Assembly (NCBI GenBank): GCA_026706895.1
Contig: JAPOXW010000013.1
Coordinates: forward strand, 62,001-126,000
Reading direction: 5' to 3'
DNA from: Gammaproteobacteria bacterium
GTDB taxonomy: Bacteria > Pseudomonadota > Gammaproteobacteria > Poriferisulfidales > Poriferisulfidaceae
DNA length: 64,000 nt
Below the pieces are notes generated by a model. The model saw only the letters and a list, made by a program, of their open reading frames with translations. It was not told the origin of the DNA and made no database searches. Below, piece by piece: positions 1 to 64,000 of this stretch. Both the position numbers and the translations under genes were made by a program. Every line of letters begins with the position of its first letter. Positions within the stretch are counted from its first letter, which is position 1.

Positions 1-205
1 TGCGCATCATCAATTCTTTCATGCGCGCACCTTCGTCCACCAGACTGTCGATCTCATTCTCCGACAGCGCCTGAACCGGAGCAGCCAACAGCAAACTCAG
101 GCTCACACAGGCGAGTTGAAAGGCAAGGCGTGGCAAGAAAAAAGCGGGCGCATGACCTTCCTTGGCCCGAGAACCCGGTGAGGCTAGAGAGCGCAACTTG
201 TCCAG
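1..205 (-). CDS. Exported protein of unknown function, N-terminal part only (cut by window start)
   Basis: A minus-strand frame stays open from about 205 to the window edge. It encodes a basic N-region, a hydrophobic segment (LACVSLSLLLAAPVQA) and a likely signal peptidase site before LSENEID. The mature start is charged and helical. No ATG precedes the signal segment. A strong AGGAGG at 212-217 sits 6 bases before a CTG at 205 and 15 bases before a TTG at 196, so a non-ATG start is likely. The gene lies downstream of the porin gene on the same strand, but a terminator separates them. Function cannot be told from this fragment. A different-frame reading across 54-368 is open but has no signal peptide or domain and was not accepted. 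Confidence 0.55.
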   Translation of the reverse strand, partial: MDKLRSLASPGSRAKEGHAPAFFLPRLAFQLACVSLSLLLAAPVQALSENEIDSLVDEGARMKELMMR

Positions 206-330
206 AATCCACCTCCTGATCTGGAATCCGTCCGAAAACGGATGCTTCTCGCGATGGATTCGAGTTTATCACACAAAACCGATCAGGTAACAGGGTCTGG
301 ACCGTTTCGGTGCAAGGAATAGCCCATGAA

Positions 331-365
331 AAATCCGCCGCCCGGTTTCCCAAGGCGGCGGATTT
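331..365 (-). terminator. Intrinsic terminator downstream of the porin gene
   Basis: A perfect 12-bp inverted repeat (arms 331-342 and 354-365, rich in CCGCC/GGCGG) encloses an 11-base loop. On the minus strand it is followed by a short T run. It lies about 25 bases after the porin stop codon. Confidence 0.85.
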
Positions 366-390
366 CAAGGAACCCTAGATCAGAGACCAA

Positions 391-2223
391 TCAGAACACG
401 TACTGGCCTCGCAACGAGAATGCCTGACCATCGTCGTTGTTGCACTTCTTGATCGTGAGATCCTTGGTCTCGCTGCTATCTGTCCCATCTGCCAGCGCGT
501 AGGCGCGAGTAGACGTCGTGCAGCCATCAACCTCGGAATCCACGTAGTTCAACATGAACTTGACATTTTTGTTGACATACCAGTTCACGCCGAGAACCAT
601 GCGTTCCAGATCGGAACTCAGGCTTCGGCCAGGAATGTCGACTTCCGCATCTTCGTAACGTGCAACCACTTCCCAAGCACCACCTTCGCCCTTCGGCTTG
701 ATTGCGGCAAATGCACCGGAACCGGCCTTGTAGCCACGGGTCTCGCCCGTGAGAGTGTATGCAGCCTGCAGATAGAAACCGTCCATCTCGATATCGCAAG
801 TGTTGCTGAAGCCTTCGAGAACTTCCTCGGATGCAGGTTTCGTTACCACTTCAACCGTGCGCTTCCTGACAATGAAGTCGTCGACTTTCTCGCCACCCAC
901 CATGCCGGGAGCGACACCGGTTTCTCCAGCCATTTCGTGTGGATTACCGCCAAACGATTCGCACGTGCCGATTTCGGCATCAGCCGCGCAACCCGTGTAC
1001 GTAGACAGATCAACATCTTCTCCCAAGTCCACCTCAAGATCGTATTCAATCTGAAAATCTGTTTCTACTGTCCCTTCAGTGGCGGGATTGTCTCCCAACC
1101 TTGTCGCTCTCAACACCAAGTATTTCTCTTCCTGCATCTCCGTTTCTGCTGGAGTGGCTCCTTCAGGAGTATATGTGCCGGAACCACAGGCAGAATCATT
1201 GGTGCCATCAGACTCAACGTTCATGAATTCGCCCTGAAGCGAGAATGGGCCATTGACGTACGCGAGCTCAACGCCGAACTGATCAATGTCGTCGGACGCG
1301 TGCCTGTTGGTCTCAAACGGATGCTCCGTGGTATGCACGCCCATGCGGGTGCGCATGCCGTAGGGGTTTCCCTTGTAGTCTACGGTGTAGAACGAAGCGC
1401 CTGCGTGCAGGAAAGAGCCATCATCGAGCTTCGGCATGATGGAAAAACGGGCACCGACGCCGTAGACATTGCCGCCGTCATCTTCCTCGATTTCGTCATC
1501 GAAGACACCGATCGCACCACTCATCGGCATATCACCCTGGGTTGCAAAACCGACTGAGATACCACCGAAATCAGGCTTGCCGAGAAAAGCATCCGACAGT
1601 TCATTGATGATGGATCGCTCGATCGTTGAGATCCACTTGGTACTGGTGCGCTCCTCGAGCATTCCCGGGCGCTTGTGTTTACCCAGCACCGCGAACATCG
1701 GCTTGCTGGAGTACTTCAGATAGCCAGTATCAACAGACGCTTGGGAGTTTTCGTGGTCGATATTGGCTGTGAACTTGTAGGACCAGTTCTTGCCAGACTT
1801 GCCGCTCAAGGTGATGCGTGACCGGCGGATTTCGTTTTCTTCCGCGTCTTCGCCACCCCAGAAGTCGTCATAGGAATCGAGGTCGAACATCAGCCGTCCA
1901 CCGATCTTGAACTCGTTGCCCTTGCTGGACTTGACATTGATACCCCCACCGGTCGTGGAAATAGTAATGTCTTCTTGCTCGGACTTGACCATACTGCCTT
2001 TTTTCTTATCGGCGCCTCCAACTGCCTTCCTGACCTGCCGCTCCATGGCGTTGGTCTTCATCATGACTTCCTGCAACTGCTCCTGCATCTGCATCAGCAT
2101 CTGCTTCATTTCGGCATTCTCGCGCTTGAGGTGATCGATCTCCTCACCCGATGCCAAAGCAGACGCCGGCAATGCAATGGCCAGCGTTAGCGCAGCAGGA
2201 ACTGCGAATTTTGATTTCCACAT
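391..2223 (-). CDS. Phosphate-selective porin O/P family outer-membrane protein with a large insertion
   Basis: This is an outer-membrane channel of the OprO/OprP type, in which trimeric beta-barrels pass anions such as phosphate. A signal peptide (residues 1-24, ending ASALAS) is followed by a coiled-coil segment (about 25-70), which many such porins use for trimerisation or envelope contact. The barrel starts near FKIGGRLMFDLDSYDDF and ends in the aromatic QYVF typical of BAM substrates. At 610 residues it is much longer than the usual 400-450. About 140 residues (roughly 340-482) are inserted between the strands SLQGEFMNVE and FYLQAAYTLTGE. The insertion is acidic and holds four of the protein's six cysteines. 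AGGAGG lies upstream of the ATG. A terminator follows the gene. Family assignment is firm; the transported substrate is not. Confidence 0.85.
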   Translation of the reverse strand: MWKSKFAVPAALTLAIALPASALASGEEIDHLKRENAEMKQMLMQMQEQLQEVMMKTNAMERQVRKAVGGADKKKGSMVKSEQEDITISTTGGGINVKSSKGNEFKIGGRLMFDLDSYDDFWGGEDAEENEIRRSRITLSGKSGKNWSYKFTANIDHENSQASVDTGYLKYSSKPMFAVLGKHKRPGMLEERTSTKWISTIERSIINELSDAFLGKPDFGGISVGFATQGDMPMSGAIGVFDDEIEEDDGGNVYGVGARFSIMPKLDDGSFLHAGASFYTVDYKGNPYGMRTRMGVHTTEHPFETNRHASDDIDQFGVELAYVNGPFSLQGEFMNVESDGTNDSACGSGTYTPEGATPAETEMQEEKYLVLRATRLGDNPATEGTVETDFQIEYDLEVDLGEDVDLSTYTGCAADAEIGTCESFGGNPHEMAGETGVAPGMVGGEKVDDFIVRKRTVEVVTKPASEEVLEGFSNTCDIEMDGFYLQAAYTLTGETRGYKAGSGAFAAIKPKGEGGAWEVVARYEDAEVDIPGRSLSSDLERMVLGVNWYVNKNVKFMLNYVDSEVDGCTTSTRAYALADGTDSSETKDLTIKKCNNDDGQAFSLRGQYVF

Positions 2224-2447
2224 GACGTGGGAGCCTCCTAGTGTTTAAGGTTTGAGCAAACCTCGCAATTACGTTGGCGAAAATTATAGGTAGGAGATAT
2301 GACAGAAATGTTGGAAATACACCACAAACTTGTTACTTTTTCCTACCCGCTTCAGCCTTCTTCTTTACTCGTGGCCTACCTTCTGCCGCCACAGAAACTC
2401 AACGAGGGGACTGATATAAAATCTATCTGAATCAAATATTTATGTAT

Positions 2448-3137
2448 TTACTCCGACTCATCGTTCTCTTGATCTGTCGCCAATGTCCGGCTTCCCCAGC
2501 CATGCTCAACCGCAAGCACCGCCGCCGCGACCCGGGAAGTTGCCCCCAGTTTTCGCAAGATCGCCTTGACATGAACCTTGACCGTACCTTCGGAAATGCC
2601 CAGATTGTTTCCGATTCCACGATTGCTCAAGCCTTCGGCTAGCAAAGCCAGAATCTCTCTCTCCCGAGGAGTCAAGACATCAAACGGACTCTCGTCGCTC
2701 TCCGGAGGTTCCGGCTCCCGGCCTTGCACCACCCGGGCCAACGCCGGCGTCAGGCTCGGCGCCACCACGGTCTCGCCCGCCTCGATGGAGCGCAATGCCA
2801 TCACCAAGGCATCCGGCTCCATGTCTTTCAGCAGGTAGCCGCTGGCCCCGGAGCGCAGTGCCTCTACTAAGTCCTGCTCCTCGTCACTCGTGGTCAGCAT
2901 CACTACCGGCGGACATTCCTCGTCCTCGCGCAGCTTCCGAAGTATCGCGAGTCCATCGGTCTGCGGCAAACGCAAGTCCAGCAACACGATGTCCGGGCGG
3001 CGCTTGGCGACCGCCGCATAACCGGACTCGGCATCCCCTACCGAATCCAGCACCTTCAGCCCGTGGCGCTCCAACAAACCCTGCAGACCCTCCCGAAACA
3101 GGGTATGGTCATCGATGACGGTAACGGTCAACGTCAT
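2448..3137 (-). CDS. NarL/FixJ-family response regulator
   Basis: Transcription factor of a two-component system. Residues 1-120 form a receiver domain with the acidic pair D9/D10, phosphoacceptor D54 (VLLDLRLP), conserved T82/T83 and K104. A variable linker is followed by a LuxR-type helix-turn-helix at about 150-215 (LTPREREILALLAEGLSN). The 229-residue length is normal for the family. The gene overlaps the histidine kinase gene by 4 bases, so the two are probably translationally coupled. The regulated genes are unknown. The porin gene immediately downstream on the same strand is the obvious candidate target, but this is inference from position. Confidence 0.9.
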   Translation of the reverse strand: MTLTVTVIDDHTLFREGLQGLLERHGLKVLDSVGDAESGYAAVAKRRPDIVLLDLRLPQTDGLAILRKLREDEECPPVVMLTTSDEEQDLVEALRSGASGYLLKDMEPDALVMALRSIEAGETVVAPSLTPALARVVQGREPEPPESDESPFDVLTPREREILALLAEGLSNRGIGNNLGISEGTVKVHVKAILRKLGATSRVAAAVLAVEHGWGSRTLATDQENDESE

Positions 3138-4051
3138 GCCGCGGCCCTCTCTGGCATCGCCTTGAATTCAAGTGACACCCGCACGCCCTCGTCCGGCTCG
3201 CTCTCTACCCGCAATCGCCCCCCCAAGCGCATCGCCCTGTCCTGCAACAGACTCAATCCGATATGGATCCCTCGTCCTTCCCGCGGCGGATTCGCGAACC
3301 CCACCCCATCGTCTTCCACCAACACCCGGCAGTTCCCACTTTCCTCGTCGCCTGAAATCAGGACACGCACCGTGCTGGCCTGCGCATGCTTGCGTGCATT
3401 GGCCAGAGATTCCTGCACGATGCGCACGATCTGCAACTCGTGCTCAGCCGGCAATTTCAAATCCTCCCACTGAGTCTGCAGCAGCACGCGAACGTCCGGA
3501 CAATCCCGCCGAAAGCGCTCCACCGTCCTCTCAATGGCCGGCAACAGGCCTGCTTCGCTGATCGGCACACGGAAATGTGCGATTAGTTCCCGCAACTCGA
3601 TGTTGGCTTCTTCCAAACTCTCCTCGATCCTCTCGAGTTCCTCCCAGGTTCGTTCCTCGTCTCCCTGGTGCAGGGTTTCGTCCAGCACCCGTACTTGCAT
3701 CTTGATTCCGGCCAGGGTCTGCGCCAAGGAATCATGCAACTCCCCGGACAACCGGGTGCGTTCCTTCATGGCGGTATAGTCGCTGAATTCCTGCAGCTGC
3801 TCTTCCGTATCCCGCGACAGGGTCTGAACCATTTCGGCAAGCACATTCAAGTCGGCCGCAAGTTCTGAGAAATCTCCTTTCGGCGGCACCGGTACTCTCG
3901 CCGACAATTCACCCCCGCGCATGCGGAATACCCATTGCCGGATGGCTTCGTAGGGAGCCAGCCTTTGCCGGTACACCCAAATCAAGAATGCGGCAGCGGC
4001 TCCCAGAAGCAGACCGAATACGATAAATCCTGGTGCGCCCAATCCAAGCAT
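3134..4051 (-). CDS. HisKA_3-type sensor histidine kinase with minimal input region
   Basis: Kinase partner of the adjacent NarL-type regulator. One N-terminal membrane helix (about residues 7-26) leads to a HAMP-like segment and a helical linker. The HisKA_3 motif ERTRLSGELHDSLAQ carries the phosphorylated histidine H106. The HATPase domain follows, with an N box (ESLANARKHA) and a G box (VEDDGVGF). There is no periplasmic domain, PAS or GAF, so the sensing element must be the membrane helix or a partner protein. The gene overlaps the start of the regulator gene and the stop of the A-type protein gene at 4051. That arrangement suggests a three-gene unit in which the small protein may feed the kinase. 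Confidence 0.88.
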   Translation of the reverse strand: MLGLGAPGFIVFGLLLGAAAAFLIWVYRQRLAPYEAIRQWVFRMRGGELSARVPVPPKGDFSELAADLNVLAEMVQTLSRDTEEQLQEFSDYTAMKERTRLSGELHDSLAQTLAGIKMQVRVLDETLHQGDEERTWEELERIEESLEEANIELRELIAHFRVPISEAGLLPAIERTVERFRRDCPDVRVLLQTQWEDLKLPAEHELQIVRIVQESLANARKHAQASTVRVLISGDEESGNCRVLVEDDGVGFANPPREGRGIHIGLSLLQDRAMRLGGRLRVESEPDEGVRVSLEFKAMPERAAA

Positions 4052-4386
4052 TACTCTTTCGGTGGCACGTAAGCGGGATCGTTCGGGTTGAGAAAAATGA
4101 ACTGCTTCTGGCCCGGCTCAAGTTCCACGAAATCCACGGTCATGCCTCGCGACAAGGCCAGACTGTCCGCCCCAACCACCACCGGGACCTTGCGCAAGCT
4201 AAATCTTTGATCACCCTCGTGGCTCTCCACGTCAAACCCCATTGCATACTGGAAACTGCCGTCTTCGAGCTTGCGTACGGCCAAACGCAAGGCCACGCCG
4301 TCCTCGTTTTCCGGCAATTGCTCGCGGATTTGATCTGCCGCCTGTTCCGTCAGAGTTAGAAAATCTGGCACTTTATTTTTCCGCAC
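4051..4386 (-). CDS. HesB/IscA-like A-type protein lacking all cluster-binding cysteines
   Basis: The 111-residue protein has the A-type iron-sulfur carrier layout: an N-terminal LTEQAADQIREQL, a central beta region, a segment like GMTVDF, and a C-terminal FLNPNDPAY at the place where IscA/ErpA have [11 protein letters not shown]. It has no cysteine anywhere, so it cannot bind a cluster in the known way; the ErpA at 22300-22665 keeps all three. It is the first gene of a unit with the histidine kinase and regulator, sharing a start/stop overlap with the kinase. A regulatory or sensory role is inferred. Fold assignment rests on sequence pattern only. Confidence 0.7.
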   Translation of the reverse strand: MRKNKVPDFLTLTEQAADQIREQLPENEDGVALRLAVRKLEDGSFQYAMGFDVESHEGDQRFSLRKVPVVVGADSLALSRGMTVDFVELEPGQKQFIFLNPNDPAYVPPKE

Positions 4387-4480
4387 CTACAGGAATTCTC
4401 CATGATACAAGGAGAATAGTCTGTCCGTCCATTATGCAACCTAGGAATTTTTCAAAAATACGGGCAGACTGGCGAAACAC

Positions 4481-5911
4481 TTAATTTTCAGAATCTTCCC
4501 ACCATTGGTCACCAATACTCATTTCCTCCTTGATGAAATGACGAGCTATCCATCGCAGAGATTCTGCTGCTACATGAAGTCTTCTTATCTCTTGAGCATC
4601 ATCCGGATCGGAAGGCGATTGATGACTGGCATGCGCAACCGCAATTCTGCAAGAGTTGTAAAGGTAATCTTCTCTCGTTTCTTCGCCACATACCATGTCC
4701 AATTCCTTGAAAACATTATCGCAAGGGTAAGTCGACTGGATTATTTCAAAATTGCCTTTCATCCATTTCTTGATCGGGTCGGGTTTTTTAAGCTTTATTT
4801 CGATTATTTTGTAAAAGTTGAGCACCGCATAGCTAACAATGAAGTTCTGCTGTGCATTTCGGGCTTCGCGGTACAACGCCAAGGCGCGGCATGCTTCGAA
4901 AGCTTCTGGAATACGTCGATCAAATAACCACGGACGAGCCGTCACAAATGCGAGTTCATGCTTGGAAACGGCGACTGGAATAGGGTTCCCAGACCAACCA
5001 TTTTGTGCTATGGCATATTGATCATCAACCCAACTCATAAGGCTAAGAAAACGGTTAATTACAGTCATCGCCTCTTCTGGTGTCAATCCGTATCGGGCTA
5101 TGTCTATATGAACTGATGTTGTCTTCCCTTTGGTTCGCGGCATCAAAACTAGTTCATAGTCTCCAAATTTAACAAGTTGCTCTTCCTCCGGCCAAGTGAC
5201 ATGACAATCAACACCAATATTAAGGTAGTGGGCACCTGGAAAGACTCCTAACTTTCTACGGCGGCGCTCCTCAGCCTCTTCTATGGAATATTCTTCCCCA
5301 TCTCCGGGTGGCTTTTTTAAGTGTCCAGATCGATCAATTTCTCGCACAAGTTTTTTGAAAAATTGTTTGTTTAAGACAATCTCCCGTGATATAGGGGCAT
5401 AACGGGCAACTGGATGAATCTTAGTTTCTTTATTTGCGGTAGTGGCCATCCCTGCGCTACCATTGACGAAATTAGCTTGATGTAATTCACCTTTTGAATC
5501 GGTATAAAGAAATTCTGCATACCCGTGGCTGTTCACACCTGCTTCGGCCATAGAAAGAGACAATTTTTTCAGTTGGTTTCGGGCTGGTTCATATTCAAGC
5601 AGTAAGGTAACTACATCAGCAAGATTTCGTAAATTACGAAATGGTTCTAACAAATTACTCGCAGGCACAAGCCTAGACAAAATGATTGATGTAAAACCAG
5701 CCTGTTCGGACTGAGTTGCGACTATGCCGAAGATAGCGTGAACGACCTGCTTCTCCGTCAGGTGTTGCGCTCTGTTCTCCCTACCTCTGGGTAAGAGCGC
5801 ACAACCTCGAAGTGACCTAAAACGACGCTCATATGCATCAAGTGGTTCTTGCCCAAAGTCACTTGTTCTAGAAAGTCGTTGCAGAAAAAATTCGAGTGAC
5901 CGAGCGTACAT
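4481..5911 (-). CDS. Uncharacterised 476-residue protein with C-terminal HEPN-like region
   Basis: No family is recognised over the whole length. The C-terminal part (about residues 345-465) is helical, with a conserved-looking core (SYAVLNFYKIIE) followed by the sequence R422-IAVA-H427. This fits the R-x4-H motif of HEPN RNases. The N-terminal 300 residues are alpha/beta without an obvious domain, and no signal peptide or membrane helix is present. Codon use is AT-richer than that of the flanking core genes. The gene stands 3 bases downstream of a CoiA-like nuclease gene on the same strand, so the two form a unit. HEPN proteins beside nucleases are common in anti-phage and stress systems, which makes a defence role plausible but unproven. 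Confidence 0.6.
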   Translation of the reverse strand: MYARSLEFFLQRLSRTSDFGQEPLDAYERRFRSLRGCALLPRGRENRAQHLTEKQVVHAIFGIVATQSEQAGFTSIILSRLVPASNLLEPFRNLRNLADVVTLLLEYEPARNQLKKLSLSMAEAGVNSHGYAEFLYTDSKGELHQANFVNGSAGMATTANKETKIHPVARYAPISREIVLNKQFFKKLVREIDRSGHLKKPPGDGEEYSIEEAEERRRRKLGVFPGAHYLNIGVDCHVTWPEEEQLVKFGDYELVLMPRTKGKTTSVHIDIARYGLTPEEAMTVINRFLSLMSWVDDQYAIAQNGWSGNPIPVAVSKHELAFVTARPWLFDRRIPEAFEACRALALYREARNAQQNFIVSYAVLNFYKIIEIKLKKPDPIKKWMKGNFEIIQSTYPCDNVFKELDMVCGEETREDYLYNSCRIAVAHASHQSPSDPDDAQEIRRLHVAAESLRWIARHFIKEEMSIGDQWWEDSEN

Positions 5912-5914
5912 GAT

Positions 5915-6730
5915 TTAATCAGCCACCACAAATTTTCCTACTTTGCCCCCAGGATATTGGTGGTTGCCCATCTTCATTTCTAGTCGTTTCATCGTGCCAA
6001 TTTTGACTTGATTCAGGCTATACGGTCCCCATAGTTTTAATTTTCGCCATCTTCTCGACGGTTTAGAGTAACCCCCAGCATAGTTTTCGTTGCCCTCGGA
6101 ATCGTACCAAGAAGTCTCTGGAACATAAATATTATGTGTAGAAAGATTTGCTTCCCACAACGCACTATCGCTGGGATCGTACATCCAGAATCTTCCATAG
6201 TTAAAACCGTTTACCCATCTCTCCAAAGGACGGGCCGAAAATCTTTCAATGATGAAATCACCATCAGCATCTGATTGCGGTACTTCTGCATCCTCCCACA
6301 AAATTGAGCGGATGAATGGTATCCATATCACTCGAACTCCAGCACGAATATAGCTTCGGGTACGATTTTCCAAATCATCATAGCCGATAGGAGTGTGTTG
6401 GAGTTCCAAAGCGAATGGTGTACCGTTTGGCGACCAAACCATCACATCTGCCCTTCTATCGTTTGGCAGGGATTTAACTTCATGTTCAACTTCCGCACGA
6501 AGCCCCCGACCCACAAATTCTTCTTTAAATAGCTGTTTAGCTGCGAGGTGTTCTCTAGTCTCCCCTTTTGCCCATCTGCAATCGGTGGGGGGCTTATGTG
6601 CAAAATGATGAGTGACTATCCGCCCTTTTTTTAGTACGACGACACTCTGACACTCTGGACAATGATATTCATGGCCCTTATCGGCCTCTGTTGCTTCAAT
6701 TCTATGCCCGTTTAAATTGGCTACAAGCAT
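5915..6730 (-). CDS. CoiA-like putative nuclease with zinc ribbon
   Basis: The 271-residue protein begins with a zinc-ribbon-like module (C24-P-E-C27, then HHFAH) followed by a nuclease-like core. RRADVMVW and FALELQHT supply the D...ExQ pattern of PD-(D/E)XK enzymes, as in competence-associated CoiA. The C-terminal third has no known match to me. It precedes the HEPN-like gene with a 3-base gap, so both are probably made from one transcript. The AT-rich composition and the lack of competence genes nearby argue for an acquired cassette. Family assignment is moderately firm; its substrate is unknown. Confidence 0.7.
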   Translation of the reverse strand: MLVANLNGHRIEATEADKGHEYHCPECQSVVVLKKGRIVTHHFAHKPPTDCRWAKGETREHLAAKQLFKEEFVGRGLRAEVEHEVKSLPNDRRADVMVWSPNGTPFALELQHTPIGYDDLENRTRSYIRAGVRVIWIPFIRSILWEDAEVPQSDADGDFIIERFSARPLERWVNGFNYGRFWMYDPSDSALWEANLSTHNIYVPETSWYDSEGNENYAGGYSKPSRRWRKLKLWGPYSLNQVKIGTMKRLEMKMGNHQYPGGKVGKFVVAD

Positions 6731-6940
6731 TTTAGTCTCCTACACTAACGCGGTCAGGTCCCGGACAATCTCTCAACTTCATTCACTATTCTGTGCTTTA
6801 TTTATAGGGCCAATAATTTGTGAAACTGAAAGTTCACTACTCGCAGTAAAAGATACATAGGCCAAGAAGATTTTCAGTATCTGTCTGAAAACGTCAACCC
6901 ACGAAGACCTGTTTATAAAGCCACAAACCACAACACAAAT

Positions 6941-6959
6941 TACCAATTTTTGGTATAGT
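6941..6959 (+). promoter_or_regulatory. parDE promoter with palindromic operator
   Basis: A perfect palindrome TACCAA-TTT-TTGGTA (6941-6955) overlaps a -10-like TATAGT (6954-6959), 19 bases before the parD start. ParD antitoxins autorepress by binding such sites, so this is the likely operator. The assignment is inferred from position and symmetry. Confidence 0.5.
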
Positions 6960-6978
6960 GTTACAAGAGGACTGATTC

Positions 6979-7215
6979 ATGGCCAAAAACACCTCGATTT
7001 CGCTCGGCGAGCATTTCTCGGATTTCATTGATGATCGAGTCGAGTCCGGACGCTACAGTTCGACCAGCGAAGTGTTGCGGGCAGGGTTGCGATTGCTTGA
7101 AGAGCATGAAGCTAAAGTCGAGACCCTGCGCAATGCCCTGATCGAAGGTGAGCAATCCGGTCCTGCAACGCCCTTCGATTTTGACGCATTCATTGCCAGC
7201 AAGATATCTTCCTAG
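6979..7215 (+). CDS. parD: ParD-family antitoxin
   Basis: This 78-residue protein has an N-terminal ribbon-helix-helix DNA-binding region (TSISLGEHFSDFIDDRVESG, RYSSTSEVLRAGLRLL). Its charged C-terminal tail would wrap around the toxin. It neutralises the ParE encoded 6 bases downstream and, as known for the family, represses its own operon. A ribosome site (AGAGGA) lies before the ATG, and a palindromic operator candidate lies upstream. Length and layout are typical. Confidence 0.9.
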   Translation: MAKNTSISLGEHFSDFIDDRVESGRYSSTSEVLRAGLRLLEEHEAKVETLRNALIEGEQSGPATPFDFDAFIASKISS

Positions 7216-7221
7216 ACGGGC

Positions 7222-7512
7222 ATGCCGAGCTATACGCTATCTCCGGCAGCCCAAGCCGACGTTGAGCATATCTGGCATTACACTGTAGAACACTGGAGCA
7301 AGCAGCAGGCTGAACGCTATACGCGAAACATTCAGGCTGCATGCGAGGCTTTAAGCGGTGGCTCACGAGTCGGTCAACCCGCCAATGACGTTCGCCCCGG
7401 CTACCGCAAAGCCACCGTTGGTTCACACGTGATCTTCTACCGTATGCAGGGAAACACGGTGGAGGTGATCCGCATTTTGCACCAGCGCATGGACATAGAG
7501 CGACATATGTAG
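7222..7512 (+). CDS. parE: ParE-family toxin
   Basis: A 96-residue RelE/ParE-fold protein. It begins with YTLSPAAQADVEHIWHYT and ends with the typical beta-strand block (YRKATVGSHVIFYRM, VEVIRILHQRMD). ParE toxins poison DNA gyrase. The gene follows parD by 6 bases. All recognisable family elements are present, so the module looks intact. It sits between the AT-rich HEPN/CoiA cassette and the mtoX region and may belong to the same acquired block. Confidence 0.9.
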   Translation: MPSYTLSPAAQADVEHIWHYTVEHWSKQQAERYTRNIQAACEALSGGSRVGQPANDVRPGYRKATVGSHVIFYRMQGNTVEVIRILHQRMDIERHM

Positions 7513-7563
7513 TTCTTTGGGCAATGGAGCGACAGGGCTGATTCAGGGTTGACCCGTCCAAAC

Positions 7564-7591
7564 TTGACGCACGGCAGGATTCGTCCATAAT
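7564..7591 (+). promoter_or_regulatory. Candidate sigma-70 promoter of mtoX
   Basis: TTGACG (7564-7569) and CATAAT (7586-7591) are separated by 16 bases, about 90 bases before the mtoX start. No other good pair was seen between parE and mtoX. Pattern match only. Confidence 0.4.
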
Positions 7592-7681
7592 TGGAGTCGG
7601 CGATTGAGGCGGCCGCTGGCTAAGTGCAGCGGCATGGTTCTGATGGCCAGCGAATACAACTAAAAATCCATGAGGAAACTT

Positions 7682-9025
7682 ATGAGAAAAACTACTTTTT
7701 GCACGGGGCTGGCAATGGCAGCTGCGATGGCGTGGACCGTTCCGGCACTTGCGGATGAAACCTGCATGTCGCCATACATTGCCAAGATCCAAGGCATAGA
7801 AGATTACGTCTATGTCTGGACCCTGGGTGTCGAAGGCATGGGAGACGAGCAGGACAAGCTGGTCACCATCGACACCAACCCCGAATCCAAAACCTACGGC
7901 CAAGTCGTCAGCGTCCTGTCGGTCGGCGGGCGCAACGAGGCCCACCATTCCGGACTGAGCGACGATCGCCACTATCTGTGGGCTGGCGGGCTGGACTCCA
8001 GCAAGATCTTCGTGTTCGACATCCACAGCAACCCGCGGCAGCCTAAACTGCACAAGGTCATCACCGACTTCGTCGAGAAGACCGGCGGACTGGTCGGCCC
8101 GCACACTTTCTATGCTCTGCCCGGGCGGATGATGATTACGGCGCTGTCCAACAACGTCGATCACGGTGGACGCACCGGCGTGGCTGAATATAACAACGAT
8201 GGCGAGTTCGTGGCGTCCCACTGGATGCCGACGGACGAAGACCTGCGCGGCGCGGTCAAGACCGGCCAGCACGCCGACGGCTACGGCTACGACCTTCGAG
8301 TCAAGGCTGAAAGCAACGTGATGCTGACCTCGTCCTTCACCGGCTGGTCCAACTACATGATGGACTTCGGCCAGATGCTGCAGGACAGTGCTGCCATGCA
8401 GCGTTTCGGCAACACCATGGTGGTGTGGGACATGCATGCCCGCAAGCCTCTCAAGGTGCTGGACGTGCCGGGAGCTCCGCTGGAGATCCGCTGCGCCTGG
8501 GGAGAGGATAACCGCTACTGCTTCACCACGACGGCGCTGACCTCCCAGGTCTGGCTCCTGTACGAGGATGAAGCCGGCGAATGGCACGGCAAGGCCGTTG
8601 CCGATGTCGGTGTTCCTTCCGAGATCCCCCTGCCGGTGGACATTTCCATCACGGCCGACGACACCGGATTGTGGATCAACACGTTCATGGACGGCAAGAC
8701 CCGCTACTTCGACATTTCCGACCCGCATGCGCCCAAGCAGGTCTTTGAGGAAGTGATCGGAAGTCAGGTCAACATGGTCTCCCAAAGCTGGGACGGTGAC
8801 CGCGTGTACTTCTCCAGTTCCCTGCTGAACAACTGGGACAAGACGGGTGACGCGGACGAGCAGTATGTCAAGCTCTACCACTGGGACGGCGAGAAACTCG
8901 CACACCAGTGGACGGTTGATTTCTATGCCGAGCAGTTGGGCCGTTCGCACCAGATGCGTTTCGGTGCCTATGCCCTGTACGGCAAGCGCCCGGATGCCGA
9001 TACCAAGGTCGCGATGGCCGAATAA
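7682..9025 (+). CDS. mtoX: Methanethiol oxidase, SBP56 (selenium-binding protein) family, periplasmic
   Basis: The 447-residue protein is a full-length SBP56-family beta-propeller. Bacterial periplasmic members are copper-dependent methanethiol oxidases, which convert CH3SH to formaldehyde, H2S and H2O2. A signal peptide (residues 1-25, ending VPALA) matches export. Family-typical blocks include a cysteine near the mature N-terminus (ETCMSPY), GGRNEAHHSG, GLVGPHTFYALP and the C-terminal LGRSHQMRFG, with its conserved histidine. The start at 7682 is preferred because GAGGAAACTT precedes it; an in-frame ATG at 7670 lacks a ribosome site. A strong terminator follows, then sco and mauG genes, the combination reported beside mtoX in methylotrophs. 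That context supports the oxidase role over other SBP56 functions. A long open frame on the opposite strand is only a codon-bias shadow. Confidence 0.85.
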   Translation: MRKTTFCTGLAMAAAMAWTVPALADETCMSPYIAKIQGIEDYVYVWTLGVEGMGDEQDKLVTIDTNPESKTYGQVVSVLSVGGRNEAHHSGLSDDRHYLWAGGLDSSKIFVFDIHSNPRQPKLHKVITDFVEKTGGLVGPHTFYALPGRMMITALSNNVDHGGRTGVAEYNNDGEFVASHWMPTDEDLRGAVKTGQHADGYGYDLRVKAESNVMLTSSFTGWSNYMMDFGQMLQDSAAMQRFGNTMVVWDMHARKPLKVLDVPGAPLEIRCAWGEDNRYCFTTTALTSQVWLLYEDEAGEWHGKAVADVGVPSEIPLPVDISITADDTGLWINTFMDGKTRYFDISDPHAPKQVFEEVIGSQVNMVSQSWDGDRVYFSSSLLNNWDKTGDADEQYVKLYHWDGEKLAHQWTVDFYAEQLGRSHQMRFGAYALYGKRPDADTKVAMAE

Positions 9026-9057
9026 CCTGTCACGGCCTTCGGGCCAAGCGCAAGTGG

Positions 9058-9088
9058 AAGCCGCCCTGCCTGTCAGGGCGGCTTTTTT
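9058..9088 (+). terminator. Intrinsic terminator of mtoX
   Basis: A perfect 11-bp stem (9058-9068 with 9074-9084, AAGCCGCCCTG and its complement) with a 5-base loop runs into a T tract (9083-9088). It separates mtoX from the sco-mauG-tlpA unit. Confidence 0.92.
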
Positions 9089-9106
9089 AGCAAGAAAGCC
9101 GAATTT

Positions 9107-9135
9107 TTGAACTTGAGAACACTCTTATATAGAAT
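9107..9135 (+). promoter_or_regulatory. Candidate promoter of sco-mauG-tlpA
   Basis: TTGAAC (9107-9112) and TAGAAT (9130-9135) are 17 bases apart. The -10 ends only 7 bases before the ATG at 9143, so the message would have almost no leader. Alternatively TATAGA (9128-9133) is the -10. Pattern match only. Confidence 0.4.
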
Positions 9136-9142
9136 ATTGATT

Positions 9143-9835
9143 ATGAATCGTTCAAACCGCATATACACCCTGGTTGGGCTGGTTGCCCTGAGCCTGATCT
9201 CGGGGGGATTCGAGGCTGTTGCAGAAGATGAAATCCTCGCGCCCGGGTGGAAAAACCTGAGCTACTCGCCACCCGCCGCAGGCAGTTACCAACTGCCTCC
9301 CATCACCCGCGCCTCCGACGGAACCGTGCTCCTCGAAGACGGCCAGGAATCTCAGTTGTTCGACCTGATGGGTGACCGTCTCGTGCTGTTCAGTTTTATC
9401 TACACTCGATGCAACGACATCAACGGCTGCCCTCTCGCCAATGCGGTTTTTCACAAGCTCCAGGCGAAACTGCAGGAGCGCCCGGATGTGGCTCAGGCCA
9501 CACGGCTTCTGTCGATATCGTTCGACCCGGAGCGCGACACCCCCGAAGTCATGCAGGAATTCGGGCAGGGGCTTGGCGGCGACGGAGTGGACTGGCAGTT
9601 CCTCACCACGCGGGACCGCGAGACCCTAGAGCCGATCCTCGACGATTACGGCCAATACACCATACGCGAATATGATGAAAGCGGAGAATACACCGGGGAT
9701 TTCGCTCATATGCTGCGGGTTTTCCTGATCGACCGCGAGTTGCGCGTCCGCAACATCTACAGTGTCGCATTCCTGCATGCCGACATCCTGATCAACGACC
9801 TGGAGACTCTCCTCCTGGAGTCTCCTTCTAGCTGA
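9143..9835 (+). CDS. SCO1/SenC-family copper chaperone-like protein
   Basis: Sco proteins have a thioredoxin fold and deliver copper to periplasmic or membrane enzymes. A signal peptide or membrane anchor (residues 1-30, through GGFEAVA) precedes the domain. The copper-ligand cysteines are C90 and C96 in the pattern C-x5-C (RCNDINGCPLA) rather than the classical C-x3-C, followed by the conserved histidine in FAHMLRVFLID. The ATG at 9143 is chosen because it gives a proper signal peptide; the frame extends to a TTG at 9107. Position after mtoX and before mauG matches the known mtoX neighbourhood. It probably serves copper loading of MtoX, which is inference. Confidence 0.85.
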   Translation: MNRSNRIYTLVGLVALSLISGGFEAVAEDEILAPGWKNLSYSPPAAGSYQLPPITRASDGTVLLEDGQESQLFDLMGDRLVLFSFIYTRCNDINGCPLANAVFHKLQAKLQERPDVAQATRLLSISFDPERDTPEVMQEFGQGLGGDGVDWQFLTTRDRETLEPILDDYGQYTIREYDESGEYTGDFAHMLRVFLIDRELRVRNIYSVAFLHADILINDLETLLLESPSS

Positions 9836-9843
9836 TTCCCGTC

Positions 9844-11208
9844 ATGCACAGCCCGGCACGGATGCGTTTTCGCACCCTTGCCGTAACTCTTGCCGTTACG
9901 AGTTTTTGCGCTGCGGTCTTTGCCGAGACCAGTGGCGAACTGGACACCCCGGAGGAGTTCGACACCAGCCATACGCAAGGACCCGGAGACGTCAAGGAAG
10001 GCTATGAAAGCAGGGACTACGAGACTCGCTCGCGAAGCCTGCTGAAGCGGCGCGGCGTCAAGAAAGATCTGATTCGTTTCGCGCAAAACCCGCCATTGGG
10101 TTTGCCGCCCGTGCCAATCCCGGCTGAAAACCCGCTGACCCGCACCAAGATCGATCTCGGCCGAAAACTGTTCTTCGACCGCCGCCTGTCGATCAACGAC
10201 ACCTTTGCCTGCGCAACCTGTCACATCCCGGAACAGGGCTTCACCAACAACGAAATGCGCACCGCGGTCGGCGTGGAAGGTCGCTCGGTGCTGCGCAACT
10301 CTCCGACCCTCTACAACGTTGCCTACCTGACACGGTTGTTCCTGGACGGGCGGGAAATCAGCCTGGAAAACCAGATCTGGCAACCGATGACTTCACACAA
10401 CGAGATGGCGGCACCCTCGATCGGCTGGATCATCAACAAGATCCGCCGCATGCGCGATTACGACGGATTGTTCGAGAGAGCCTTTGATGGCTCAGGCCCG
10501 AACATCCTCACGGTCGGCCAGGCGCTGGCCAGTTATCAGCGCACCCTGCTGGCAGCCAACTCGCCATTCGACCGATGGTATTTCGGGAATCAGACCAATG
10601 CGGTTGATGAGTCCGTCAAACGGGGCTTCGGCGTCTTCTCCGGAAAGGGCCAGTGCATCGTGTGCCACACCATGCAGAAGGAGCACGCCCTGTTCACCGA
10701 CCAGAAATTCCATAACACAGGCCTGGGCTACATGATCTCGTTCAGCAAAGGCTCCAAGGACGCGCCCAAGATCACCCGTGTCCAACTCGCACCCGGCGTG
10801 TTCGCGGACGTCTCGAACGAGAAAATCGAAGCGGTCTCGCAGCAGAAACTGCCGAACGATCTCGGCCTCTACCGGGTCACCGAAAACCCGAATGACCGCT
10901 GGCGGTTCCGGACCCAGAGCCTGCGCAATGTCGAGTTGACCGCGCCCTACATGCACAACGGCAAATTCGACACCCTCCGTGAAGTGATAGATTTTTACGA
11001 CCAAGGCGGCATTCCAAATGAGCTGTTGTCCCCCTTTATCTCTCCCCTCAACCTCAGCGAACAGGAAAAACAGGACCTGGAAGCGTTCCTGCTTGCCCTG
11101 ACCGGCAGTACCATCCCGGAAATCGTGGCCGATGCCTTTGCCGCACCGATCGGCGACCTGAGCCTGGAAGATCCTAACTGGGCGCACGAAGAGACGCTGG
11201 GATACTGA
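9844..11208 (+). CDS. Di-heme cytochrome c peroxidase / MauG-family protein
   Basis: The 454-residue secreted protein has two c-type heme motifs, C123-ATCH and C271-IVCH. It also has the family blocks KIDLGRKLFFDRRLS, NSPTLYNVAYL and a C-terminal region with APYMHNGKFDTLREVIDFYDQGG. MauG and bacterial cytochrome c peroxidase share this fold: MauG makes protein-derived cofactors, CCP detoxifies peroxide. Next to mtoX, either a maturation role or removal of the H2O2 made by methanethiol oxidation is plausible. A signal peptide follows either of two starts (9844 or 9862). It lies 8 bases after sco and 1 base before the tlpA-like gene, so the three are probably an operon. Confidence 0.87.
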   Translation: MHSPARMRFRTLAVTLAVTSFCAAVFAETSGELDTPEEFDTSHTQGPGDVKEGYESRDYETRSRSLLKRRGVKKDLIRFAQNPPLGLPPVPIPAENPLTRTKIDLGRKLFFDRRLSINDTFACATCHIPEQGFTNNEMRTAVGVEGRSVLRNSPTLYNVAYLTRLFLDGREISLENQIWQPMTSHNEMAAPSIGWIINKIRRMRDYDGLFERAFDGSGPNILTVGQALASYQRTLLAANSPFDRWYFGNQTNAVDESVKRGFGVFSGKGQCIVCHTMQKEHALFTDQKFHNTGLGYMISFSKGSKDAPKITRVQLAPGVFADVSNEKIEAVSQQKLPNDLGLYRVTENPNDRWRFRTQSLRNVELTAPYMHNGKFDTLREVIDFYDQGGIPNELLSPFISPLNLSEQEKQDLEAFLLALTGSTIPEIVADAFAAPIGDLSLEDPNWAHEETLGY

Positions 11209-11209
11209 C

Positions 11210-11713
11210 GTGAACCGTTTTCTTGCCCTGCTGCTCGGCAGCGCACTTGCCTTGGGCACGATCAGTTGCAGCAACGAACCCGAATTGATGGAACAAGCAT
11301 CCGGGAAGCTAGCACCCGACTTTGTGCTTTCAGATCTGGACGGTCAATCCTGGCAACTGAGCCAGGCCCGTGGCCAAGTCCTGCTAATCAACTTCTGGGC
11401 CACTTGGTGTGAACCATGCCGACGCGAGATGCCCGAGTTGAGCCGACTCCACGAGTCCATGGCCGGCAAAGACTTCCAAGTCATCGGCATCCATGTCGGC
11501 CCCAGCAAGGAAATTGGGCACTTCCTCGAAGAAACCCCCGTCAGTTTTCCGATCCTGGTTGATGCGGATCTGGCTCTGGCGGACTGGAACGTTCCGATGC
11601 TGCCCGCAACCTTCCTGATTGATGCGGAAGGACATGCCCGCTACTGGGCGTTCGGCGAACGGGAATGGGATTCGCCAGAAGCTGTGGAATTCTTCACTGC
11701 GGCTCTGGACTGA
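11210..11713 (+). CDS. TlpA/ResA-like thiol-disulfide oxidoreductase, probable lipoprotein
   Basis: The 167-residue protein has a thioredoxin-like domain with the active site WCEPC (in FWATWCEPCRREMPEL) and the cis-proline region MLPATFLID. An N-terminal hydrophobic stretch ends in TISC, a likely lipobox, so it is probably membrane-tethered in the periplasm. TlpA/ResA proteins reduce cysteines for cytochrome c maturation or copper insertion. As last gene of the sco-mauG unit it could keep Sco or apo-cytochrome thiols reduced. The start is GTG, one base after the mauG stop. Confidence 0.85.
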   Translation: MNRFLALLLGSALALGTISCSNEPELMEQASGKLAPDFVLSDLDGQSWQLSQARGQVLLINFWATWCEPCRREMPELSRLHESMAGKDFQVIGIHVGPSKEIGHFLEETPVSFPILVDADLALADWNVPMLPATFLIDAEGHARYWAFGEREWDSPEAVEFFTAALD

Positions 11714-11745
11714 GTCGCAACACTGCCTGAAAATCCACGCGACGG

Positions 11746-12618
11746 TCAGTCGCTTTCTTCTGCCAACAAGGCCTGCGTCAGCTCCAAAGCCTGTCGGTTC
11801 TGCCACACGTCGTGCACCCGGAAGATGCGTGCCCCCGCACAGAGTCCCCAGCCCGTCGTCACCACGGTCGCCGGTACCCTCTGGCCCGGATCGGAAGCAC
11901 CGGAAATCTCGCCCATAAACCGCTTGCGTGAAGTCCCAAGCAGCACCGGGTAACCCAATTCGACAATTTTGTTCAGTTGCGCGATCAGCTGCAGGTTGTG
12001 CTCCGTCCGCTTCCCGAACCCGATGCCTGGGTCGACGATGATATTTTTAGATTCCACGCCCGCCTGCTGCGCCGCCTCGGCCCGTTCCGCCAAAAACTCC
12101 CGCACTTCCTTGACGACATCGGAGTACCGGGGATCATCCTGCATCGTCTTGGGCGTCCCCTGCATGTGCATCAGGCAGTACGGCACGCCCCGCTCGGCCA
12201 CCAGCGAAAGTATTTTCGGATCGTCGCGCCCGGCAGAGACGTCGTTGACCATGCCGGCCCCCGCATCAAGCGCCGCGCGGGCGACTTCACTCAGCGTGGT
12301 ATCCACGCTGACGAGCACTTCCCCAGGAACCGTCCCGCTCACCTGTTCCACGACATCCAGAATGCGTCGCTTCTGTTCCGCTGCATCCACTCGGTCTGCG
12401 CCTGGCCGCGTAGACTCACCACCGATATCGATCAGCGTCGCGCCTTCCTCCACCATCTCCAGTGCCCGGGCCAAGGCCCGGTCGGTGGAAGGATAGGCCC
12501 CGCCATCGGAGAAGCTGTCCGGCGTTACGTTGAGGATCCCCATGATTCGGGGGGTCTGAAAGAAGTTGTCCACGGTCACAATGTCGCCATCAATTCCATG
12601 GTACAAATCGACCCACAC
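11746..12618 (-). CDS. folP: Dihydropteroate synthase
   Basis: Condenses p-aminobenzoate with hydroxymethyl-dihydropterin pyrophosphate in folate synthesis; the sulfonamide target. Signatures present are MGILNVTPDSFSDGG near residue 26, IGGESTRPGA, MHMQGTPKTMQ, VDPGIGFGKR and the C-terminal RVHDV. The length of 290 residues is slightly above usual, so the true start may lie a few codons inside. It is convergent with tlpA, and the usual ftsH and glmM neighbours are absent here. Confidence 0.95.
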   Translation of the reverse strand: MWVDLYHGIDGDIVTVDNFFQTPRIMGILNVTPDSFSDGGAYPSTDRALARALEMVEEGATLIDIGGESTRPGADRVDAAEQKRRILDVVEQVSGTVPGEVLVSVDTTLSEVARAALDAGAGMVNDVSAGRDDPKILSLVAERGVPYCLMHMQGTPKTMQDDPRYSDVVKEVREFLAERAEAAQQAGVESKNIIVDPGIGFGKRTEHNLQLIAQLNKIVELGYPVLLGTSRKRFMGEISGASDPGQRVPATVVTTGWGLCAGARIFRVHDVWQNRQALELTQALLAEESD

Positions 12619-12636
12619 ATACAGAACCTCATACTT

Positions 12637-13068
12637 TTATTCGGATTCCTTGCGCTCCTCAGCAGCACGCATTGCTGCATTGCGTTCCTTTTCCATCTGC
12701 TTCATTAGAGCCTGACAGTCCTTCTGGATTATGGCTTGCTCTACAGCTTCAGCTTCTCCTTTCAGGCGCATCAGTTCCTCTTCTCTATCACTGCTACTAA
12801 TGAAAAACAGCGCTGGCCAAAAAATAACAAGTCCTACACCCATTGCGACGGCATCCCCCGTAGCTGTAGATCCTTGTACTCCCGTAACTTCAGCAACTCG
12901 ACGACCAATACGACGCATCTCTTGCCCAAGTTGACTACAATCATATTCTAGATACTCCAAGGGAGAAACATACGAAGCTGAAAGATCTTCCGGCTGAGTG
13001 GCGCAACTCACTATCAGAAGACTAAGAATCGAACTATGTAGGGCTATTCGAAATGAGATGGTATGCAT
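12637..13068 (-). CDS. Small putative lipoprotein of unknown function
   Basis: The start at 13068 gives a signal peptide ending in LLIVSC, a plausible lipobox, in a 143-residue protein. Features are a conserved-looking YVSPLEYLEYDC, a hydrophobic stretch (VGLVIFWPALFFI) and a charged helical C-terminus with a second cysteine (QKDCQAL). Similar small lipoproteins are widespread in Proteobacteria without assigned function. It lies directly upstream of folP on the same strand with an 18-base gap, but I see no functional link. Confidence 0.7.
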   Translation of the reverse strand: MHTISFRIALHSSILSLLIVSCATQPEDLSASYVSPLEYLEYDCSQLGQEMRRIGRRVAEVTGVQGSTATGDAVAMGVGLVIFWPALFFISSSDREEELMRLKGEAEAVEQAIIQKDCQALMKQMEKERNAAMRAAEERKESE

Positions 13069-13269
13069 AAAAAAATCTCCGAAATAGCAAGCAAGGAGAA
13101 AATGCAATTCTATACCACAGGAGTCCTGTAAAGAGTCATTATCAATCTTTGCCTATTTTCACTTTGAAAGAACGATCTAGAATGAAAATAATGATAACTG
13201 TGATGCCAGAAACCATTCATTACAACTGCCGGAGCCTAAAATCCGTTTTACACATCAGAGGGTTCGAAT

Positions 13270-13674
13270 TCAACCCCTAGAGCCAATGCGCGATCTAAAC
13301 CAGTCAGCCAATTCGCTTTCACTGGTCTCGCCTCCTGCAACCTCTTCCATAATCCTGACAGCATCGAAAGGGTCGAATTCGAGGCTTTGGCTGTTGTCAG
13401 CCAAAAACACGCGTGCCGCAACCCAAGCCGTACGTTTATTTCCATCAACAAAACCATGATTCCGGGCTAGTCCAAAAGCATAAGCCGCGGCCAGTTCAGC
13501 AGCATCGGGAGTACCGTAGGCGGCAAGGTTCATCGGACGCGCCAGTGCGGATTCGATCACGCCCGAATCACGGACACCAGGTGCCCCGCCATGCTCCGCG
13601 ACTTGACGGTCATGGATCGCAAGAACGACGCGCAGGGCTACCCAACGCCATGGACTGGAAATCTCCGCGCTCAC
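13270..13674 (-). CDS. doc: Doc/Fic-family toxin
   Basis: The 134-residue protein has the Doc layout with the Fic motif H73-GFVDGNKRTAW, in which the histidine is catalytic. Doc kinases phosphorylate elongation factor Tu and stop translation. It overlaps the upstream AbrB-like antitoxin gene by 4 bases. The motif is intact, so the toxin should be active unless neutralised. Confidence 0.9.
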   Translation of the reverse strand: MSAEISSPWRWVALRVVLAIHDRQVAEHGGAPGVRDSGVIESALARPMNLAAYGTPDAAELAAAYAFGLARNHGFVDGNKRTAWVAARVFLADNSQSLEFDPFDAVRIMEEVAGGETSESELADWFRSRIGSRG

Positions 13675-13898
13675 TTCGCCAGAGCCCGCAGTACCTCTCG
13701 GTCATCGTGCATGACTTTCTCCGCATGAGCCATCTGACGCTCGAACTCGGGGTCGTACGGAGTTAACCGATAGCTACCATCCGGCGCCTCGGTCATGTAT
13801 AGCGTGTCACCTTTCTCAACTCCGAGACGCGCCATCGCCTCCTTGGTCAAGATGATGCCAGCGGAAGAACCCACCGTGGTTACTTTGAAAGATAGCAT
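13671..13898 (-). CDS. AbrB/MazE-type antitoxin of the Doc toxin
   Basis: The 75-residue protein opens with a swapped-hairpin AbrB DNA-binding domain (FKVTTVGSSAGIILTKEAMARLGVEKGD) and ends in a charged tail for toxin binding. The ATG at 13898 is preceded by GGAGG at 7 bases; an in-frame TTG two codons earlier is not needed. Doc is classically paired with Phd, but AbrB-type partners are also common. Likely autoregulated; no operator was identified. Confidence 0.87.
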   Translation of the reverse strand: MLSFKVTTVGSSAGIILTKEAMARLGVEKGDTLYMTEAPDGSYRLTPYDPEFERQMAHAEKVMHDDREVLRALAK

Positions 13899-14153
13899 AG
13901 TCAAACCTCCAATCTATATTATAACAAATGTTATATAGCAGAAGCAATCTATTTTGTGCTATTGTGAGCAGATAGGCTAATTGTTTTCGCGGGGGCGGTT
14001 GCGTGTCCGAGTTTTATCCTCCCTAAATCGGTACCCTCCGTCCCCGCCTACTACACCACCAGAAAATACCCCACAACAGCCATGGCGCCACAGCCATATT
14101 GCGCCCACAGTGCTCACGCGGTATTGTTATCTCCTGTTTTTCCGGTCGAGCGG

Positions 14154-14229
14154 TGGTGGGCCATCAGGGACTCGAACCCCGAACCTGCTGATTAAGAGTC
14201 AGTTGCTCTACCAATTGAGCTAATGGCCC
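14154..14229 (-). tRNA. tRNA-Lys (anticodon CTT)
   Basis: A full cloverleaf with 7-bp acceptor stem (GGGCCAT / ATGGCCC), D stem GCTC/GAGC, loop CTCTTAA with anticodon CTT, T loop TTCGAGT and an encoded CCA end. Base 27 and 43 of the anticodon stem look unpaired (A and C). Confidence 0.95.
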
Positions 14230-14238
14230 ATCCTGGGA

Positions 14239-14315
14239 TGGGGTGAGCGACGGGATTTGAACCCGCGACCTCAGGAGCCACAATCCTGTGCTCTACCAAC
14301 TGAGCTACGCCCACC
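14239..14315 (-). tRNA. tRNA-His (anticodon GTG)
   Basis: Cloverleaf with the extra 5' G at position -1 diagnostic of tRNA-His, anticodon loop TTGTGGC, T loop TTCAAAT, discriminator C and encoded CCA. It lies 10 bases upstream of tRNA-Lys. Confidence 0.96.
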
Positions 14316-14325
14316 GCCGGTCAAC

Positions 14326-14402
14326 TGGCGCGCCCGGCAGGACTCGAACCTGCGACCCTCGGTTTAGAAGACCGATGCTCTAATCCACTGAGCTACGGGC
14401 GC
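14326..14402 (-). tRNA. tRNA-Arg (anticodon TCT)
   Basis: Cloverleaf with acceptor GCGCCCG / CGGGCGC, anticodon loop CTTCTAA, T loop TTCGAGT and encoded CCA. Confidence 0.96.
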
Positions 14403-14439
14403 GATTCATCCTTGAGTCGAGACTCCGGACACCGTCTGC

Positions 14440-14516
<77 letters not shown>

Positions 14517-14598
14517 CCGTGCGGATTTTATCAGATGGATACCCCGGCGTAGGGCCTTTGCGCAGACCCAAGACGCGTGAAAACCAACTGATTCTGGT

Positions 14599-15957
14599 TT
14601 ACGCCTTCTTTAGGCGCCAGCCGTACATCACCCGCCCGTAAAAATTGAACCACTTTCTCGCTTCAGGATCCTGAAACGGATAGTCCGCCCCAAGTTGCCT
14701 TGCCGTAACAAGGCCGGTCACAAAGCAGGTCTCCTGACTGTTAATCAAGGTATGGGCACCACAGTGCCAGGTTCTCCTCTTACCCTGAACGAAGCGGAAC
14801 ATGGGAACCAGGAGGGTCACGTGACGCACGTCGTGCACGATATGCTGGAACCACCACTTCTTGATGATCTTGCCTTCGTCAATGCGGCTGATCGGATTGT
14901 AGGTCACCAAGCAGGGCTTGTCCGATCGCTTCGCCCAAGGCTGCTGATTGTGCATGATGTAGGTGATTTCGTAGTTGTCGGGCCTAGCCCCGTACTGTTC
15001 AATGTGGTTGCTCCGGGTGTCGAGTTCCTTGACATCGGTATCCGGAAGAATCGAGGCATCCGAATGAATGACCGTATGGTTGTGCAGTTCGCTCTCGTAG
15101 CGAATCGACGAGAGAAGCCACCTTTCAAGAAAAGTCGGCTTATCCAGCATCATCAGCGTCTGATTCGCATTGCACGCGAAAATCACTTCGTCGAATGTCT
15201 CCGTCTGTCCGTTTTCATCCTCAACGACCACATCGGAGTCGCCCCGATACACTTTTCGAACCGGCCGGTCCAGGTAAATCTTGTCCCGAAAGTCGGCTGA
15301 CAACTCTCGATAGATCCGCTGTGTACCCTGATCCCAAGTTTGCATCGGCGTGGCGGTTTCTATGTCGAAGAACTCGAGGTACCGGGCAAACAAGGCCGCC
15401 GGCATGTCGAACACGTTCGTGGCCATTAGGAAGTTGACGAACATCGGCTTCAGGATCTTGTACCGGAAATCCCCGGATAGCCCGCCCAGATTGAGAACCG
15501 TGCCCATACTGACGTAGTTGAACGGGTTGAGAGCGTTGAGCAGCTTGGATCTGGACCGGCTGAGTTGACCGAACCATTTGAGGCGTTTCAGGATTCTTTG
15601 GAATTTCTCGATTTCCGGCTGCAGCTGCCTCCTGATGTCGGAATCGAAATCGTGAGCATAAACACCGCCCCGGTATTTCACGCTGTAGCTGAACCGGGTG
15701 TCCACCAGTTCGATCCCGTACTGCTGCAGGATCAGGAGAATATGGTGGTATACCGTGGGAATGCACGCAGTGACGGAAATATCGAACGGAATCGAGGTTC
15801 CGTCGTCTTGCGGCATCTCGACCGTAACGGCGTTGCCACCGAGCTGAGACTGCGCTTCGAACAATCGAAAATCGAATCGGTCGGGGTGTCGATGCAACGT
15901 CCAGGCTGCTCCCAACCCCGAGACTCCTCCGCCGATAATCGCGATTTTTTTTGGCAT
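14599..15957 (-). CDS. FAD-dependent amine-oxidase-like protein (COG2907 type)
   Basis: The 452-residue protein opens with a dinucleotide-binding motif (IAIIGGGVSGLGAAWTL) and ends with a FAD-contact region (CFVTGLVTARQLGADYP). Proteins of this type usually sit next to cyclopropane-fatty-acid synthase-like and DUF1365 genes in lipid-modification clusters. None of those is visible here, so this copy is an orphan. It is divergent from the bufferin operon, separated by 255 bases. The substrate is unknown. Confidence 0.8.
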   Translation of the reverse strand: MPKKIAIIGGGVSGLGAAWTLHRHPDRFDFRLFEAQSQLGGNAVTVEMPQDDGTSIPFDISVTACIPTVYHHILLILQQYGIELVDTRFSYSVKYRGGVYAHDFDSDIRRQLQPEIEKFQRILKRLKWFGQLSRSRSKLLNALNPFNYVSMGTVLNLGGLSGDFRYKILKPMFVNFLMATNVFDMPAALFARYLEFFDIETATPMQTWDQGTQRIYRELSADFRDKIYLDRPVRKVYRGDSDVVVEDENGQTETFDEVIFACNANQTLMMLDKPTFLERWLLSSIRYESELHNHTVIHSDASILPDTDVKELDTRSNHIEQYGARPDNYEITYIMHNQQPWAKRSDKPCLVTYNPISRIDEGKIIKKWWFQHIVHDVRHVTLLVPMFRFVQGKRRTWHCGAHTLINSQETCFVTGLVTARQLGADYPFQDPEARKWFNFYGRVMYGWRLKKA

Positions 15958-16212
15958 GGCTATGTCCGCTTCACTCGTGACTTCTATCGGTCACCGTCTG
16001 CGATTTCCTCCCGTGAAATTCGATGCCAGACCCGGCATAGGGTGCGGGAGGATTATACGCATGGCACCTAAACAACTGCAATCTGCGTCGCCAACACCTT
16101 CGCCCTTACTTGGGACCAGTATTATTCTGGACACGAGGGAACAAAAGGGTGACAATGCTGTCAATAGCCCAAGGGGTTTATCCCCCCCTCTATTAATCAA
16201 CCCAAAGCAAAC

Positions 16213-16497
16213 ATGAAAAAATCACACTCTCTGGCATCCAGCCTGATCGTGCTGGCGCTCGGCTCCGGCCTGGCTTCCACTTCCGCGCTGGCGGTTCCCG
16301 ATGCCCCCCAGAATTGGGAAAAATGTACTGGTATCTCCAAGGCCGGGATGAATGACTGTGGCGCGACGGATGGCGCACACCGGTGTGCTGGCGCCGCTCC
16401 GGAAGACGGCATGGAAACCGAATGGATCTATGTTCCGGAAGGCACCTGCGAGAAGATCGTGGGTGGGGCCGTGCACGCAGTCAAGCCTGCAAAATAA
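16213..16497 (+). CDS. bufA: Bufferin precursor peptide BufA (DUF2282)
   Basis: The 94-residue exported precursor has a signal peptide (residues 1-27, ending ALA). The core holds four cysteines, C38, C49, C58 and C79, in the DUF2282 pattern EKCxGI...NDC...RCAG...[15 protein letters not shown]. Bufferins are copper-binding modified peptides in which BufB and BufC convert core cysteines to thiooxazole-type heterocycles before export. The gene is followed by bufB after 7 bases and then bufC, the complete minimal set. A DoxX-like bufD gene often found with them is absent. Confidence 0.9.
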
Positions 16498-16504
16498 CCT
16501 TTTG

Positions 16505-17341
16505 ATGCCTGCCGTAGATACGGCGACTCCACTCACGGGAATGGGGGTCGGTTTACGCGGCCCCCATGTCCCGGACATCCTGCAGCAAAACCCTGCGGTT
16601 CCCTGGTTTGAGCTTCTGACCGACAACCACCTGTGTGCCGGAGGCGCCCTCAGATTTCAGGCCGAAGCCATCGCCGAACAATATCCGGTGGCCCTGCACG
16701 GCGTCAACCTTTCCCTCGGCGGTGTTGACCCGCTGGATCGCGAATATCTTGGCCGGGTTCGGGCTCTCGCCAAAAACACCGGAGCCCGCCATGTCTCGGA
16801 ACATCTTGCTTTCACGGCTCGCAACAGCGTCCACAGCCATGACCTCCTCCCACTGCCGTGGACCGAGGAGGCTCTGCAACACGTAGCAGGCCGGATCTCC
16901 GATGTCCAGGATTTTCTCGGTCAGAACATCCTGGTCGAGAACATTTCCACTTATCTGGAATACGAACATTCCACTCTGAGCGAAGGCGATTTCCTGCTGG
17001 AACTCTGCACGCGAACCGGTTGCAAACTTCTTCTGGACGTCAACAACATCTACGTCAACTCGGTCAATCACAACCACGATCCACATGACCTGTTGGACGC
17101 CATGCCCTGGGCACATGTGCGTGAGGTTCATCTGGCGGGCCACGAGGAACGCGATGGGCTTTTGATCGATACGCACGGGGGATGCGTCTGCGATGAGGTG
17201 CTGAACCTTTTTCTGGACGTGGTGCCACGTATCCCGGAGGTTCCAATCCTGTTCGAGTGGGACACTTCGCTGCCTCCATGGCCTGTCGTCTGGCAGGAAA
17301 CCCAGCGGCTTGACAAGGCCTACCAGGCCGCGTGCACATGA
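16505..17341 (+). CDS. bufB: BufB, multinuclear non-heme iron oxidase (DUF692)
   Basis: A 278-residue TIM-barrel enzyme of the MNIO family that installs heterocycles on the BufA core cysteines using oxygen. Candidate metal ligands lie in HGVNLSLGG, SEHLAF, VENIS, LLLDVNNIYVN, EVHLAGH and DTHGGCV, all in the expected order. The ATG at 16505 gives the usual domain start (GMGVGLRGPHVPDILQ); the frame extends further upstream within bufA but without homology. It overlaps bufC by 4 bases. Confidence 0.92.
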   Translation: MPAVDTATPLTGMGVGLRGPHVPDILQQNPAVPWFELLTDNHLCAGGALRFQAEAIAEQYPVALHGVNLSLGGVDPLDREYLGRVRALAKNTGARHVSEHLAFTARNSVHSHDLLPLPWTEEALQHVAGRISDVQDFLGQNILVENISTYLEYEHSTLSEGDFLLELCTRTGCKLLLDVNNIYVNSVNHNHDPHDLLDAMPWAHVREVHLAGHEERDGLLIDTHGGCVCDEVLNLFLDVVPRIPEVPILFEWDTSLPPWPVVWQETQRLDKAYQAACT

Positions 17342-18114
17342 ATCTCGCGGAACTCCAGACCAAGATGCTGGAAGCGGTAACCCGAACGGGAAGCGCAGAT
17401 CCCGGGCTCGACTCCTTGATCCTTCCGACCCGCGGCATCCGCCCGGAAATGCGACTGGATGCTTACCGGATCAACATCAGAGGGGCGCATTTGGAAGCAC
17501 TTGATGCCGCTTATCCGGTTACCCGGGAGGTCTTGGGGCCCCGGTATTGGCGACAACTTCTCGCACGGGAAATTCCGGCATTCGGATCCCGGTCCCCTGA
17601 TCTGCATGAATATGGTGACTTTCTGCCCGAACTGCTTGGCCGGGTACAGAAAAATCGCAAGGAGCTGGCTGATTTCGGTTATCTCAGTGAACTCGCGCAA
17701 CTCGAATGGCAAGTCCACCTGACACGATTCAAGGCGCCAGATCCGGATTTTGACTGGGTAGCCTTTCAAGCCCTGGAATCGGGCCAGCAGATGCAGGTTT
17801 GGTTCACTCTGAGCCATGCGCTGCATTTGATGCGGTTTTCCCAGCCCGTCGACGCGCTCTGGCATTCCCATCAGGAAAACGGCCTGGTTCTTCCACCTCA
17901 ATCCCCCGTCACCTGTTGCGTGCACAGGCAAAAATCGTTCGATGTGGCCGTCACCCGGTTGTCCGACAGCGAGCGAGGATTGCTGGAAGCGCTGGGCGAA
18001 GGTCAGTGCTTGGAAGCCTTGTCCACCGATAATTCGCAAGCGACGGTCCAGACGTTGTTCGACTGGATTCAACTCGGATTGATAAGTGGTTTCTCGCGAG
18101 AGCCGGGTCTCTAA
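17338..18114 (+). CDS. bufC: BufC, DUF2063 partner of BufB
   Basis: The 258-residue protein has the DUF2063 N-terminal domain (LAELQTKMLEAVTR, YRINIRGAHLEALDAAYPV, DLHEYGDFLPELLG). A C-terminal region resembles a winged-helix precursor-binding module (LSDSERGLLEALGEGQCLEALS). Such partners recognise the precursor leader and present it to the MNIO enzyme. It is coupled to bufB by an ATGA overlap. Its last 4 bases overlap the convergent ribbon-helix-helix gene. Confidence 0.9.
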   Translation: MNLAELQTKMLEAVTRTGSADPGLDSLILPTRGIRPEMRLDAYRINIRGAHLEALDAAYPVTREVLGPRYWRQLLAREIPAFGSRSPDLHEYGDFLPELLGRVQKNRKELADFGYLSELAQLEWQVHLTRFKAPDPDFDWVAFQALESGQQMQVWFTLSHALHLMRFSQPVDALWHSHQENGLVLPPQSPVTCCVHRQKSFDVAVTRLSDSERGLLEALGEGQCLEALSTDNSQATVQTLFDWIQLGLISGFSREPGL

Positions 18115-18338
18115 GATGTAAATTTTCTGTATAACGAGCTGAAGCGGGCATGGCTCGTCCGGTAAACACGCATTATGCGAGGTCTTACTTTCCCTTGGCG
18201 CCGATCCTCAAGGAGATTCTCTAAAGCTTCTTCGATAATTGCCTGAATCTGACGCCCTTCTTCTTTCGCCAAAGCACGCACTTCGTCAAGCAATGCGCTA
18301 TCGATTTTTGTTGAAAACTTGACACGAAAAGACGACAT
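18111..18338 (-). CDS. Orphan ribbon-helix-helix antitoxin-like protein
   Basis: The 75-residue protein begins MSSFRVKFSTKIDSALLDEVRALA, a ribbon-helix-helix pattern, followed by a helical linker and a basic tail (RRQGKVRPRIMRVYRTSHARF). It resembles type II antitoxins, but no toxin gene follows or precedes it: tyrS lies upstream of it and bufC is convergent. The start at 18338 is chosen over an upstream in-frame codon because it begins at the domain. It may be a remnant or a stand-alone regulator. Confidence 0.7.
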   Translation of the reverse strand: MSSFRVKFSTKIDSALLDEVRALAKEEGRQIQAIIEEALENLLEDRRQGKVRPRIMRVYRTSHARFSSLYRKFTS

Positions 18339-18367
18339 GATCTTTTCAAAAGTCAAAACGGCTCAAG

Positions 18368-19561
18368 TTAACACTTGGTCAGGCGAACCCGCGCCACGCG
18401 ACGGCGCCCGACCTGCAGTACGACCGGATTGTCGAAAGACAACTCGCATTTGGGATCGCTGATTTTCTCTCCGTCCATCCGGACAGCACCCGCCTCCATC
18501 ATCCGCCTCGCATCCGAAGTCGATGGACACAGCCCTGCCTGTTGAAGAGCGTTCGGCAGCAGCAGCACCTCTTCCGCCGTCAACTCGATCTCTTCCATGT
18601 CTTCCGGCAACTGGTGGTCGCGAAAGCGCGCCGTAAAATCCTCTTGCGCTTGTTCGGCCGCCGTCTCGTCATGAAATCGGGCAACGAGCTCCCGTGCCAA
18701 TTCCAGTTTTGCATCGCGCGGGTTCGCACCACCCTCGACCTGTTGCCGCAAGTTTTCGAGTTCCGAATCAGGCCGCAAACTCAGCAGATCGAAATACCGC
18801 CACATCATCGGGTCCGACAGCGACATCAACTTACCGAACATCTGTTCGGGGTCTTCCTGAATCCCGATGGCATTGTCGTAGGTCTTGGACATTTTCTTCA
18901 CCCCATCGGTCCCTTCTAGGAGCGGCAGGGTCATCACGATCTGCGGCGGTTGCCCGCGCCGTTTCTGTAATTCTCTGCCGACCAGCAGGTTGAACGTCTG
19001 ATCTGTCCCGCCTAGCTCCACATCCGCCTCCAACATGACCGAGTCGTAGCCCTGAATCAAGGGATACAGGAACTCGTGGATTGAAATCGGCTGGTTTTCG
19101 CCGTAGCGCTTGGAGAAATCGTCCCGCTCCAACATGCGCGCCACCGTCTGCTCAGAAGCCAGACGAATCAGGTCGTCCGGCGTCATCTGGTCCATCCACT
19201 CCGAATTGAAACGCACTTCCGTCTTCTCGCGATCCAGCACCTTGAACGCCTGTTCCAGATAGGTCTTCTGGTTGTCCTGCAACTCCTGCGCGGTCAGAAT
19301 CGGGCGAGTGGCGTTGCGACCGGACGGATCCCCGATACGCCCCGTGAAGTCCCCGACCAGGAAAATCACCTGATGTCCAAGGTCTTGAAATTGGCGCATC
19401 TTATGCATCAGCACCGTATGGCCCAGATGCAGGTCCGGTGTGGTGGGATCAAACCCCACCTTGACCCGGAGCGGTCGTCCGCCTTCCAGGCGGTCGGCCA
19501 GATCCTCCTTGTGGAAAACCTGTTCAGTTCCACGCAGAAGTGCGGTGAGTTCAGTGTTCAA
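18368..19561 (-). CDS. tyrS: Tyrosyl-tRNA synthetase
   Basis: Charges tRNA-Tyr. Class I signatures are HLGH (in [15 protein letters not shown]) and KMSKT, and a C-terminal S4 RNA-binding domain ends the protein ([19 protein letters not shown]). At 397 residues it belongs to the TyrZ-like subgroup. Divergent from mepM, the usual gammaproteobacterial arrangement. Confidence 0.96.
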
Positions 19562-19761
19562 AAGTGGAGAAAACAGGTGGATAATTTGTGAAATGGAACG
19601 GCTGACCCAGCCTGAATGCCACGTTCAAAATCTTTCGAAAGAAAGCCTCGCGTGCAGCAAACGAACCTTATACCATTATAAATGCCCACCCCGATATGCC
19701 CACGCCTTCGTGCGAACACCTCTCGGTCAAGCTTGAACACAAAATTCTGGGTTTTGTAAGG

Positions 19762-19790
19762 TTGACGAATTACAATTAATTCAGTAGAGT
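19762..19790 (+). promoter_or_regulatory. Candidate sigma-70 promoter of mepM-anmK
   Basis: TTGACG (19762-19767) and TAGAGT (19785-19790) with a 17-base spacer lie 35 bases before the mepM start. Pattern match only. Confidence 0.45.
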
Positions 19791-19825
19791 TCCTGCTAAC
19801 TTTCCCAATACTTGCCTGTTTCGGC

Positions 19826-21199
19826 ATGTTTTCACTATCATTTTTCTGGGCCAGTCTTTCGCCGAGGCCGAGTTGGCTGCACGCGTGGGCGATTTTCAGT
19901 TTTCTGGGCCTGCTGGCGGTCGTTCTATCTTTCGTTCCGAAACCGAACGCAACCCAAGCCTCTGTCACGACTGCGCCGCAGCAACCACCGCCTCACGTGG
20001 TTGCCCAACCCGCCTCACCTGCCGGACAAACCGCCCTCTCCTCCACTCCCCCGCAAAAAGACGCAAAAACTACAGACCCTCTCCCTGCCTCGCGCAAGTG
20101 GGATGCGGAAATCACGGTCCGTTCCGGCGACACCCTGAGCGAGATCTTCAGGCGATTGGACCTGAGCCGTTCTGTCCCCGCCCTGCTGCGGCTTGGCGAC
20201 GCTGGAAAATCACTGCATCGGCTGCGTCCCGGCCAGACCCTGCATATCAACCAGGACAACCAAGGGCTGCGCCATCTGATGTACCAGCCAACCCTCGGCA
20301 AAGAAACCCACTATTGGCGGATGCCGGGCGGCACCTATACCGTGGGTCAGACCAGCCTGCCGATAAAGCTCGAGCGCCGAACAGTCAGCGGCATGATCGA
20401 CCGTACTCTGTTCGAGGCTGGAAACGATGCAGGACTCAGCCACGCCATGATACTGAAACTTGCGTACATTTTCGGCTGGGACATCGATTTCGCTTTGGAA
20501 ATTCGAAAAGGCGACCGGTTCAAGCTAATCTGGGACGAGCACTGGGTCGAAGGCCAACATGCTAAAGACGGCCCGATCCTTGCCGCTGAATTCGTCAACC
20601 AAGGCCGAACGTATCAGGCACTGCGCTACATCGGAAAGGACGGTCGCGCCGATTACTACACGCCGGACGGCAAATACCTGCGCAAGCAGTTTTTGCGTAC
20701 TCCCGTGGACTTCACCCGCATCAGCTCCCATTTCAACCCGCGCCGATTGCATCCGATACTCAAACGAGTCCGACCACACCGCGGCGTGGACTACGCTGCA
20801 CCCACAGGGACTCCCGTTTATGCGGCCGGCGACGGAACGGTCATACACCGCGGCTGGAAAGGCGGCTACGGCCGAGCAATCTTCATTCGGCACGGCACCC
20901 GTTACACCACCGTCTATGCGCACCTCTCGAGGTATGCCCGCGGTCTCCGGGTCGGCAGCAAGGTCACCCAAGGACAGGTTATCGGCCGGGTAGGAAGATC
21001 TGGCATGGCCACCGGTCCTCACCTGCATTATGAATTCCGAGTCGACGGTATTCACCGGAACCCCGTCAAGGTCAAACTCCCTCCTCTCAGACCCTTGCGG
21101 TACGTTGAACAGGCTGACTTTCGCCAGCAGACATGGCCCATGCTGGTCGCCCTGAGGATGCCTGACGATCTCCAGACGGCCGATATCAATGCCCGATGA
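19826..21199 (+). CDS. mepM: Murein DD-endopeptidase of the M23 (LytM) family
   Basis: This inner-membrane-anchored enzyme cuts peptide cross-links in murein to allow wall growth. One N-terminal membrane helix precedes a proline-rich linker and a LysM/OapA-like region (ITVRSGDTLSEIFRRLDLS). The C-terminal M23 domain carries the zinc ligands in HRGVDYAAPTGTPVYA and HLHYEF. The 457-residue length fits MepM. It overlaps anmK by 4 bases, and coupling of these two genes next to tyrS is conserved in many gammaproteobacteria. Confidence 0.92.
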   Translation: MFSLSFFWASLSPRPSWLHAWAIFSFLGLLAVVLSFVPKPNATQASVTTAPQQPPPHVVAQPASPAGQTALSSTPPQKDAKTTDPLPASRKWDAEITVRSGDTLSEIFRRLDLSRSVPALLRLGDAGKSLHRLRPGQTLHINQDNQGLRHLMYQPTLGKETHYWRMPGGTYTVGQTSLPIKLERRTVSGMIDRTLFEAGNDAGLSHAMILKLAYIFGWDIDFALEIRKGDRFKLIWDEHWVEGQHAKDGPILAAEFVNQGRTYQALRYIGKDGRADYYTPDGKYLRKQFLRTPVDFTRISSHFNPRRLHPILKRVRPHRGVDYAAPTGTPVYAAGDGTVIHRGWKGGYGRAIFIRHGTRYTTVYAHLSRYARGLRVGSKVTQGQVIGRVGRSGMATGPHLHYEFRVDGIHRNPVKVKLPPLRPLRYVEQADFRQQTWPMLVALRMPDDLQTADINAR

Positions 21200-22290
21200 G
21201 TACGCTGTATCTGGGTGTCTTGTCGGGCACCAGCATGAATTCCATCGATGCCGCACTCTTTGACTTCGCCTCCGAACAGCCAAAACCTCTAGCCCGTCAC
21301 GCCGCACCTTTCCCCGACCTCCTCCGGGAAAAGCTGCAACATCTGATCCTCAACCCGCACTCCCTTCAAGAGTACGCGTTGGCCGAATATGCGCTCAGCC
21401 AGAGTTTCGCCCAATGCATTCAGGCCCTGCTCGAAAACAGTAACGTCACGCCAGACCAAATCGCGGCAGCCGGCATCCATGGCCAGACCCTTCTCCATCA
21501 GCCCGATGGCGAACCTCCGCTGACCCTGCAACTCCTCAACCCAAACCAGATCAGCGCACAGTGCGGAATCCCGGTCATCAGCGACTTTCGCCGGCGTGAC
21601 CAGGCCGAAGGCGGAGAAGGTGCCCCTCTTGCACCACTCGCGCACCAGCGTCTGTTCCATTCCGCGACCGAAAACCGGGCTGTCGTCAACATTGGTGGCA
21701 TCGCCAACATCACTTGGCTGCCCACCGATGGGATGGCGCAGGGCCATGACAGCGGACCGGGAGGTGGTCTGATGGATGAATGGAGCCAACTGCACCTGAA
21801 CGAAGACTACGACCAGGACGGCCAGTGGGGAAGAACCGGGACGGTACAGGAAAAACTACTGGAGACAATGTTGCGTGACCCTTTCTTCGCGCAACCTCCA
21901 CCCAAGAGTACGAGCCGCGAGTATTTCTGCCGTTCTTGGCTTGAGGGTCTGATTGCGGACCATCCGGCCAACCCCGAAGATGTCCAAGCCACTCTGACTG
22001 AACTCACCGCCCGCAGTATTGCCATGGCACTGCAGGCCAACTCGCCAGCGGCGCAGAGAATCCTGTTATGCGGTGGCGGTGCGCGGAACACCTACCTCAG
22101 GGAACGCCTCACGGCCCTATTGCCCGTGCCCATCGAACTCACCGATGAATACGGCCTGGAAGCCGAATGGGTGGAATGTTTTCTGTTCGCGTTACTCGCT
22201 TGCCTGCATGACCGCAAAGAGGCCGTCGACCTGACGGCAATTACGGGTAGCCGAAAAGCTACCGTGCTGGGTGCGGCCTGGCCGGCCTAG
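21196..22290 (+). CDS. anmK: Anhydro-N-acetylmuramic acid kinase
   Basis: Phosphorylates and opens 1,6-anhydro-MurNAc during murein recycling. It shows the N-terminal phosphate-binding motif GVLSGTSMNSIDAALFDF, then GIHGQTLLHQP, VVNIGGIANITWLP, the DSGPGG motif and the C-terminal LLCGGGARNTYL. Translation is coupled to mepM by ATGA. The length of 364 residues is typical. Confidence 0.96.
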   Translation: MSTLYLGVLSGTSMNSIDAALFDFASEQPKPLARHAAPFPDLLREKLQHLILNPHSLQEYALAEYALSQSFAQCIQALLENSNVTPDQIAAAGIHGQTLLHQPDGEPPLTLQLLNPNQISAQCGIPVISDFRRRDQAEGGEGAPLAPLAHQRLFHSATENRAVVNIGGIANITWLPTDGMAQGHDSGPGGGLMDEWSQLHLNEDYDQDGQWGRTGTVQEKLLETMLRDPFFAQPPPKSTSREYFCRSWLEGLIADHPANPEDVQATLTELTARSIAMALQANSPAAQRILLCGGGARNTYLRERLTALLPVPIELTDEYGLEAEWVECFLFALLACLHDRKEAVDLTAITGSRKATVLGAAWPA

Positions 22291-22299
22291 GGATCTGTT

Positions 22300-22665
22300 T
22301 TACGGGGAGAACGAGGAACCGCAACCACAGGTGGTCGTGGCGTTGGGATTCCGGATTACGAACTGCGCGCCTTCCAGACCCTCGGTGTAGTCGATCTCAG
22401 ACCCGACCAGGTACTGGAAGCTCATCGGATCAATCAGAAGAGTGACGCCGGCATTCTCGACCTGGGTGTCGCCTTCCTGGATTTCCTCATCGAACGTGAA
22501 TCCATATTGAAACCCGGAACAACCGCCCCCACTGACGAAGACACGCAGTTTCAGCGCTTCGTTTTTCTCTTCCTCGATCAACTGCTTCACTTTGTGCGCA
22601 GCTGAATCGGTAAAAATCAAGGGCGCAGCCGAGTCCATCTCGGTGGCAGGCATTGCTTCGCTCAT
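22300..22665 (-). CDS. erpA: Iron-sulfur cluster insertion protein ErpA
   Basis: A-type carrier that hands clusters to apoproteins, including isoprenoid-synthesis enzymes. The three cysteine ligands are present: C49 (GGGCSGF), C113 and C115 ([10 protein letters not shown]). At 121 residues it has normal length. It is convergent with anmK, 9 bases apart. It gives a useful contrast to the cysteine-less A-type protein at 4051-4386. Confidence 0.95.
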
Positions 22666-22776
22666 GCAACTGTCCTCGAAATCCGTTGTTAGCCTTCAAT
22701 CATAGCACAAAACTCGGGTTCAACCCAGTCTAAATCAAGATAACTAATTGTCTTTGCTAGAAGTTTTCCGCATTTT

Positions 22777-23472
22777 TCAACCGGGATCCGACATTGCCCC
22801 ACGCCAGCTAAAGCTTTTGTTGATTGCGCCTAATTTTTTGTCATTCGGAGATACCTTGACCTCAACCCGTTCGACTTCAAACCTCTCGGGCAGTCGGAAT
22901 TCTCCGTTCAAGGCCACGAAGTGGCGGAACGAGAAAGACTGCTGTTCCCCGTTTTCACCAAGATCCGAGAGTCGGTGTTGCCCCGGGCTTCCCTCCACGT
23001 GGCCATGCAAGACAAGATCGTAGCGGCCTTCCGCGATTTTGGAAAAATCGCCCTGATAAAGAACTAACCGGTAACCCCAGCGCCCGTCCTCACCGACAAC
23101 AAACATCTTGAGCGTGTGGATGGAGAGTTTTTCCTCCCGATTCGGCCCCGTGATCTTGCGGAACAACTCAAGTTCTTCGCCCGTCTTCCTCAACTCGGCC
23201 TCGCTGGTCTGCAGCATGTCCCGAAGATAGTCCAGCGTCTGATTGCTGACTTTCAGACGCCGCTCTGCCATGGTCCGATCCACCATCAGAGCCTCGTTGC
23301 GCCGCATTAGTTCCTTAATCTCCGTTTCTTGCCGCGCATTCACGATTTCCAGTTCTTGAGCGGAGGTCCCGAAGGCATAGACGCCAACGAAATAGGTCAA
23401 GGCGCCAGACACCACCATCAGGAGAACGATTAGCGGCCAAGCATCTGTCGGCGGCAAACGAAAAAACTTCAT
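22777..23472 (-). CDS. DUF6776-type membrane-anchored coiled-coil protein
   Basis: The 231-residue protein has one N-terminal membrane helix (about residues 13-33), a long coiled coil (about 40-110) and a C-terminal beta-rich domain ([30 protein letters not shown]). Such proteins occur between argC and erpA in many gammaproteobacteria, often with a bactofilin gene that is missing here. The role is unknown; the location suggests envelope organisation. The ATG at 23472 overlaps the argC stop. Confidence 0.75.
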
Positions 23473-24497
23473 GCCGGTAGCGCAATCTGCGGCAGGCCAG
23501 CCTGCTCCGACAAACCGAACATCAGGTTCATGTTCTGGATCGCCTGCCCCGCTGCCCCCTTGATCAGGTTGTCGATAGCGGAAAGAACGATCAACGGCTT
23601 CCCCTCGCCGGGATGCAGGGCGATCCGGCAAACATTCGAGCCACGCACGTTCTTGGTCTGCGGCAAACTTTCCGGCGGCATCACGTCCACAAAGGGCTCG
23701 GCGTCATAGCGTTGTTCATACAGTTCTTGAATCGCCTCCCCTGACAGTTCGGTCCAGGCATACAGGGTCGCGAGGATTCCCCGAATCATTGGTGCCACGT
23801 GCGGCGTGAACGTCAACTGCACCGTTCCCCCGGCCGCTTGGCCCAAGGCCTGGGCAATCTCCGGTCCATGCCGATGCCGATGGACGCCGTAAGCCCGGAA
23901 GTTTTCCATCGCCTCGCTCATCAGCAGGGGCGTGCTGGCTTGGCGCCCGGCTCCGCTGATGCCGGACTTGGCATCCGCAACCAGATGATCCAAGTCGACG
24001 GCAGCCGACTCCAACAGTGGCAGGAGCCCCAGAATCACCGCTGTCGGGTAACAACCCGGGTTCGCCACCAACCGCGCTTGACTCACTTGCGCCCGATTCA
24101 GCTCCGGCAACCCGTAGACCGCTTCCTCCAGCAGTTCCGGGCAAGCATGCGGCATCTGGTAATGCGACTCCCACACCTGAGGGTCCCGCAACCGGAAATC
24201 CGCCGCGAGATCAATCACTCGCCGACCCTGCTCTAAGAGCGCCGGAACCTGCTGCATTGCGGTGCCGTTCGGCGCCGCGAAGAACACTACCTCACATTCG
24301 GTTTCGTACAGTTGCTGGTGGGGAATGTAGGCAAGATCCACCCCGGCCCGCAGGTGCGGGTGTACGTCGGCCACGGGCTGGCCAGCCTCGGAATCCGAAC
24401 TGACCGCGATCACCTCGACTTCGGGATGACCGCTGAGCAAGCGCAGCAATTCCACGCCGGTATAGCCGGTCGCCCCTACGATGCCTGCCTGAATCAT
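23469..24497 (-). CDS. argC: N-acetyl-gamma-glutamyl-phosphate reductase
   Basis: Third step of arginine synthesis, NADPH-dependent reduction to the semialdehyde. The N-terminal Rossmann motif is [17 protein letters not shown], the catalytic cysteine lies in [15 protein letters not shown], and the C-terminal [15 protein letters not shown] is typical. The 342-residue length is standard. Coupled by ATGA to the DUF6776 gene. Confidence 0.96.
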
Positions 24498-24561
24498 TGG
24501 TACGCCTCTATGATGCGAGCGCCCATCATATCTGATTGACGTGCTGTTCTATACTGGAAGT

Positions 24562-24987
24562 ATGCTCTGGCTCAAGGCCCTGCACCTGATTTTCATGGTG
24601 ACCTGGTTCGCCGGCCTGTTCTATCTGCCCCGCCTGTTCGTCTATCACGCGATGAGCGACGATGAGATCAGCCGCCAGCGTTTTTGCGTCATGGAGCGAA
24701 AACTGTTGTGGAGCATCGCCACCCCGGGCGGTGTATTGACCCTCTTGTTCGGGTTCTGGCTCCTGGTCTATCGGCCCGACCTGCTCTTCGTCGGCTGGAT
24801 GCAACTCAAACTGGCTTTGATCGGCGTCTTGGTCGGCTACCACGCATGGTGCATCGTTCTGCAGCGCCGGTTCGCGCGGGGGGACAACCGCCACGGGCAT
24901 GTCTGGTACCGGTGGTTCAACGAAGTCCCTGTCGTCATCCTGATCGCTGTCGTTATCCTGGCCGTGTTGCGCCCGGAGGTGTTCTAG
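24562..24987 (+). CDS. hemJ: Protoporphyrinogen IX oxidase HemJ
   Basis: Membrane enzyme of the penultimate heme step. Four hydrophobic helices are visible, with the family start LWLKALHLIFMVTWFAGLFY carrying the conserved histidine, LPRLFVYH, and a KLALI block in the third helix. The ATG at 24562 fits the family start; an upstream in-frame GTG at 24541 adds 7 residues without homology. Length 141 residues. Divergent from argC. Confidence 0.9.
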   Translation: MLWLKALHLIFMVTWFAGLFYLPRLFVYHAMSDDEISRQRFCVMERKLLWSIATPGGVLTLLFGFWLLVYRPDLLFVGWMQLKLALIGVLVGYHAWCIVLQRRFARGDNRHGHVWYRWFNEVPVVILIAVVILAVLRPEVF

Positions 24988-24993
24988 GTCTGC

Positions 24994-25320
24994 TCATTCC
25001 TCGCTTTTTCCAGCGAGCTTCATGTAGTACGGGTGGTTCCGAAGGAAATGGGCAAATTCGTAATACCCGATTCTTCCGTCGCTATTCTGATCAACTTGAT
25101 GAAAGACTTTATGCAATCCCTTTGCCGTGGGTGCCTTCGCTTCCTCCTCGGAAATGAACTCGTTGCGATCCAGGTCCGTCCCCCAGAAAGCCCCTGCCAA
25201 ATAGCCTTTTCCGGCTCCGCCTCCACCATCCAGTGCCAAAGCCGTACCGCCCGTCCAAAAGACGGTGGCAATCAGGCATAATGCCGACATTATCCGGATA
25301 CGAAATCGTCTCCTTATCAT
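24994..25320 (-). CDS. Small exported EF-hand protein
   Basis: The 108-residue protein has a signal peptide (MSALCLIATVFWTGGTALA; start at 25320 or 25290) and two EF-hand loops, DLDRNEFISEEEA and DQNSDGRIGYYEF. The second is a near-canonical calcium loop. Probably a periplasmic calcium-binding protein; partner unknown. Convergent with hemJ, 6 bases apart. Confidence 0.75.
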   Translation of the reverse strand: MIRRRFRIRIMSALCLIATVFWTGGTALALDGGGGAGKGYLAGAFWGTDLDRNEFISEEEAKAPTAKGLHKVFHQVDQNSDGRIGYYEFAHFLRNHPYYMKLAGKSEE

Positions 25321-25368
25321 TCTCGCAGCCTCCCGGCTCCCATCCTATCGCACCTCGCCGCCTGCCGC

Positions 25369-26043
25369 ATGAACGCGACCGTTCTCTACGATCTGGATCA
25401 TACGCTGATTAGCTGTGACAGCGACTACGAATGGGGCCAATTCCTGGCGGACTCGGGAGACATCGACGGCGACGCCTACCGTGCCTGCAACCAAACTTTC
25501 TATGACGACTACCATCGTGGAACCTTAGACCCGGTTGCATATCTGGAGTTCGTTTTGGCCCCCCTCGGGCAAATCGATGGGCAGAGGCTGGAAGAGCTCC
25601 GCGCACAATTCCTGGAGACCCGGATCCTCCCAGTCCTGCGCCTCCGCGCCCGGCAATTGATCTCGGAACACCGGCAGCGCGGGCTGCGGCAGGTGGTCGT
25701 AACCTCGACCAATGCCTTTATCGCCGAACCCATCGTGCGGGCATTGGGAATCCCGACGTTGATCGCCCCCCAACCCGAGATGCAGGCAGGGCGATACACC
25801 GGAAAACTGCTGGATTCCTCCTGCTTCGCCTCCGATAAGCCAAAGCGAGTCCAAGCTTGGGCAGAGCAGGAAGGAATACAACTCGGTGAGACTTGGGGGT
25901 ATTCCGATTCGTTCAACGACATTCCACTTCTGGAATCCGTCGATCATCCGGTGGCGGTAGATCCAGATTCGACCCTGCGCGCCCATGCGCAGGAACGAGG
26001 CTGGGAAATTATTAGCTTGTGCGAGGACTATTCCGGGGAATAG
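25369..26043 (+). CDS. HAD-IB family phosphatase (SerB-like)
   Basis: The 224-residue enzyme has the HAD motifs in order: DLDHTL (motif I), VVTSTN (motif II), a lysine in SDKPKRV (motif III) and YSDSFNDIPLL (motif IV). The cap arrangement fits subfamily IB, which includes phosphoserine phosphatases and small phosphatases of unknown substrate. Convergent with the PfkB kinase gene, overlapping by 16 bases. Confidence 0.85.
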   Translation: MNATVLYDLDHTLISCDSDYEWGQFLADSGDIDGDAYRACNQTFYDDYHRGTLDPVAYLEFVLAPLGQIDGQRLEELRAQFLETRILPVLRLRARQLISEHRQRGLRQVVVTSTNAFIAEPIVRALGIPTLIAPQPEMQAGRYTGKLLDSSCFASDKPKRVQAWAEQEGIQLGETWGYSDSFNDIPLLESVDHPVAVDPDSTLRAHAQERGWEIISLCEDYSGE

Positions 26044-26963
26044 CCAAACTCTTCCCTGAAACGTTCCGTTAGTTCGGCCAAGGTCGTGGTGTGGTTTTGC
26101 GCACCCTGGTGCTTGATTTTGCAGGACCCCATCAGTGAGCCGAGACGTCCACAGGTCTCCCAGTCCATGTCATTCAGGATGCCGTACAGAAGTCCGGCCC
26201 GGTAGGCGTCACCGCACCCGGTCGGATCCACATCCTGTTCCACCGGTACCGCCGGGATCTCCAGCATTGGTTGGCCTTTCAGATAGATGCAGGACCCCCG
26301 CTCGGAATGCGTCACGATCACGGCTTCGAGTCGTTCCGCCAACTGTTCGATCGTCAGTTCACTCTTTTTCTGCATTAGCTCCGCCTCGAAACCGTTGAAT
26401 GCCGCCCAGGTCGCCTGCTCCACGAAGCGCAGGAAATCCTCTTTCTGGAACATCGGCATCCCCTGCCCCGGATCGAACAGGAACGGAACCCCAGCCTCCG
26501 CCATCTGTTGCGCGTGTTCGATCATGCCGGTCCGGCCTTCGGGGGAAATCAGGCCCAGACGCACGTCGGTCGGGTCCACTTCCTGCTCATGGCAGAAGTC
26601 CATTGCGCCCGGATGGAAGAGCGTGATCTGGTTGTCGTCGAGATCGGTCGAAATGAACGCCTGGGAAGTGAATCGGTCTCCCAGTTCCTTGACCCGGCTG
26701 CGCGAAATCCCCTTTTCATCCATCCACGCGGCATAATCCTGGAAATCGCGGCCGACCGTCGCCATCGGATACCCGGTCACGCCCAGCAGGCCCAGGTTGT
26801 AGGCGATGTTTCCGGCGCATCCCCCGAATTCCCTTCTCATGTGCGAAGCCAAGAACGAAACGTTCAGATGGTCGGCCGCCTCCGGAAGGATGTTCTCCCT
26901 GAAACGCCCATCGAACCGCATGATGACGTCGTAGGCCAAGGAGCCGCAAATCAGTACCGACAT
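26028..26963 (-). CDS. PfkB-family carbohydrate/nucleoside kinase
   Basis: The 311-residue kinase starts MSVLICGSLAYDVIMRFDG, has the glycine-rich GGCAGNIAYNLGLLG, and the C-terminal PfkB signature DPTGCGDAYRAGLLYG with the catalytic aspartate. The proximal sequence pattern is most like adenosine kinase-type members, but substrate cannot be told. The frame extends upstream to 27167 across the M48 gene, without homology, so the ATG at 26963 is chosen. Confidence 0.87.
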   Translation of the reverse strand: MSVLICGSLAYDVIMRFDGRFRENILPEAADHLNVSFLASHMRREFGGCAGNIAYNLGLLGVTGYPMATVGRDFQDYAAWMDEKGISRSRVKELGDRFTSQAFISTDLDDNQITLFHPGAMDFCHEQEVDPTDVRLGLISPEGRTGMIEHAQQMAEAGVPFLFDPGQGMPMFQKEDFLRFVEQATWAAFNGFEAELMQKKSELTIEQLAERLEAVIVTHSERGSCIYLKGQPMLEIPAVPVEQDVDPTGCGDAYRAGLLYGILNDMDWETCGRLGSLMGSCKIKHQGAQNHTTTLAELTERFREEFGYSPE

Positions 26964-26997
26964 GGGAAAAAGAACTTCGAGGAACTTGGAGGCGTCC

Positions 26998-28095
26998 CTA
27001 TAGTTTATCGGTTTCGTTCCCGTCCGCGCTGAAAGCGGGCAAGTTTTCGTTGGGCAGCAACGGCAGTCCGGCCTTCCGTTTTTCTTCGACTTCTTCGATG
27101 GCTTCCTCCATGGCGAGGAAACGTTTTGCCGTCGAAGGGTGGGTCGTCCCCTCCAGATTGATCGCACGGGGATTCTCGGCGGCCATGCGTCGCCAGAACT
27201 TCATGGCGTTCCGGACATCGTAGCCCGCACGGGCGGCGTGATAGACCCCAACATAGTCTGCTTCGGCCTCAAAATCCTGGCTGTATGCCTGAGCACCGAT
27301 GGCGCGACCCGTTTCCGTCATGTCGATGCCTATGGCTGCTCCCACGAGGGCTCCTAGGAGAATGCCGATGAATTCGTTGCCCCGCTTGGATTCGATGTGT
27401 CTGCGGGTGTTGTGCGCCAACTCGTGCCCGATCACGGCGGCCAGCTCATCGTCGTCCTCGACGAAACGCAGGAACCCCGTGGTCACGTAGATACTGCTGC
27501 CATTGGCGAAGGCGTTGACTTCGTCGCTGAGCCCCCAGTGGACCGGGAATGCGCAGACTCGGTCCGGCTGCACAGCCACCGTACGCGTCCGGCCGTCCCG
27601 AACAATACCCAACCGGACTTCTTTCCCGCCCGATTCATCCAGTATTTCGACCAAATCCTCCATGGCGTCCTCGCCGTCGTCTAGGGTCTCTTCGTCCACC
27701 GCAGTAATCTTGTCTCCGACCCGGATGTCCGCACGCTCACCCGAAGAACCCGGCGTCACGCTGACGACGGTCAGGGCATTCCCGATTCCGAATTCCTCTT
27801 TCGCGATATCACGGTACTCCTCATCCATCTGTTCTGTCGTCCAGCCGCTGATGCCGAGACTGTAGGTGATGTCGGTGCCGCATAGTGCGACATTGTGGAA
27901 TAGAACGGGATAGGCAACCCGGGCGACGCGCGCCTCGGCATCGAGGGCATTCTGTATGACCGCAATGCGTTGCTTTCGTGCCTCCTCCGCGGCGGCCTTG
28001 TCGTCGATATCTGGAAAATCCGTAGTCGGGGCGCAGGCGGCCAGGGCGAAAATGGCCGCAATGCCGGCAACCGCATGTCTCAATGTAATCATCAT
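26998..28095 (-). CDS. M48-family metalloprotease lipoprotein with PDZ domain
   Basis: The start MMITLRHAVAG gives a signal peptide ending at the lipobox ALAAC. A PDZ-like domain (VTPGSSGERADIRVGDKITAVD) precedes the M48 catalytic helix VIGHELAHNTRRH and the third zinc ligand in EAEADYVGVY. It is probably a periplasmic quality-control protease similar in layout to BepA/LoiP-type enzymes but with a PDZ domain. The upstream in-frame extension to 28152 is rejected because it places residues before the signal peptide. Confidence 0.87.
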   Translation of the reverse strand: MMITLRHAVAGIAAIFALAACAPTTDFPDIDDKAAAEEARKQRIAVIQNALDAEARVARVAYPVLFHNVALCGTDITYSLGISGWTTEQMDEEYRDIAKEEFGIGNALTVVSVTPGSSGERADIRVGDKITAVDEETLDDGEDAMEDLVEILDESGGKEVRLGIVRDGRTRTVAVQPDRVCAFPVHWGLSDEVNAFANGSSIYVTTGFLRFVEDDDELAAVIGHELAHNTRRHIESKRGNEFIGILLGALVGAAIGIDMTETGRAIGAQAYSQDFEAEADYVGVYHAARAGYDVRNAMKFWRRMAAENPRAINLEGTTHPSTAKRFLAMEEAIEEVEEKRKAGLPLLPNENLPAFSADGNETDKL

Positions 28096-28177
28096 TCTGC
28101 GAGCAGACGATTTGACGCCTAATGATACTCCACGCTTGTGCACGATATACATTCGAAACAGGGCGCGGTACCCGGTT

Positions 28178-29533
28178 TTAGGAACTCAGCAAGTTTCTCG
28201 GTACAAATCCTCCGCTACGTTCGATCTGCCAACTGTAATACCCAAGCGTCAGGCTGCGCGCGATCATAAAACCGGTCAGCGCAAGCCACAACCCATGGTT
28301 TCCCAAGCTCCCCGTGACAAACCAAATTGCCAAGTAAACCCCGATTGACAAGACCATGCTGTTGCGCATCTCGCGGGTGCGAGTCGTGCCGATGAACAGC
28401 CCGTCCATCAGGAAAGGCAGCAGGCAGAACACGGGCAATGCGATAAGCCAAGGCAGGTAGACCGATGCCGCGCTTTGGACCTCGGGTAGCGAGGTCAACC
28501 AGTCGATGATGAAAGTTCCGGCCCCTGCGAAAAAACCGATCAGCAAAATCCCGATCAGTATGCACCAGAACAATGCGGAGGCGATAACCCGCTCGAACAG
28601 TTGCCGGTCCCGCATTCCGACCGCCCGTCCACACAACACTTCCAGACCGTGGGCAAAACCATCCATGCCATAGGCCGTGATGTAGAAGAAATTGATCAAC
28701 ACGGCATTGGCTGCCAGTACGATCGCCCCAAAATCCGCGCCCTGCGCCATGAAGAAGGCAAACGAAAACAGCAACAGGATCGTGCGCACGAACAGATGGT
28801 GGTTAACCACGAATAGGTTCTTCCACGCCAGTGCATCCCACAATCCGTGCATCGTCATCCGCGGCATGGGCTGGAGCATGCGCCGCAGAATCCAGACTCC
28901 CAGCAAAAGGCCGCTGTAGTTCGCCACCAAGAAGGCATACGCCACCCCCCGTGTCTGCAGGTCGAAGTAGAACACCAGCACCACGTCCAGCACCATGTTG
29001 ACCACATTGATCCAAAGCGCCAGATACAGGGGAGCCCGGGCATTCTGCATACCCAAGCACCAACCCCAGATCACCATGTTCAGCAATACGGCCGGCATGC
29101 TCCAAATGCAGATCTCGAAATACAGCTGGGAGTGCAGGTTGATTTCCTGCTCCAAGGCCAAGAGCGTGTAACTGACGTGCTGCAGCGGCTCTCTCAGAAG
29201 CACCACCACCGTCGAAATTAATACGGCAGACACCAAGCTACGCAGTAAGACCAGCCGAGCCTTGTTGGAATCATGAGATGCCTGCGCAGCCAATGCGGTC
29301 GTACTCATGCGCAGGAATCCGACGCCCCAGAACAACAATTGGATCAACGTTGATCCGACTGCCACCGCGCCCAGGTAGTAGGCCGCTTCCAGATGCCCCA
29401 TCACGAACGTATCGACCATTCCCAGCATGGGGGTGGCCAAACCGGTCAGCGTCATCGGCCCGGCGATCCGCCACAGGTGCAGGTGATCCTCCCGCGTTGG
29501 CAGGCGGCTTCGAAGCGATGCCAGAAGATTCAT
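28178..29533 (-). CDS. MATE-family efflux transporter (DinF/NorM-like)
   Basis: 451 residues with about 12 hydrophobic helices. Family features include IAGPMTLTGLATPMLGMVDTFVMGHL at the start and a repeat of this pattern in the second half (AANAVLINFFYITAYGMDGFAHGLEVLCGRAVG). The sequence is closest in style to DinF-type members. These export cationic or organic compounds using sodium or proton gradients. Divergent from thiE. Confidence 0.87.
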   Translation of the reverse strand: MNLLASLRSRLPTREDHLHLWRIAGPMTLTGLATPMLGMVDTFVMGHLEAAYYLGAVAVGSTLIQLLFWGVGFLRMSTTALAAQASHDSNKARLVLLRSLVSAVLISTVVVLLREPLQHVSYTLLALEQEINLHSQLYFEICIWSMPAVLLNMVIWGWCLGMQNARAPLYLALWINVVNMVLDVVLVFYFDLQTRGVAYAFLVANYSGLLLGVWILRRMLQPMPRMTMHGLWDALAWKNLFVVNHHLFVRTILLLFSFAFFMAQGADFGAIVLAANAVLINFFYITAYGMDGFAHGLEVLCGRAVGMRDRQLFERVIASALFWCILIGILLIGFFAGAGTFIIDWLTSLPEVQSAASVYLPWLIALPVFCLLPFLMDGLFIGTTRTREMRNSMVLSIGVYLAIWFVTGSLGNHGLWLALTGFMIARSLTLGYYSWQIERSGGFVPRNLLSS

Positions 29534-29624
29534 GGTTCTCAGTTACCTTGGCTACTTCTACAATACGGGGTCATGCGTTCATTGGCGCTTCATTCTTGGC
29601 CTGCCCCCGAAATTCATCGAATCC

Positions 29625-30245
29625 ATGGCTTTCCACCCGCACGGATTGTACGCGCTGACCCCGGACGATTGCTCTTCCCTGGCGGATGCCGTGGAGGCGA
29701 CCATCGCAGGCGGTGCCCGCATGATCCAGTACCGGGACAAAACCGTCGGCACGACGGAACGCGAAGCGCGCGCAAAAGCTCTGCTCGCGCTGTGCCGATC
29801 GCGAGGCATCCCGCTGATCATTAACGACGATCTTGACCTAGTGCTGGCCCTCGGCGCCGACGGCGTGCATCTGGGCGAAGACGACTGCTCCATCGCCGAG
29901 GCCCGGGAACGATTTCCAAGCGGATTGATCGGCGCCTCTTGCTACAATGATTTTGAACGTGCCCAAGCCGCCATTCGCTCAGGCGCCTCCTATGTGGCCT
30001 TCGGAAGTTTCTACGCCAGCCCCACCCGGCCCGACGCCGTCACCGCCCAACCCGACCTCCTGATGCGCGCACGTCGCGAACTGTCTGTCCCGGTCTGCGC
30101 CATCGGTGGAATCAACGTGGATAATGCGGCGCCCCTGATCCAATCCGGCGCTGACCTACTTGCGGTTTGCAGCGGAATCTTCGCGCAGCCGGATATCACT
30201 TCCGCCACCCAGGCAATCGCTCGCCAGTTCCAGGAAAATGGCTGA
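29625..30245 (+). CDS. thiE: Thiamine-phosphate synthase
   Basis: Joins the pyrimidine and thiazole halves of thiamine. The start [15 protein letters not shown] at 29625 matches the family; an upstream extension to 29532 does not. Motifs [50 protein letters not shown] and AIGGI are all present in a 206-residue protein. It overlaps hemL by 8 bases; this thiE-hemL pairing is common in gammaproteobacteria. No TPP riboswitch was seen upstream. Confidence 0.95.
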
Positions 30246-31530
30246 TTCCGACTGGTTTGACGCGGCCTGCTGCAAGATTCCCGGGGGCGTCAACTCTCCA
30301 GTTCGCGCTTTCGGTGCGGTCGGCGGGACCCCGGTATTCATGCAGCGCGGCGAAGGAGCATACCTCTACGATGTGGAGGGGAACTCCTATATCGACTATG
30401 TCGGCGCTTGGGGCCCGATGATCGTCGGGCACGCCCACCCTGCCGTGATCGAAAAGATCAAAAACACGGTGGATCAAGGCATCTGCTTCGGCACGCCGCA
30501 TCCGCTGGAGACCGAGATGGCGGAAAAACTGTGCCAGCGAGTTCCTTCGCTCGAAAAAGTGCGTCTGGTCAACTCCGGGACGGAAGCGGCCATGAGCGCC
30601 ATCCGGCTCGCACGCGGCATCACTGCCCGCGACCGGATCATCAAGTTCGCAGGCTGCTACCACGGCCACGCCGACGCCCTGCTGGTACAAGCCGGTTCCG
30701 GAGCCTTGACCCATGGCGTCCCTTCCTCGCCGGGCGTTCCCGCAAGCACCGTCGAACACACCGAGATCGCGCAGTACAACGATGCCGAGGAAGTGCGGGC
30801 GATTTTCGCCGACCGCGGCGACCAGATTGCCGCAATCATCGTCGAACCCATTGCCGGAAATATGGGTTGCGTATTGCCGGAATCGGGCTTCCTCGAAGCC
30901 TTGCGCGATTGTTGCAACCGCTACGGCAGCCTGCTGGTTTTCGACGAGGTCATGACCGGGTTCCGGGTCGGACCCGGCGGCGCGCAACAGCGCCTCGGCA
31001 TCCAGCCTGACCTGACCGTGCTGGGCAAAGTCATCGGTGGTGGCCTGCCAGTCGGGGCTTTCGGGGGTCGCGCCGAACTGATGGATCAACTGGCCCCGCT
31101 CGGACCGGTGTACCAGGCCGGAACCTTATCCGGAAATCCGATCACCATGGCGGCAGGCCTGGCGACACTGGAACTGACAGAGCAGGAAGGTTTCTACGAA
31201 ACACTCGGCGATTGCGCGGCACGTCTGGTGCAGGGTCTACGCGAACAGGCGGATACATGTGGAATTTCGTTCGAGGCAGTCGAAGCGACCGGTATGTTCG
31301 GCATTTTCTTCACGTCCGATGGCCCGGTCCGATGCTATGCCGACGTCCAATCCTGCCAAGCCGAAAACTATCGACGCTTTTTCCACCATATGCTGAAACA
31401 GGGCATCTATCTCGCGCCCTCCAGTTACGAAGCAGGATTTTTGTCCAGCGCGCATACCCATGAAGATATCGACCGGACCGTCGAGGCTGCGCGCATCGCA
31501 TTCGACGCGATGCGCCAAGAAAATCAGTGA
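30238..31530 (+). CDS. hemL: Glutamate-1-semialdehyde 2,1-aminomutase
   Basis: PLP enzyme making 5-aminolevulinate in the C5 heme pathway. The start at 30238 ([23 protein letters not shown]) overlaps thiE. The PLP lysine lies in [33 protein letters not shown] is the cofactor aspartate region. 430 residues, normal length. The 3' end overlaps the convergent ABC exporter gene by 7 bases. Confidence 0.96.
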
Positions 31531-33338
31531 CGCTGCCCTGAGTACAGCTTGGAGTACAGGCCGTCCTGATCCATCAACTGCTGCGGACCGCCTTGCTCGA
31601 TGATCTTCCCATCCTCCATCACGTAAACGTGGTCGGCATGCCGCACGGCGCTTAATCGGTGCGCCACGATCAGCATCGTGCGTCCCTCGAAGCGGGTAAA
31701 CAGCTCACGATGCAAACGATCTTCAATCTGAGTATCCAGCATGGATGTGGCCTCGTCCAGGATCAGGATCTCCGGGTCCATTAGCACGGTCCGGGCAATC
31801 GAGAGGCGTTGCCTCTGGCCCCCCGAAAGCCGAACTCCGTCCACTCCGAGTTGAGTTTCCAGTTTCTGCGGCAACGCCCGCGCCCATTCCCGGAGCTGGG
31901 AAACCCGCAAGGCTTCCCACAGCGCATCGTCGGACAGGGATTGCCCCAGAGTCAGATTCGATCGAAGGGTATCGTTGAACAGGGTCGGGTGCTGGAGCAC
32001 GATCGCGACATTTTCCCGCACCGTCTCGAAGCCGATCTCCCGTACGGATCGTCCCCCGAATCGGATCTCGCCCGAATCGACCGGATACAAGCCGAGCAAA
32101 ACCTGCATCAGGGTCGATTTCCCGGCTCCACTAGCCCCCACGAACGCCACTTTCTCTCCCGCCGCCACCCGCAGGGTGATGCCGTTCAATGTCGGCTGCT
32201 CGGGAATGAAAGAAAAATGCACGTCTTCAAGTTCCAAGGACGTGGTGGGAACAGCATCGAACGGATCGTGGACGTGAGGATACCGGGGCTCTTCCTGAAA
32301 CTTCAGAATCCGGTTGACCCGATCCAACGCGGCAGATGCCGCGTAATAGGCGTATTGCACGCCGAGTAACTCCTGCACGGGCGCAATCATGAACCATAGG
32401 TAGCCGAACACCGCCATCATCTCCCCGATGCTGAGGTCGGAAAACACCACCATCAACATGCTGACCGCACGGAAGATGTCGAAACCGAGCAGGAACACAG
32501 TGCCCGAGGCCCGATTCGCCATCTCACTCTTCCAGAAGTAGGCCGTGGACCAGTCGCGGACGCCCCGCGCCTCGTCCATCACGCGAAGAATGTAATGACG
32601 TTCCCGGTTGTGTGCCCGAATCTGATGGATCCCATCCAGAGTTTCGGCCAGAGACTGCTGAAAGTGTTCGATCGCAGAATTCTCTTGCTTTTTCAATTCC
32701 TTGACTCGCCGCCCCAGCACAATCGTGAAATAGATCACCAGCGGATTCATGCACAGAATGAACAGCGCCAGACCCCAGTGCAACCACAGCAGTACAGCCG
32801 CCGTCCCGATGATGGTGAGGCCGGCCACCACGAACTTGCCCACGGTGACAGCCACGAAATCGTCAATGGTCTGCAGGTCCGTGACCAGGTGAGCCGAGAC
32901 CGTGCCACTGCCCAGGGTTTCGTATTCGGACAGGCTGGTTCGTTCGAGTCGTTGCAGCAACTGGCAGCGCAACCGGTACACCATGTCTTTCGAGACGGTT
33001 GCCAGTTCCCGCACTTGGACCGCATACAACAGGGTCGACGTGACCCGCAGCAGGATTGCCACGAGCAGGATCACGCCGACATACAGGATCGGGCCGTGCC
33101 ATGGCTCGGGCGACCACGCTTGGATCAAGGGAACCAGGAAGGCCGGCTGCTCCAGCAGAACCTCGTCCACCAGCAGGGGCATGAGCAACGGTAGCGGAAC
33201 ACTGGCGGCCGTCGCGGCGATCGCCACCAGGTGCGCGTCAATCAACTGCCGGCGATGGTGCCGGATCAGGTAGACCAGATAGCGAAGGGTGTATTCCTTA
33301 GGTGGCTTGCCTTCGACAACCTGCGCCGTTGCGGTCAT
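31524..33338 (-). CDS. ABC exporter, fused membrane and ATPase domains (MsbA/lipid-exporter-like half transporter)
   Basis: The 604-residue half transporter has six membrane helices in residues 30-320, then an ATPase with Walker [10 protein letters not shown], signature [10 protein letters not shown] and Walker [11 protein letters not shown]. No peptidase or C39 domain is present. The substrate is unknown; lipids, peptides or drugs are all possible. It is coupled by a 4-base overlap to an upstream thioredoxin-like gene, an uncommon pairing that may hint at a cysteine-containing cargo. Confidence 0.85.
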
Positions 33339-33700
33339 GAAGCGGAGCGTTCTCTGATTTGATCGTGAATCGGCTTCATGTCCAGCGCTTTCGCCTTCTG
33401 CACCAAGTCTTCCAGTTGGACGATGGACAGCGCCCCCGGCTGCGCAAACAGTTGAATCTGCTCGCGGAACAGCATCAAGGTGGGAATCGAGCGGATCTGA
33501 AACGCCTGGGCCAATTCCGTTTGCTCTTCGGTATCAATCTTGCCGAAAACAGCGTCCGGATGGTTCCCCGCCACCGTCTCGAACACTGGCGCGAAACTCT
33601 TGCATGGCCCGCACCATTCGGCCCAGAAATCCACCACCACGATGTCGTTGTTGTCGACGGTATCGTTGAAATTTTCCTTGGTCAGCTCAATGACACTCAT
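33335..33700 (-). CDS. Thioredoxin-like protein
   Basis: The 121-residue protein has a thioredoxin fold with the active site WCGPC and cis-proline SIPTLMLF. The C-terminal tail is about 15 residues longer than in TrxA. No signal peptide, so cytoplasmic. It is the first gene before the ABC exporter, overlapping it by 4 bases. Confidence 0.9.
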   Translation of the reverse strand: MSVIELTKENFNDTVDNNDIVVVDFWAEWCGPCKSFAPVFETVAGNHPDAVFGKIDTEEQTELAQAFQIRSIPTLMLFREQIQLFAQPGALSIVQLEDLVQKAKALDMKPIHDQIRERSAS

Positions 33701-33726
33701 TTGAGTCTCCTAGGCTCCAAGCGCCA

Positions 33727-35073
33727 TCACAGACGCGATTCCAGATGTTGACAAATATCCGATCCTGCACGATTGCTCATGACCAGGACGACCCCGCCGG
33801 ATGCGAGTTGCTCACGAATCTGCGCTTCCAGAGTGGCCAGGTCGGTCGTGACGCTAACCTGCCCGTGAGCCTGCCCCCATTCCGCGGCATCCCACTGCAT
33901 CTCCTGCGACACGTGCAACCAGTTCCGGTCCGCCTCCTTCAAGGCTTCGGCAAGGGAATCCCGGTGTACGCCCAGCCGCATACTGTTCGAAGCCGGCTCG
34001 ACTACCGCAAGAATTGGCTGATCCGGATGTCGTTCTCTCACGGCTTCGATACTCGCACGTATTTCGGTCGGATGATGGGCAAAATCATCATACAGGTAGA
34101 CTCCCCCGTTCCGGGTGGGACGCTGTGTCAGTCGACGCAGAACGCCTTCGAAAGATGCCAGCGCATCGGCTGCTGTCTGCACCGGGATGCCGGCATGTGC
34201 CGCCGCCGCCACAGCAGCTGTAGCATTCAATGCATTGTGCATTCCCAGAGGTTGATGGCCTTGCGCCACGTAGGCCGCTCCGTCATACTGGATCATCAAC
34301 TCCTGCCCGGCTTGCCACTGGCAGCACCAGTCACTGTCTTCCTCGAAGCCGAACGTCTCCACCGGGGTCCAGCACCCCATGTCCAAGACCTTCTGCAGGT
34401 TCGGGTCGCCCGCCCGGCACAGGATGCGGCCTTCGCTCGGAACCGTACGCAACAGATGATGAAACTGGCGCTGAATGGCCTCAAGGTCGTCAAAAATGTC
34501 CGCATGGTCGTATTCCAAGTTGGTCAGGACCAGCGTCCGCGGACAGTAGTGGACAAATTTCGACCGCTTGTCAAAAAATGCCGTGTCGTATTCATCGGCC
34601 TCGATCACAAAATGCGGCGGTTGTCCGGCCTGGGCACTTTTCTGCGTCCGTGCAGCCACTCCTCCGATCAAATATCCCGGAGATCCACCCGCTTCTATCA
34701 GGATATGCGCCAGCATCGCGCTGGTCGTGGTCTTGCCGTGCGTGCCTGCGACCGCCAGCACCCAGCGCTCACGCAGCAGGTGGTCCCGAAGCCATTGGGG
34801 ACCCGAAACGTACGGGATCGAACTGTTCAGCAACTGCTCGACGATCGCATGGCCCCGGCTCATCACGTTGCCCACGACCACGCAATCCGGAGGCGGTTCC
34901 AAGTGAGACCACTCGTAACCGACGCGGCACTCCACCCCGGCCTGTTCCAGTTGGGTGCTCATGGGAGGATAAAGCGCAGCATCAGAGCCGGTGACCCGAT
35001 GCCCACACTCGGAAGCAATCCGGGCAATACCGGCCATGAAGCTTCCGGCTACGCCCAAGATATGGAGATGCAC
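33727..35073 (-). CDS. mpl: UDP-MurNAc:L-Ala-gamma-D-Glu-meso-DAP ligase Mpl
   Basis: Recycles murein tripeptide by joining it to UDP-MurNAc. Mur-ligase features are HLHILGVAGSFMAGIARIA at the start, the ATP loop AVAGTHGKTTTSAMLA, IEADEYDTAFFDKRSKF and DDFAHHPTEI. A GTG at 35073 gives a start equivalent to characterised Mpl proteins; the upstream frame is arginine-rich and lacks homology. 448 residues. With anmK it makes two murein-recycling genes in the window. Confidence 0.94.
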   Translation of the reverse strand: MHLHILGVAGSFMAGIARIASECGHRVTGSDAALYPPMSTQLEQAGVECRVGYEWSHLEPPPDCVVVGNVMSRGHAIVEQLLNSSIPYVSGPQWLRDHLLRERWVLAVAGTHGKTTTSAMLAHILIEAGGSPGYLIGGVAARTQKSAQAGQPPHFVIEADEYDTAFFDKRSKFVHYCPRTLVLTNLEYDHADIFDDLEAIQRQFHHLLRTVPSEGRILCRAGDPNLQKVLDMGCWTPVETFGFEEDSDWCCQWQAGQELMIQYDGAAYVAQGHQPLGMHNALNATAAVAAAAHAGIPVQTAADALASFEGVLRRLTQRPTRNGGVYLYDDFAHHPTEIRASIEAVRERHPDQPILAVVEPASNSMRLGVHRDSLAEALKEADRNWLHVSQEMQWDAAEWGQAHGQVSVTTDLATLEAQIREQLASGGVVLVMSNRAGSDICQHLESRL

Positions 35074-35092
35074 GCTGACTGGATTGCGCCGC

Positions 35093-35857
35093 CTATCTGG
35101 CGAACACCCACTCCGTTTCCGTCGACATCTCCGGAGAATACCGGTAGCCCCCGTCGGTGAATCCGGTAATCGCATCCACCTTGGTCAGGCGGTTCTTGAT
35201 GATATAGCGGGTCATCATGCCCCGCGCCTTCTTGGCAAATAATCCGATGACTCGGTACTGGCGGCCTTTTCGCTCCTTGAACACCGGAGTGACGACCGGC
35301 ACATCGAGCCCTTCCGGACGAACTGCCTTGAAGTATTCCTGGGAAGCCAGATTGACCAGCACCGAACCTTTCTGGCCGGACAGCGCCTCGCAGAGGCCCT
35401 CGGTAATCCGGTTGCCCCAGAATTGATACAGGTTGTCGCCACGCGAAGTCCCCAGCCGGGTTCCCATTTCCAGCCGATACGGTTGAATCAGATCAAGCGG
35501 GCGCAACAGGCCATAAAGACCGGACAGGATGCGCAAGTGCTTCTGCGCGAAGTTCAGGTCCTGCCGAGTGAAGTCCCCCGCGCCCAATCCCGTGTAGACG
35601 TCTCCCTTGAACGTCAATGCAGCCGGACGGGCGTTATCCGAGGTAAACGGGGTCTTCCACTGATGGTAGCGATCGAAGTTCAGGTTGGCAATCTTCATGC
35701 TCACGCGCATTAGTTCCGCGATGTCGTCCGGAGACAACTCGCGAAGGCAGCGGATCAACTGGCGAGATTCCTTCAGGTAATCCGGTTGCGTGCAGGTCGC
35801 AGCATCCGCGCACGCCTCTGGATCCAGTGTCTTGGAGGGGGAAAGGACGACTAACAT
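35093..35857 (-). CDS. yaaA: YaaA family (DUF328) peroxide-stress protein
   Basis: The 254-residue protein begins MLVVLSPSKTLD and has GDVYTGLGAGDFTRQDLNFAQ, LSGLYGLLRPLDLIQPYRLEMG and KKARGMMTRYII, all hallmark blocks of YaaA. In E. coli YaaA limits free iron during hydrogen peroxide stress and binds DNA. The ATG at 35857 is the family start. It lies between lpxA and mpl on the same strand. Confidence 0.95.
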   Translation of the reverse strand: MLVVLSPSKTLDPEACADAATCTQPDYLKESRQLIRCLRELSPDDIAELMRVSMKIANLNFDRYHQWKTPFTSDNARPAALTFKGDVYTGLGAGDFTRQDLNFAQKHLRILSGLYGLLRPLDLIQPYRLEMGTRLGTSRGDNLYQFWGNRITEGLCEALSGQKGSVLVNLASQEYFKAVRPEGLDVPVVTPVFKERKGRQYRVIGLFAKKARGMMTRYIIKNRLTKVDAITGFTDGGYRYSPEMSTETEWVFAR

Positions 35858-35888
35858 GATCGAATGATGGGCAGTCCCGAAACTCCGA

Positions 35889-39990
<4,102 letters not shown>

Positions 39991-39998
<8 letters not shown>

Positions 39999-42900
39999 GG
40001 CCCACCTCTGCCTGCTCGACCATTTCCATCGCCTGGGCTACGTTCACGGTAACCAGTCGGGACACACCGGGCTCGTTCATCGTCACTCCGACCAACTGGT
40101 CGACATGTTCCATGGTGATCTTGTTATGCGTGACGATGATGAACTGAACCTGTTCGCTCATCTCGTTCAGAATCTGGCAGAAGCGCAGCAGGTTGTCATC
40201 GGACAAGGGGGCGTCCACCTCGTCCAAGATGCAGAATGGCGCCGGGTTCAACATGAATAGCGATAACACCAGCGCCACGGCGACCATCGCCTGCTCCCCG
40301 CCAGACAGCATGTGCATGTTGCGGTAGCGTTTCCCGGGAGGGCGTGCCCGAACTTCGATGCCGGTGCTGAGGAGATTCTGCTCGGTCATCACCAGGTTGG
40401 CCTCGCCATCTTCACCGATGATGCGCGGGAACATCTGCTTCAGGTTTTCATTGACCTGGCTGAATGTCCGGCGAAAACGCTCACGTGTCTCACGATCAAT
40501 TCTCTCCATGGCATGATTCAATTTTTCAAGTGCCGCCTGGATGTCGTTCATCCGCTCTTCTTCCTTGTTCTTCTGTTCCAGCAACTCATCGTATTCCTGT
40601 GCTGCCGCCATGTTGACCGGCGGCATTCTCTCCAGACGGGCCTGAATCCGCAACACTTTCTTTTCCCACTGCTCCGCATCGGCGTCCTCCGGCAGGGTCT
40701 GCAGAATCTGTTCAGGTTCGCATTCCTGTTCGCGTAGCTGGCTAAGCAGTTGCTCGCAGGCGTTCTGAATCTCCTGCCGCTTCAGGTCCTTATCGTGCAA
40801 ATCCTTGCCCAGTTCCGTAGACCTTTGGCTGGACTCCCAGCGCTTGCGATCCAACTCGCTCAGCTCCGAGTTCAATTGCTCGGATGCGACCCGTTCCCGG
40901 CTCAAATGTTCTTTCGCCTCCTGCTCCTTTTCCCGCTTTTCCTTTAACTGCTGATCCAGATCTTCGTCCTCCTGAACCGCAGCCAGACCCTGCGACAGCT
41001 GATCCCGGCGTATGCGATGCCGCTGCAAAGTGTTCTGTTCCCGGGACAATTGCTGCTGCCGGGTTTCGGTCCCCATCTGCGCCGTATTGACCTCTAATTG
41101 AAACCGGTTCAGTTCTTCAGACTGCCGCCGGACCTCCTCGTCGCTTTTGCGCAGGATTTCCTGCGCGTCGGCATGGGCCGCATCCGCGCGGACGCTGTCC
41201 TGATCCAAGTCCTTGATCTGCCGCTCGCACTGCTGCAGCCTGTTTTGGGATTGCCGGATACTCTGTTGCAGTTTTTCCAGCCGCTGAGCCTGATTTTCGA
41301 GCCCCTGCAGTTGAGCCTTGCTGGCAGCGAACTCCTCGAATGCCTGATCGTATTCGGCCTGCAGGGCGGAACGACTCTCTTCCTGCTGCTTCAATTCCTG
41401 TTCCGCGGCCTGCTTGCGTTGCCCAATTTCCCCGGATTCGGATTCCAACTGCTTCAGCTTTTCTCCCAGTGCCTCGATTTCGCGCCGCCGTTCCAGCGCC
41501 CCTTCCGCCTGGCCTTCCGCGGCAGGTAGGCGCACCCAATCCGGACCCAGCCAAACTCCGCTCTGAGTGATGATCGATTGATGCGGCAGCAATGAATCAC
41601 GCACGGCGTAGGCCTGCTCCAGAGTCTCTGCAGCCAGCACTCCCCCCAGTTGGGACTCCAGCGAAAACGGGCTCTTGACCCGGCTCGCCAGCGACATGCG
41701 GTCAGGTTCGCGTGCCCCGGACGACCGGCGATCCAGCAACATCAGCGGGCTGGTTCCCGGCACTCGCGTTTCATCGACCGTCTCTGGCAGCCCTTCCACG
41801 CAAAATGCCTCCAGGTTTTCTGCCAACACGGTTTCCACTGCGAATTCCCAGCCGCTTTCCACTTCGATATGGTTCATCAAGCGTTCTCCCTGCAGGCGCA
41901 TCTCCTGCAAGGCCTTCGCACGCGCTTCCGAATCACTCGTCAGGCCTGCTTGTTGCAAGGCTTCCAGCGAAGCTAGGCGCCCCTGTGCCTGGGTCTTCTG
42001 CTCTTGCACCGCTGCCAGCGCTTCCTCACGCTGCTTCAGATCCAGACGGGCCTGCTGAATCTGATCCCAGTTCTGCTCCAGCTGCTCTTTGCACTGCTGC
42101 CAAGAAATCCTCGATGCATCGCATTTCTCCTTCAACGCAGTCCGCGGGTCTCCGCTTGCTTCCACCGCTCCCCCTGTCTCCCGCAGATGCTGCAATTCGT
42201 TCTTGTATTGCTGTAATTGCGTCTGTTCCCGGGTTCGTTCTTCGCGAACGGAGCCGATCTGTTCGCGGATCGTGTCGATTTTTTCTTGGCACTGACGGAG
42301 AGTTTTGGCCTGCTCCGTTCTCAAGGTTTCCGTCTTTTCTTGTTCGGCCTGAATTCTGGCCAATTCCTCGCTATTTTTCTCATGTTGCTGCCCGAGGCGC
42401 TTCAAATCCTCCTCAACCCTCTCTCCGCTCTCCTCCAATTCCCCGATTTCCACATCCAGCCGCTCGATTTCCTGGATTGCCTGCTCTTTCCGTTCGCGTT
42501 GCAGGCGGATACGCTGATCTATGGAGCCCGCATCTGCCAAGAGTTGCTGGTGGAGCGCCACGGCTTCATCCATTGACCGCCGGTTCAGATCGCATTCGCT
42601 GCGTTTCTTCTCGAAATCCTCGTTCAGGACCTTCAGTTTGTTCTCTTCCTGAATACGTTTTTTCTCGACGCCTGCATGTTCTTTTTCCCGGTCTTCCAGG
42701 ATCTTGCGTTGCTCCTGAAGCTGCAGGCTGACCCATTCGTTTTCACGCGCGCGATCTTCTTTCTGCAGGGATTCAAGCTTGCTCGCCTGCCCTTTTTGCT
42801 GTTTCAGATGGCGCAAACGTTGCTCGTGCTCTTGCAGTATGTCCTGCAACCGGCTGAGGTTCTCTTCGGTACGGCGAATCCGGTTCTCGGTGTCCCGGCG

Positions 42901-43431
42901 ACGTTCTCGGTACAGGGAAATTCCGGCAGCTTCCTCGATGTATTTGCGCATCTCATCAGGTTTCGCCTCGATCAGTCCCTGCACCATGCCCTGAGCAATG
43001 ATGGCGTAATTGCCCCGGCCGAGTCCGGTGCCCTGGAATAGGTCGGAGACATCCTTGCGGCGCACATGAGTGCCGTTGATGTAGTAGCGGGACTGGTGCT
43101 CCGCCTCACGGGAGACTTCACGACGGATCTTGATTTCGCTGAAATTCGCGTATTCGCCTCCGATCCGCCCGAGACTGTTGTCGATGACGACTTCGATCGA
43201 AGCCTGATCCAGACGCTTTCTGGCATCCGAGCCATCGAAGATGATGTCGTCGAGAGTTTCGCCCCGGATGTTGCGGGCGCTTTCGCCGAGAACCCAGCGG
43301 ATGGCATCGATGATGTTGGACTTGCCGCAGCCGTTGGGACCGACCACGCCCGTCAACGGCAAATCGAAGATGACCCGGGTTGGCTCTACAAAAGACTTGA
43401 ACCCGGACATCTGGATGCTGGTAAGACGCAT
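39991..43431 (-). CDS. smc: Chromosome segregation ATPase SMC
   Basis: The 1146-residue condensin subunit has Walker A GPNGCGKSNIIDA, long coiled coils on both sides of a hinge (about residues 500-650), and at the C-terminus the signature LSGGEQAMVAVALVL followed by Walker B CILDEVDAPL. Most gammaproteobacteria with MukB lack SMC, so this one belongs to the SMC-using branch. First gene of smc-zipA-ligA. Confidence 0.96.
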
Positions 43432-43505
43432 CTCAGACTTAGCTCTGTATTAGAATGGCCGCGTGATTATTCGGGGCAGAAAACTGACCTGAGAGCGGTT
43501 ACCCC

Positions 43506-43904
43506 ATGACTGCCCAGCCATCCAAAGCACTTGAGACTTTTGATAATCCTGAACCCAGTCGGGATTATACCATTCGCCTGGAAATTCCGGAGTTCACTTG
43601 CCTGTGTCCGTTGACCGGACAGCCCGATTTTGCGGCATTAACTCTCGAGTATGTCCCGGATGCCCTATGCGTCGAACTCAAGTCCCTCAAGCTGTATATC
43701 TGGTCCTTCCGAGATGAGGGAGCGTTCCACGAGGCCGTCAGCAATCAGATTCTCAATGATCTCGTGAAACTTCTGGCGCCCCGCTTCATGCGGCTGACCG
43801 CAGCATTCCGGGTACGAGGCGGCATTGCCACCACGGTTACGGTCGAACACCGGAAAGAAGGCTGGGTGTCGCCCGAATCCGTCGCCCTTCCCCCGGAGCG
43901 TTGA
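43506..43904 (+). CDS. queF: NADPH-dependent 7-cyano-7-deazaguanine reductase (type I)
   Basis: Reduces preQ0 to preQ1 in queuosine synthesis. The nucleophilic cysteine lies in [14 protein letters not shown] and the NADPH/substrate motif is [21 protein letters not shown]. At 132 residues it is the short, single-domain type rather than the fused E. coli type. Overlaps cysZ (TTG start) by 4 bases. Divergent from smc. Confidence 0.95.
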
Positions 43905-44632
43905 AAGACTTCCTGATCGGCTTCGGGTATCCCTGGCGGGGACTGGGCGTCCTGTTCCAGCCACGCCTGCGCGCACTGGCATGGTGGCCGATCGTCATCA
44001 ATGCCGTACTTTTCTCCGTCGCTTTCTATTTTCTGGTCATAGAAGTCAATAATTGGATTTCCGATCTCCTGCCTGGATGGCTGACGTGGTTGGAATGGCT
44101 GCTATGGCCGCTGTTCATGCTGATCGCGCTGGCTGCCACGCTGTTCAGCTTTGCCCGTATTGCCAATTTGATCGCCGTGCCGTTCAATGCCCGGCTCTGC
44201 CGGGCACTCATGCGGATGAAGCCGGACGATCCGCTGACGCAGGCCGCAGAGAAACAGACGTGGCGCAATGATTTCCGCTTAGTTGGCCACGAGGTTCTGA
44301 AACTCGCCGTCTACCTCGCGTGGTTCCTCCCCTTGCTTGCCATGTCTTTCATCCCTTTTATCGGTTTCCTTGCCCAGATCGTGCTCCTGTACTACGGAAT
44401 TTACTGGTGTGCCCTGGAATATCTGGATTATCCTCTCAGCGAGGCAGGGACCCCGATGCGGCAGCTCCGGACCCGGCTGCGCGAACAGAGATTCCTGACC
44501 CTCGGGTTTGGGGCAGGCCAACTCTTGCTGTCCTTGACCCCGGTGTTCAACCTGATGTCCGTCCCGGCTGGGGTTGTTGCCGCTACCCGGCTGTGCCAGC
44601 AAAACCCTCTAAACCCTACAGCGTCGGACTGA
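43901..44632 (+). CDS. cysZ: Sulfate transporter CysZ-like membrane protein
   Basis: The 243-residue protein has four to six hydrophobic helices and the CysZ/EI24 pattern: [22 protein letters not shown] at the start, then a middle region with [11 protein letters not shown] and ALEYLDYP. CysZ carries sulfate into the cytoplasm. The TTG start overlaps the queF stop. Confidence 0.88.
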
Positions 44633-44647
44633 CCAGAGACTCAAGCA

Positions 44648-45961
44648 TCAAGTTCGACCCTGCGTCCGGCGGCAAGTCAACGCGACCGGAACCCCCGGCA
44701 AGCGATACGCCTTACGGAACCGGTTGGCCAGATAGCGGCGGTAAGCACGCGGCATTAACTCAACGCGCGATCCGTGCAGGACGAGCCGCAGTGGGTGGTT
44801 CCCTCCCTGGTGGCCGTACCGGATATGGATTTGTCCCCCGCGAACCCGTGGCGGCGGATTCTGCTGCACAGCCCGCCGCAGGAAATTGTTAACTTCGGGT
44901 GTAGAGAAACTTCGCTCCGCGGCATCATGCAATTCAACCGCCTCTTGCAGCAGGCGGCCGAGCCCCGAGCCCTTGACTCCGGATGTGCGCACAACCGGGA
45001 GGTAGGAAGCAAATTGAAGCCGGCGTCCCAAACGCTGCGCGGCCCACGCCTGCTGCTCCGAGCCTAGCAGGTCGCACTTGTTCAGAGCTATGGCGACGGC
45101 ACGACCGGTATCCAGCGCCAGTGCGGCCAGCGCCGCATCCTGCTCCGCCGCTCCCTGCGCAGCATCAATCACCACGATCGCCACCTGTGCGCGCTGCACC
45201 GAGCGGAGCGCCTGCGCTACGCTAAATTTCTCAAGCGAGTCAGGCTCAATTCGGCTCTTGCGGCGGATTCCTGCCGTATCGACCAGCGTCATTTCCCGAT
45301 CCCGGAAAGTGAGTTGCACGTCGATGCTGTCCCGGGTCGTGCCAGGTTCGGGCGATACGACCAGGCGATCGCTTTGCAGCAAGCGGTTGATCAGAGTGGA
45401 CTTGCCCGCGTTGGGTCGCCCGATTACCGAGACCCGGATTCGGTTCGGATCCGTATCCGAATCCGTCGATGCCGCCTCAACCGGAATTGTGGAATCCAGC
45501 AGCGCCGTGACTCCCGAACCCCGCTTCGCACTGATTCCGAACAATGCGCTTGCGCCAAGTTCGGCGAATTCCGCCACTGCCGCATGCGGGTCGCGCCCAT
45601 CGACCTTATTGACTGCCACCAAAAGCGGTTTGCCGCAGGTCCGCAGGCGTGCATGAAATTCCTGATCGCTGGCAACGCAGCCTTCTTGCGCATCGACCAC
45701 CAGTACCAGAACATCTGCCTCTGCAATTGCCTGTTCGGTCTGCCGCATCAGCTCCCGCTCTATTTCGGTGTAGGCTTCGGTCATACCTCCGGTATCGACC
45801 ACTACGAACGCGCGGCCATCGTGATCCGCCAGTCGGTAGCGTCGATCCCGGGTCACCCCGGGAACGTCCGCGACTAAAGCGTCCCGACTGCCAGTCAGGC
45901 GGTTAAAAAGAGTGGACTTGCCGACATTGGGCCGGCCGAGCAAGGCGACGACGGGAACCAT
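44648..45961 (-). CDS. der: Ribosome-assembly GTPase Der (EngA)
   Basis: Two tandem GTPase domains, each with its own P loop (GRPNVGKSTLFNRL and GRPNAGKSTLINRLL), switch motifs (DTGG and DTAG), and NKVD / NKCD. A C-terminal KH-like domain ends the 437-residue protein (GQIHIRYGHQGGNHPLRLVLHG is replaced here by its close variant). Der acts in 50S assembly. Last gene of hisS-yfgM-bamB-der. Confidence 0.95.
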   Translation of the reverse strand: MVPVVALLGRPNVGKSTLFNRLTGSRDALVADVPGVTRDRRYRLADHDGRAFVVVDTGGMTEAYTEIERELMRQTEQAIAEADVLVLVVDAQEGCVASDQEFHARLRTCGKPLLVAVNKVDGRDPHAAVAEFAELGASALFGISAKRGSGVTALLDSTIPVEAASTDSDTDPNRIRVSVIGRPNAGKSTLINRLLQSDRLVVSPEPGTTRDSIDVQLTFRDREMTLVDTAGIRRKSRIEPDSLEKFSVAQALRSVQRAQVAIVVIDAAQGAAEQDAALAALALDTGRAVAIALNKCDLLGSEQQAWAAQRLGRRLQFASYLPVVRTSGVKGSGLGRLLQEAVELHDAAERSFSTPEVNNFLRRAVQQNPPPRVRGGQIHIRYGHQGGNHPLRLVLHGSRVELMPRAYRRYLANRFRKAYRLPGVPVALTCRRTQGRT

Positions 45962-45976
45962 GGCCGAAAACCCAAA

Positions 45977-47182
45977 TCATGATTCGCCCGCGGCTGTCCC
46001 CAGCAACGGCACAAATTGATAGGCCGCAAATCGGCCATTGAGGTGCAACAGGTAAATTCGGTCCAGTCGCACTTGCGGAGGAGCCTGCAGGGGACCGTCT
46101 ACCTTGTGGCGTGCGACGATCTCACCATCGGTGATCTGGAACCAGTGCAGGTAGCCTTCGAAATCCACGGCAATGACGTGCAGGCCAGTCGGTGCAGGTG
46201 CGCTGAGACCCCGGTATGCGAGTTCATCCTGTTCCCAGTACACGCCACCATTCTCTTTATTCAGCGACCACAGAGTGCTTTGGAGATCGGTCACGTACAC
46301 GGCCACTTCATCGACCCCCGGGGCATGAAGAGCTTTTATTTCTTTCGCCCACAGCAGGTTGCCTTCCACTGTCTCCACCGCACCAACCTGGTTGCTTAGT
46401 GCGGCGGCATAGGCCACTCCTTCCACTAGTCGCACCGGTCCGTCTATGTCTACGACTCGTTCCAGTTCGGTCCGGCCGGTTGGAATCGCTAACCGCACTT
46501 CCCAGTGCTGCAATCCGCTCTTGGAATCAAATGCAATCAGCCGCCCGTCGTCAAATCCGGTTATCAGCCGATCCTCCTGCGCTGCCGGTTCACCTGCACC
46601 GCGCAGAGTCAGGCTGGGGCTGCTGTGGACATGGCTCCACAGCAAAGTCCCATCCTCGGCATTCAGCACGCTCAGGCGGCCATCGTTGCTGCGAACAGCC
46701 AGGTAACCGTCCGGCAGAGCCTTCAGGCTCAACACTTCGCTGGGGACGGTCTGCTTCCAGGTCTGAGCACCGGTCCCTCGATTCAAGGAGAACACTTCCT
46801 GCTCCCAAGTCCCCACGTAGACCCGATGGTCGTCGGCCGCAACACCCGCCAAGATTGTTCCTTCGACACTGGCTTCCCAGAGCCTCGCACCCGTCGAAGC
46901 ATTCAGTGCGACGACCTCACCGTCATTGGCGGCCAACAGCACATGATCGCGATCAATCCATGGTGCCACGTGACTGTCCGGGTCGCTGTACTCGGAACCA
47001 ACCGAATAATCCCACAGCGGGGTCAACGCAATTCGGTTGATTACCGGCTGCAGTTCAGCAATGCGCGTGGGGTCTTTCTCCCAAAGTTCCTGAAGGCCGA
47101 CAAGCGGGTTAGACATATCGGCGCAGGCCGACAATCCCACTGCACAGGCGAGCAGCAGGACCGTCGAATCAATTGGCTTCAC
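45977..47182 (-). CDS. bamB: Outer-membrane assembly lipoprotein BamB
   Basis: Beta-propeller scaffold of the BAM complex. A signal peptide ends at the lipobox VGLSAC, followed by repeated PQQ-like blades (VLLAANDGEVVALNASTGARLWEA, VYVGTWEQEVFSLNRGTG). A GTG start at 47182 gives the short N-region; the frame opens to 47203 but that lies in the yfgM 3' end. It overlaps yfgM by 14 bases. About 400 residues, normal. Confidence 0.92.
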   Translation of the reverse strand: MKPIDSTVLLLACAVGLSACADMSNPLVGLQELWEKDPTRIAELQPVINRIALTPLWDYSVGSEYSDPDSHVAPWIDRDHVLLAANDGEVVALNASTGARLWEASVEGTILAGVAADDHRVYVGTWEQEVFSLNRGTGAQTWKQTVPSEVLSLKALPDGYLAVRSNDGRLSVLNAEDGTLLWSHVHSSPSLTLRGAGEPAAQEDRLITGFDDGRLIAFDSKSGLQHWEVRLAIPTGRTELERVVDIDGPVRLVEGVAYAAALSNQVGAVETVEGNLLWAKEIKALHAPGVDEVAVYVTDLQSTLWSLNKENGGVYWEQDELAYRGLSAPAPTGLHVIAVDFEGYLHWFQITDGEIVARHKVDGPLQAPPQVRLDRIYLLHLNGRFAAYQFVPLLGTAAGES

Positions 47183-47801
47183 TCTGCTCTCCGAGTTCGG
47201 CAAGTTTCAATTCGAGAAACTTGCCGCTGTTCCCCTTCTCAAGTGCCTGAACATATTCGTGGCGGGCTTCCTGGACCCGACCGGATTGCCGGTACAGGTC
47301 ACCGCGGATCTCATGCACCAATCCTTCGTAGCCTTCCAGCGATACGTTCGACAAAACCTTTAGTCCCTCTTCCCATTGCTGCTGTGCCGCATGCAGCCTC
47401 GCAAGACGCAGTGCCGCCACCGGTGCAATCAGCAGATCGTCCGAATTTTCGTATGCCCATCGCAACAGGCGGATCGCCTCTTCCGGCTGCTGGTCTTCCT
47501 GGTACAGTCGGGCAGAAATCAGGCTGGCCATCGAGGCATACACGGTCCCCCCATATTTTTGCCGCAATCGCTCTCCCGTTTCGTGGGCCTGCTGTGCTTG
47601 CTCACCCTCCAGATGGGCTCGGTACTGCTGGTATAAAACAGCCGCTCCTGTCGCTTCCCGCTCCTGCCAGTAGTTCCAGCCCTTGTAGCCTCCAACTCCC
47701 GCCAGCGCCAGTCCTGCGCCCAGCAATACCCATGCGAGATTGGCCTTCCACCAATCCCGAAATTCTTCCAATTGTTGCTGTTCTTCAGGGCTTAAAGCCA
47801 T
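47169..47801 (-). CDS. yfgM: YfgM, SecYEG-associated TPR protein
   Basis: The 210-residue protein has an N-terminal membrane helix (LAWVLLGAGLALAGVGGYKGW) and a TPR-like periplasmic helical domain. YfgM links periplasmic chaperones to the translocon. Normally it directly follows hisS; here a tnpB element lies between them. Confidence 0.9.
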   Translation of the reverse strand: MALSPEEQQQLEEFRDWWKANLAWVLLGAGLALAGVGGYKGWNYWQEREATGAAVLYQQYRAHLEGEQAQQAHETGERLRQKYGGTVYASMASLISARLYQEDQQPEEAIRLLRWAYENSDDLLIAPVAALRLARLHAAQQQWEEGLKVLSNVSLEGYEGLVHEIRGDLYRQSGRVQEARHEYVQALEKGNSGKFLELKLAELGEQSEAN

Positions 47802-47849
47802 GATTGTTATCCGGTCGGAGCAAAGTGTTCAGCGAGAACCGCGGCGACA

Positions 47850-48010
47850 TTATGGGACTTATATACAACAATCCGCAAGCAGACCTTGTATATCCATTGA
47901 CAGATCATCGGGGTCACTTGACCGGGCTAGGCCCGAAGGCCCAGCCCTGACAGAGGCGAACGCCCCTCCCTGTCCAGCCGCGCCAGTCCCCAGCGCCAAT
48001 ATATTGAACG
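47850..48010 (-). ncRNA. Candidate omegaRNA region at the tnpB 3' end
   Basis: TnpB guide RNAs overlap the 3' end of the gene and continue past the stop. Here a stable hairpin lies inside the coding end at 47926-47945: an 8-bp stem with one G-U pair closed by a UUCG loop. The span given is approximate; the guide would lie just beyond its downstream (lower-coordinate) end. Confidence 0.35.
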
Positions 48011-49169
48011 CGGCATTGATGTCCGCATTCCCCACGTATCCGCAGGATACGCATTTGAATCTCTCCTTCCGGCGATTTTCTTCCGCCACATGCCCGCACC
48101 GGTGGCAGGTCTGACTGGTGTACGCCGGATTGACCTTCTCTAACCGGTGTGCCTTGTACCCCAGCATCCAGCGCAACCGGCCCCAGCCACTTTCCGTAAT
48201 TCCCCGGTTCAAGGCGGACTTCGCCTTAACATTCTTGCCGGGCTTCTCCACCGTACCCTTGGCCGATCTCATCATAGACTTGATCTTCAGACCTTCCACG
48301 CAAACCGTCCCGAATTGACCAGCCAGGTCGTGGCTGACATGGTGCTTCCAGTTGTCTCGGATATGGGCGATTTTTCGATATAGTCTCGCGACAATCCTGC
48401 GCTCCTTCTCCCGTCGACCCGAATTGACCTTGATGATCTTGCCCTGCTGAGTTTGTCTCGGTTTCCCGCCATCGTCCAGCAAAAACATGCGTTTGCGCCG
48501 GTGCATCTTGCGTTGATGTCTCTTCAGCCGGGCCTCAAGGCGGGACACATCCGGCATAAATATGCGTTTCTGCTCGGTGGTCGCCACGTTCCACTTGCCC
48601 ATGTCCACGCCCACCGCCTTGCCATTGTCCTCCAACTCCACGTCCGGAACTTCCCGGAACACCGAGACATACCACTTCCCGTTGGGATGCTTGACCACCA
48701 CAGCCTGCTTTACCTCGCCGTACGCCCACGGGTCGCCACCCTGACGGCGGACCGGCACCCAACCAACCTTGGGGACATGCAGCTTGCCGTTCTCAATCCG
48801 CACGTTCTGTGGGATCGTGAACGAGTCACCATCTTCCCTGTGCTTGAATTTCGGAAAGCCACGTTTGCCCTTTCTGGCTTCTTTCATGGCATCAGCATAC
48901 CGCTTCAGTACATACCGAACTTCCGCATACGGCAATTCCTTCAGCCATTCATGGCCTTCGCTGTTGCGTAGCCTAGTGAATTCCAGACCCAAGTTGAAGA
49001 AAGTCGGCGAAGGCTTTTCGCCCCTGTCTTCTTCGTAGGCTTTCATCGCATCCCGGTTCTGCCGGATCGCCCAGTTCCAGACATAGCGGTTCGCCCCGGC
49101 GATGCCGGACAGTAACTGAGCCCGGCGTAGGGTGCCCGGATACAGACGATAGACGGAAGAGCGAATCAT
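47859..49169 (-). CDS. tnpB: TnpB, RNA-guided endonuclease of an IS200/IS605 or IS607-type element
   Basis: The 436-residue protein is a full TnpB. The RuvC-like catalytic acids are D189 (VGVDMGKWN), E292 (CVEGLKIKSM) and D383 (GNADINAAFNI), and the zinc ribbon is C355/C358 and C373/C376. TnpB cuts DNA next to its insertion motif using an RNA made from its own 3' end, Cas12-style. All catalytic residues are intact. It is oriented with its 3' end towards yfgM, so its guide would come from sequence on that side. Confidence 0.92.
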   Translation of the reverse strand: MIRSSVYRLYPGTLRRAQLLSGIAGANRYVWNWAIRQNRDAMKAYEEDRGEKPSPTFFNLGLEFTRLRNSEGHEWLKELPYAEVRYVLKRYADAMKEARKGKRGFPKFKHREDGDSFTIPQNVRIENGKLHVPKVGWVPVRRQGGDPWAYGEVKQAVVVKHPNGKWYVSVFREVPDVELEDNGKAVGVDMGKWNVATTEQKRIFMPDVSRLEARLKRHQRKMHRRKRMFLLDDGGKPRQTQQGKIIKVNSGRREKERRIVARLYRKIAHIRDNWKHHVSHDLAGQFGTVCVEGLKIKSMMRSAKGTVEKPGKNVKAKSALNRGITESGWGRLRWMLGYKAHRLEKVNPAYTSQTCHRCGHVAEENRRKERFKCVSCGYVGNADINAAFNILALGTGAAGQGGAFASVRAGPSGLARSSDPDDLSMDIQGLLADCCI

Positions 49170-49208
49170 GTGGGTTCAAAAACCATTATGTCCGATATCG
49201 AGCCAGCA

Positions 49209-50465
49209 TCAAGAGTTTCTATCAAATTGTATGTAAGCCCCAATATTATCCAATAAAATTGTCTGCTGCTCTTCCGGACCCCGTAGGAATTTAAGGACTA
49301 CGCTCTTCTGCTTGAGCTCTTCCTCGCCCATTATCAAGACGGCACGCGCGCCACTTTTGTCGGCACGGCGCATCTGGGATTTCATGCTTCCTCCTTCCAT
49401 ATTCATTCGGACTCGAAGATTCGGATTTTCCTGTCTCAGTCGCATGGCTAAAGTGCTCATGCATGCTGTTGCGCCCTCTCCCAAGGCAACCAGGTAAACA
49501 TCCACTGCCGCCGCCGCTCCCGTTTCCAGGCATTCGCGGATTCGCTCCAATCCGAGTGCGAATCCAGCCGCCGGAGTGGCCCGCCCCCCCAATTGCTCAA
49601 CCAGGCGGTCATAGCGTCCGCCTCCGCCCAACGCGGATTGGGCACCCAGACTTTCCTCCACCCATTCGAATACAGTGAAATCATAGTAGTCCAACCCTCG
49701 GACCAGCCTCGGACTGAGGGTGTAATCGATTCCATGGGCATCCAGTATTTCCCTCAAGCCCTCGAAATGGGCCCAGGATTCCGTCCCCAGCAGGTCTTCC
49801 AGCCGGGGAGCCTCTTCCAGAAGATCCTGGATGGACTTCGATTTACTGTCGAGCAGCCGTAACGGGTTGGTCTTGAGTCGCCTGCGGTCATCGTCTTCCA
49901 GTTGCGATTCGAACCGCGAAAAATAATCCACCAATTGCCTTCGCCAAGCCGCACGCTCATCCGGGTTTCCCAGGGTATTCAGCATCAGCTGGGGAGACAG
50001 GCCGAGTCGTTGCCAACCCTGCCAGCCCAGCAGGAGAATCTCTGCATCGATGTCCGGCCCGCACATGCCGAAAGTTTCCACCCCGAACTGATCGAATTGG
50101 CGCAGGCGGCCTTTCTGTGGACGCTCATGCCGGAAAAACGAACCCAAGTACCACAGGCGCTGCTGCCGGTTGGGGGTCAACCCATGTTGAATCGCCGCGC
50201 GCACGCAACCCGCCGTCCCTTCCGGTCGCAGGCTCAAAGACTCTCCATTGCGGTCTTCAAAGGTATACATCTCCTTTTCGACGATATCGGTCGTCTCCCC
50301 GATGGATCGCTGGAACAGCGCGGTAGGCTCCACCGATGGGAAGCGGATTTCCTCATATCCGAATCCACATGCCGCGTCGATCCACACTTGCTCGATCTGG
50401 CGCCGGATCTGAGCTTCGTCCGGTAGGACATCGTGCATCCCGCGCACCGATTGCAGACGACTCAT
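49209..50465 (-). CDS. hisS: Histidyl-tRNA synthetase
   Basis: Class II synthetase with the start [16 protein letters not shown], motif 2 region (GSFFRHERPQKGRLRQFDQFG), the histidine-specific LVRGLDYYDFTVFEW and motif 3 (AAGFALGLERI). The 418-residue length is normal. The start at 50465 overlaps the rlmN stop by ATGA. The stop codon coincides with the TTGAT at the edge of the tnpB element, which leaves the protein intact. Confidence 0.96.
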   Translation of the reverse strand: MSRLQSVRGMHDVLPDEAQIRRQIEQVWIDAACGFGYEEIRFPSVEPTALFQRSIGETTDIVEKEMYTFEDRNGESLSLRPEGTAGCVRAAIQHGLTPNRQQRLWYLGSFFRHERPQKGRLRQFDQFGVETFGMCGPDIDAEILLLGWQGWQRLGLSPQLMLNTLGNPDERAAWRRQLVDYFSRFESQLEDDDRRRLKTNPLRLLDSKSKSIQDLLEEAPRLEDLLGTESWAHFEGLREILDAHGIDYTLSPRLVRGLDYYDFTVFEWVEESLGAQSALGGGGRYDRLVEQLGGRATPAAGFALGLERIRECLETGAAAAVDVYLVALGEGATACMSTLAMRLRQENPNLRVRMNMEGGSMKSQMRRADKSGARAVLIMGEEELKQKSVVLKFLRGPEEQQTILLDNIGAYIQFDRNS

Positions 50466-51604
50466 GCCATCGCTCCTGAAGCCGCTGGCTGCGGCCCATG
50501 CACTGGAATGGCGTGACCAATCCACGGCCTGTGTCCGCGGGACCTTTGAATGTCGCCCGCCAATTGGCCGCAGGCCGCCGCAATGTCATCACCCCGGGGG
50601 CGGCGGGTGGTAGCCACAATACCTTCTTCGCAAAGGATCTCGCGGAACCGGCTGCGTACAGGTTCGGGCGATGCAGCGTAACCGCTACCCGGAAAGGCAT
50701 TGAATGGAATCAGGTTGACCTTGCAGGGAAGGCCGCGGAGCCTTTTCGCCAAGGCCCGCGCACATTCAGGATGATCATTGACGCCATCCAGCAGTACGTA
50801 TTCGATGATGATCTTGTGCTTGCGTGCACGCCCCGCAGCGTAACGCCGACAAGCCGCCAACAGCTCGTCGATCGGGTAACGGGCATTGATTGCCATCAGT
50901 TGCGTACGCAATGCATCATCCGGAGCATGCAGTGATACCGCGAGGCTGACGTCGGCAATCTTCCGAAGGCGGTCGATGCCTGGAACCAGCCCGGCAGTGC
51001 TGACCGTGACTTGGCGACGTCCCAAAGAATAGGCGTGGCTGTCCCGAAACAAGTCTGCCGCACCAGCGACCGCATCAAGATTCGCCAGCGGTTCCCCCAT
51101 ACCCATAAACACGACGTGCGTGACCGGGATATCCGGCTCCAAGCGATGCCGGACCAGCCACAACTGGGAGACGATTTCGTGTGTCGAAAGATTGCGCTCA
51201 AACCCGCTGCGTGCGGTTCGGCAAAACGTGCAACCGAGTGCACAGCCGGCCTGCGAGGATAGGCACAGGGTGGCACGCCCCCGTGCAGGAATCAGTACCA
51301 TTTCGACGACGTTGCCGCAGGTCAGGCGTAGCAACCATTTGCGCGTCCCGTCCCGGGCACGGCTGGACTCAACGACATCCGGCAATGTGCATTCGATCCG
51401 CCCGCACAAGGCGGAACACACAGTCTGGGGAATCGAATCTATTCGTTCCGGATCCACTTCCCCTTGGCGATGAATCCCTCGAATCAGGGACGCCGCGTGA
51501 ACCGGCGAACAATCCTGGTCCACCAGCCAGTCCTCCCACTGCTTCCGACCCCACCCGAGTAGGGGAATTTGATCGGGCGCGAAGTTCATCGTGTTCGAGG
51601 ACAA
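50462..51604 (-). CDS. rlmN: 23S rRNA / tRNA adenine-C2 methyltransferase RlmN
   Basis: Radical-SAM enzyme that methylates A2503 of 23S rRNA and A37 of some tRNAs. The cluster motif is CALGCTFC, followed by the SAM-binding [11 protein letters not shown] and the catalytic cysteine region near the C-terminus ([15 protein letters not shown]). 380 residues from the ATG at 51604; another ATG at 51589 would also fit. It overlaps ndk and hisS, so ndk-rlmN-hisS is coupled. Confidence 0.95.
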
Positions 51605-52017
51605 ATCTCCTCGGGACTGAAGAAAAAATCAATTTCCGTGCGTGCAGTGTCCGGACCGTCCGAGCCGTGTACGGCATTTTCATCGACCTGGGTCGCAAAA
51701 TCGGCCCGGATTGTACCGGGCGCAGCCTGAGCCGGATCGGTGGCACCCATCACTTCCCGGTTGAGCGCAATCGCATTTTCACCTTCCAACACCTGCACCA
51801 CGACGGGGCCAGAAGTCATGAATTCGACCAAATCTGCATAAAACGGGCGCTCCCGGTGCACCGCATAGAACGCCTTGGCTTGTTCTCGGGAAAGGTGCAT
51901 CATGCGGGCAGCAACTATGCGCAATCCCGCCGCCTCCAAACGCTGATAGATAGAGCCGATATGGTTATTGCCAACCGCATCCGGCTTGACGATGGAGAGG
52001 GTCTGCTCTACGGCCAT
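51586..52017 (-). CDS. ndk: Nucleoside diphosphate kinase
   Basis: Equalises nucleoside triphosphate pools. Starts [20 protein letters not shown] and has the active histidine in the [12 protein letters not shown] block. 143 residues, normal length. First gene of the coupled run into rlmN and hisS. Confidence 0.96.
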
Positions 52018-52148
52018 GGTTCTTCCTTGACCCGGTATGTCCGGAATCGTGATTTGCTAGGGTGTGTGGTGGTGACTGAACCGTTTATTTTAGCGAATTC
52101 AGGTTGTTACCCAAAAAAGAGGGAATTATATATAAAGGTTGACGAGGG

Positions 52149-52481
52149 CTATGGGGACGGGGCTGTGAAAAACATTTCAACCAGCTTTGTCACTGCCCAC
52201 AAGCCACCCATCAAAATAGCGGCCCAAATGATCATCTTCAACGGCAATCCTTGTATTTCTGCTTTGGTTTCAGCAATTAAATTCATCAGATCGGTAAACG
52301 TTTTGGCAATGCGGTCTTGGGTGCGACTTTCCGATTGCATTACAAAGGTTTGCGTTCTCGCAAAATCAACATGGGTAGCAGCATGTTGCATTTGTATCTC
52401 TAAAGCAGAAATTCTGGATTCGTTCGACATGTAATCCTTGCCAACATTCTCCCGTCTTTCTTGTCCGTTGTCCGCGCTCAT
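52149..52481 (-). CDS. Small coiled-coil protein with C-terminal membrane helix
   Basis: The 110-residue protein has an amphipathic helical N-terminal half with glutamine- and serine-rich segments and one C-terminal membrane helix (MIIWAAILMGGLWAVTKLVEMFF). The layout recalls XhlA-like phage proteins or DUF1640-type membrane coiled coils, but no firm family can be named. It lies 3 bases after the neighbouring small gene on the same strand and in AT-rich DNA. Confidence 0.6.
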   Translation of the reverse strand: MSADNGQERRENVGKDYMSNESRISALEIQMQHAATHVDFARTQTFVMQSESRTQDRIAKTFTDLMNLIAETKAEIQGLPLKMIIWAAILMGGLWAVTKLVEMFFTAPSP

Positions 52482-52484
52482 GGC

Positions 52485-52757
52485 CTATTCTCCCAATGCA
52501 GCCTTGAGCCAAGCCCAAAACACTGTCGGCCCATGTCCTGCGTAATCTGACCCAACCTCCACAACAATCCCCGTGTCGGCTCTCTCTTGTTCTTCCTTCT
52601 TGAAAACCTCTAGTATTTCCGCGAGCTGTCCTGCGGCAAGATTGGAAGTAAAAAAATACATGCAGTCGGAGAGTTCAAAGAAGTTCTCGTCAACACCCTT
52701 TATTTTTTCTGCGACATCGGGCCGCGCGTTCTCAAGGAAAACGAAATAATTTGGCAT
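52485..52757 (-). CDS. Small protein of unknown function
   Basis: A 90-residue alpha/beta protein (start at 52757 or 52766) beginning MPNYFVFLENARPDVAEKI, with a C-terminal VFWAWLKAALGE. No signal peptide, membrane helix or known motif. It is likely in one transcript with the membrane coiled-coil gene 3 bases downstream. Confidence 0.55.
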   Translation of the reverse strand: MPNYFVFLENARPDVAEKIKGVDENFFELSDCMYFFTSNLAAGQLAEILEVFKKEEQERADTGIVVEVGSDYAGHGPTVFWAWLKAALGE

Positions 52758-52886
52758 GAGGATCATCCCTGTCCGACTAGGGATAGTTCATGTTAGCATA
52801 TCCCTATTACCTTAGAGAATTATCTACTTTAGTTGGCAAAAAAGTAGCCGATTTCTCTATAGTGCCTATAAACACTGGCTGCGCGG

Positions 52887-53210
52887 CTAAACATTTTGAT
52901 TCAATATTTTCTTGGCTTCTTCTAACTGCTTTTCAGCTTCTTCAAGTTGCTGCGACACCTCGTGTATCTGAGTAGCTGTCGGATATTCCTGTGGGTCGCG
53001 ATAAACTCTCAAGCCCCCTTGTTTAGGCGCAAAACTGAACTTACCGTTTTCAAGATTCAATGAAAGTCCTTCTCTAATCCTGTTACAAATGATTGCAAGT
53101 GTGTTAGCAAAATCATCTAACTTCTTTTTCAGTTCTGCAATCTTCCTGGTAGCCTCTTCCATATCTACATGAGCCTGGCCCAACATTTCCAGTTTTTCTT
53201 TGCTAGTCAT
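52887..53210 (-). CDS. Small coiled-coil protein of unknown function
   Basis: The 107-residue protein is mostly coiled coil (residues 15-45 and 80-105) with a short beta-like middle (FSFAPKQGGLRVYRDP). No ribosome site is obvious. The start codon at 53208-53210 lies only 7 bases outside the left inverted repeat of the IS1595-like element, so that element inserted directly upstream and may have removed its original promoter. Confidence 0.55.
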   Translation of the reverse strand: MTSKEKLEMLGQAHVDMEEATRKIAELKKKLDDFANTLAIICNRIREGLSLNLENGKFSFAPKQGGLRVYRDPQEYPTATQIHEVSQQLEEAEKQLEEAKKILNQNV

Positions 53211-53217
53211 AATAAAA

Positions 53218-53243
53218 GGTAATTATCCCCTAGAGGCAAGTAA
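53218..53243 (+). repeat. Left terminal inverted repeat of the IS1595-like element
   Basis: 26 bp beginning GGTAATTATCCC and ending GCAAGTAA. Compared with the right copy on the opposite strand, 21 of 26 positions agree; all differences are in the middle. Confidence 0.7.
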
Positions 53244-53280
53244 CATCAGTTAAGCATATCTTATAGCATAGGGGGATGCC

Positions 53281-55623
53281 TTGCCCCCCCCCCCTACAGA
53301 TAGTGAATTTAGAACCTACGATTACATTCGCAAGGTTCTAAAGGATTTGGGCTGGGACACCAGAAACCCGGCTCGCGGCGGAAGCGTTTATACCCAGCAT
53401 GAGTTCTACGGGCATGACCCGTTGCTTGCGGATGCGCTGGGGCGGAAAAGCCCTGAAAACATCGTACTCGTTCCATACGAGCGGTTCATCCGTTACTGGA
53501 TTATCGAGGCCAAACGCTCGCACCGGCAACTGAAACAGGCTCTACGCGAAGCGAAAGGCTACGCGGACAAGGTGAACGACCGGCAACAGAATGCCGCTCG
53601 ATTCGCCACGGGCATCGCCGGAACGCCCGACCAGTCGTTCTATGTGGAAACCTGCTACTGGGATGGCGAACAATGGCAGGAAGTCCAAATCAACGACTAC
53701 GAAACCACGGGATTCCTCTCTCCCGACCAGTGCCTGAACATCCTGAAGCGCAATGATCCGAACTCCGCGATTTTCGATGATGACCCAGACCGCTTTCTAA
53801 ACAAGGCAAACGCCATCAACAAGACGCTACATGACAATCAGATACCAGTGGGGGACAGGGCGGGGTTTATGGCCGCGCTCCTACTTGCGCTGGCGCAGGA
53901 TGCCAACCTGACCATCCACAGCCGACCGACTGCGCTGGTGCGCGAGATCAACGGGAACATAGAGGATATGCTCAAGCACCACGGCAAAGAGGAATTTGCC
54001 GCGTCTATCCAACTCACCCTTCCGGCCACGGCGAAGAATCACAAGCAGTACCGGAAAGCCATCATCGAGACGCTACAGCACTTGCGGGAAATGAACATTC
54101 GCTCCGCCATCAACGGCGGCGATGACGCGCTGGGCAAGTTTTACGAGACTTTCCTCCGCTACGCCAACGGCGCAAAGGAAATGGGCATCGTCCTGACCCC
54201 CAGACATATCACGCAATTTGCCGTTGATGTAGTCGGCATTGGAATTTCGGACAGGATATTCGACCCGGCCTGTGGTACTGGTGGGTTTCTGGTGTCCACT
54301 ATGGACACCATGAGGAAGTCGCTGGGCGGAAGCCGACAGAGGGACTACGAGGAGTTCAAGAGCAACTGCCTGTTCGGTGTGGACAAGACGGACGATGTGT
54401 ACAGCCTTGCGCTGGTGAACATGATTTTCAGGGGGGACGGCAAATCCCGAATGTACGATGGGGACTGCTTCGACCATGAGTTTTGGGAGCGGGACGGCGA
54501 AGTGTTCTACACCATGCCGAACGAGGGCGACAGGGAGCCGCAGGGAGCCGTCAAGCCATTTTCCCGTGTGTTGATGAACCCGCCGTTCAAGCAGGAACCG
54601 GATGAGCCGATGTTCGTGGATTACGCACTGCGGCAATCGAGACCAGACGCGATCCTGTTTGCCGTGTTGCCCGCCGTGGCGATCAGTGGGGCGCAGCATT
54701 CAGAATGGCGCAAGGCTCTTCTGAAAAGGCATACGGTGCTGGCCGTAATCAAACTGGACAAGAGCGTGTTCTATCCGATTGCCGAAAGCACTTACGCGCT
54801 GATACTGAAAGCGCACTCGCCGCATGATTTCAGGCGCGACACCTTTCTAGGCGTTCTGCATGACGATGACCACAGGCCGCGCAGATCCAAAGTGCTGTCC
54901 CAGCATGAGGCGAGGGACAATGTAGAGGCCATGACGGAACAGGTGCGCCGCCATGTCCTGGGCAAGCCGTGCGAACCGGATATACCACGCATCCAGATAT
55001 TGGCTTCGATCAACCCGGACGAAGGGTGCGACTTTGCCCCGGAAGCCTATCTGAACAGTGGCGAGCCGGAGGGCAGGATCGACCTTGCGGACTTGGTGGC
55101 ATCATTGGACTACGCCAAATCCAGTGTACGAAGCCGCAATAAAAAGCGCGGCATTCACGCGCTGGAAAATCAGAGGGCGTTTCCACTCCGCGAGTTCATC
55201 CAACGGGAAGTATCGCCCACGCTGAAAAGTCTCAAAGACTTTCCGAATGGAAGCGTGCCTGTAATATCCGCCACGGCGAACAATAACGGGATCAAGGAAT
55301 GGAAAGATGTACCGGACGACCTTCTGCTTGAAAACTGCGTATCCGTTTCAAAGGTTCACAATACGAAGCCATGCCGCGCCTTCTGGCATCCGTACCGCTT
55401 CGCGGCCATCCATACCGTGTTGCTGTTCGAGCCGATTGAAGCGTTCGCGCAGAATGAAAACGCCGTGCTGTACCTTTGCCAAGCCATCACGGATACGAAC
55501 GCATGGCGTTACGATTATGCGAGGAATGTCCTGTTGGACAAGGTTGAAGTCTATCTGCCGTGCTTGCGTTCTGGTAAAGTGGACATGGCGCGCATCATCC
55601 AGATCGCGGAGGAAGCCAAATGA
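53281..55623 (+). CDS. Single-chain restriction-modification protein: nuclease, N6-adenine methylase and specificity region
   Basis: The 780-residue protein has an HsdR-like N-terminal nuclease region with WIIEAK (I75-K78), an HsdM-type N6-adenine methylase with motif I DPACGTGGF from residue 328 and motif IV NPPF from 433, and a C-terminal part (about 600-780) resembling a target-recognition domain. This is the plan of fused type IIG / type I-like enzymes that cut and methylate with one chain. Translation starts at a TTG (53281), 5 bases after AGGGGG, and runs straight into an 11-cytosine tract encoding residues 2-5. An ATG at 53276 is out of frame unless the tract gains one base. It is on the opposite strand to the transposase and inside the same inverted repeats. 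Confidence 0.85.
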   Translation: MPPPPTDSEFRTYDYIRKVLKDLGWDTRNPARGGSVYTQHEFYGHDPLLADALGRKSPENIVLVPYERFIRYWIIEAKRSHRQLKQALREAKGYADKVNDRQQNAARFATGIAGTPDQSFYVETCYWDGEQWQEVQINDYETTGFLSPDQCLNILKRNDPNSAIFDDDPDRFLNKANAINKTLHDNQIPVGDRAGFMAALLLALAQDANLTIHSRPTALVREINGNIEDMLKHHGKEEFAASIQLTLPATAKNHKQYRKAIIETLQHLREMNIRSAINGGDDALGKFYETFLRYANGAKEMGIVLTPRHITQFAVDVVGIGISDRIFDPACGTGGFLVSTMDTMRKSLGGSRQRDYEEFKSNCLFGVDKTDDVYSLALVNMIFRGDGKSRMYDGDCFDHEFWERDGEVFYTMPNEGDREPQGAVKPFSRVLMNPPFKQEPDEPMFVDYALRQSRPDAILFAVLPAVAISGAQHSEWRKALLKRHTVLAVIKLDKSVFYPIAESTYALILKAHSPHDFRRDTFLGVLHDDDHRPRRSKVLSQHEARDNVEAMTEQVRRHVLGKPCEPDIPRIQILASINPDEGCDFAPEAYLNSGEPEGRIDLADLVASLDYAKSSVRSRNKKRGIHALENQRAFPLREFIQREVSPTLKSLKDFPNGSVPVISATANNNGIKEWKDVPDDLLLENCVSVSKVHNTKPCRAFWHPYRFAAIHTVLLFEPIEAFAQNENAVLYLCQAITDTNAWRYDYARNVLLDKVEVYLPCLRSGKVDMARIIQIAEEAK
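53284..53294 (+). repeat. Poly-C tract (11 C) at the start of the restriction-modification gene
   Basis: Eleven consecutive cytosines lie immediately after the TTG start codon. Tract-length change would shift the reading frame: 11 C opens the TTG frame, 12 or 9 C would open the frame of the ATG at 53276, and 10 or 13 C would open neither. Confidence 0.9.
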
Positions 55624-55760
55624 CAGCCCAGCCGAAGCCCAAACCTTCCGAGGCAAATCCTCCCGCCGAGCAGAAGGAACTCCACCCGCAGGGCAAGGAG
55701 CGGTTCCGCGAATTGCTCAAGCGGGCTGTACCTCCTGCAAAAGTTCCATCAAGCGACTGA
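55620..55760 (+). CDS. Small charged protein coupled to the restriction-modification gene
   Basis: A 46-residue reading frame starts at the ATGA overlap with the upstream stop codon and encodes a proline- and lysine-rich sequence (MTAQPKPKPSEANPPAEQ, then KERFRELLKRAVPPAK). The 3' end overlaps the convergent transposase gene by 44 bases. It could be a complete small partner, or the start of a longer gene cut by the transposon. No family recognised. Confidence 0.5.
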   Translation: MTAQPKPKPSEANPPAEQKELHPQGKERFRELLKRAVPPAKVPSSD

Positions 55761-56586
55761 ACATACTGGATGGAGCCTTCCGAAGATTGTGGCGGAAGTC
55801 GAACTCCGAAAGGTACTTGCTCATGTGCTTGGCGGAGATATGAACATGAGTTCCCCGCACACTGCGCTTGAACAGCGACCAGTGGCCTTCCAGCGAGTTC
55901 ACATGGCAACCATTTCTGGCAAACTCCCCGCGTCCGTGATGAACGCTGTCATGGTGATAACCGCGCAATCCCAGAGTGGTGTAGGTGCGGAGTTCGTCCG
56001 TGTGGATGAGCGTACCCTCCCGGACATTCTCGCGAATAATCGGCTCTAGCGTCTTACGCTTCACATTTGGCACGGGCTGGGTCTTGATCTCCCCGTCCCG
56101 CTCCTTCATGCCGAACACAATCGTCTTGCCTTCGGCTCCACGCCCACGCTTGCCCTTACGCTTGCCGCCGACATAGGATTCGTCAACCTCCACGCATCCA
56201 AACAGGCCGCCACCGCCATTCTCTGCCATCAGTTTCCTGATCTGATGGCCAATGCGCCACGCGCATTTGTAACTCACGCCAAGCTGCCGTTCCAGTTCCT
56301 TGCCAGACACGCCATGCCGCGTAGCCGTAAACAGGTACATGGCGTAGAACCACTTGTGAAGCGGTGTGCTGGATTTCTCGAACGGAGTGCCAACACAGGG
56401 ATAGACATGGGCGCCGCAGAACTGGCAAGCGAAAGCGCGGCGTTTGCGGATGCGGTGGTACTTGGTTTCCTGTTTGCATTCTTCGCATACTGGCTTGTCG
56501 CCGTAGCGAAGTTCCATGATGGTGTTCAGACACGCATCATCGTTTGGATATTCCTTCTGAAACTCGTAGAATGTGTAGCGAGGCAT
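55717..56586 (-). CDS. IS1595-family transposase
   Basis: The 289-residue protein (start MPRYTFYEFQ at 56586) has an N-terminal zinc ribbon (CEECKQE, CQFCGAHVYP) and the ISXO2/IS1595 catalytic core: DESYVGGKRKGKRGRG, HTDELRTYTTL and VNSLEGHWSLFKRSVRG, the expected acidic and N/E residues. It looks intact. The frame extends to 56622 without homology. It faces the restriction-modification gene tail to tail. Confidence 0.9.
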   Translation of the reverse strand: MPRYTFYEFQKEYPNDDACLNTIMELRYGDKPVCEECKQETKYHRIRKRRAFACQFCGAHVYPCVGTPFEKSSTPLHKWFYAMYLFTATRHGVSGKELERQLGVSYKCAWRIGHQIRKLMAENGGGGLFGCVEVDESYVGGKRKGKRGRGAEGKTIVFGMKERDGEIKTQPVPNVKRKTLEPIIRENVREGTLIHTDELRTYTTLGLRGYHHDSVHHGRGEFARNGCHVNSLEGHWSLFKRSVRGTHVHISAKHMSKYLSEFDFRHNLRKAPSSMFSRLMELLQEVQPA

Positions 56587-56642
56587 AGTAAGTTTCCTGC
56601 TCTGGATTGATTCGACACTCATATCCTAGCAGGAAATTTACT
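56587..56642. repeat. Inverted repeat upstream of the transposase gene
   Basis: Two 15-bp arms (56587-56601 and 56628-56642, one mismatch) with a 26-base spacer lie directly upstream of the transposase start; the outer arm overlaps the inner end of the right terminal repeat. Possible transposase operator or a subterminal binding site. Confidence 0.5.
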
Positions 56643-56663
56643 TGCTGTCAAGGGATAATTACC
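56638..56663 (-). repeat. Right terminal inverted repeat of the IS1595-like element
   Basis: Read on the minus strand it begins GGTAATTATCCC and ends GCAAGTAA, matching the left copy at 21 of 26 positions. It lies 52 bases upstream of the transposase start and 67 bases before the groL stop. Confidence 0.7.
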
Positions 56664-56730
56664 AAATTTAAAGATGTTCGAAGTGACCCGAAAAACGGGG
56701 CCGCTCGAAAACAACAGCACAACCGTACGA

Positions 56731-58398
<1,668 letters not shown>

Positions 58399-58441
58399 TT
58401 AGAAAATTTAGAAATTAGGATTCAATTGCCGGACGGACGAA

Positions 58442-58732
58442 TCAGTCCTCGATCACAGCCATGATGTCGTCTTCACGCATCACCACCAGTTCATCGCCAT
58501 CCAGCTTGCATTCGGTTCCAGAGTACTTGCCGAACAGGACACTGTCACCAACCTGCACGCCCATCGCTTGGGTCTCTCCGTTATCAAGAACCTTTCCGGG
58601 ACCCACCGCGAGCACTTCGCCGCGAACTGGTTTTTCCGCAGCACTATCCGGGATAACAATACCTCCGGGACTGGTGCGCTCTTCTTCAAGTCGCTTGATC
58701 ACGACACGGTCATGTAAGGGTCGAAGTTTCAT
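58442..58732 (-). CDS. groS: Co-chaperonin GroES
   Basis: 96-residue lid of Gro[20 protein letters not shown] start, [13 protein letters not shown] mobile loop, and [26 protein letters not shown] end are all typical. Followed by groL after 70 bases and preceded by a sigma-32 promoter match. Confidence 0.97.
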
Positions 58733-58822
58733 CGAAAACTCCTAATCATTCAATTAATCAATTATTTAAGTAGACTAAGGCGGTGATGAGGACCTGCTCT
58801 TTCCCGCCTCTGCCATCCCTAT

Positions 58823-58850
58823 ATATGGGGAGCAAGCAATTATATACAAG
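58823..58850 (-). promoter_or_regulatory. Heat-shock (sigma-32) promoter of groSL
   Basis: On the minus strand CTTGTA (58845-58850) and CCCCATAT (58823-58830) are 14 bases apart, close to the sigma-32 consensus CTTGAAA...CCCCATNT. It lies 90 bases upstream of groS. No CIRCE element was seen. Confidence 0.8.
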
Positions 58851-58891
58851 AGATATGCCCGTTACAATACACCTATCCCGCTCCCACACTC

Positions 58892-60460
58892 ATGCACCCT
58901 TCCGATTCTCTGCCCATCCGGCGGGCACTTTTAAGCGTCTCGGACAAGACCGGCATCGTCGACCTTGCTCGGACGTTGGCCGAGAATGGTGTTGAACTGA
59001 TCTCTACTGGCGGCACGGCCGCGATGCTTCGTGAATCGGGTTTGACGATTCATGAGGTTTCCGAATTGACCGGTTTCCCGGAGATCATGGACGGGCGGGT
59101 CAAGACTCTCCACCCCAAAGTACACGGAGCCTTGCTGGCACGGGGCGAACAGGACCTTGATGTCTGCGCCCTACATGGCATTGAGCCCATCGACCTCTTA
59201 GTAATCAACCTTTACCCATTCGCACAAACGATCGCTAGGCCGGATTGCAGCCTCCAGGAAGCGATAGAAAATATTGATATCGGCGGTCCCGCCATGTTGC
59301 GCGGCGCGGCCAAAAACCATGCGCATTGCTGTGTCGTGATTGATCCTTCCGACTATGCCAGCATTGCCGAGATTGTTAGCACTGGAGAAGGTATTAGCGG
59401 AGAGACCCGATTTGAGCTTGCCGTCAAGGCCTTTTCGCATGTCGCAACCTACGATTCCGACATTGCATATTACCTCGGACATCAACTTGAGCCGGATAGT
59501 TTTTTCAAACAAGGCATGCATCTGTCTCTGAAACGTCAATCCATGCTTCGATATGGCGAAAATCCGCATCAACAAGCAGCGCTCTACAGTTTCGAGAACC
59601 CTCCACCAGGTTCTCTGACCGCCGCCACACTTCACCAAGGGCAAGAACTCTCGTACAACAATCTTCTTGACACGGATGCAGCTTGGGAATGCGTTCAGGC
59701 ATTCGAAAAACCCGCCTGTGTCATCGTCAAGCACGCCAACCCCTGTGGCGTGGCGGAAGCGCGCAATATTGAGGCCGCCTACGAAGGCGCTTATCGCACT
59801 GACCCGATTTCGGCATTTGGCGGGATTATCGCCTTTAACCGGATCGTATCCGGTTCCCTCGCCCAGACCATCATCGAACGGCAATTCGCGGAAGTGCTGA
59901 TTGCGCCAAGTTTCCGAAAAAATGCATTGCAGGTCTTGGCCAAGAAACCTAAAGTTCGGGTACTTTCCGCAGGTGCCCCCCAAGCGAGCAAGCAGTGCGC
60001 AACCGTGCGCAGCATCAGTGGTGGACTACTTGGGCAAACTCCGGATCACGCGCTTTTGGACTCTAAGGCGTTACGCGTGGTGACCAGACGCTCTCCAACT
60101 GAAAATGAACACCAAGACCTTCTATTTGCCTGGAAAGTTGCCAAGTTTGTCAAGTCCAACGCTATCGTCTACGCGCGCGACCGATGCACTGTCGGAGTTG
60201 GTGCGGGACAGATGAGCCGAATCTATTCTGCGCGAATCGCTACTATCAAGGCTGCCGACGAGAACCTTTCGCTAGACAGCGCCGTGATGGCTTCAGATGC
60301 GTTCTTCCCGTTTCGAGATGGGGTTGATGCCGCCCACGAAGCCGGCATTACAGCAGTTATCCAGCCAGGCGGCAGCATGAGAGACGACGAAGTTATTGCC
60401 GCGGCCGATGAACACGGCATGGCTATGATGTTCACAGGAATGCGTCATTTCCGGCACTAG
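58892..60460 (+). CDS. purH: Bifunctional AICAR formyltransferase / IMP cyclohydrolase
   Basis: Last two steps of IMP synthesis. The N-terminal MGS-like domain ([43 protein letters not shown]) is followed by the formyltransferase domain ([11 protein letters not shown], and [19 protein letters not shown] at the C-terminus). 522 residues. Divergent from groSL. An upstream in-frame start is not needed. Confidence 0.96.
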
Positions 60461-60531
60461 TCTCGCCAGTGCCGCATAATCCAAAAAACACTCAGGGCAG
60501 AGTATCCGTTACTGGATAGCCTAGAAACTTC

Positions 60532-61050
60532 TTACCGATTGAAAGGCAACTTGGCCAACATCATGGCCATTCCGCAAGAGCCAGTGGCACCGGAAAACAG
60601 GAGGCCTGCTCCGATGAAAGCAGACAGTCCGAAAAACCCAGGATGTGCCCATACTCCCAAGATGACGCCCAGCAGAACCAGGCTGCCCGCCACGATCTGG
60701 ACCTGGCGCATGATTTCGATCGGGGCCCCGGAATCTGAAGCAACCGGATAACCCGCTTTCTTCCAAGCCATGATGCCCCCTTCCAAGACATACGTCTCGG
60801 GATAGCCGACGGTTGCAAGCTTGTCCGCATGAACCAGCGTACGTCGGCCGCTGCGGCAATGGAAAATCCCGATCTTCTGATGCGGCTCGGCTTTCAGGCC
60901 CGCTTCTAGCCCGGTCAAGGGAATCCACCGCGCCTCCGGAATTCTCATCTGACCACGCTCGCCAGGATCTCGAATATCAATCAGCTCGGCACGGCCTTCA
61001 TCCAGCCAGCGTCGGGCTTCGCTTGCCTTGATTTCCTGAACTTCCACCAT
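60532..61050 (-). CDS. Rhodanese-like protein with C-terminal membrane domain
   Basis: The 172-residue protein has a rhodanese domain with catalytic cysteine loop HCRSGRRT, followed by two hydrophobic helices (IVAGSLVLLGVILGVWAHPG and LSAFIGAGLLFSGATG, a DUF2892-like pair). Such proteins move sulfane sulfur at the membrane and are common in sulfur-metabolising bacteria. Convergent with purH. Confidence 0.87.
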   Translation of the reverse strand: MVEVQEIKASEARRWLDEGRAELIDIRDPGERGQMRIPEARWIPLTGLEAGLKAEPHQKIGIFHCRSGRRTLVHADKLATVGYPETYVLEGGIMAWKKAGYPVASDSGAPIEIMRQVQIVAGSLVLLGVILGVWAHPGFFGLSAFIGAGLLFSGATGSCGMAMMLAKLPFNR

Positions 61051-61175
61051 TTGCCTCCTGCACAGGAGCCTTGTAATTTTACACCTCTTGAACCGCAGGT
61101 TCCCAAGATCCCCGGTTAGGCAGCACTGCCTTGGTCACGGCTTGCTTTTGATCCAAGGTCAGAAGCCACTCCCTC

Positions 61176-61544
61176 TCATAAATGCATTATCCACGCGAGC
61201 GAAGCGACGCACACCCCTGCTCCGATCAGGAGATGCCTATAAAGCTGGGAAAATTGGTTGGCTATTTTCGCGTCCAAATCCCTTATATCCATTTTCAACT
61301 CTGCCTTCAACTCAGCCATCTCTTCCCTCAACCCCGCTTCCAGCGCAGCCTTGGTGGAAAGTAGGCTTGCCTCCGTGGCAAGTTCACGCTGTGCATCGCG
61401 TACAACTTCAACAATGGCACTTGCCGGCCTTTGCCCGATGTCTGCCTTCGTCAACGTATCCACAGCCGCCATCGTATCAAATCTAGGCGACGATGCCGAC
61501 TTCTTCGCCGCAGCCGAAGCCGTCTTGGCATGGGGTCCCTTCAT
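61176..61544 (-). CDS. Small coiled-coil protein with C-terminal membrane helix (DUF1640-like layout)
   Basis: The 122-residue protein has a basic alanine/serine-rich start, a coiled coil (about residues 60-98, with LREEMAELKAELKMDIRDLD) and one C-terminal membrane helix (LLIGAGVCVASLAWIM). Proteins of this design are widespread in proteobacteria without a known role. It lies between a core rhodanese gene and the conjugation genes, so its affiliation is open. Confidence 0.65.
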   Translation of the reverse strand: MKGPHAKTASAAAKKSASSPRFDTMAAVDTLTKADIGQRPASAIVEVVRDAQRELATEASLLSTKAALEAGLREEMAELKAELKMDIRDLDAKIANQFSQLYRHLLIGAGVCVASLAWIMHL

Positions 61545-61714
61545 GAATTCCTCCTCATTTCAAAAAAAGCGATTGCGGTCCGAAACCAGCCTTTCGGCCG
61601 GAGATCGAATTCGCGTTTCTAGTCCGAAATGCGTCCGGCTTCCCGCAACCGTGCCTCCTCTTTCGGGGTTTCGAGAACAGATCGCACGCGTCTTTCATGT
61701 TGTTCGAACTTATG

Positions 61715-63286
61715 TCAGCGTTTCATATTCCGCGCCATTCCCAAGGCACTGATTCGACCGGCATTTCCGATACCCGTCGGGTCTGAGGAAGGCCCCAGCG
61801 CGTCCAGTCCACGCATGGCAGCATTGCCTGCCGCATAAATCACCCACAGCATTCCCAGAGGCAACAGCATGTGCAATGCCATCGTGCCGTATCCAAGCGC
61901 GACCCGGTCCACTTCCCAGCGTCCGGCATCCCCAAGTTTCATGCCGGGATACATTGCATCAATCAACGCATCATCGAGAAAGTTTGATATTCCGAACATC
62001 ATTGAGAATAGCCGGACCGCCACAACCATGACCATGATCCGAAGAGCCGCCGTTAGACTGTAGAACGTCAGGAATAAGTACGCCCCCAGTAACATGTACA
62101 GCACCATCAGCATCAGACTTTGCGCCATTGGTGCGATGCGCCGCATGATGTGCAGCCGGGCGTACAGCCCCAAGGCCTCGGAACCAACGAAAGCCGTCGC
62201 ACCGACTGCGGTTGATAACGTGAATGCTGCCAAACTTCCGCTTGCCGCCCAAGCGGCGAGGCCACTGGCGATCCCGGAACCCGCCGCGAATGCGGCCAGA
62301 CCAGCTAATATTTCATTATCCGGCCCGCCGATACCATAACGCCGCGGACCGTTGAGGATGGTGTTGCGGACCATTTGCTCTTCGATGAAGTCCCGGCTGT
62401 AGGTTCCTTTCGTAAAATTTGCGATCCCGTCCATGTCCGGTACAAAACGCACGAGAAGCTTCATCAATCCTTCATTTCGGTTGTTGCCAAGCCACCAGTC
62501 CCGGCAGACCGGCAGCTGGCGGTCTCCTTCCCAGCGTTTGACTTCGGTCCTAGGCCGAGGATAGGGATCGAACGAACAGGGGCCTTGTTCTGTGACTGTG
62601 CTGCACAATGCGTAATAGCCGGGCTTTTCCAGGAAATAGCGATTCCCCGGATACTCAGCGTCTTTGCGCGGCACGATTTCTTCCGCAGGTTGGAAAATTT
62701 CGTATTTCCGCCAAGCCGGCACAAAACATTGACTGGCGAAATGGTCGAACTCCTGTCGGATGCCGGGATCCTTGATGAAAGCGTGACGAGTACGAAACGC
62801 GAGACCGGAGTAGTCCTGAAAACACGGTAGATGCCTTAGCACGGCTTGAGTGATGCCGCCACTAATCGACAGCACGACGGCCCAAAACATTGGAATCCTA
62901 GGGTGTTCTTCGTGGAAACGCGCCAACCGGGTGGTGTCGTATGTGGTGTCGGTGTCCCCATACGTATGGGTAGCATCCCCAAGTTGGCAGACCGGAGTGT
63001 ATTCGATGGAATTCGGTTCAACCTTGACGTAAGGCACCACCATGAAAACGAAGACCACTAATGCAACCGGAAGATCTACCCGCATCTGGCTGACAGACCC
63101 TCCGCTGTTGGGAAAAATGTTTTCGGTGCTAAGCGGAACAATGAAATTGCGAACGATGATGACCAGGAACGGAATCAGTAGCAAGTTCAAATCATCAGCC
63201 AACTCGAATAACAATTCGTACATGCTCCACCCGAACATGGTCAGGTAGACCTCGATGTAACTGAATGTCGGGATCGTCGCGTACAT
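61715..63286 (-). CDS. traG: TraG N-terminal-like conjugation protein of an integrative conjugative element
   Basis: The 523-residue membrane protein starts MYATIPTFSYIEVYLTMFGW at 63286 and has several hydrophobic helices at both ends around a soluble middle. This is the plan of the TraG-N proteins encoded by ICEclc/PFGI-1-like elements, which act in mating-pair formation. The upstream frame to 63337 overlaps the next gene and is not needed. The preceding gene ends 5 bases away. The protein ends at a single stop with a further short open stretch in the same frame behind it. Confidence 0.8.
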   Translation of the reverse strand: MYATIPTFSYIEVYLTMFGWSMYELLFELADDLNLLLIPFLVIIVRNFIVPLSTENIFPNSGGSVSQMRVDLPVALVVFVFMVVPYVKVEPNSIEYTPVCQLGDATHTYGDTDTTYDTTRLARFHEEHPRIPMFWAVVLSISGGITQAVLRHLPCFQDYSGLAFRTRHAFIKDPGIRQEFDHFASQCFVPAWRKYEIFQPAEEIVPRKDAEYPGNRYFLEKPGYYALCSTVTEQGPCSFDPYPRPRTEVKRWEGDRQLPVCRDWWLGNNRNEGLMKLLVRFVPDMDGIANFTKGTYSRDFIEEQMVRNTILNGPRRYGIGGPDNEILAGLAAFAAGSGIASGLAAWAASGSLAAFTLSTAVGATAFVGSEALGLYARLHIMRRIAPMAQSLMLMVLYMLLGAYLFLTFYSLTAALRIMVMVVAVRLFSMMFGISNFLDDALIDAMYPGMKLGDAGRWEVDRVALGYGTMALHMLLPLGMLWVIYAAGNAAMRGLDALGPSSDPTGIGNAGRISALGMARNMKR

Positions 63287-63291
63287 GCCCG

Positions 63292-63663
63292 TCAATCCAG
63301 ATGGCGCAACATCAGCAGGATCTCGTAGGCCACGCACACCGCAGCGACAGCGAACATCAACTGACGTTGCTCAAGTGCAGACAGCGGCATATGCCCGCGC
63401 TCGACCCGTTTTCGGTCGAGCCAGCCGATCAACTGCCGCCAGCGCAGGATCAGGTACAGGTAGGTGGCGCCATGCAGGCCGAGATGGAGCCAGAAGCCAT
63501 AGCGTTCAAGAAATCCACGCCACCGTGCCGCATGTATTGCCATGCGATTCAGGTGCTCAGGCGTCACGATGGGCAACTGCTGAACGGCGTAAACGAGCGC
63601 AATGCCCAACACGAGGACTGCCAATAACGCTCCGAGTATTCGGTGCAACCGGAATCTGGTCAT
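63292..63663 (-). CDS. Small membrane protein of the conjugative element
   Basis: The 123-residue protein has three hydrophobic helices (IRLHRILGALLAVLVLGIAL-like start, LHLGLHGATYLYLIL, LMFAVAAVCVAYEILLML). It lies between the traG-type gene and the next gene upstream, the usual place of a small conserved conjugative-element protein. Its 5' end overlaps the upstream gene by 4 bases. Confidence 0.65.
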   Translation of the reverse strand: MTRFRLHRILGALLAVLVLGIALVYAVQQLPIVTPEHLNRMAIHAARWRGFLERYGFWLHLGLHGATYLYLILRWRQLIGWLDRKRVERGHMPLSALEQRQLMFAVAAVCVAYEILLMLRHLD

Positions 63664-64000
63664 CGGGGAGAATCTCCGGACAATGGAAACCCACCGTCAA
63701 TCAGCCGCGAATCAGTATCCTCGGGCGGGGTCAGCCGGATCGGCTTGAGGGCGTCTCCCAGCATTTCATATTCAATAAAGGTCCGGATCGTTTCGGACGC
63801 CAAGCGATGCGAGGCCCGAACTTCGTTCAACACGAAATCCACCTCACGGTTGACACGCTCGAATGCCGTATTCAGAGCCTTGCGGGCCGGAGCCAACGCC
63901 GCGACATTGGGTTCCTGACGTCCCGCCATCAGCGCCGCACGGGCCAGGAACGTCTTTTCCACGATGCGCGCAGTCGCCAATTCCGAAGCCAAACGCTGAA
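63660..64000 (-). CDS. C-terminal part of a conjugative-element protein (TIGR03755/PFL_4711-like), cut by the window end
   Basis: The frame is open to the window edge. The visible 113 residues are helical, with LASELATARIVEKTFLARAALMAGRQEPNV, which resembles the C-terminal region of the integrating conjugative element protein family encoded just upstream of traG in ICEclc-like elements. Gene order fits. Identification rests on this partial match. Confidence 0.55.
   Translation of the reverse strand, partial: QRLASELATARIVEKTFLARAALMAGRQEPNVAALAPARKALNTAFERVNREVDFVLNEVRASHRLASETIRTFIEYEMLGDALKPIRLTPPEDTDSRLIDGGFPLSGDSPR

Follow-up and report, generated by a model that had tools for sequence, protein, structure and literature searches.

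The window analyzed here, a stretch of 64,000 nucleotides from a gammaproteobacterial contig, carries between ndk and groL a compact unit in which two terminal inverted repeats of 26 nt enclose two convergent gene blocks (Table 1). The repeats are complementary at 21 of 26 positions (81%). The 780-aa open reading frame of the restriction-modification (R-M) passenger starts with TTG and remains open through all 780 codons, and the transposase gene encodes an uninterrupted protein of 301 aa. The original prediction, made from the letters of the DNA, was borne out in the coordinates and identity of the inverted copies, in the small coupled ORF, and in the intact IS1595-family transposase lying tail to tail with the cargo.

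Table 1. Features of the transposable unit between ndk and groL, in window coordinates
Feature	Position	Strand	Basis or remark
Whole element	53218-56663		3,446 bp
Terminal inverted repeat, cargo end (GGTAATTATCCCCTAGAGGCAAGTAA)	53218..53243	.	Repeat comparison and genome pattern search
Shine-Dalgarno-like AGGGGG, 5 nt 5' of TTG start	53270..53275	+	Inferred from sequence
Predicted single-chain type IIG-like R-M protein	53281..55623	+	ORF, profile and PADLOC matches, alignment
C11 tract right after TTG start codon	53284..53294	+	Predicted phase-variation tract
Candidate nuclease motif PENIVLVPYERFIRYWIIEAK	53452..53514	+	Alignment with relatives
Methylase motif I (DPACGTGG)	54262..54285	+	Alignment
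Methylase motif IV (NPPF)	54577..54588	+	Alignment
Proline/lysine-rich ORF, 46 aa	55620..55760	+	Overlaps R-M stop (ATGA) and transposase 3' end
IS1595-family transposase, uninterrupted, DDE domain preceded by zinc ribbon	55717..56622	-	ORF, profile matches, alignment
Promoter-like site TTGACA-17-TAGGAT, 10/12, extended TG	56623..56651	-	Sequence
Terminal inverted repeat, transposase end	56638..56663	.	Repeat comparison and genome pattern search

The R-M protein certainly includes an N6 adenine methylase part, with matches to PF02384 N6_Mtase (9e-25) and to the PADLOC type IIG REase_MTase profile (3e-34), and its C-terminal part probably serves target recognition. No nuclease family gave a significant score, HSDR_N reaching only E=0.06. 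However, the candidate motif, in which E replaces the usual D (PE for PD, residues 58-59), includes an IEAK that is invariant in relatives, one of which carries the canonical IPDFLVV...IEAK. Because this P-E/D..IEAK motif is conserved in the alignment, the N-terminal region is a putative PD-(D/E)xK nuclease; of the fused nuclease-methylase originally predicted, the fused ORF and its N6 methylase thus held, and the nuclease half is read from the alignment motif. An AlphaFold model of the protein (two sequences) had a pLDDT of 33, was unusable and was left out as evidence. The 46-aa ORF matched nothing in family searches and may not be a gene. The transposase matches PF12762 (4.8e-41), the zinc ribbon PF12760 (9.1e-9) and NF033547 (4.6e-61, 206 bits against a cut-off of 75). 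Its residues C46, C49, C66 and C69 are invariant in the alignment, and its zinc ribbon and DDE positions are intact; an N-terminal zinc ribbon occurs in every IS1595 group but IS1016 (PMC8101967). Translation likely starts at the ATG at 56586 (MPRYTF...). The promoter-like site is directed into the transposase gene, with its -35 element inside the terminal repeat, whereas the cargo-end repeat lacks TTGACA.

The inverted-repeat pattern, with up to three mismatches allowed, matched exactly two sites in the 1,687,944-bp genome, which are the two ends of the unit in inverted orientation, and a reversed control pattern gave 0 matches in the same search. Both repeats start with GGTAATTATCCC, as do the ends of related IS1595 elements, with which they can be aligned. 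A search for further copies of the repeat pair elsewhere in the genome found none; the unit is present as a single copy. In addition, a search around the transposase alone revealed no nearer inverted repeat that would mark a simple IS hidden inside, which was the alternative named in the original prediction. The R-M gene, unrelated to transposition, therefore sits within one IS and is bounded by its two termini, as is the passenger of a transporter IS (tIS). The window copy has no 8-bp target duplication (flanks TAATAAAA / element / AAATTTAA) and, for this reason, it is assigned to the IS1595 family by its protein and ends rather than as a proven clean insertion. With the duplication missing and the ends diverged to 21/26, this copy may no longer be mobile.

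The nearest transposases, with 42-55% identity to that of the window, belong to elements with like ends and other cargo. In the phylogenetic tree, the window transposase groups with those of L115, L117 and L042 (support 100/81 and 100/84); the HMM of the transposase panel included one wrong sequence (L142, a methylase), whose very long branch was ignored. The nearest relatives found first, L042, L043 and L044, have ...ATTATCCCCTTGACAGCAAGTA-type ends around a transposase and convergent, unrelated cargo. L043 (2,527 bp) and L044 (1,670 bp) are flanked by the 8-bp target duplications GCACGCAA and ACTCGAAT, and L042 (2,034 bp) by a 7-bp duplication, GGTCACC. Duplications were likewise found for L117 (2,795 bp, AAAGATGT), L118 (AATCTTTA) and L119 (TTTCGAGG), and those of 8 bp recur in L043, L044, L117, L133-L136, L166 and others. 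Because the closest transposases lie between like ends with other cargo and exact 8-bp duplications, the unit is very probably an IS1595-family tIS, in which a transposase and two 26-bp ends move a convergent passenger, a predicted self-contained R-M system of type IIG-like design. The proposal of an IS1595-type unit with the R-M gene as its cargo is thus well supported, both by these relatives and by the lack of any nearer repeat. Points against this reading are that the window copy has neither a duplication nor an exact empty site, that its cargo end has lost TTGACA, that it is single in its genome, that its nuclease motif has PE and no significant family score, and that the closest R-M relatives lie off IS1595 elements.

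R-M cargo occurs repeatedly in IS1595 elements, in the genus of the window and beyond, and the following examples all have an exact 8-bp target duplication. Within the same genome, L133 and L134 each encode a fusion of methylase and Mrr-like domain (N6_N4_Mtase, 3e-41/4e-42, plus an Mrr_cat-like match). Among relatives, L135 encodes MTase_II (8e-58) together with a type II endonuclease (REase_II, 3.5e-12), and L136 and L166 encode N6_N4_Mtase-HNH fusions. L185 carries a BcgI-like pair, a type IIG gene (4.5e-98) with a specificity subunit, and L196 carries PD-Lambda-5_A (4e-164) with a D12 methylase.

The closest relatives of the R-M gene itself, L024 and L268, are not carried by IS1595 elements. 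L024 (57% identity) lacks both transposase and repeats, a situation that the original prediction had listed as refuting; it does not overturn the unit and shows instead an independent origin of the cargo. No R-M protein of this kind was found in viral contigs, and the Ca. Megaera and Microbacterium plasmid relatives of methylase-nuclease fusions have no adjoining annotated IS1595 gene.

The ndk-groL gap, about 67 bp in sister species G002, differs in every sister species. It is a hotspot whose gene content changes from species to species, with a Dsr1-like gene in G003 as one example; in the window, the additional DNA comprises three small ORFs besides the unit. A genus-wide comparison of this locus yielded no exact empty site for the window unit. 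The expected empty site with one copy of the 8-bp duplication was instead obtained for the sister element L133 (contig C3), where two sister species have a single TAACAAGA with joined flanks. It is conceivable, though somewhat doubtful, that the unit was once mobile and has since fossilized, having lost its duplication to a deletion next to it or to recombination within the hotspot, while the cargo end drifted and the R-M gene became a chromosomal resident. The single copy, its variable neighborhood, its missing duplication and its ends at 21/26, compared with 20/20 over the first 20 bases in L133, L134, L135, L136 and L166, are consistent with such a history. However, the transposase ORF with its zinc ribbon and DDE positions, the promoter at the transposase end and the long R-M frame have all stayed intact, and other elements whose ends match at 14-17/20 positions are still flanked by exact duplications.

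Because the nuclease site is degenerate (PE..IEAK), with PE for PD and only the weak HSDR_N match, the passenger might also be a solitary phase-variable methylase that acts as a gene-regulation switch instead of a restriction system. This is unlikely, since IEAK and the surrounding positions are invariant in relatives, one of them with the canonical motif, and the nuclease domains of sister elements are beyond doubt (HNH in L136/L166); in the PD-(D/E)xK superfamily, moreover, E is able to replace D. A chance co-location of an R-M gene with an IS1595 copy, the outer repeats being coincidental, would suit a hotspot with species-specific genes and the occurrence of R-M genes alone elsewhere, but is very improbable and largely refuted by repeats that occur nowhere else in the genome and begin like those of related elements, and by cargo-bearing relatives with exact duplications.

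The tIS reading gains a further aspect from the poly-C tract that follows the R-M start codon. A length of C11 places the TTG in the reading frame of the 780-aa protein, and one base more or less puts the ORF out of frame, so that the frame is controlled by a simple-sequence tract near the 5' end of the coding region, as in phase-variable genes. Both sister elements in the same genome carry C11 at the same position as the window gene (TTG-C11). G202, a single-contig genome, contains three copies of a related methylase-HNH element, with the target duplications AAATTAAA, TAAATTTT and TTATTTTA, which are identical except for one C in the tract (C7/C7/C8); C8 gives a full-length protein of 397 aa, and C7 a stop after 25 aa. 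The window genome holds one copy with one tract length, whereas lengths differ in the related G202 element. The window R-M cargo is therefore probably phase-variable, judging from this comparison, from which the long pairings L119 (7.1 kb), L120 and L162 were excluded as probably wrong end-joins. The idea that C11 tracts are unique to R-M genes was dropped: tracts of at least C9 number roughly 36 in the genome (an estimate from 214 overlapping matches), and so only the position of the tract at the R-M gene start is special. Phase-variable type IIG and type III genes with poly-G/C tracts are familiar from Campylobacter, Helicobacter and Haemophilus, and the window gene resembles them in its 5' coding homopolymer whose length sets the frame; theirs are not known to be carried within a transposable unit that encodes its own transposase.

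IS1595-family tIS with passenger genes are known (Siguier et al. 2009, cited in PMC3129680). The window unit agrees with them in its zinc ribbon and DDE transposase, its terminal repeats, its passenger unrelated to transposition and the 8-bp duplications of its relatives, and differs in its R-M cargo, a kind of cargo that in several elements comes with a 5' poly-C switch. IS enzymes also move R-M genes in composite or IS-flanked transposons, as in the IS-linked movement of PaeR7I and the PluTI and Rhizobium examples cited there (PMC3031569); there, IS copies stand on either side of the R-M genes, whereas here a single IS encloses the R-M gene between its own two ends. Like type IIG and BcgI-type systems (PADLOC PDLC03608, PDLC03602), the passenger combines an N6_Mtase-family methylase and a predicted nuclease in one chain, collinear with PDLC03608 over residues 120-530 and only distantly related to it. 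It differs in lacking a separate specificity gene such as that of L185, and its nuclease and recognition domains are putative.

In the proposed mechanism, the transposase would be expressed from the TTGACA/TAGGAT promoter formed at the element's own end and would cut out and insert the whole unit. The R-M protein would be translated from TTG, and because its frame depends on the C11 tract, slippage would switch it on and off. When on, it would methylate its recognition site and cut unmethylated DNA, providing defence and possibly upkeep of the element, although addictive maintenance by the cargo is a conjecture.

Genes of R-M systems rank with the most mobile in bacteria, and the movement of lone R-M genes has mostly been attributed to plasmids, phages and composite transposons or left as unexplained insertions. 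The unit described here makes the vehicle explicit, a small IS with its own transposase whose relatives have exact target duplications and empty sites, and G202 has three copies in differing on/off states side by side in one genome. The chances seem evenly balanced that IS1595-family tIS serve as a regular vehicle of compact R-M systems with phase variation, with transposase lineages that repeatedly gain or swap one- or two-gene cargo, and with a 5' poly-C switch that would leave copies silent or active, so that a DNA-cutting cargo could reach new sites and hosts without lethal effect and multiply in one genome. Whether R-M cargo aids transposon persistence, and whether phase switching makes a cargo that is toxic when unprotected transposable, can now be tested. 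The R-M, BcgI-like and PD-Lambda-5 cargo found here suggests that IS passenger genes may be an under-read source of defence systems.

The inverted repeat pair proposed as the ends of the element is real, with 26 nt in each copy and 21/26 identity, and the contents predicted to lie between the copies were borne out: an N6_Mtase/type IIG-like ORF, a small ORF coupled to it and an intact IS1595 transposase. A genome-wide pattern search allowing up to three mismatches found the repeat at exactly two sites in 1,687,944 bp, and the reversed control pattern at none. No nearer partner for the right-hand repeat was found, and a search for closer repeats belonging to the transposase itself returned none nearer than the outer pair. 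The 780-aa ORF contains an N6_Mtase domain (9e-25), and its best PADLOC match is to type IIG restriction endonuclease-methylases (3e-34); the 46-aa ORF had no match in family searches. An inward -35-like TTGAC(A) lies within the terminal repeats of this element and of elements L042-L044 and L117-L122; it is conserved next to the transposase and has frequently decayed on the cargo side, so the terminal repeat itself may double as a promoter.

Features of the IS1595 element and its flanks (window positions)
Feature	Position	Strand	Details
ndk-groL gap	52018-56730		
Three small ORFs left of element	52149-53210		G+C 44% vs 57% for the window
Whole element	53218-56663		3,446 bp
Left terminal repeat	53218-53243		
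Left end order		plus	repeat, AGGGGG, TTG, C11 run, 780-aa ORF
46-aa ORF			overlaps the 780-aa ORF stop by ATGA
IS1595-family transposase		minus	301 codons, uninterrupted, read inward from right end
Promoter-like site at right end			TTGACA inside terminal repeat, 17 nt, then TAGGAT with extended TG; score 10/12
Right terminal repeat	56638-56663		
Degraded groL terminator hairpin	56664-56710		GGGCCCC...GGGGCCC in sister species

That the restriction-modification (R-M) gene travels inside an IS1595-type unit is supported by the nearest transposases, which lie on a Geminicoccaceae plasmid (L043), a Sulfitobacter plasmid (L044) and a viral contig (L042). In all three, ends of the form ..ATTATCCCCTTGACAGCAAGTA.. 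enclose the transposase and a convergent, unrelated cargo, with perfect 8-bp target duplications in L043 (GCACGCAA) and L044 (ACTCGAAT) and one of 7 bp in L042. Phylogenetic analysis of 87 transposases places the window protein in a cluster with those of L115, L117 and L042, all of which carry cargo, and the transposase-plus-passenger architecture is therefore that of its group. The closest relative of the R-M protein, from Ca. Poribacteria (57%), is encoded away from any transposase or repeats. Both methylase motifs (DPACGTGG and NPPF) are preserved in the window protein, and SPENIVLV...IIEAK stands where a more distant relative (L268, 28%) has the canonical IPDFLVV...IEAK; from these motifs we expect the protein to methylate DNA and, less surely, to cleave it.

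Two expectations for the window copy failed: its flanks (TAATAAAA / AAATTTAA) carry no 8-bp duplication, and no exact empty site was found between ndk and groL in the four sister species. This gap is a turnover hotspot (L052, L053, L054 and L055 compared), holding the element and three small ORFs in the window, small genes over 2.7 kb in G001, only ~67 bp in G002 (empty), a SIR2-type gene of 1,146 aa matching Dsr1 anti-phage models (2e-62) in G003 and two hypothetical genes in G004. The last small ORF has its start codon 8 bp from the element, whose insertion would have severed its ribosome-binding site. The degraded terminator hairpin suggests a small loss of flanking DNA at the groL side. 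We read the window copy as a genuine insertion-sequence unit at a locus prone to change, its flanks having probably been disturbed later.

Mobility of R-M-bearing elements is evident in relatives. The source genome contains two further IS1595 elements with identical ends and exact duplications (L133, TAACAAGA; L134, TTGATTTA), each encoding a PF01555 methylase (3e-41 in L133, 4e-42 in L134) whose C-terminus resembles Mrr_cat (E 0.05 and 0.015, respectively). The L133 site is uninterrupted, with one TAACAAGA, in G002 and G001; G004 aligns across the L134 site without an insert, the duplication-like stretch there having diverged. Sister species carry a methylase-HNH fusion (L136, AAATGGCC), a type II methylase with a type II endonuclease (L135, TTTCATTA), a broken transposase followed by a methylase and a 209-aa ORF (L140), and a transposase remnant followed by an EcoRI-type methylase (2e-136) and GmrSD_N-HNH (L142); in the same order, a D12 methylase follows a transposase remnant (L143). 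The transposase stop overlaps the methylase start in L135, L136 and L140.

In a sample picked by similarity to the window transposase rather than at random, 69 of 102 IS1595 transposase ORFs (94 loci) were delimited by matching ends and an exact duplication; 13 of these are simple insertion sequences (<1.25 kb). The remaining 56 exceed that size; a handful of extreme lengths among them are suspect, and some elements count once per transposase ORF. Outside the genus, R-M or defence cargo includes a methylase-HNH protein (L166), a BcgI-like pair of type IIG methylase (4.5e-98) and specificity subunit (L185), and, in a ~3.6-kb element (L196, G640:C6, duplication TTTTTTTG), PD-Lambda-5_A (4e-164) next to a D12 methylase, together apparently forming an entire defence system. 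DUF3800 proteins also recur (L186, where one is paired with a P63C-domain protein, and L206), with a similar ORF in L188. The R-M label changes at least seven times on the 87-transposase tree, indicating repeated gain or loss of R-M cargo. Transposases are 72% identical between L133 and L136 and 68% between L134 and L166; L133 and L134 share Mrr-type cargo (64%, transposases 45%), and L136 and L166 share HNH-type cargo (49%, transposases 45%). By these identities, transposase and cargo are uncoupled, neither tracking the other.

Phase-variable R-M systems are already known. Another genome (G202, one contig, 2.16 Mb) has three copies of a 2,530/2,531-bp methylase-HNH element, each at its own site and flanked by a distinct duplication (AAATTAAA, TAAATTTT, TTATTTTA). 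The copies differ only by a single base in the C tract right after the methylase ATG: C7 (two copies) closes the frame after 25 aa and C8 (one copy) leaves a 397-aa protein open. At the same position, the window gene (TTG-C11) and L134 (ATGTCG-C11) are open, and L133 (GTGA-C11) is closed from an overlapping GTG and would be opened by C9 or C12; all homopolymer lengths are assembly values needing read-level checks. Among the elements compared, start-proximal C tracts occur in 4/9 R-M elements vs 0/40 others (Fisher p = 6e-4); the common origin of the L133 and L134 cargo means that these counts are not entirely independent. Since poly-C as such is not rare in the source genome (~36 tracts of C9 or longer), position near the R-M gene start, rather than mere presence, is what matters. 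The long tracts there are partly clustered (e.g., C8:125381-125465 and C21:4530-4546), possibly representing further phase-variable loci or assembly artefacts.

Passenger-carrying IS1595 elements (Siguier 2009, as cited in PMC3129680) and IS-linked movement of R-M genes (PMC3031569) have been described. Full-text searches, not extending to Siguier 2009 itself or to ISfinder, turned up no report combining IS1595 passengers, R-M movement and phase variation, so priority for a phase-variable R-M system as an IS1595 passenger is uncertain. For the window copy, we infer mobility, switching, cleavage and a benefit to the element: a promoter at its own end would drive the transposase, which would move the whole 3.4-kb unit, and production of the single-chain R-M protein, which when on would mark and cut DNA, would depend on the C11 tract.
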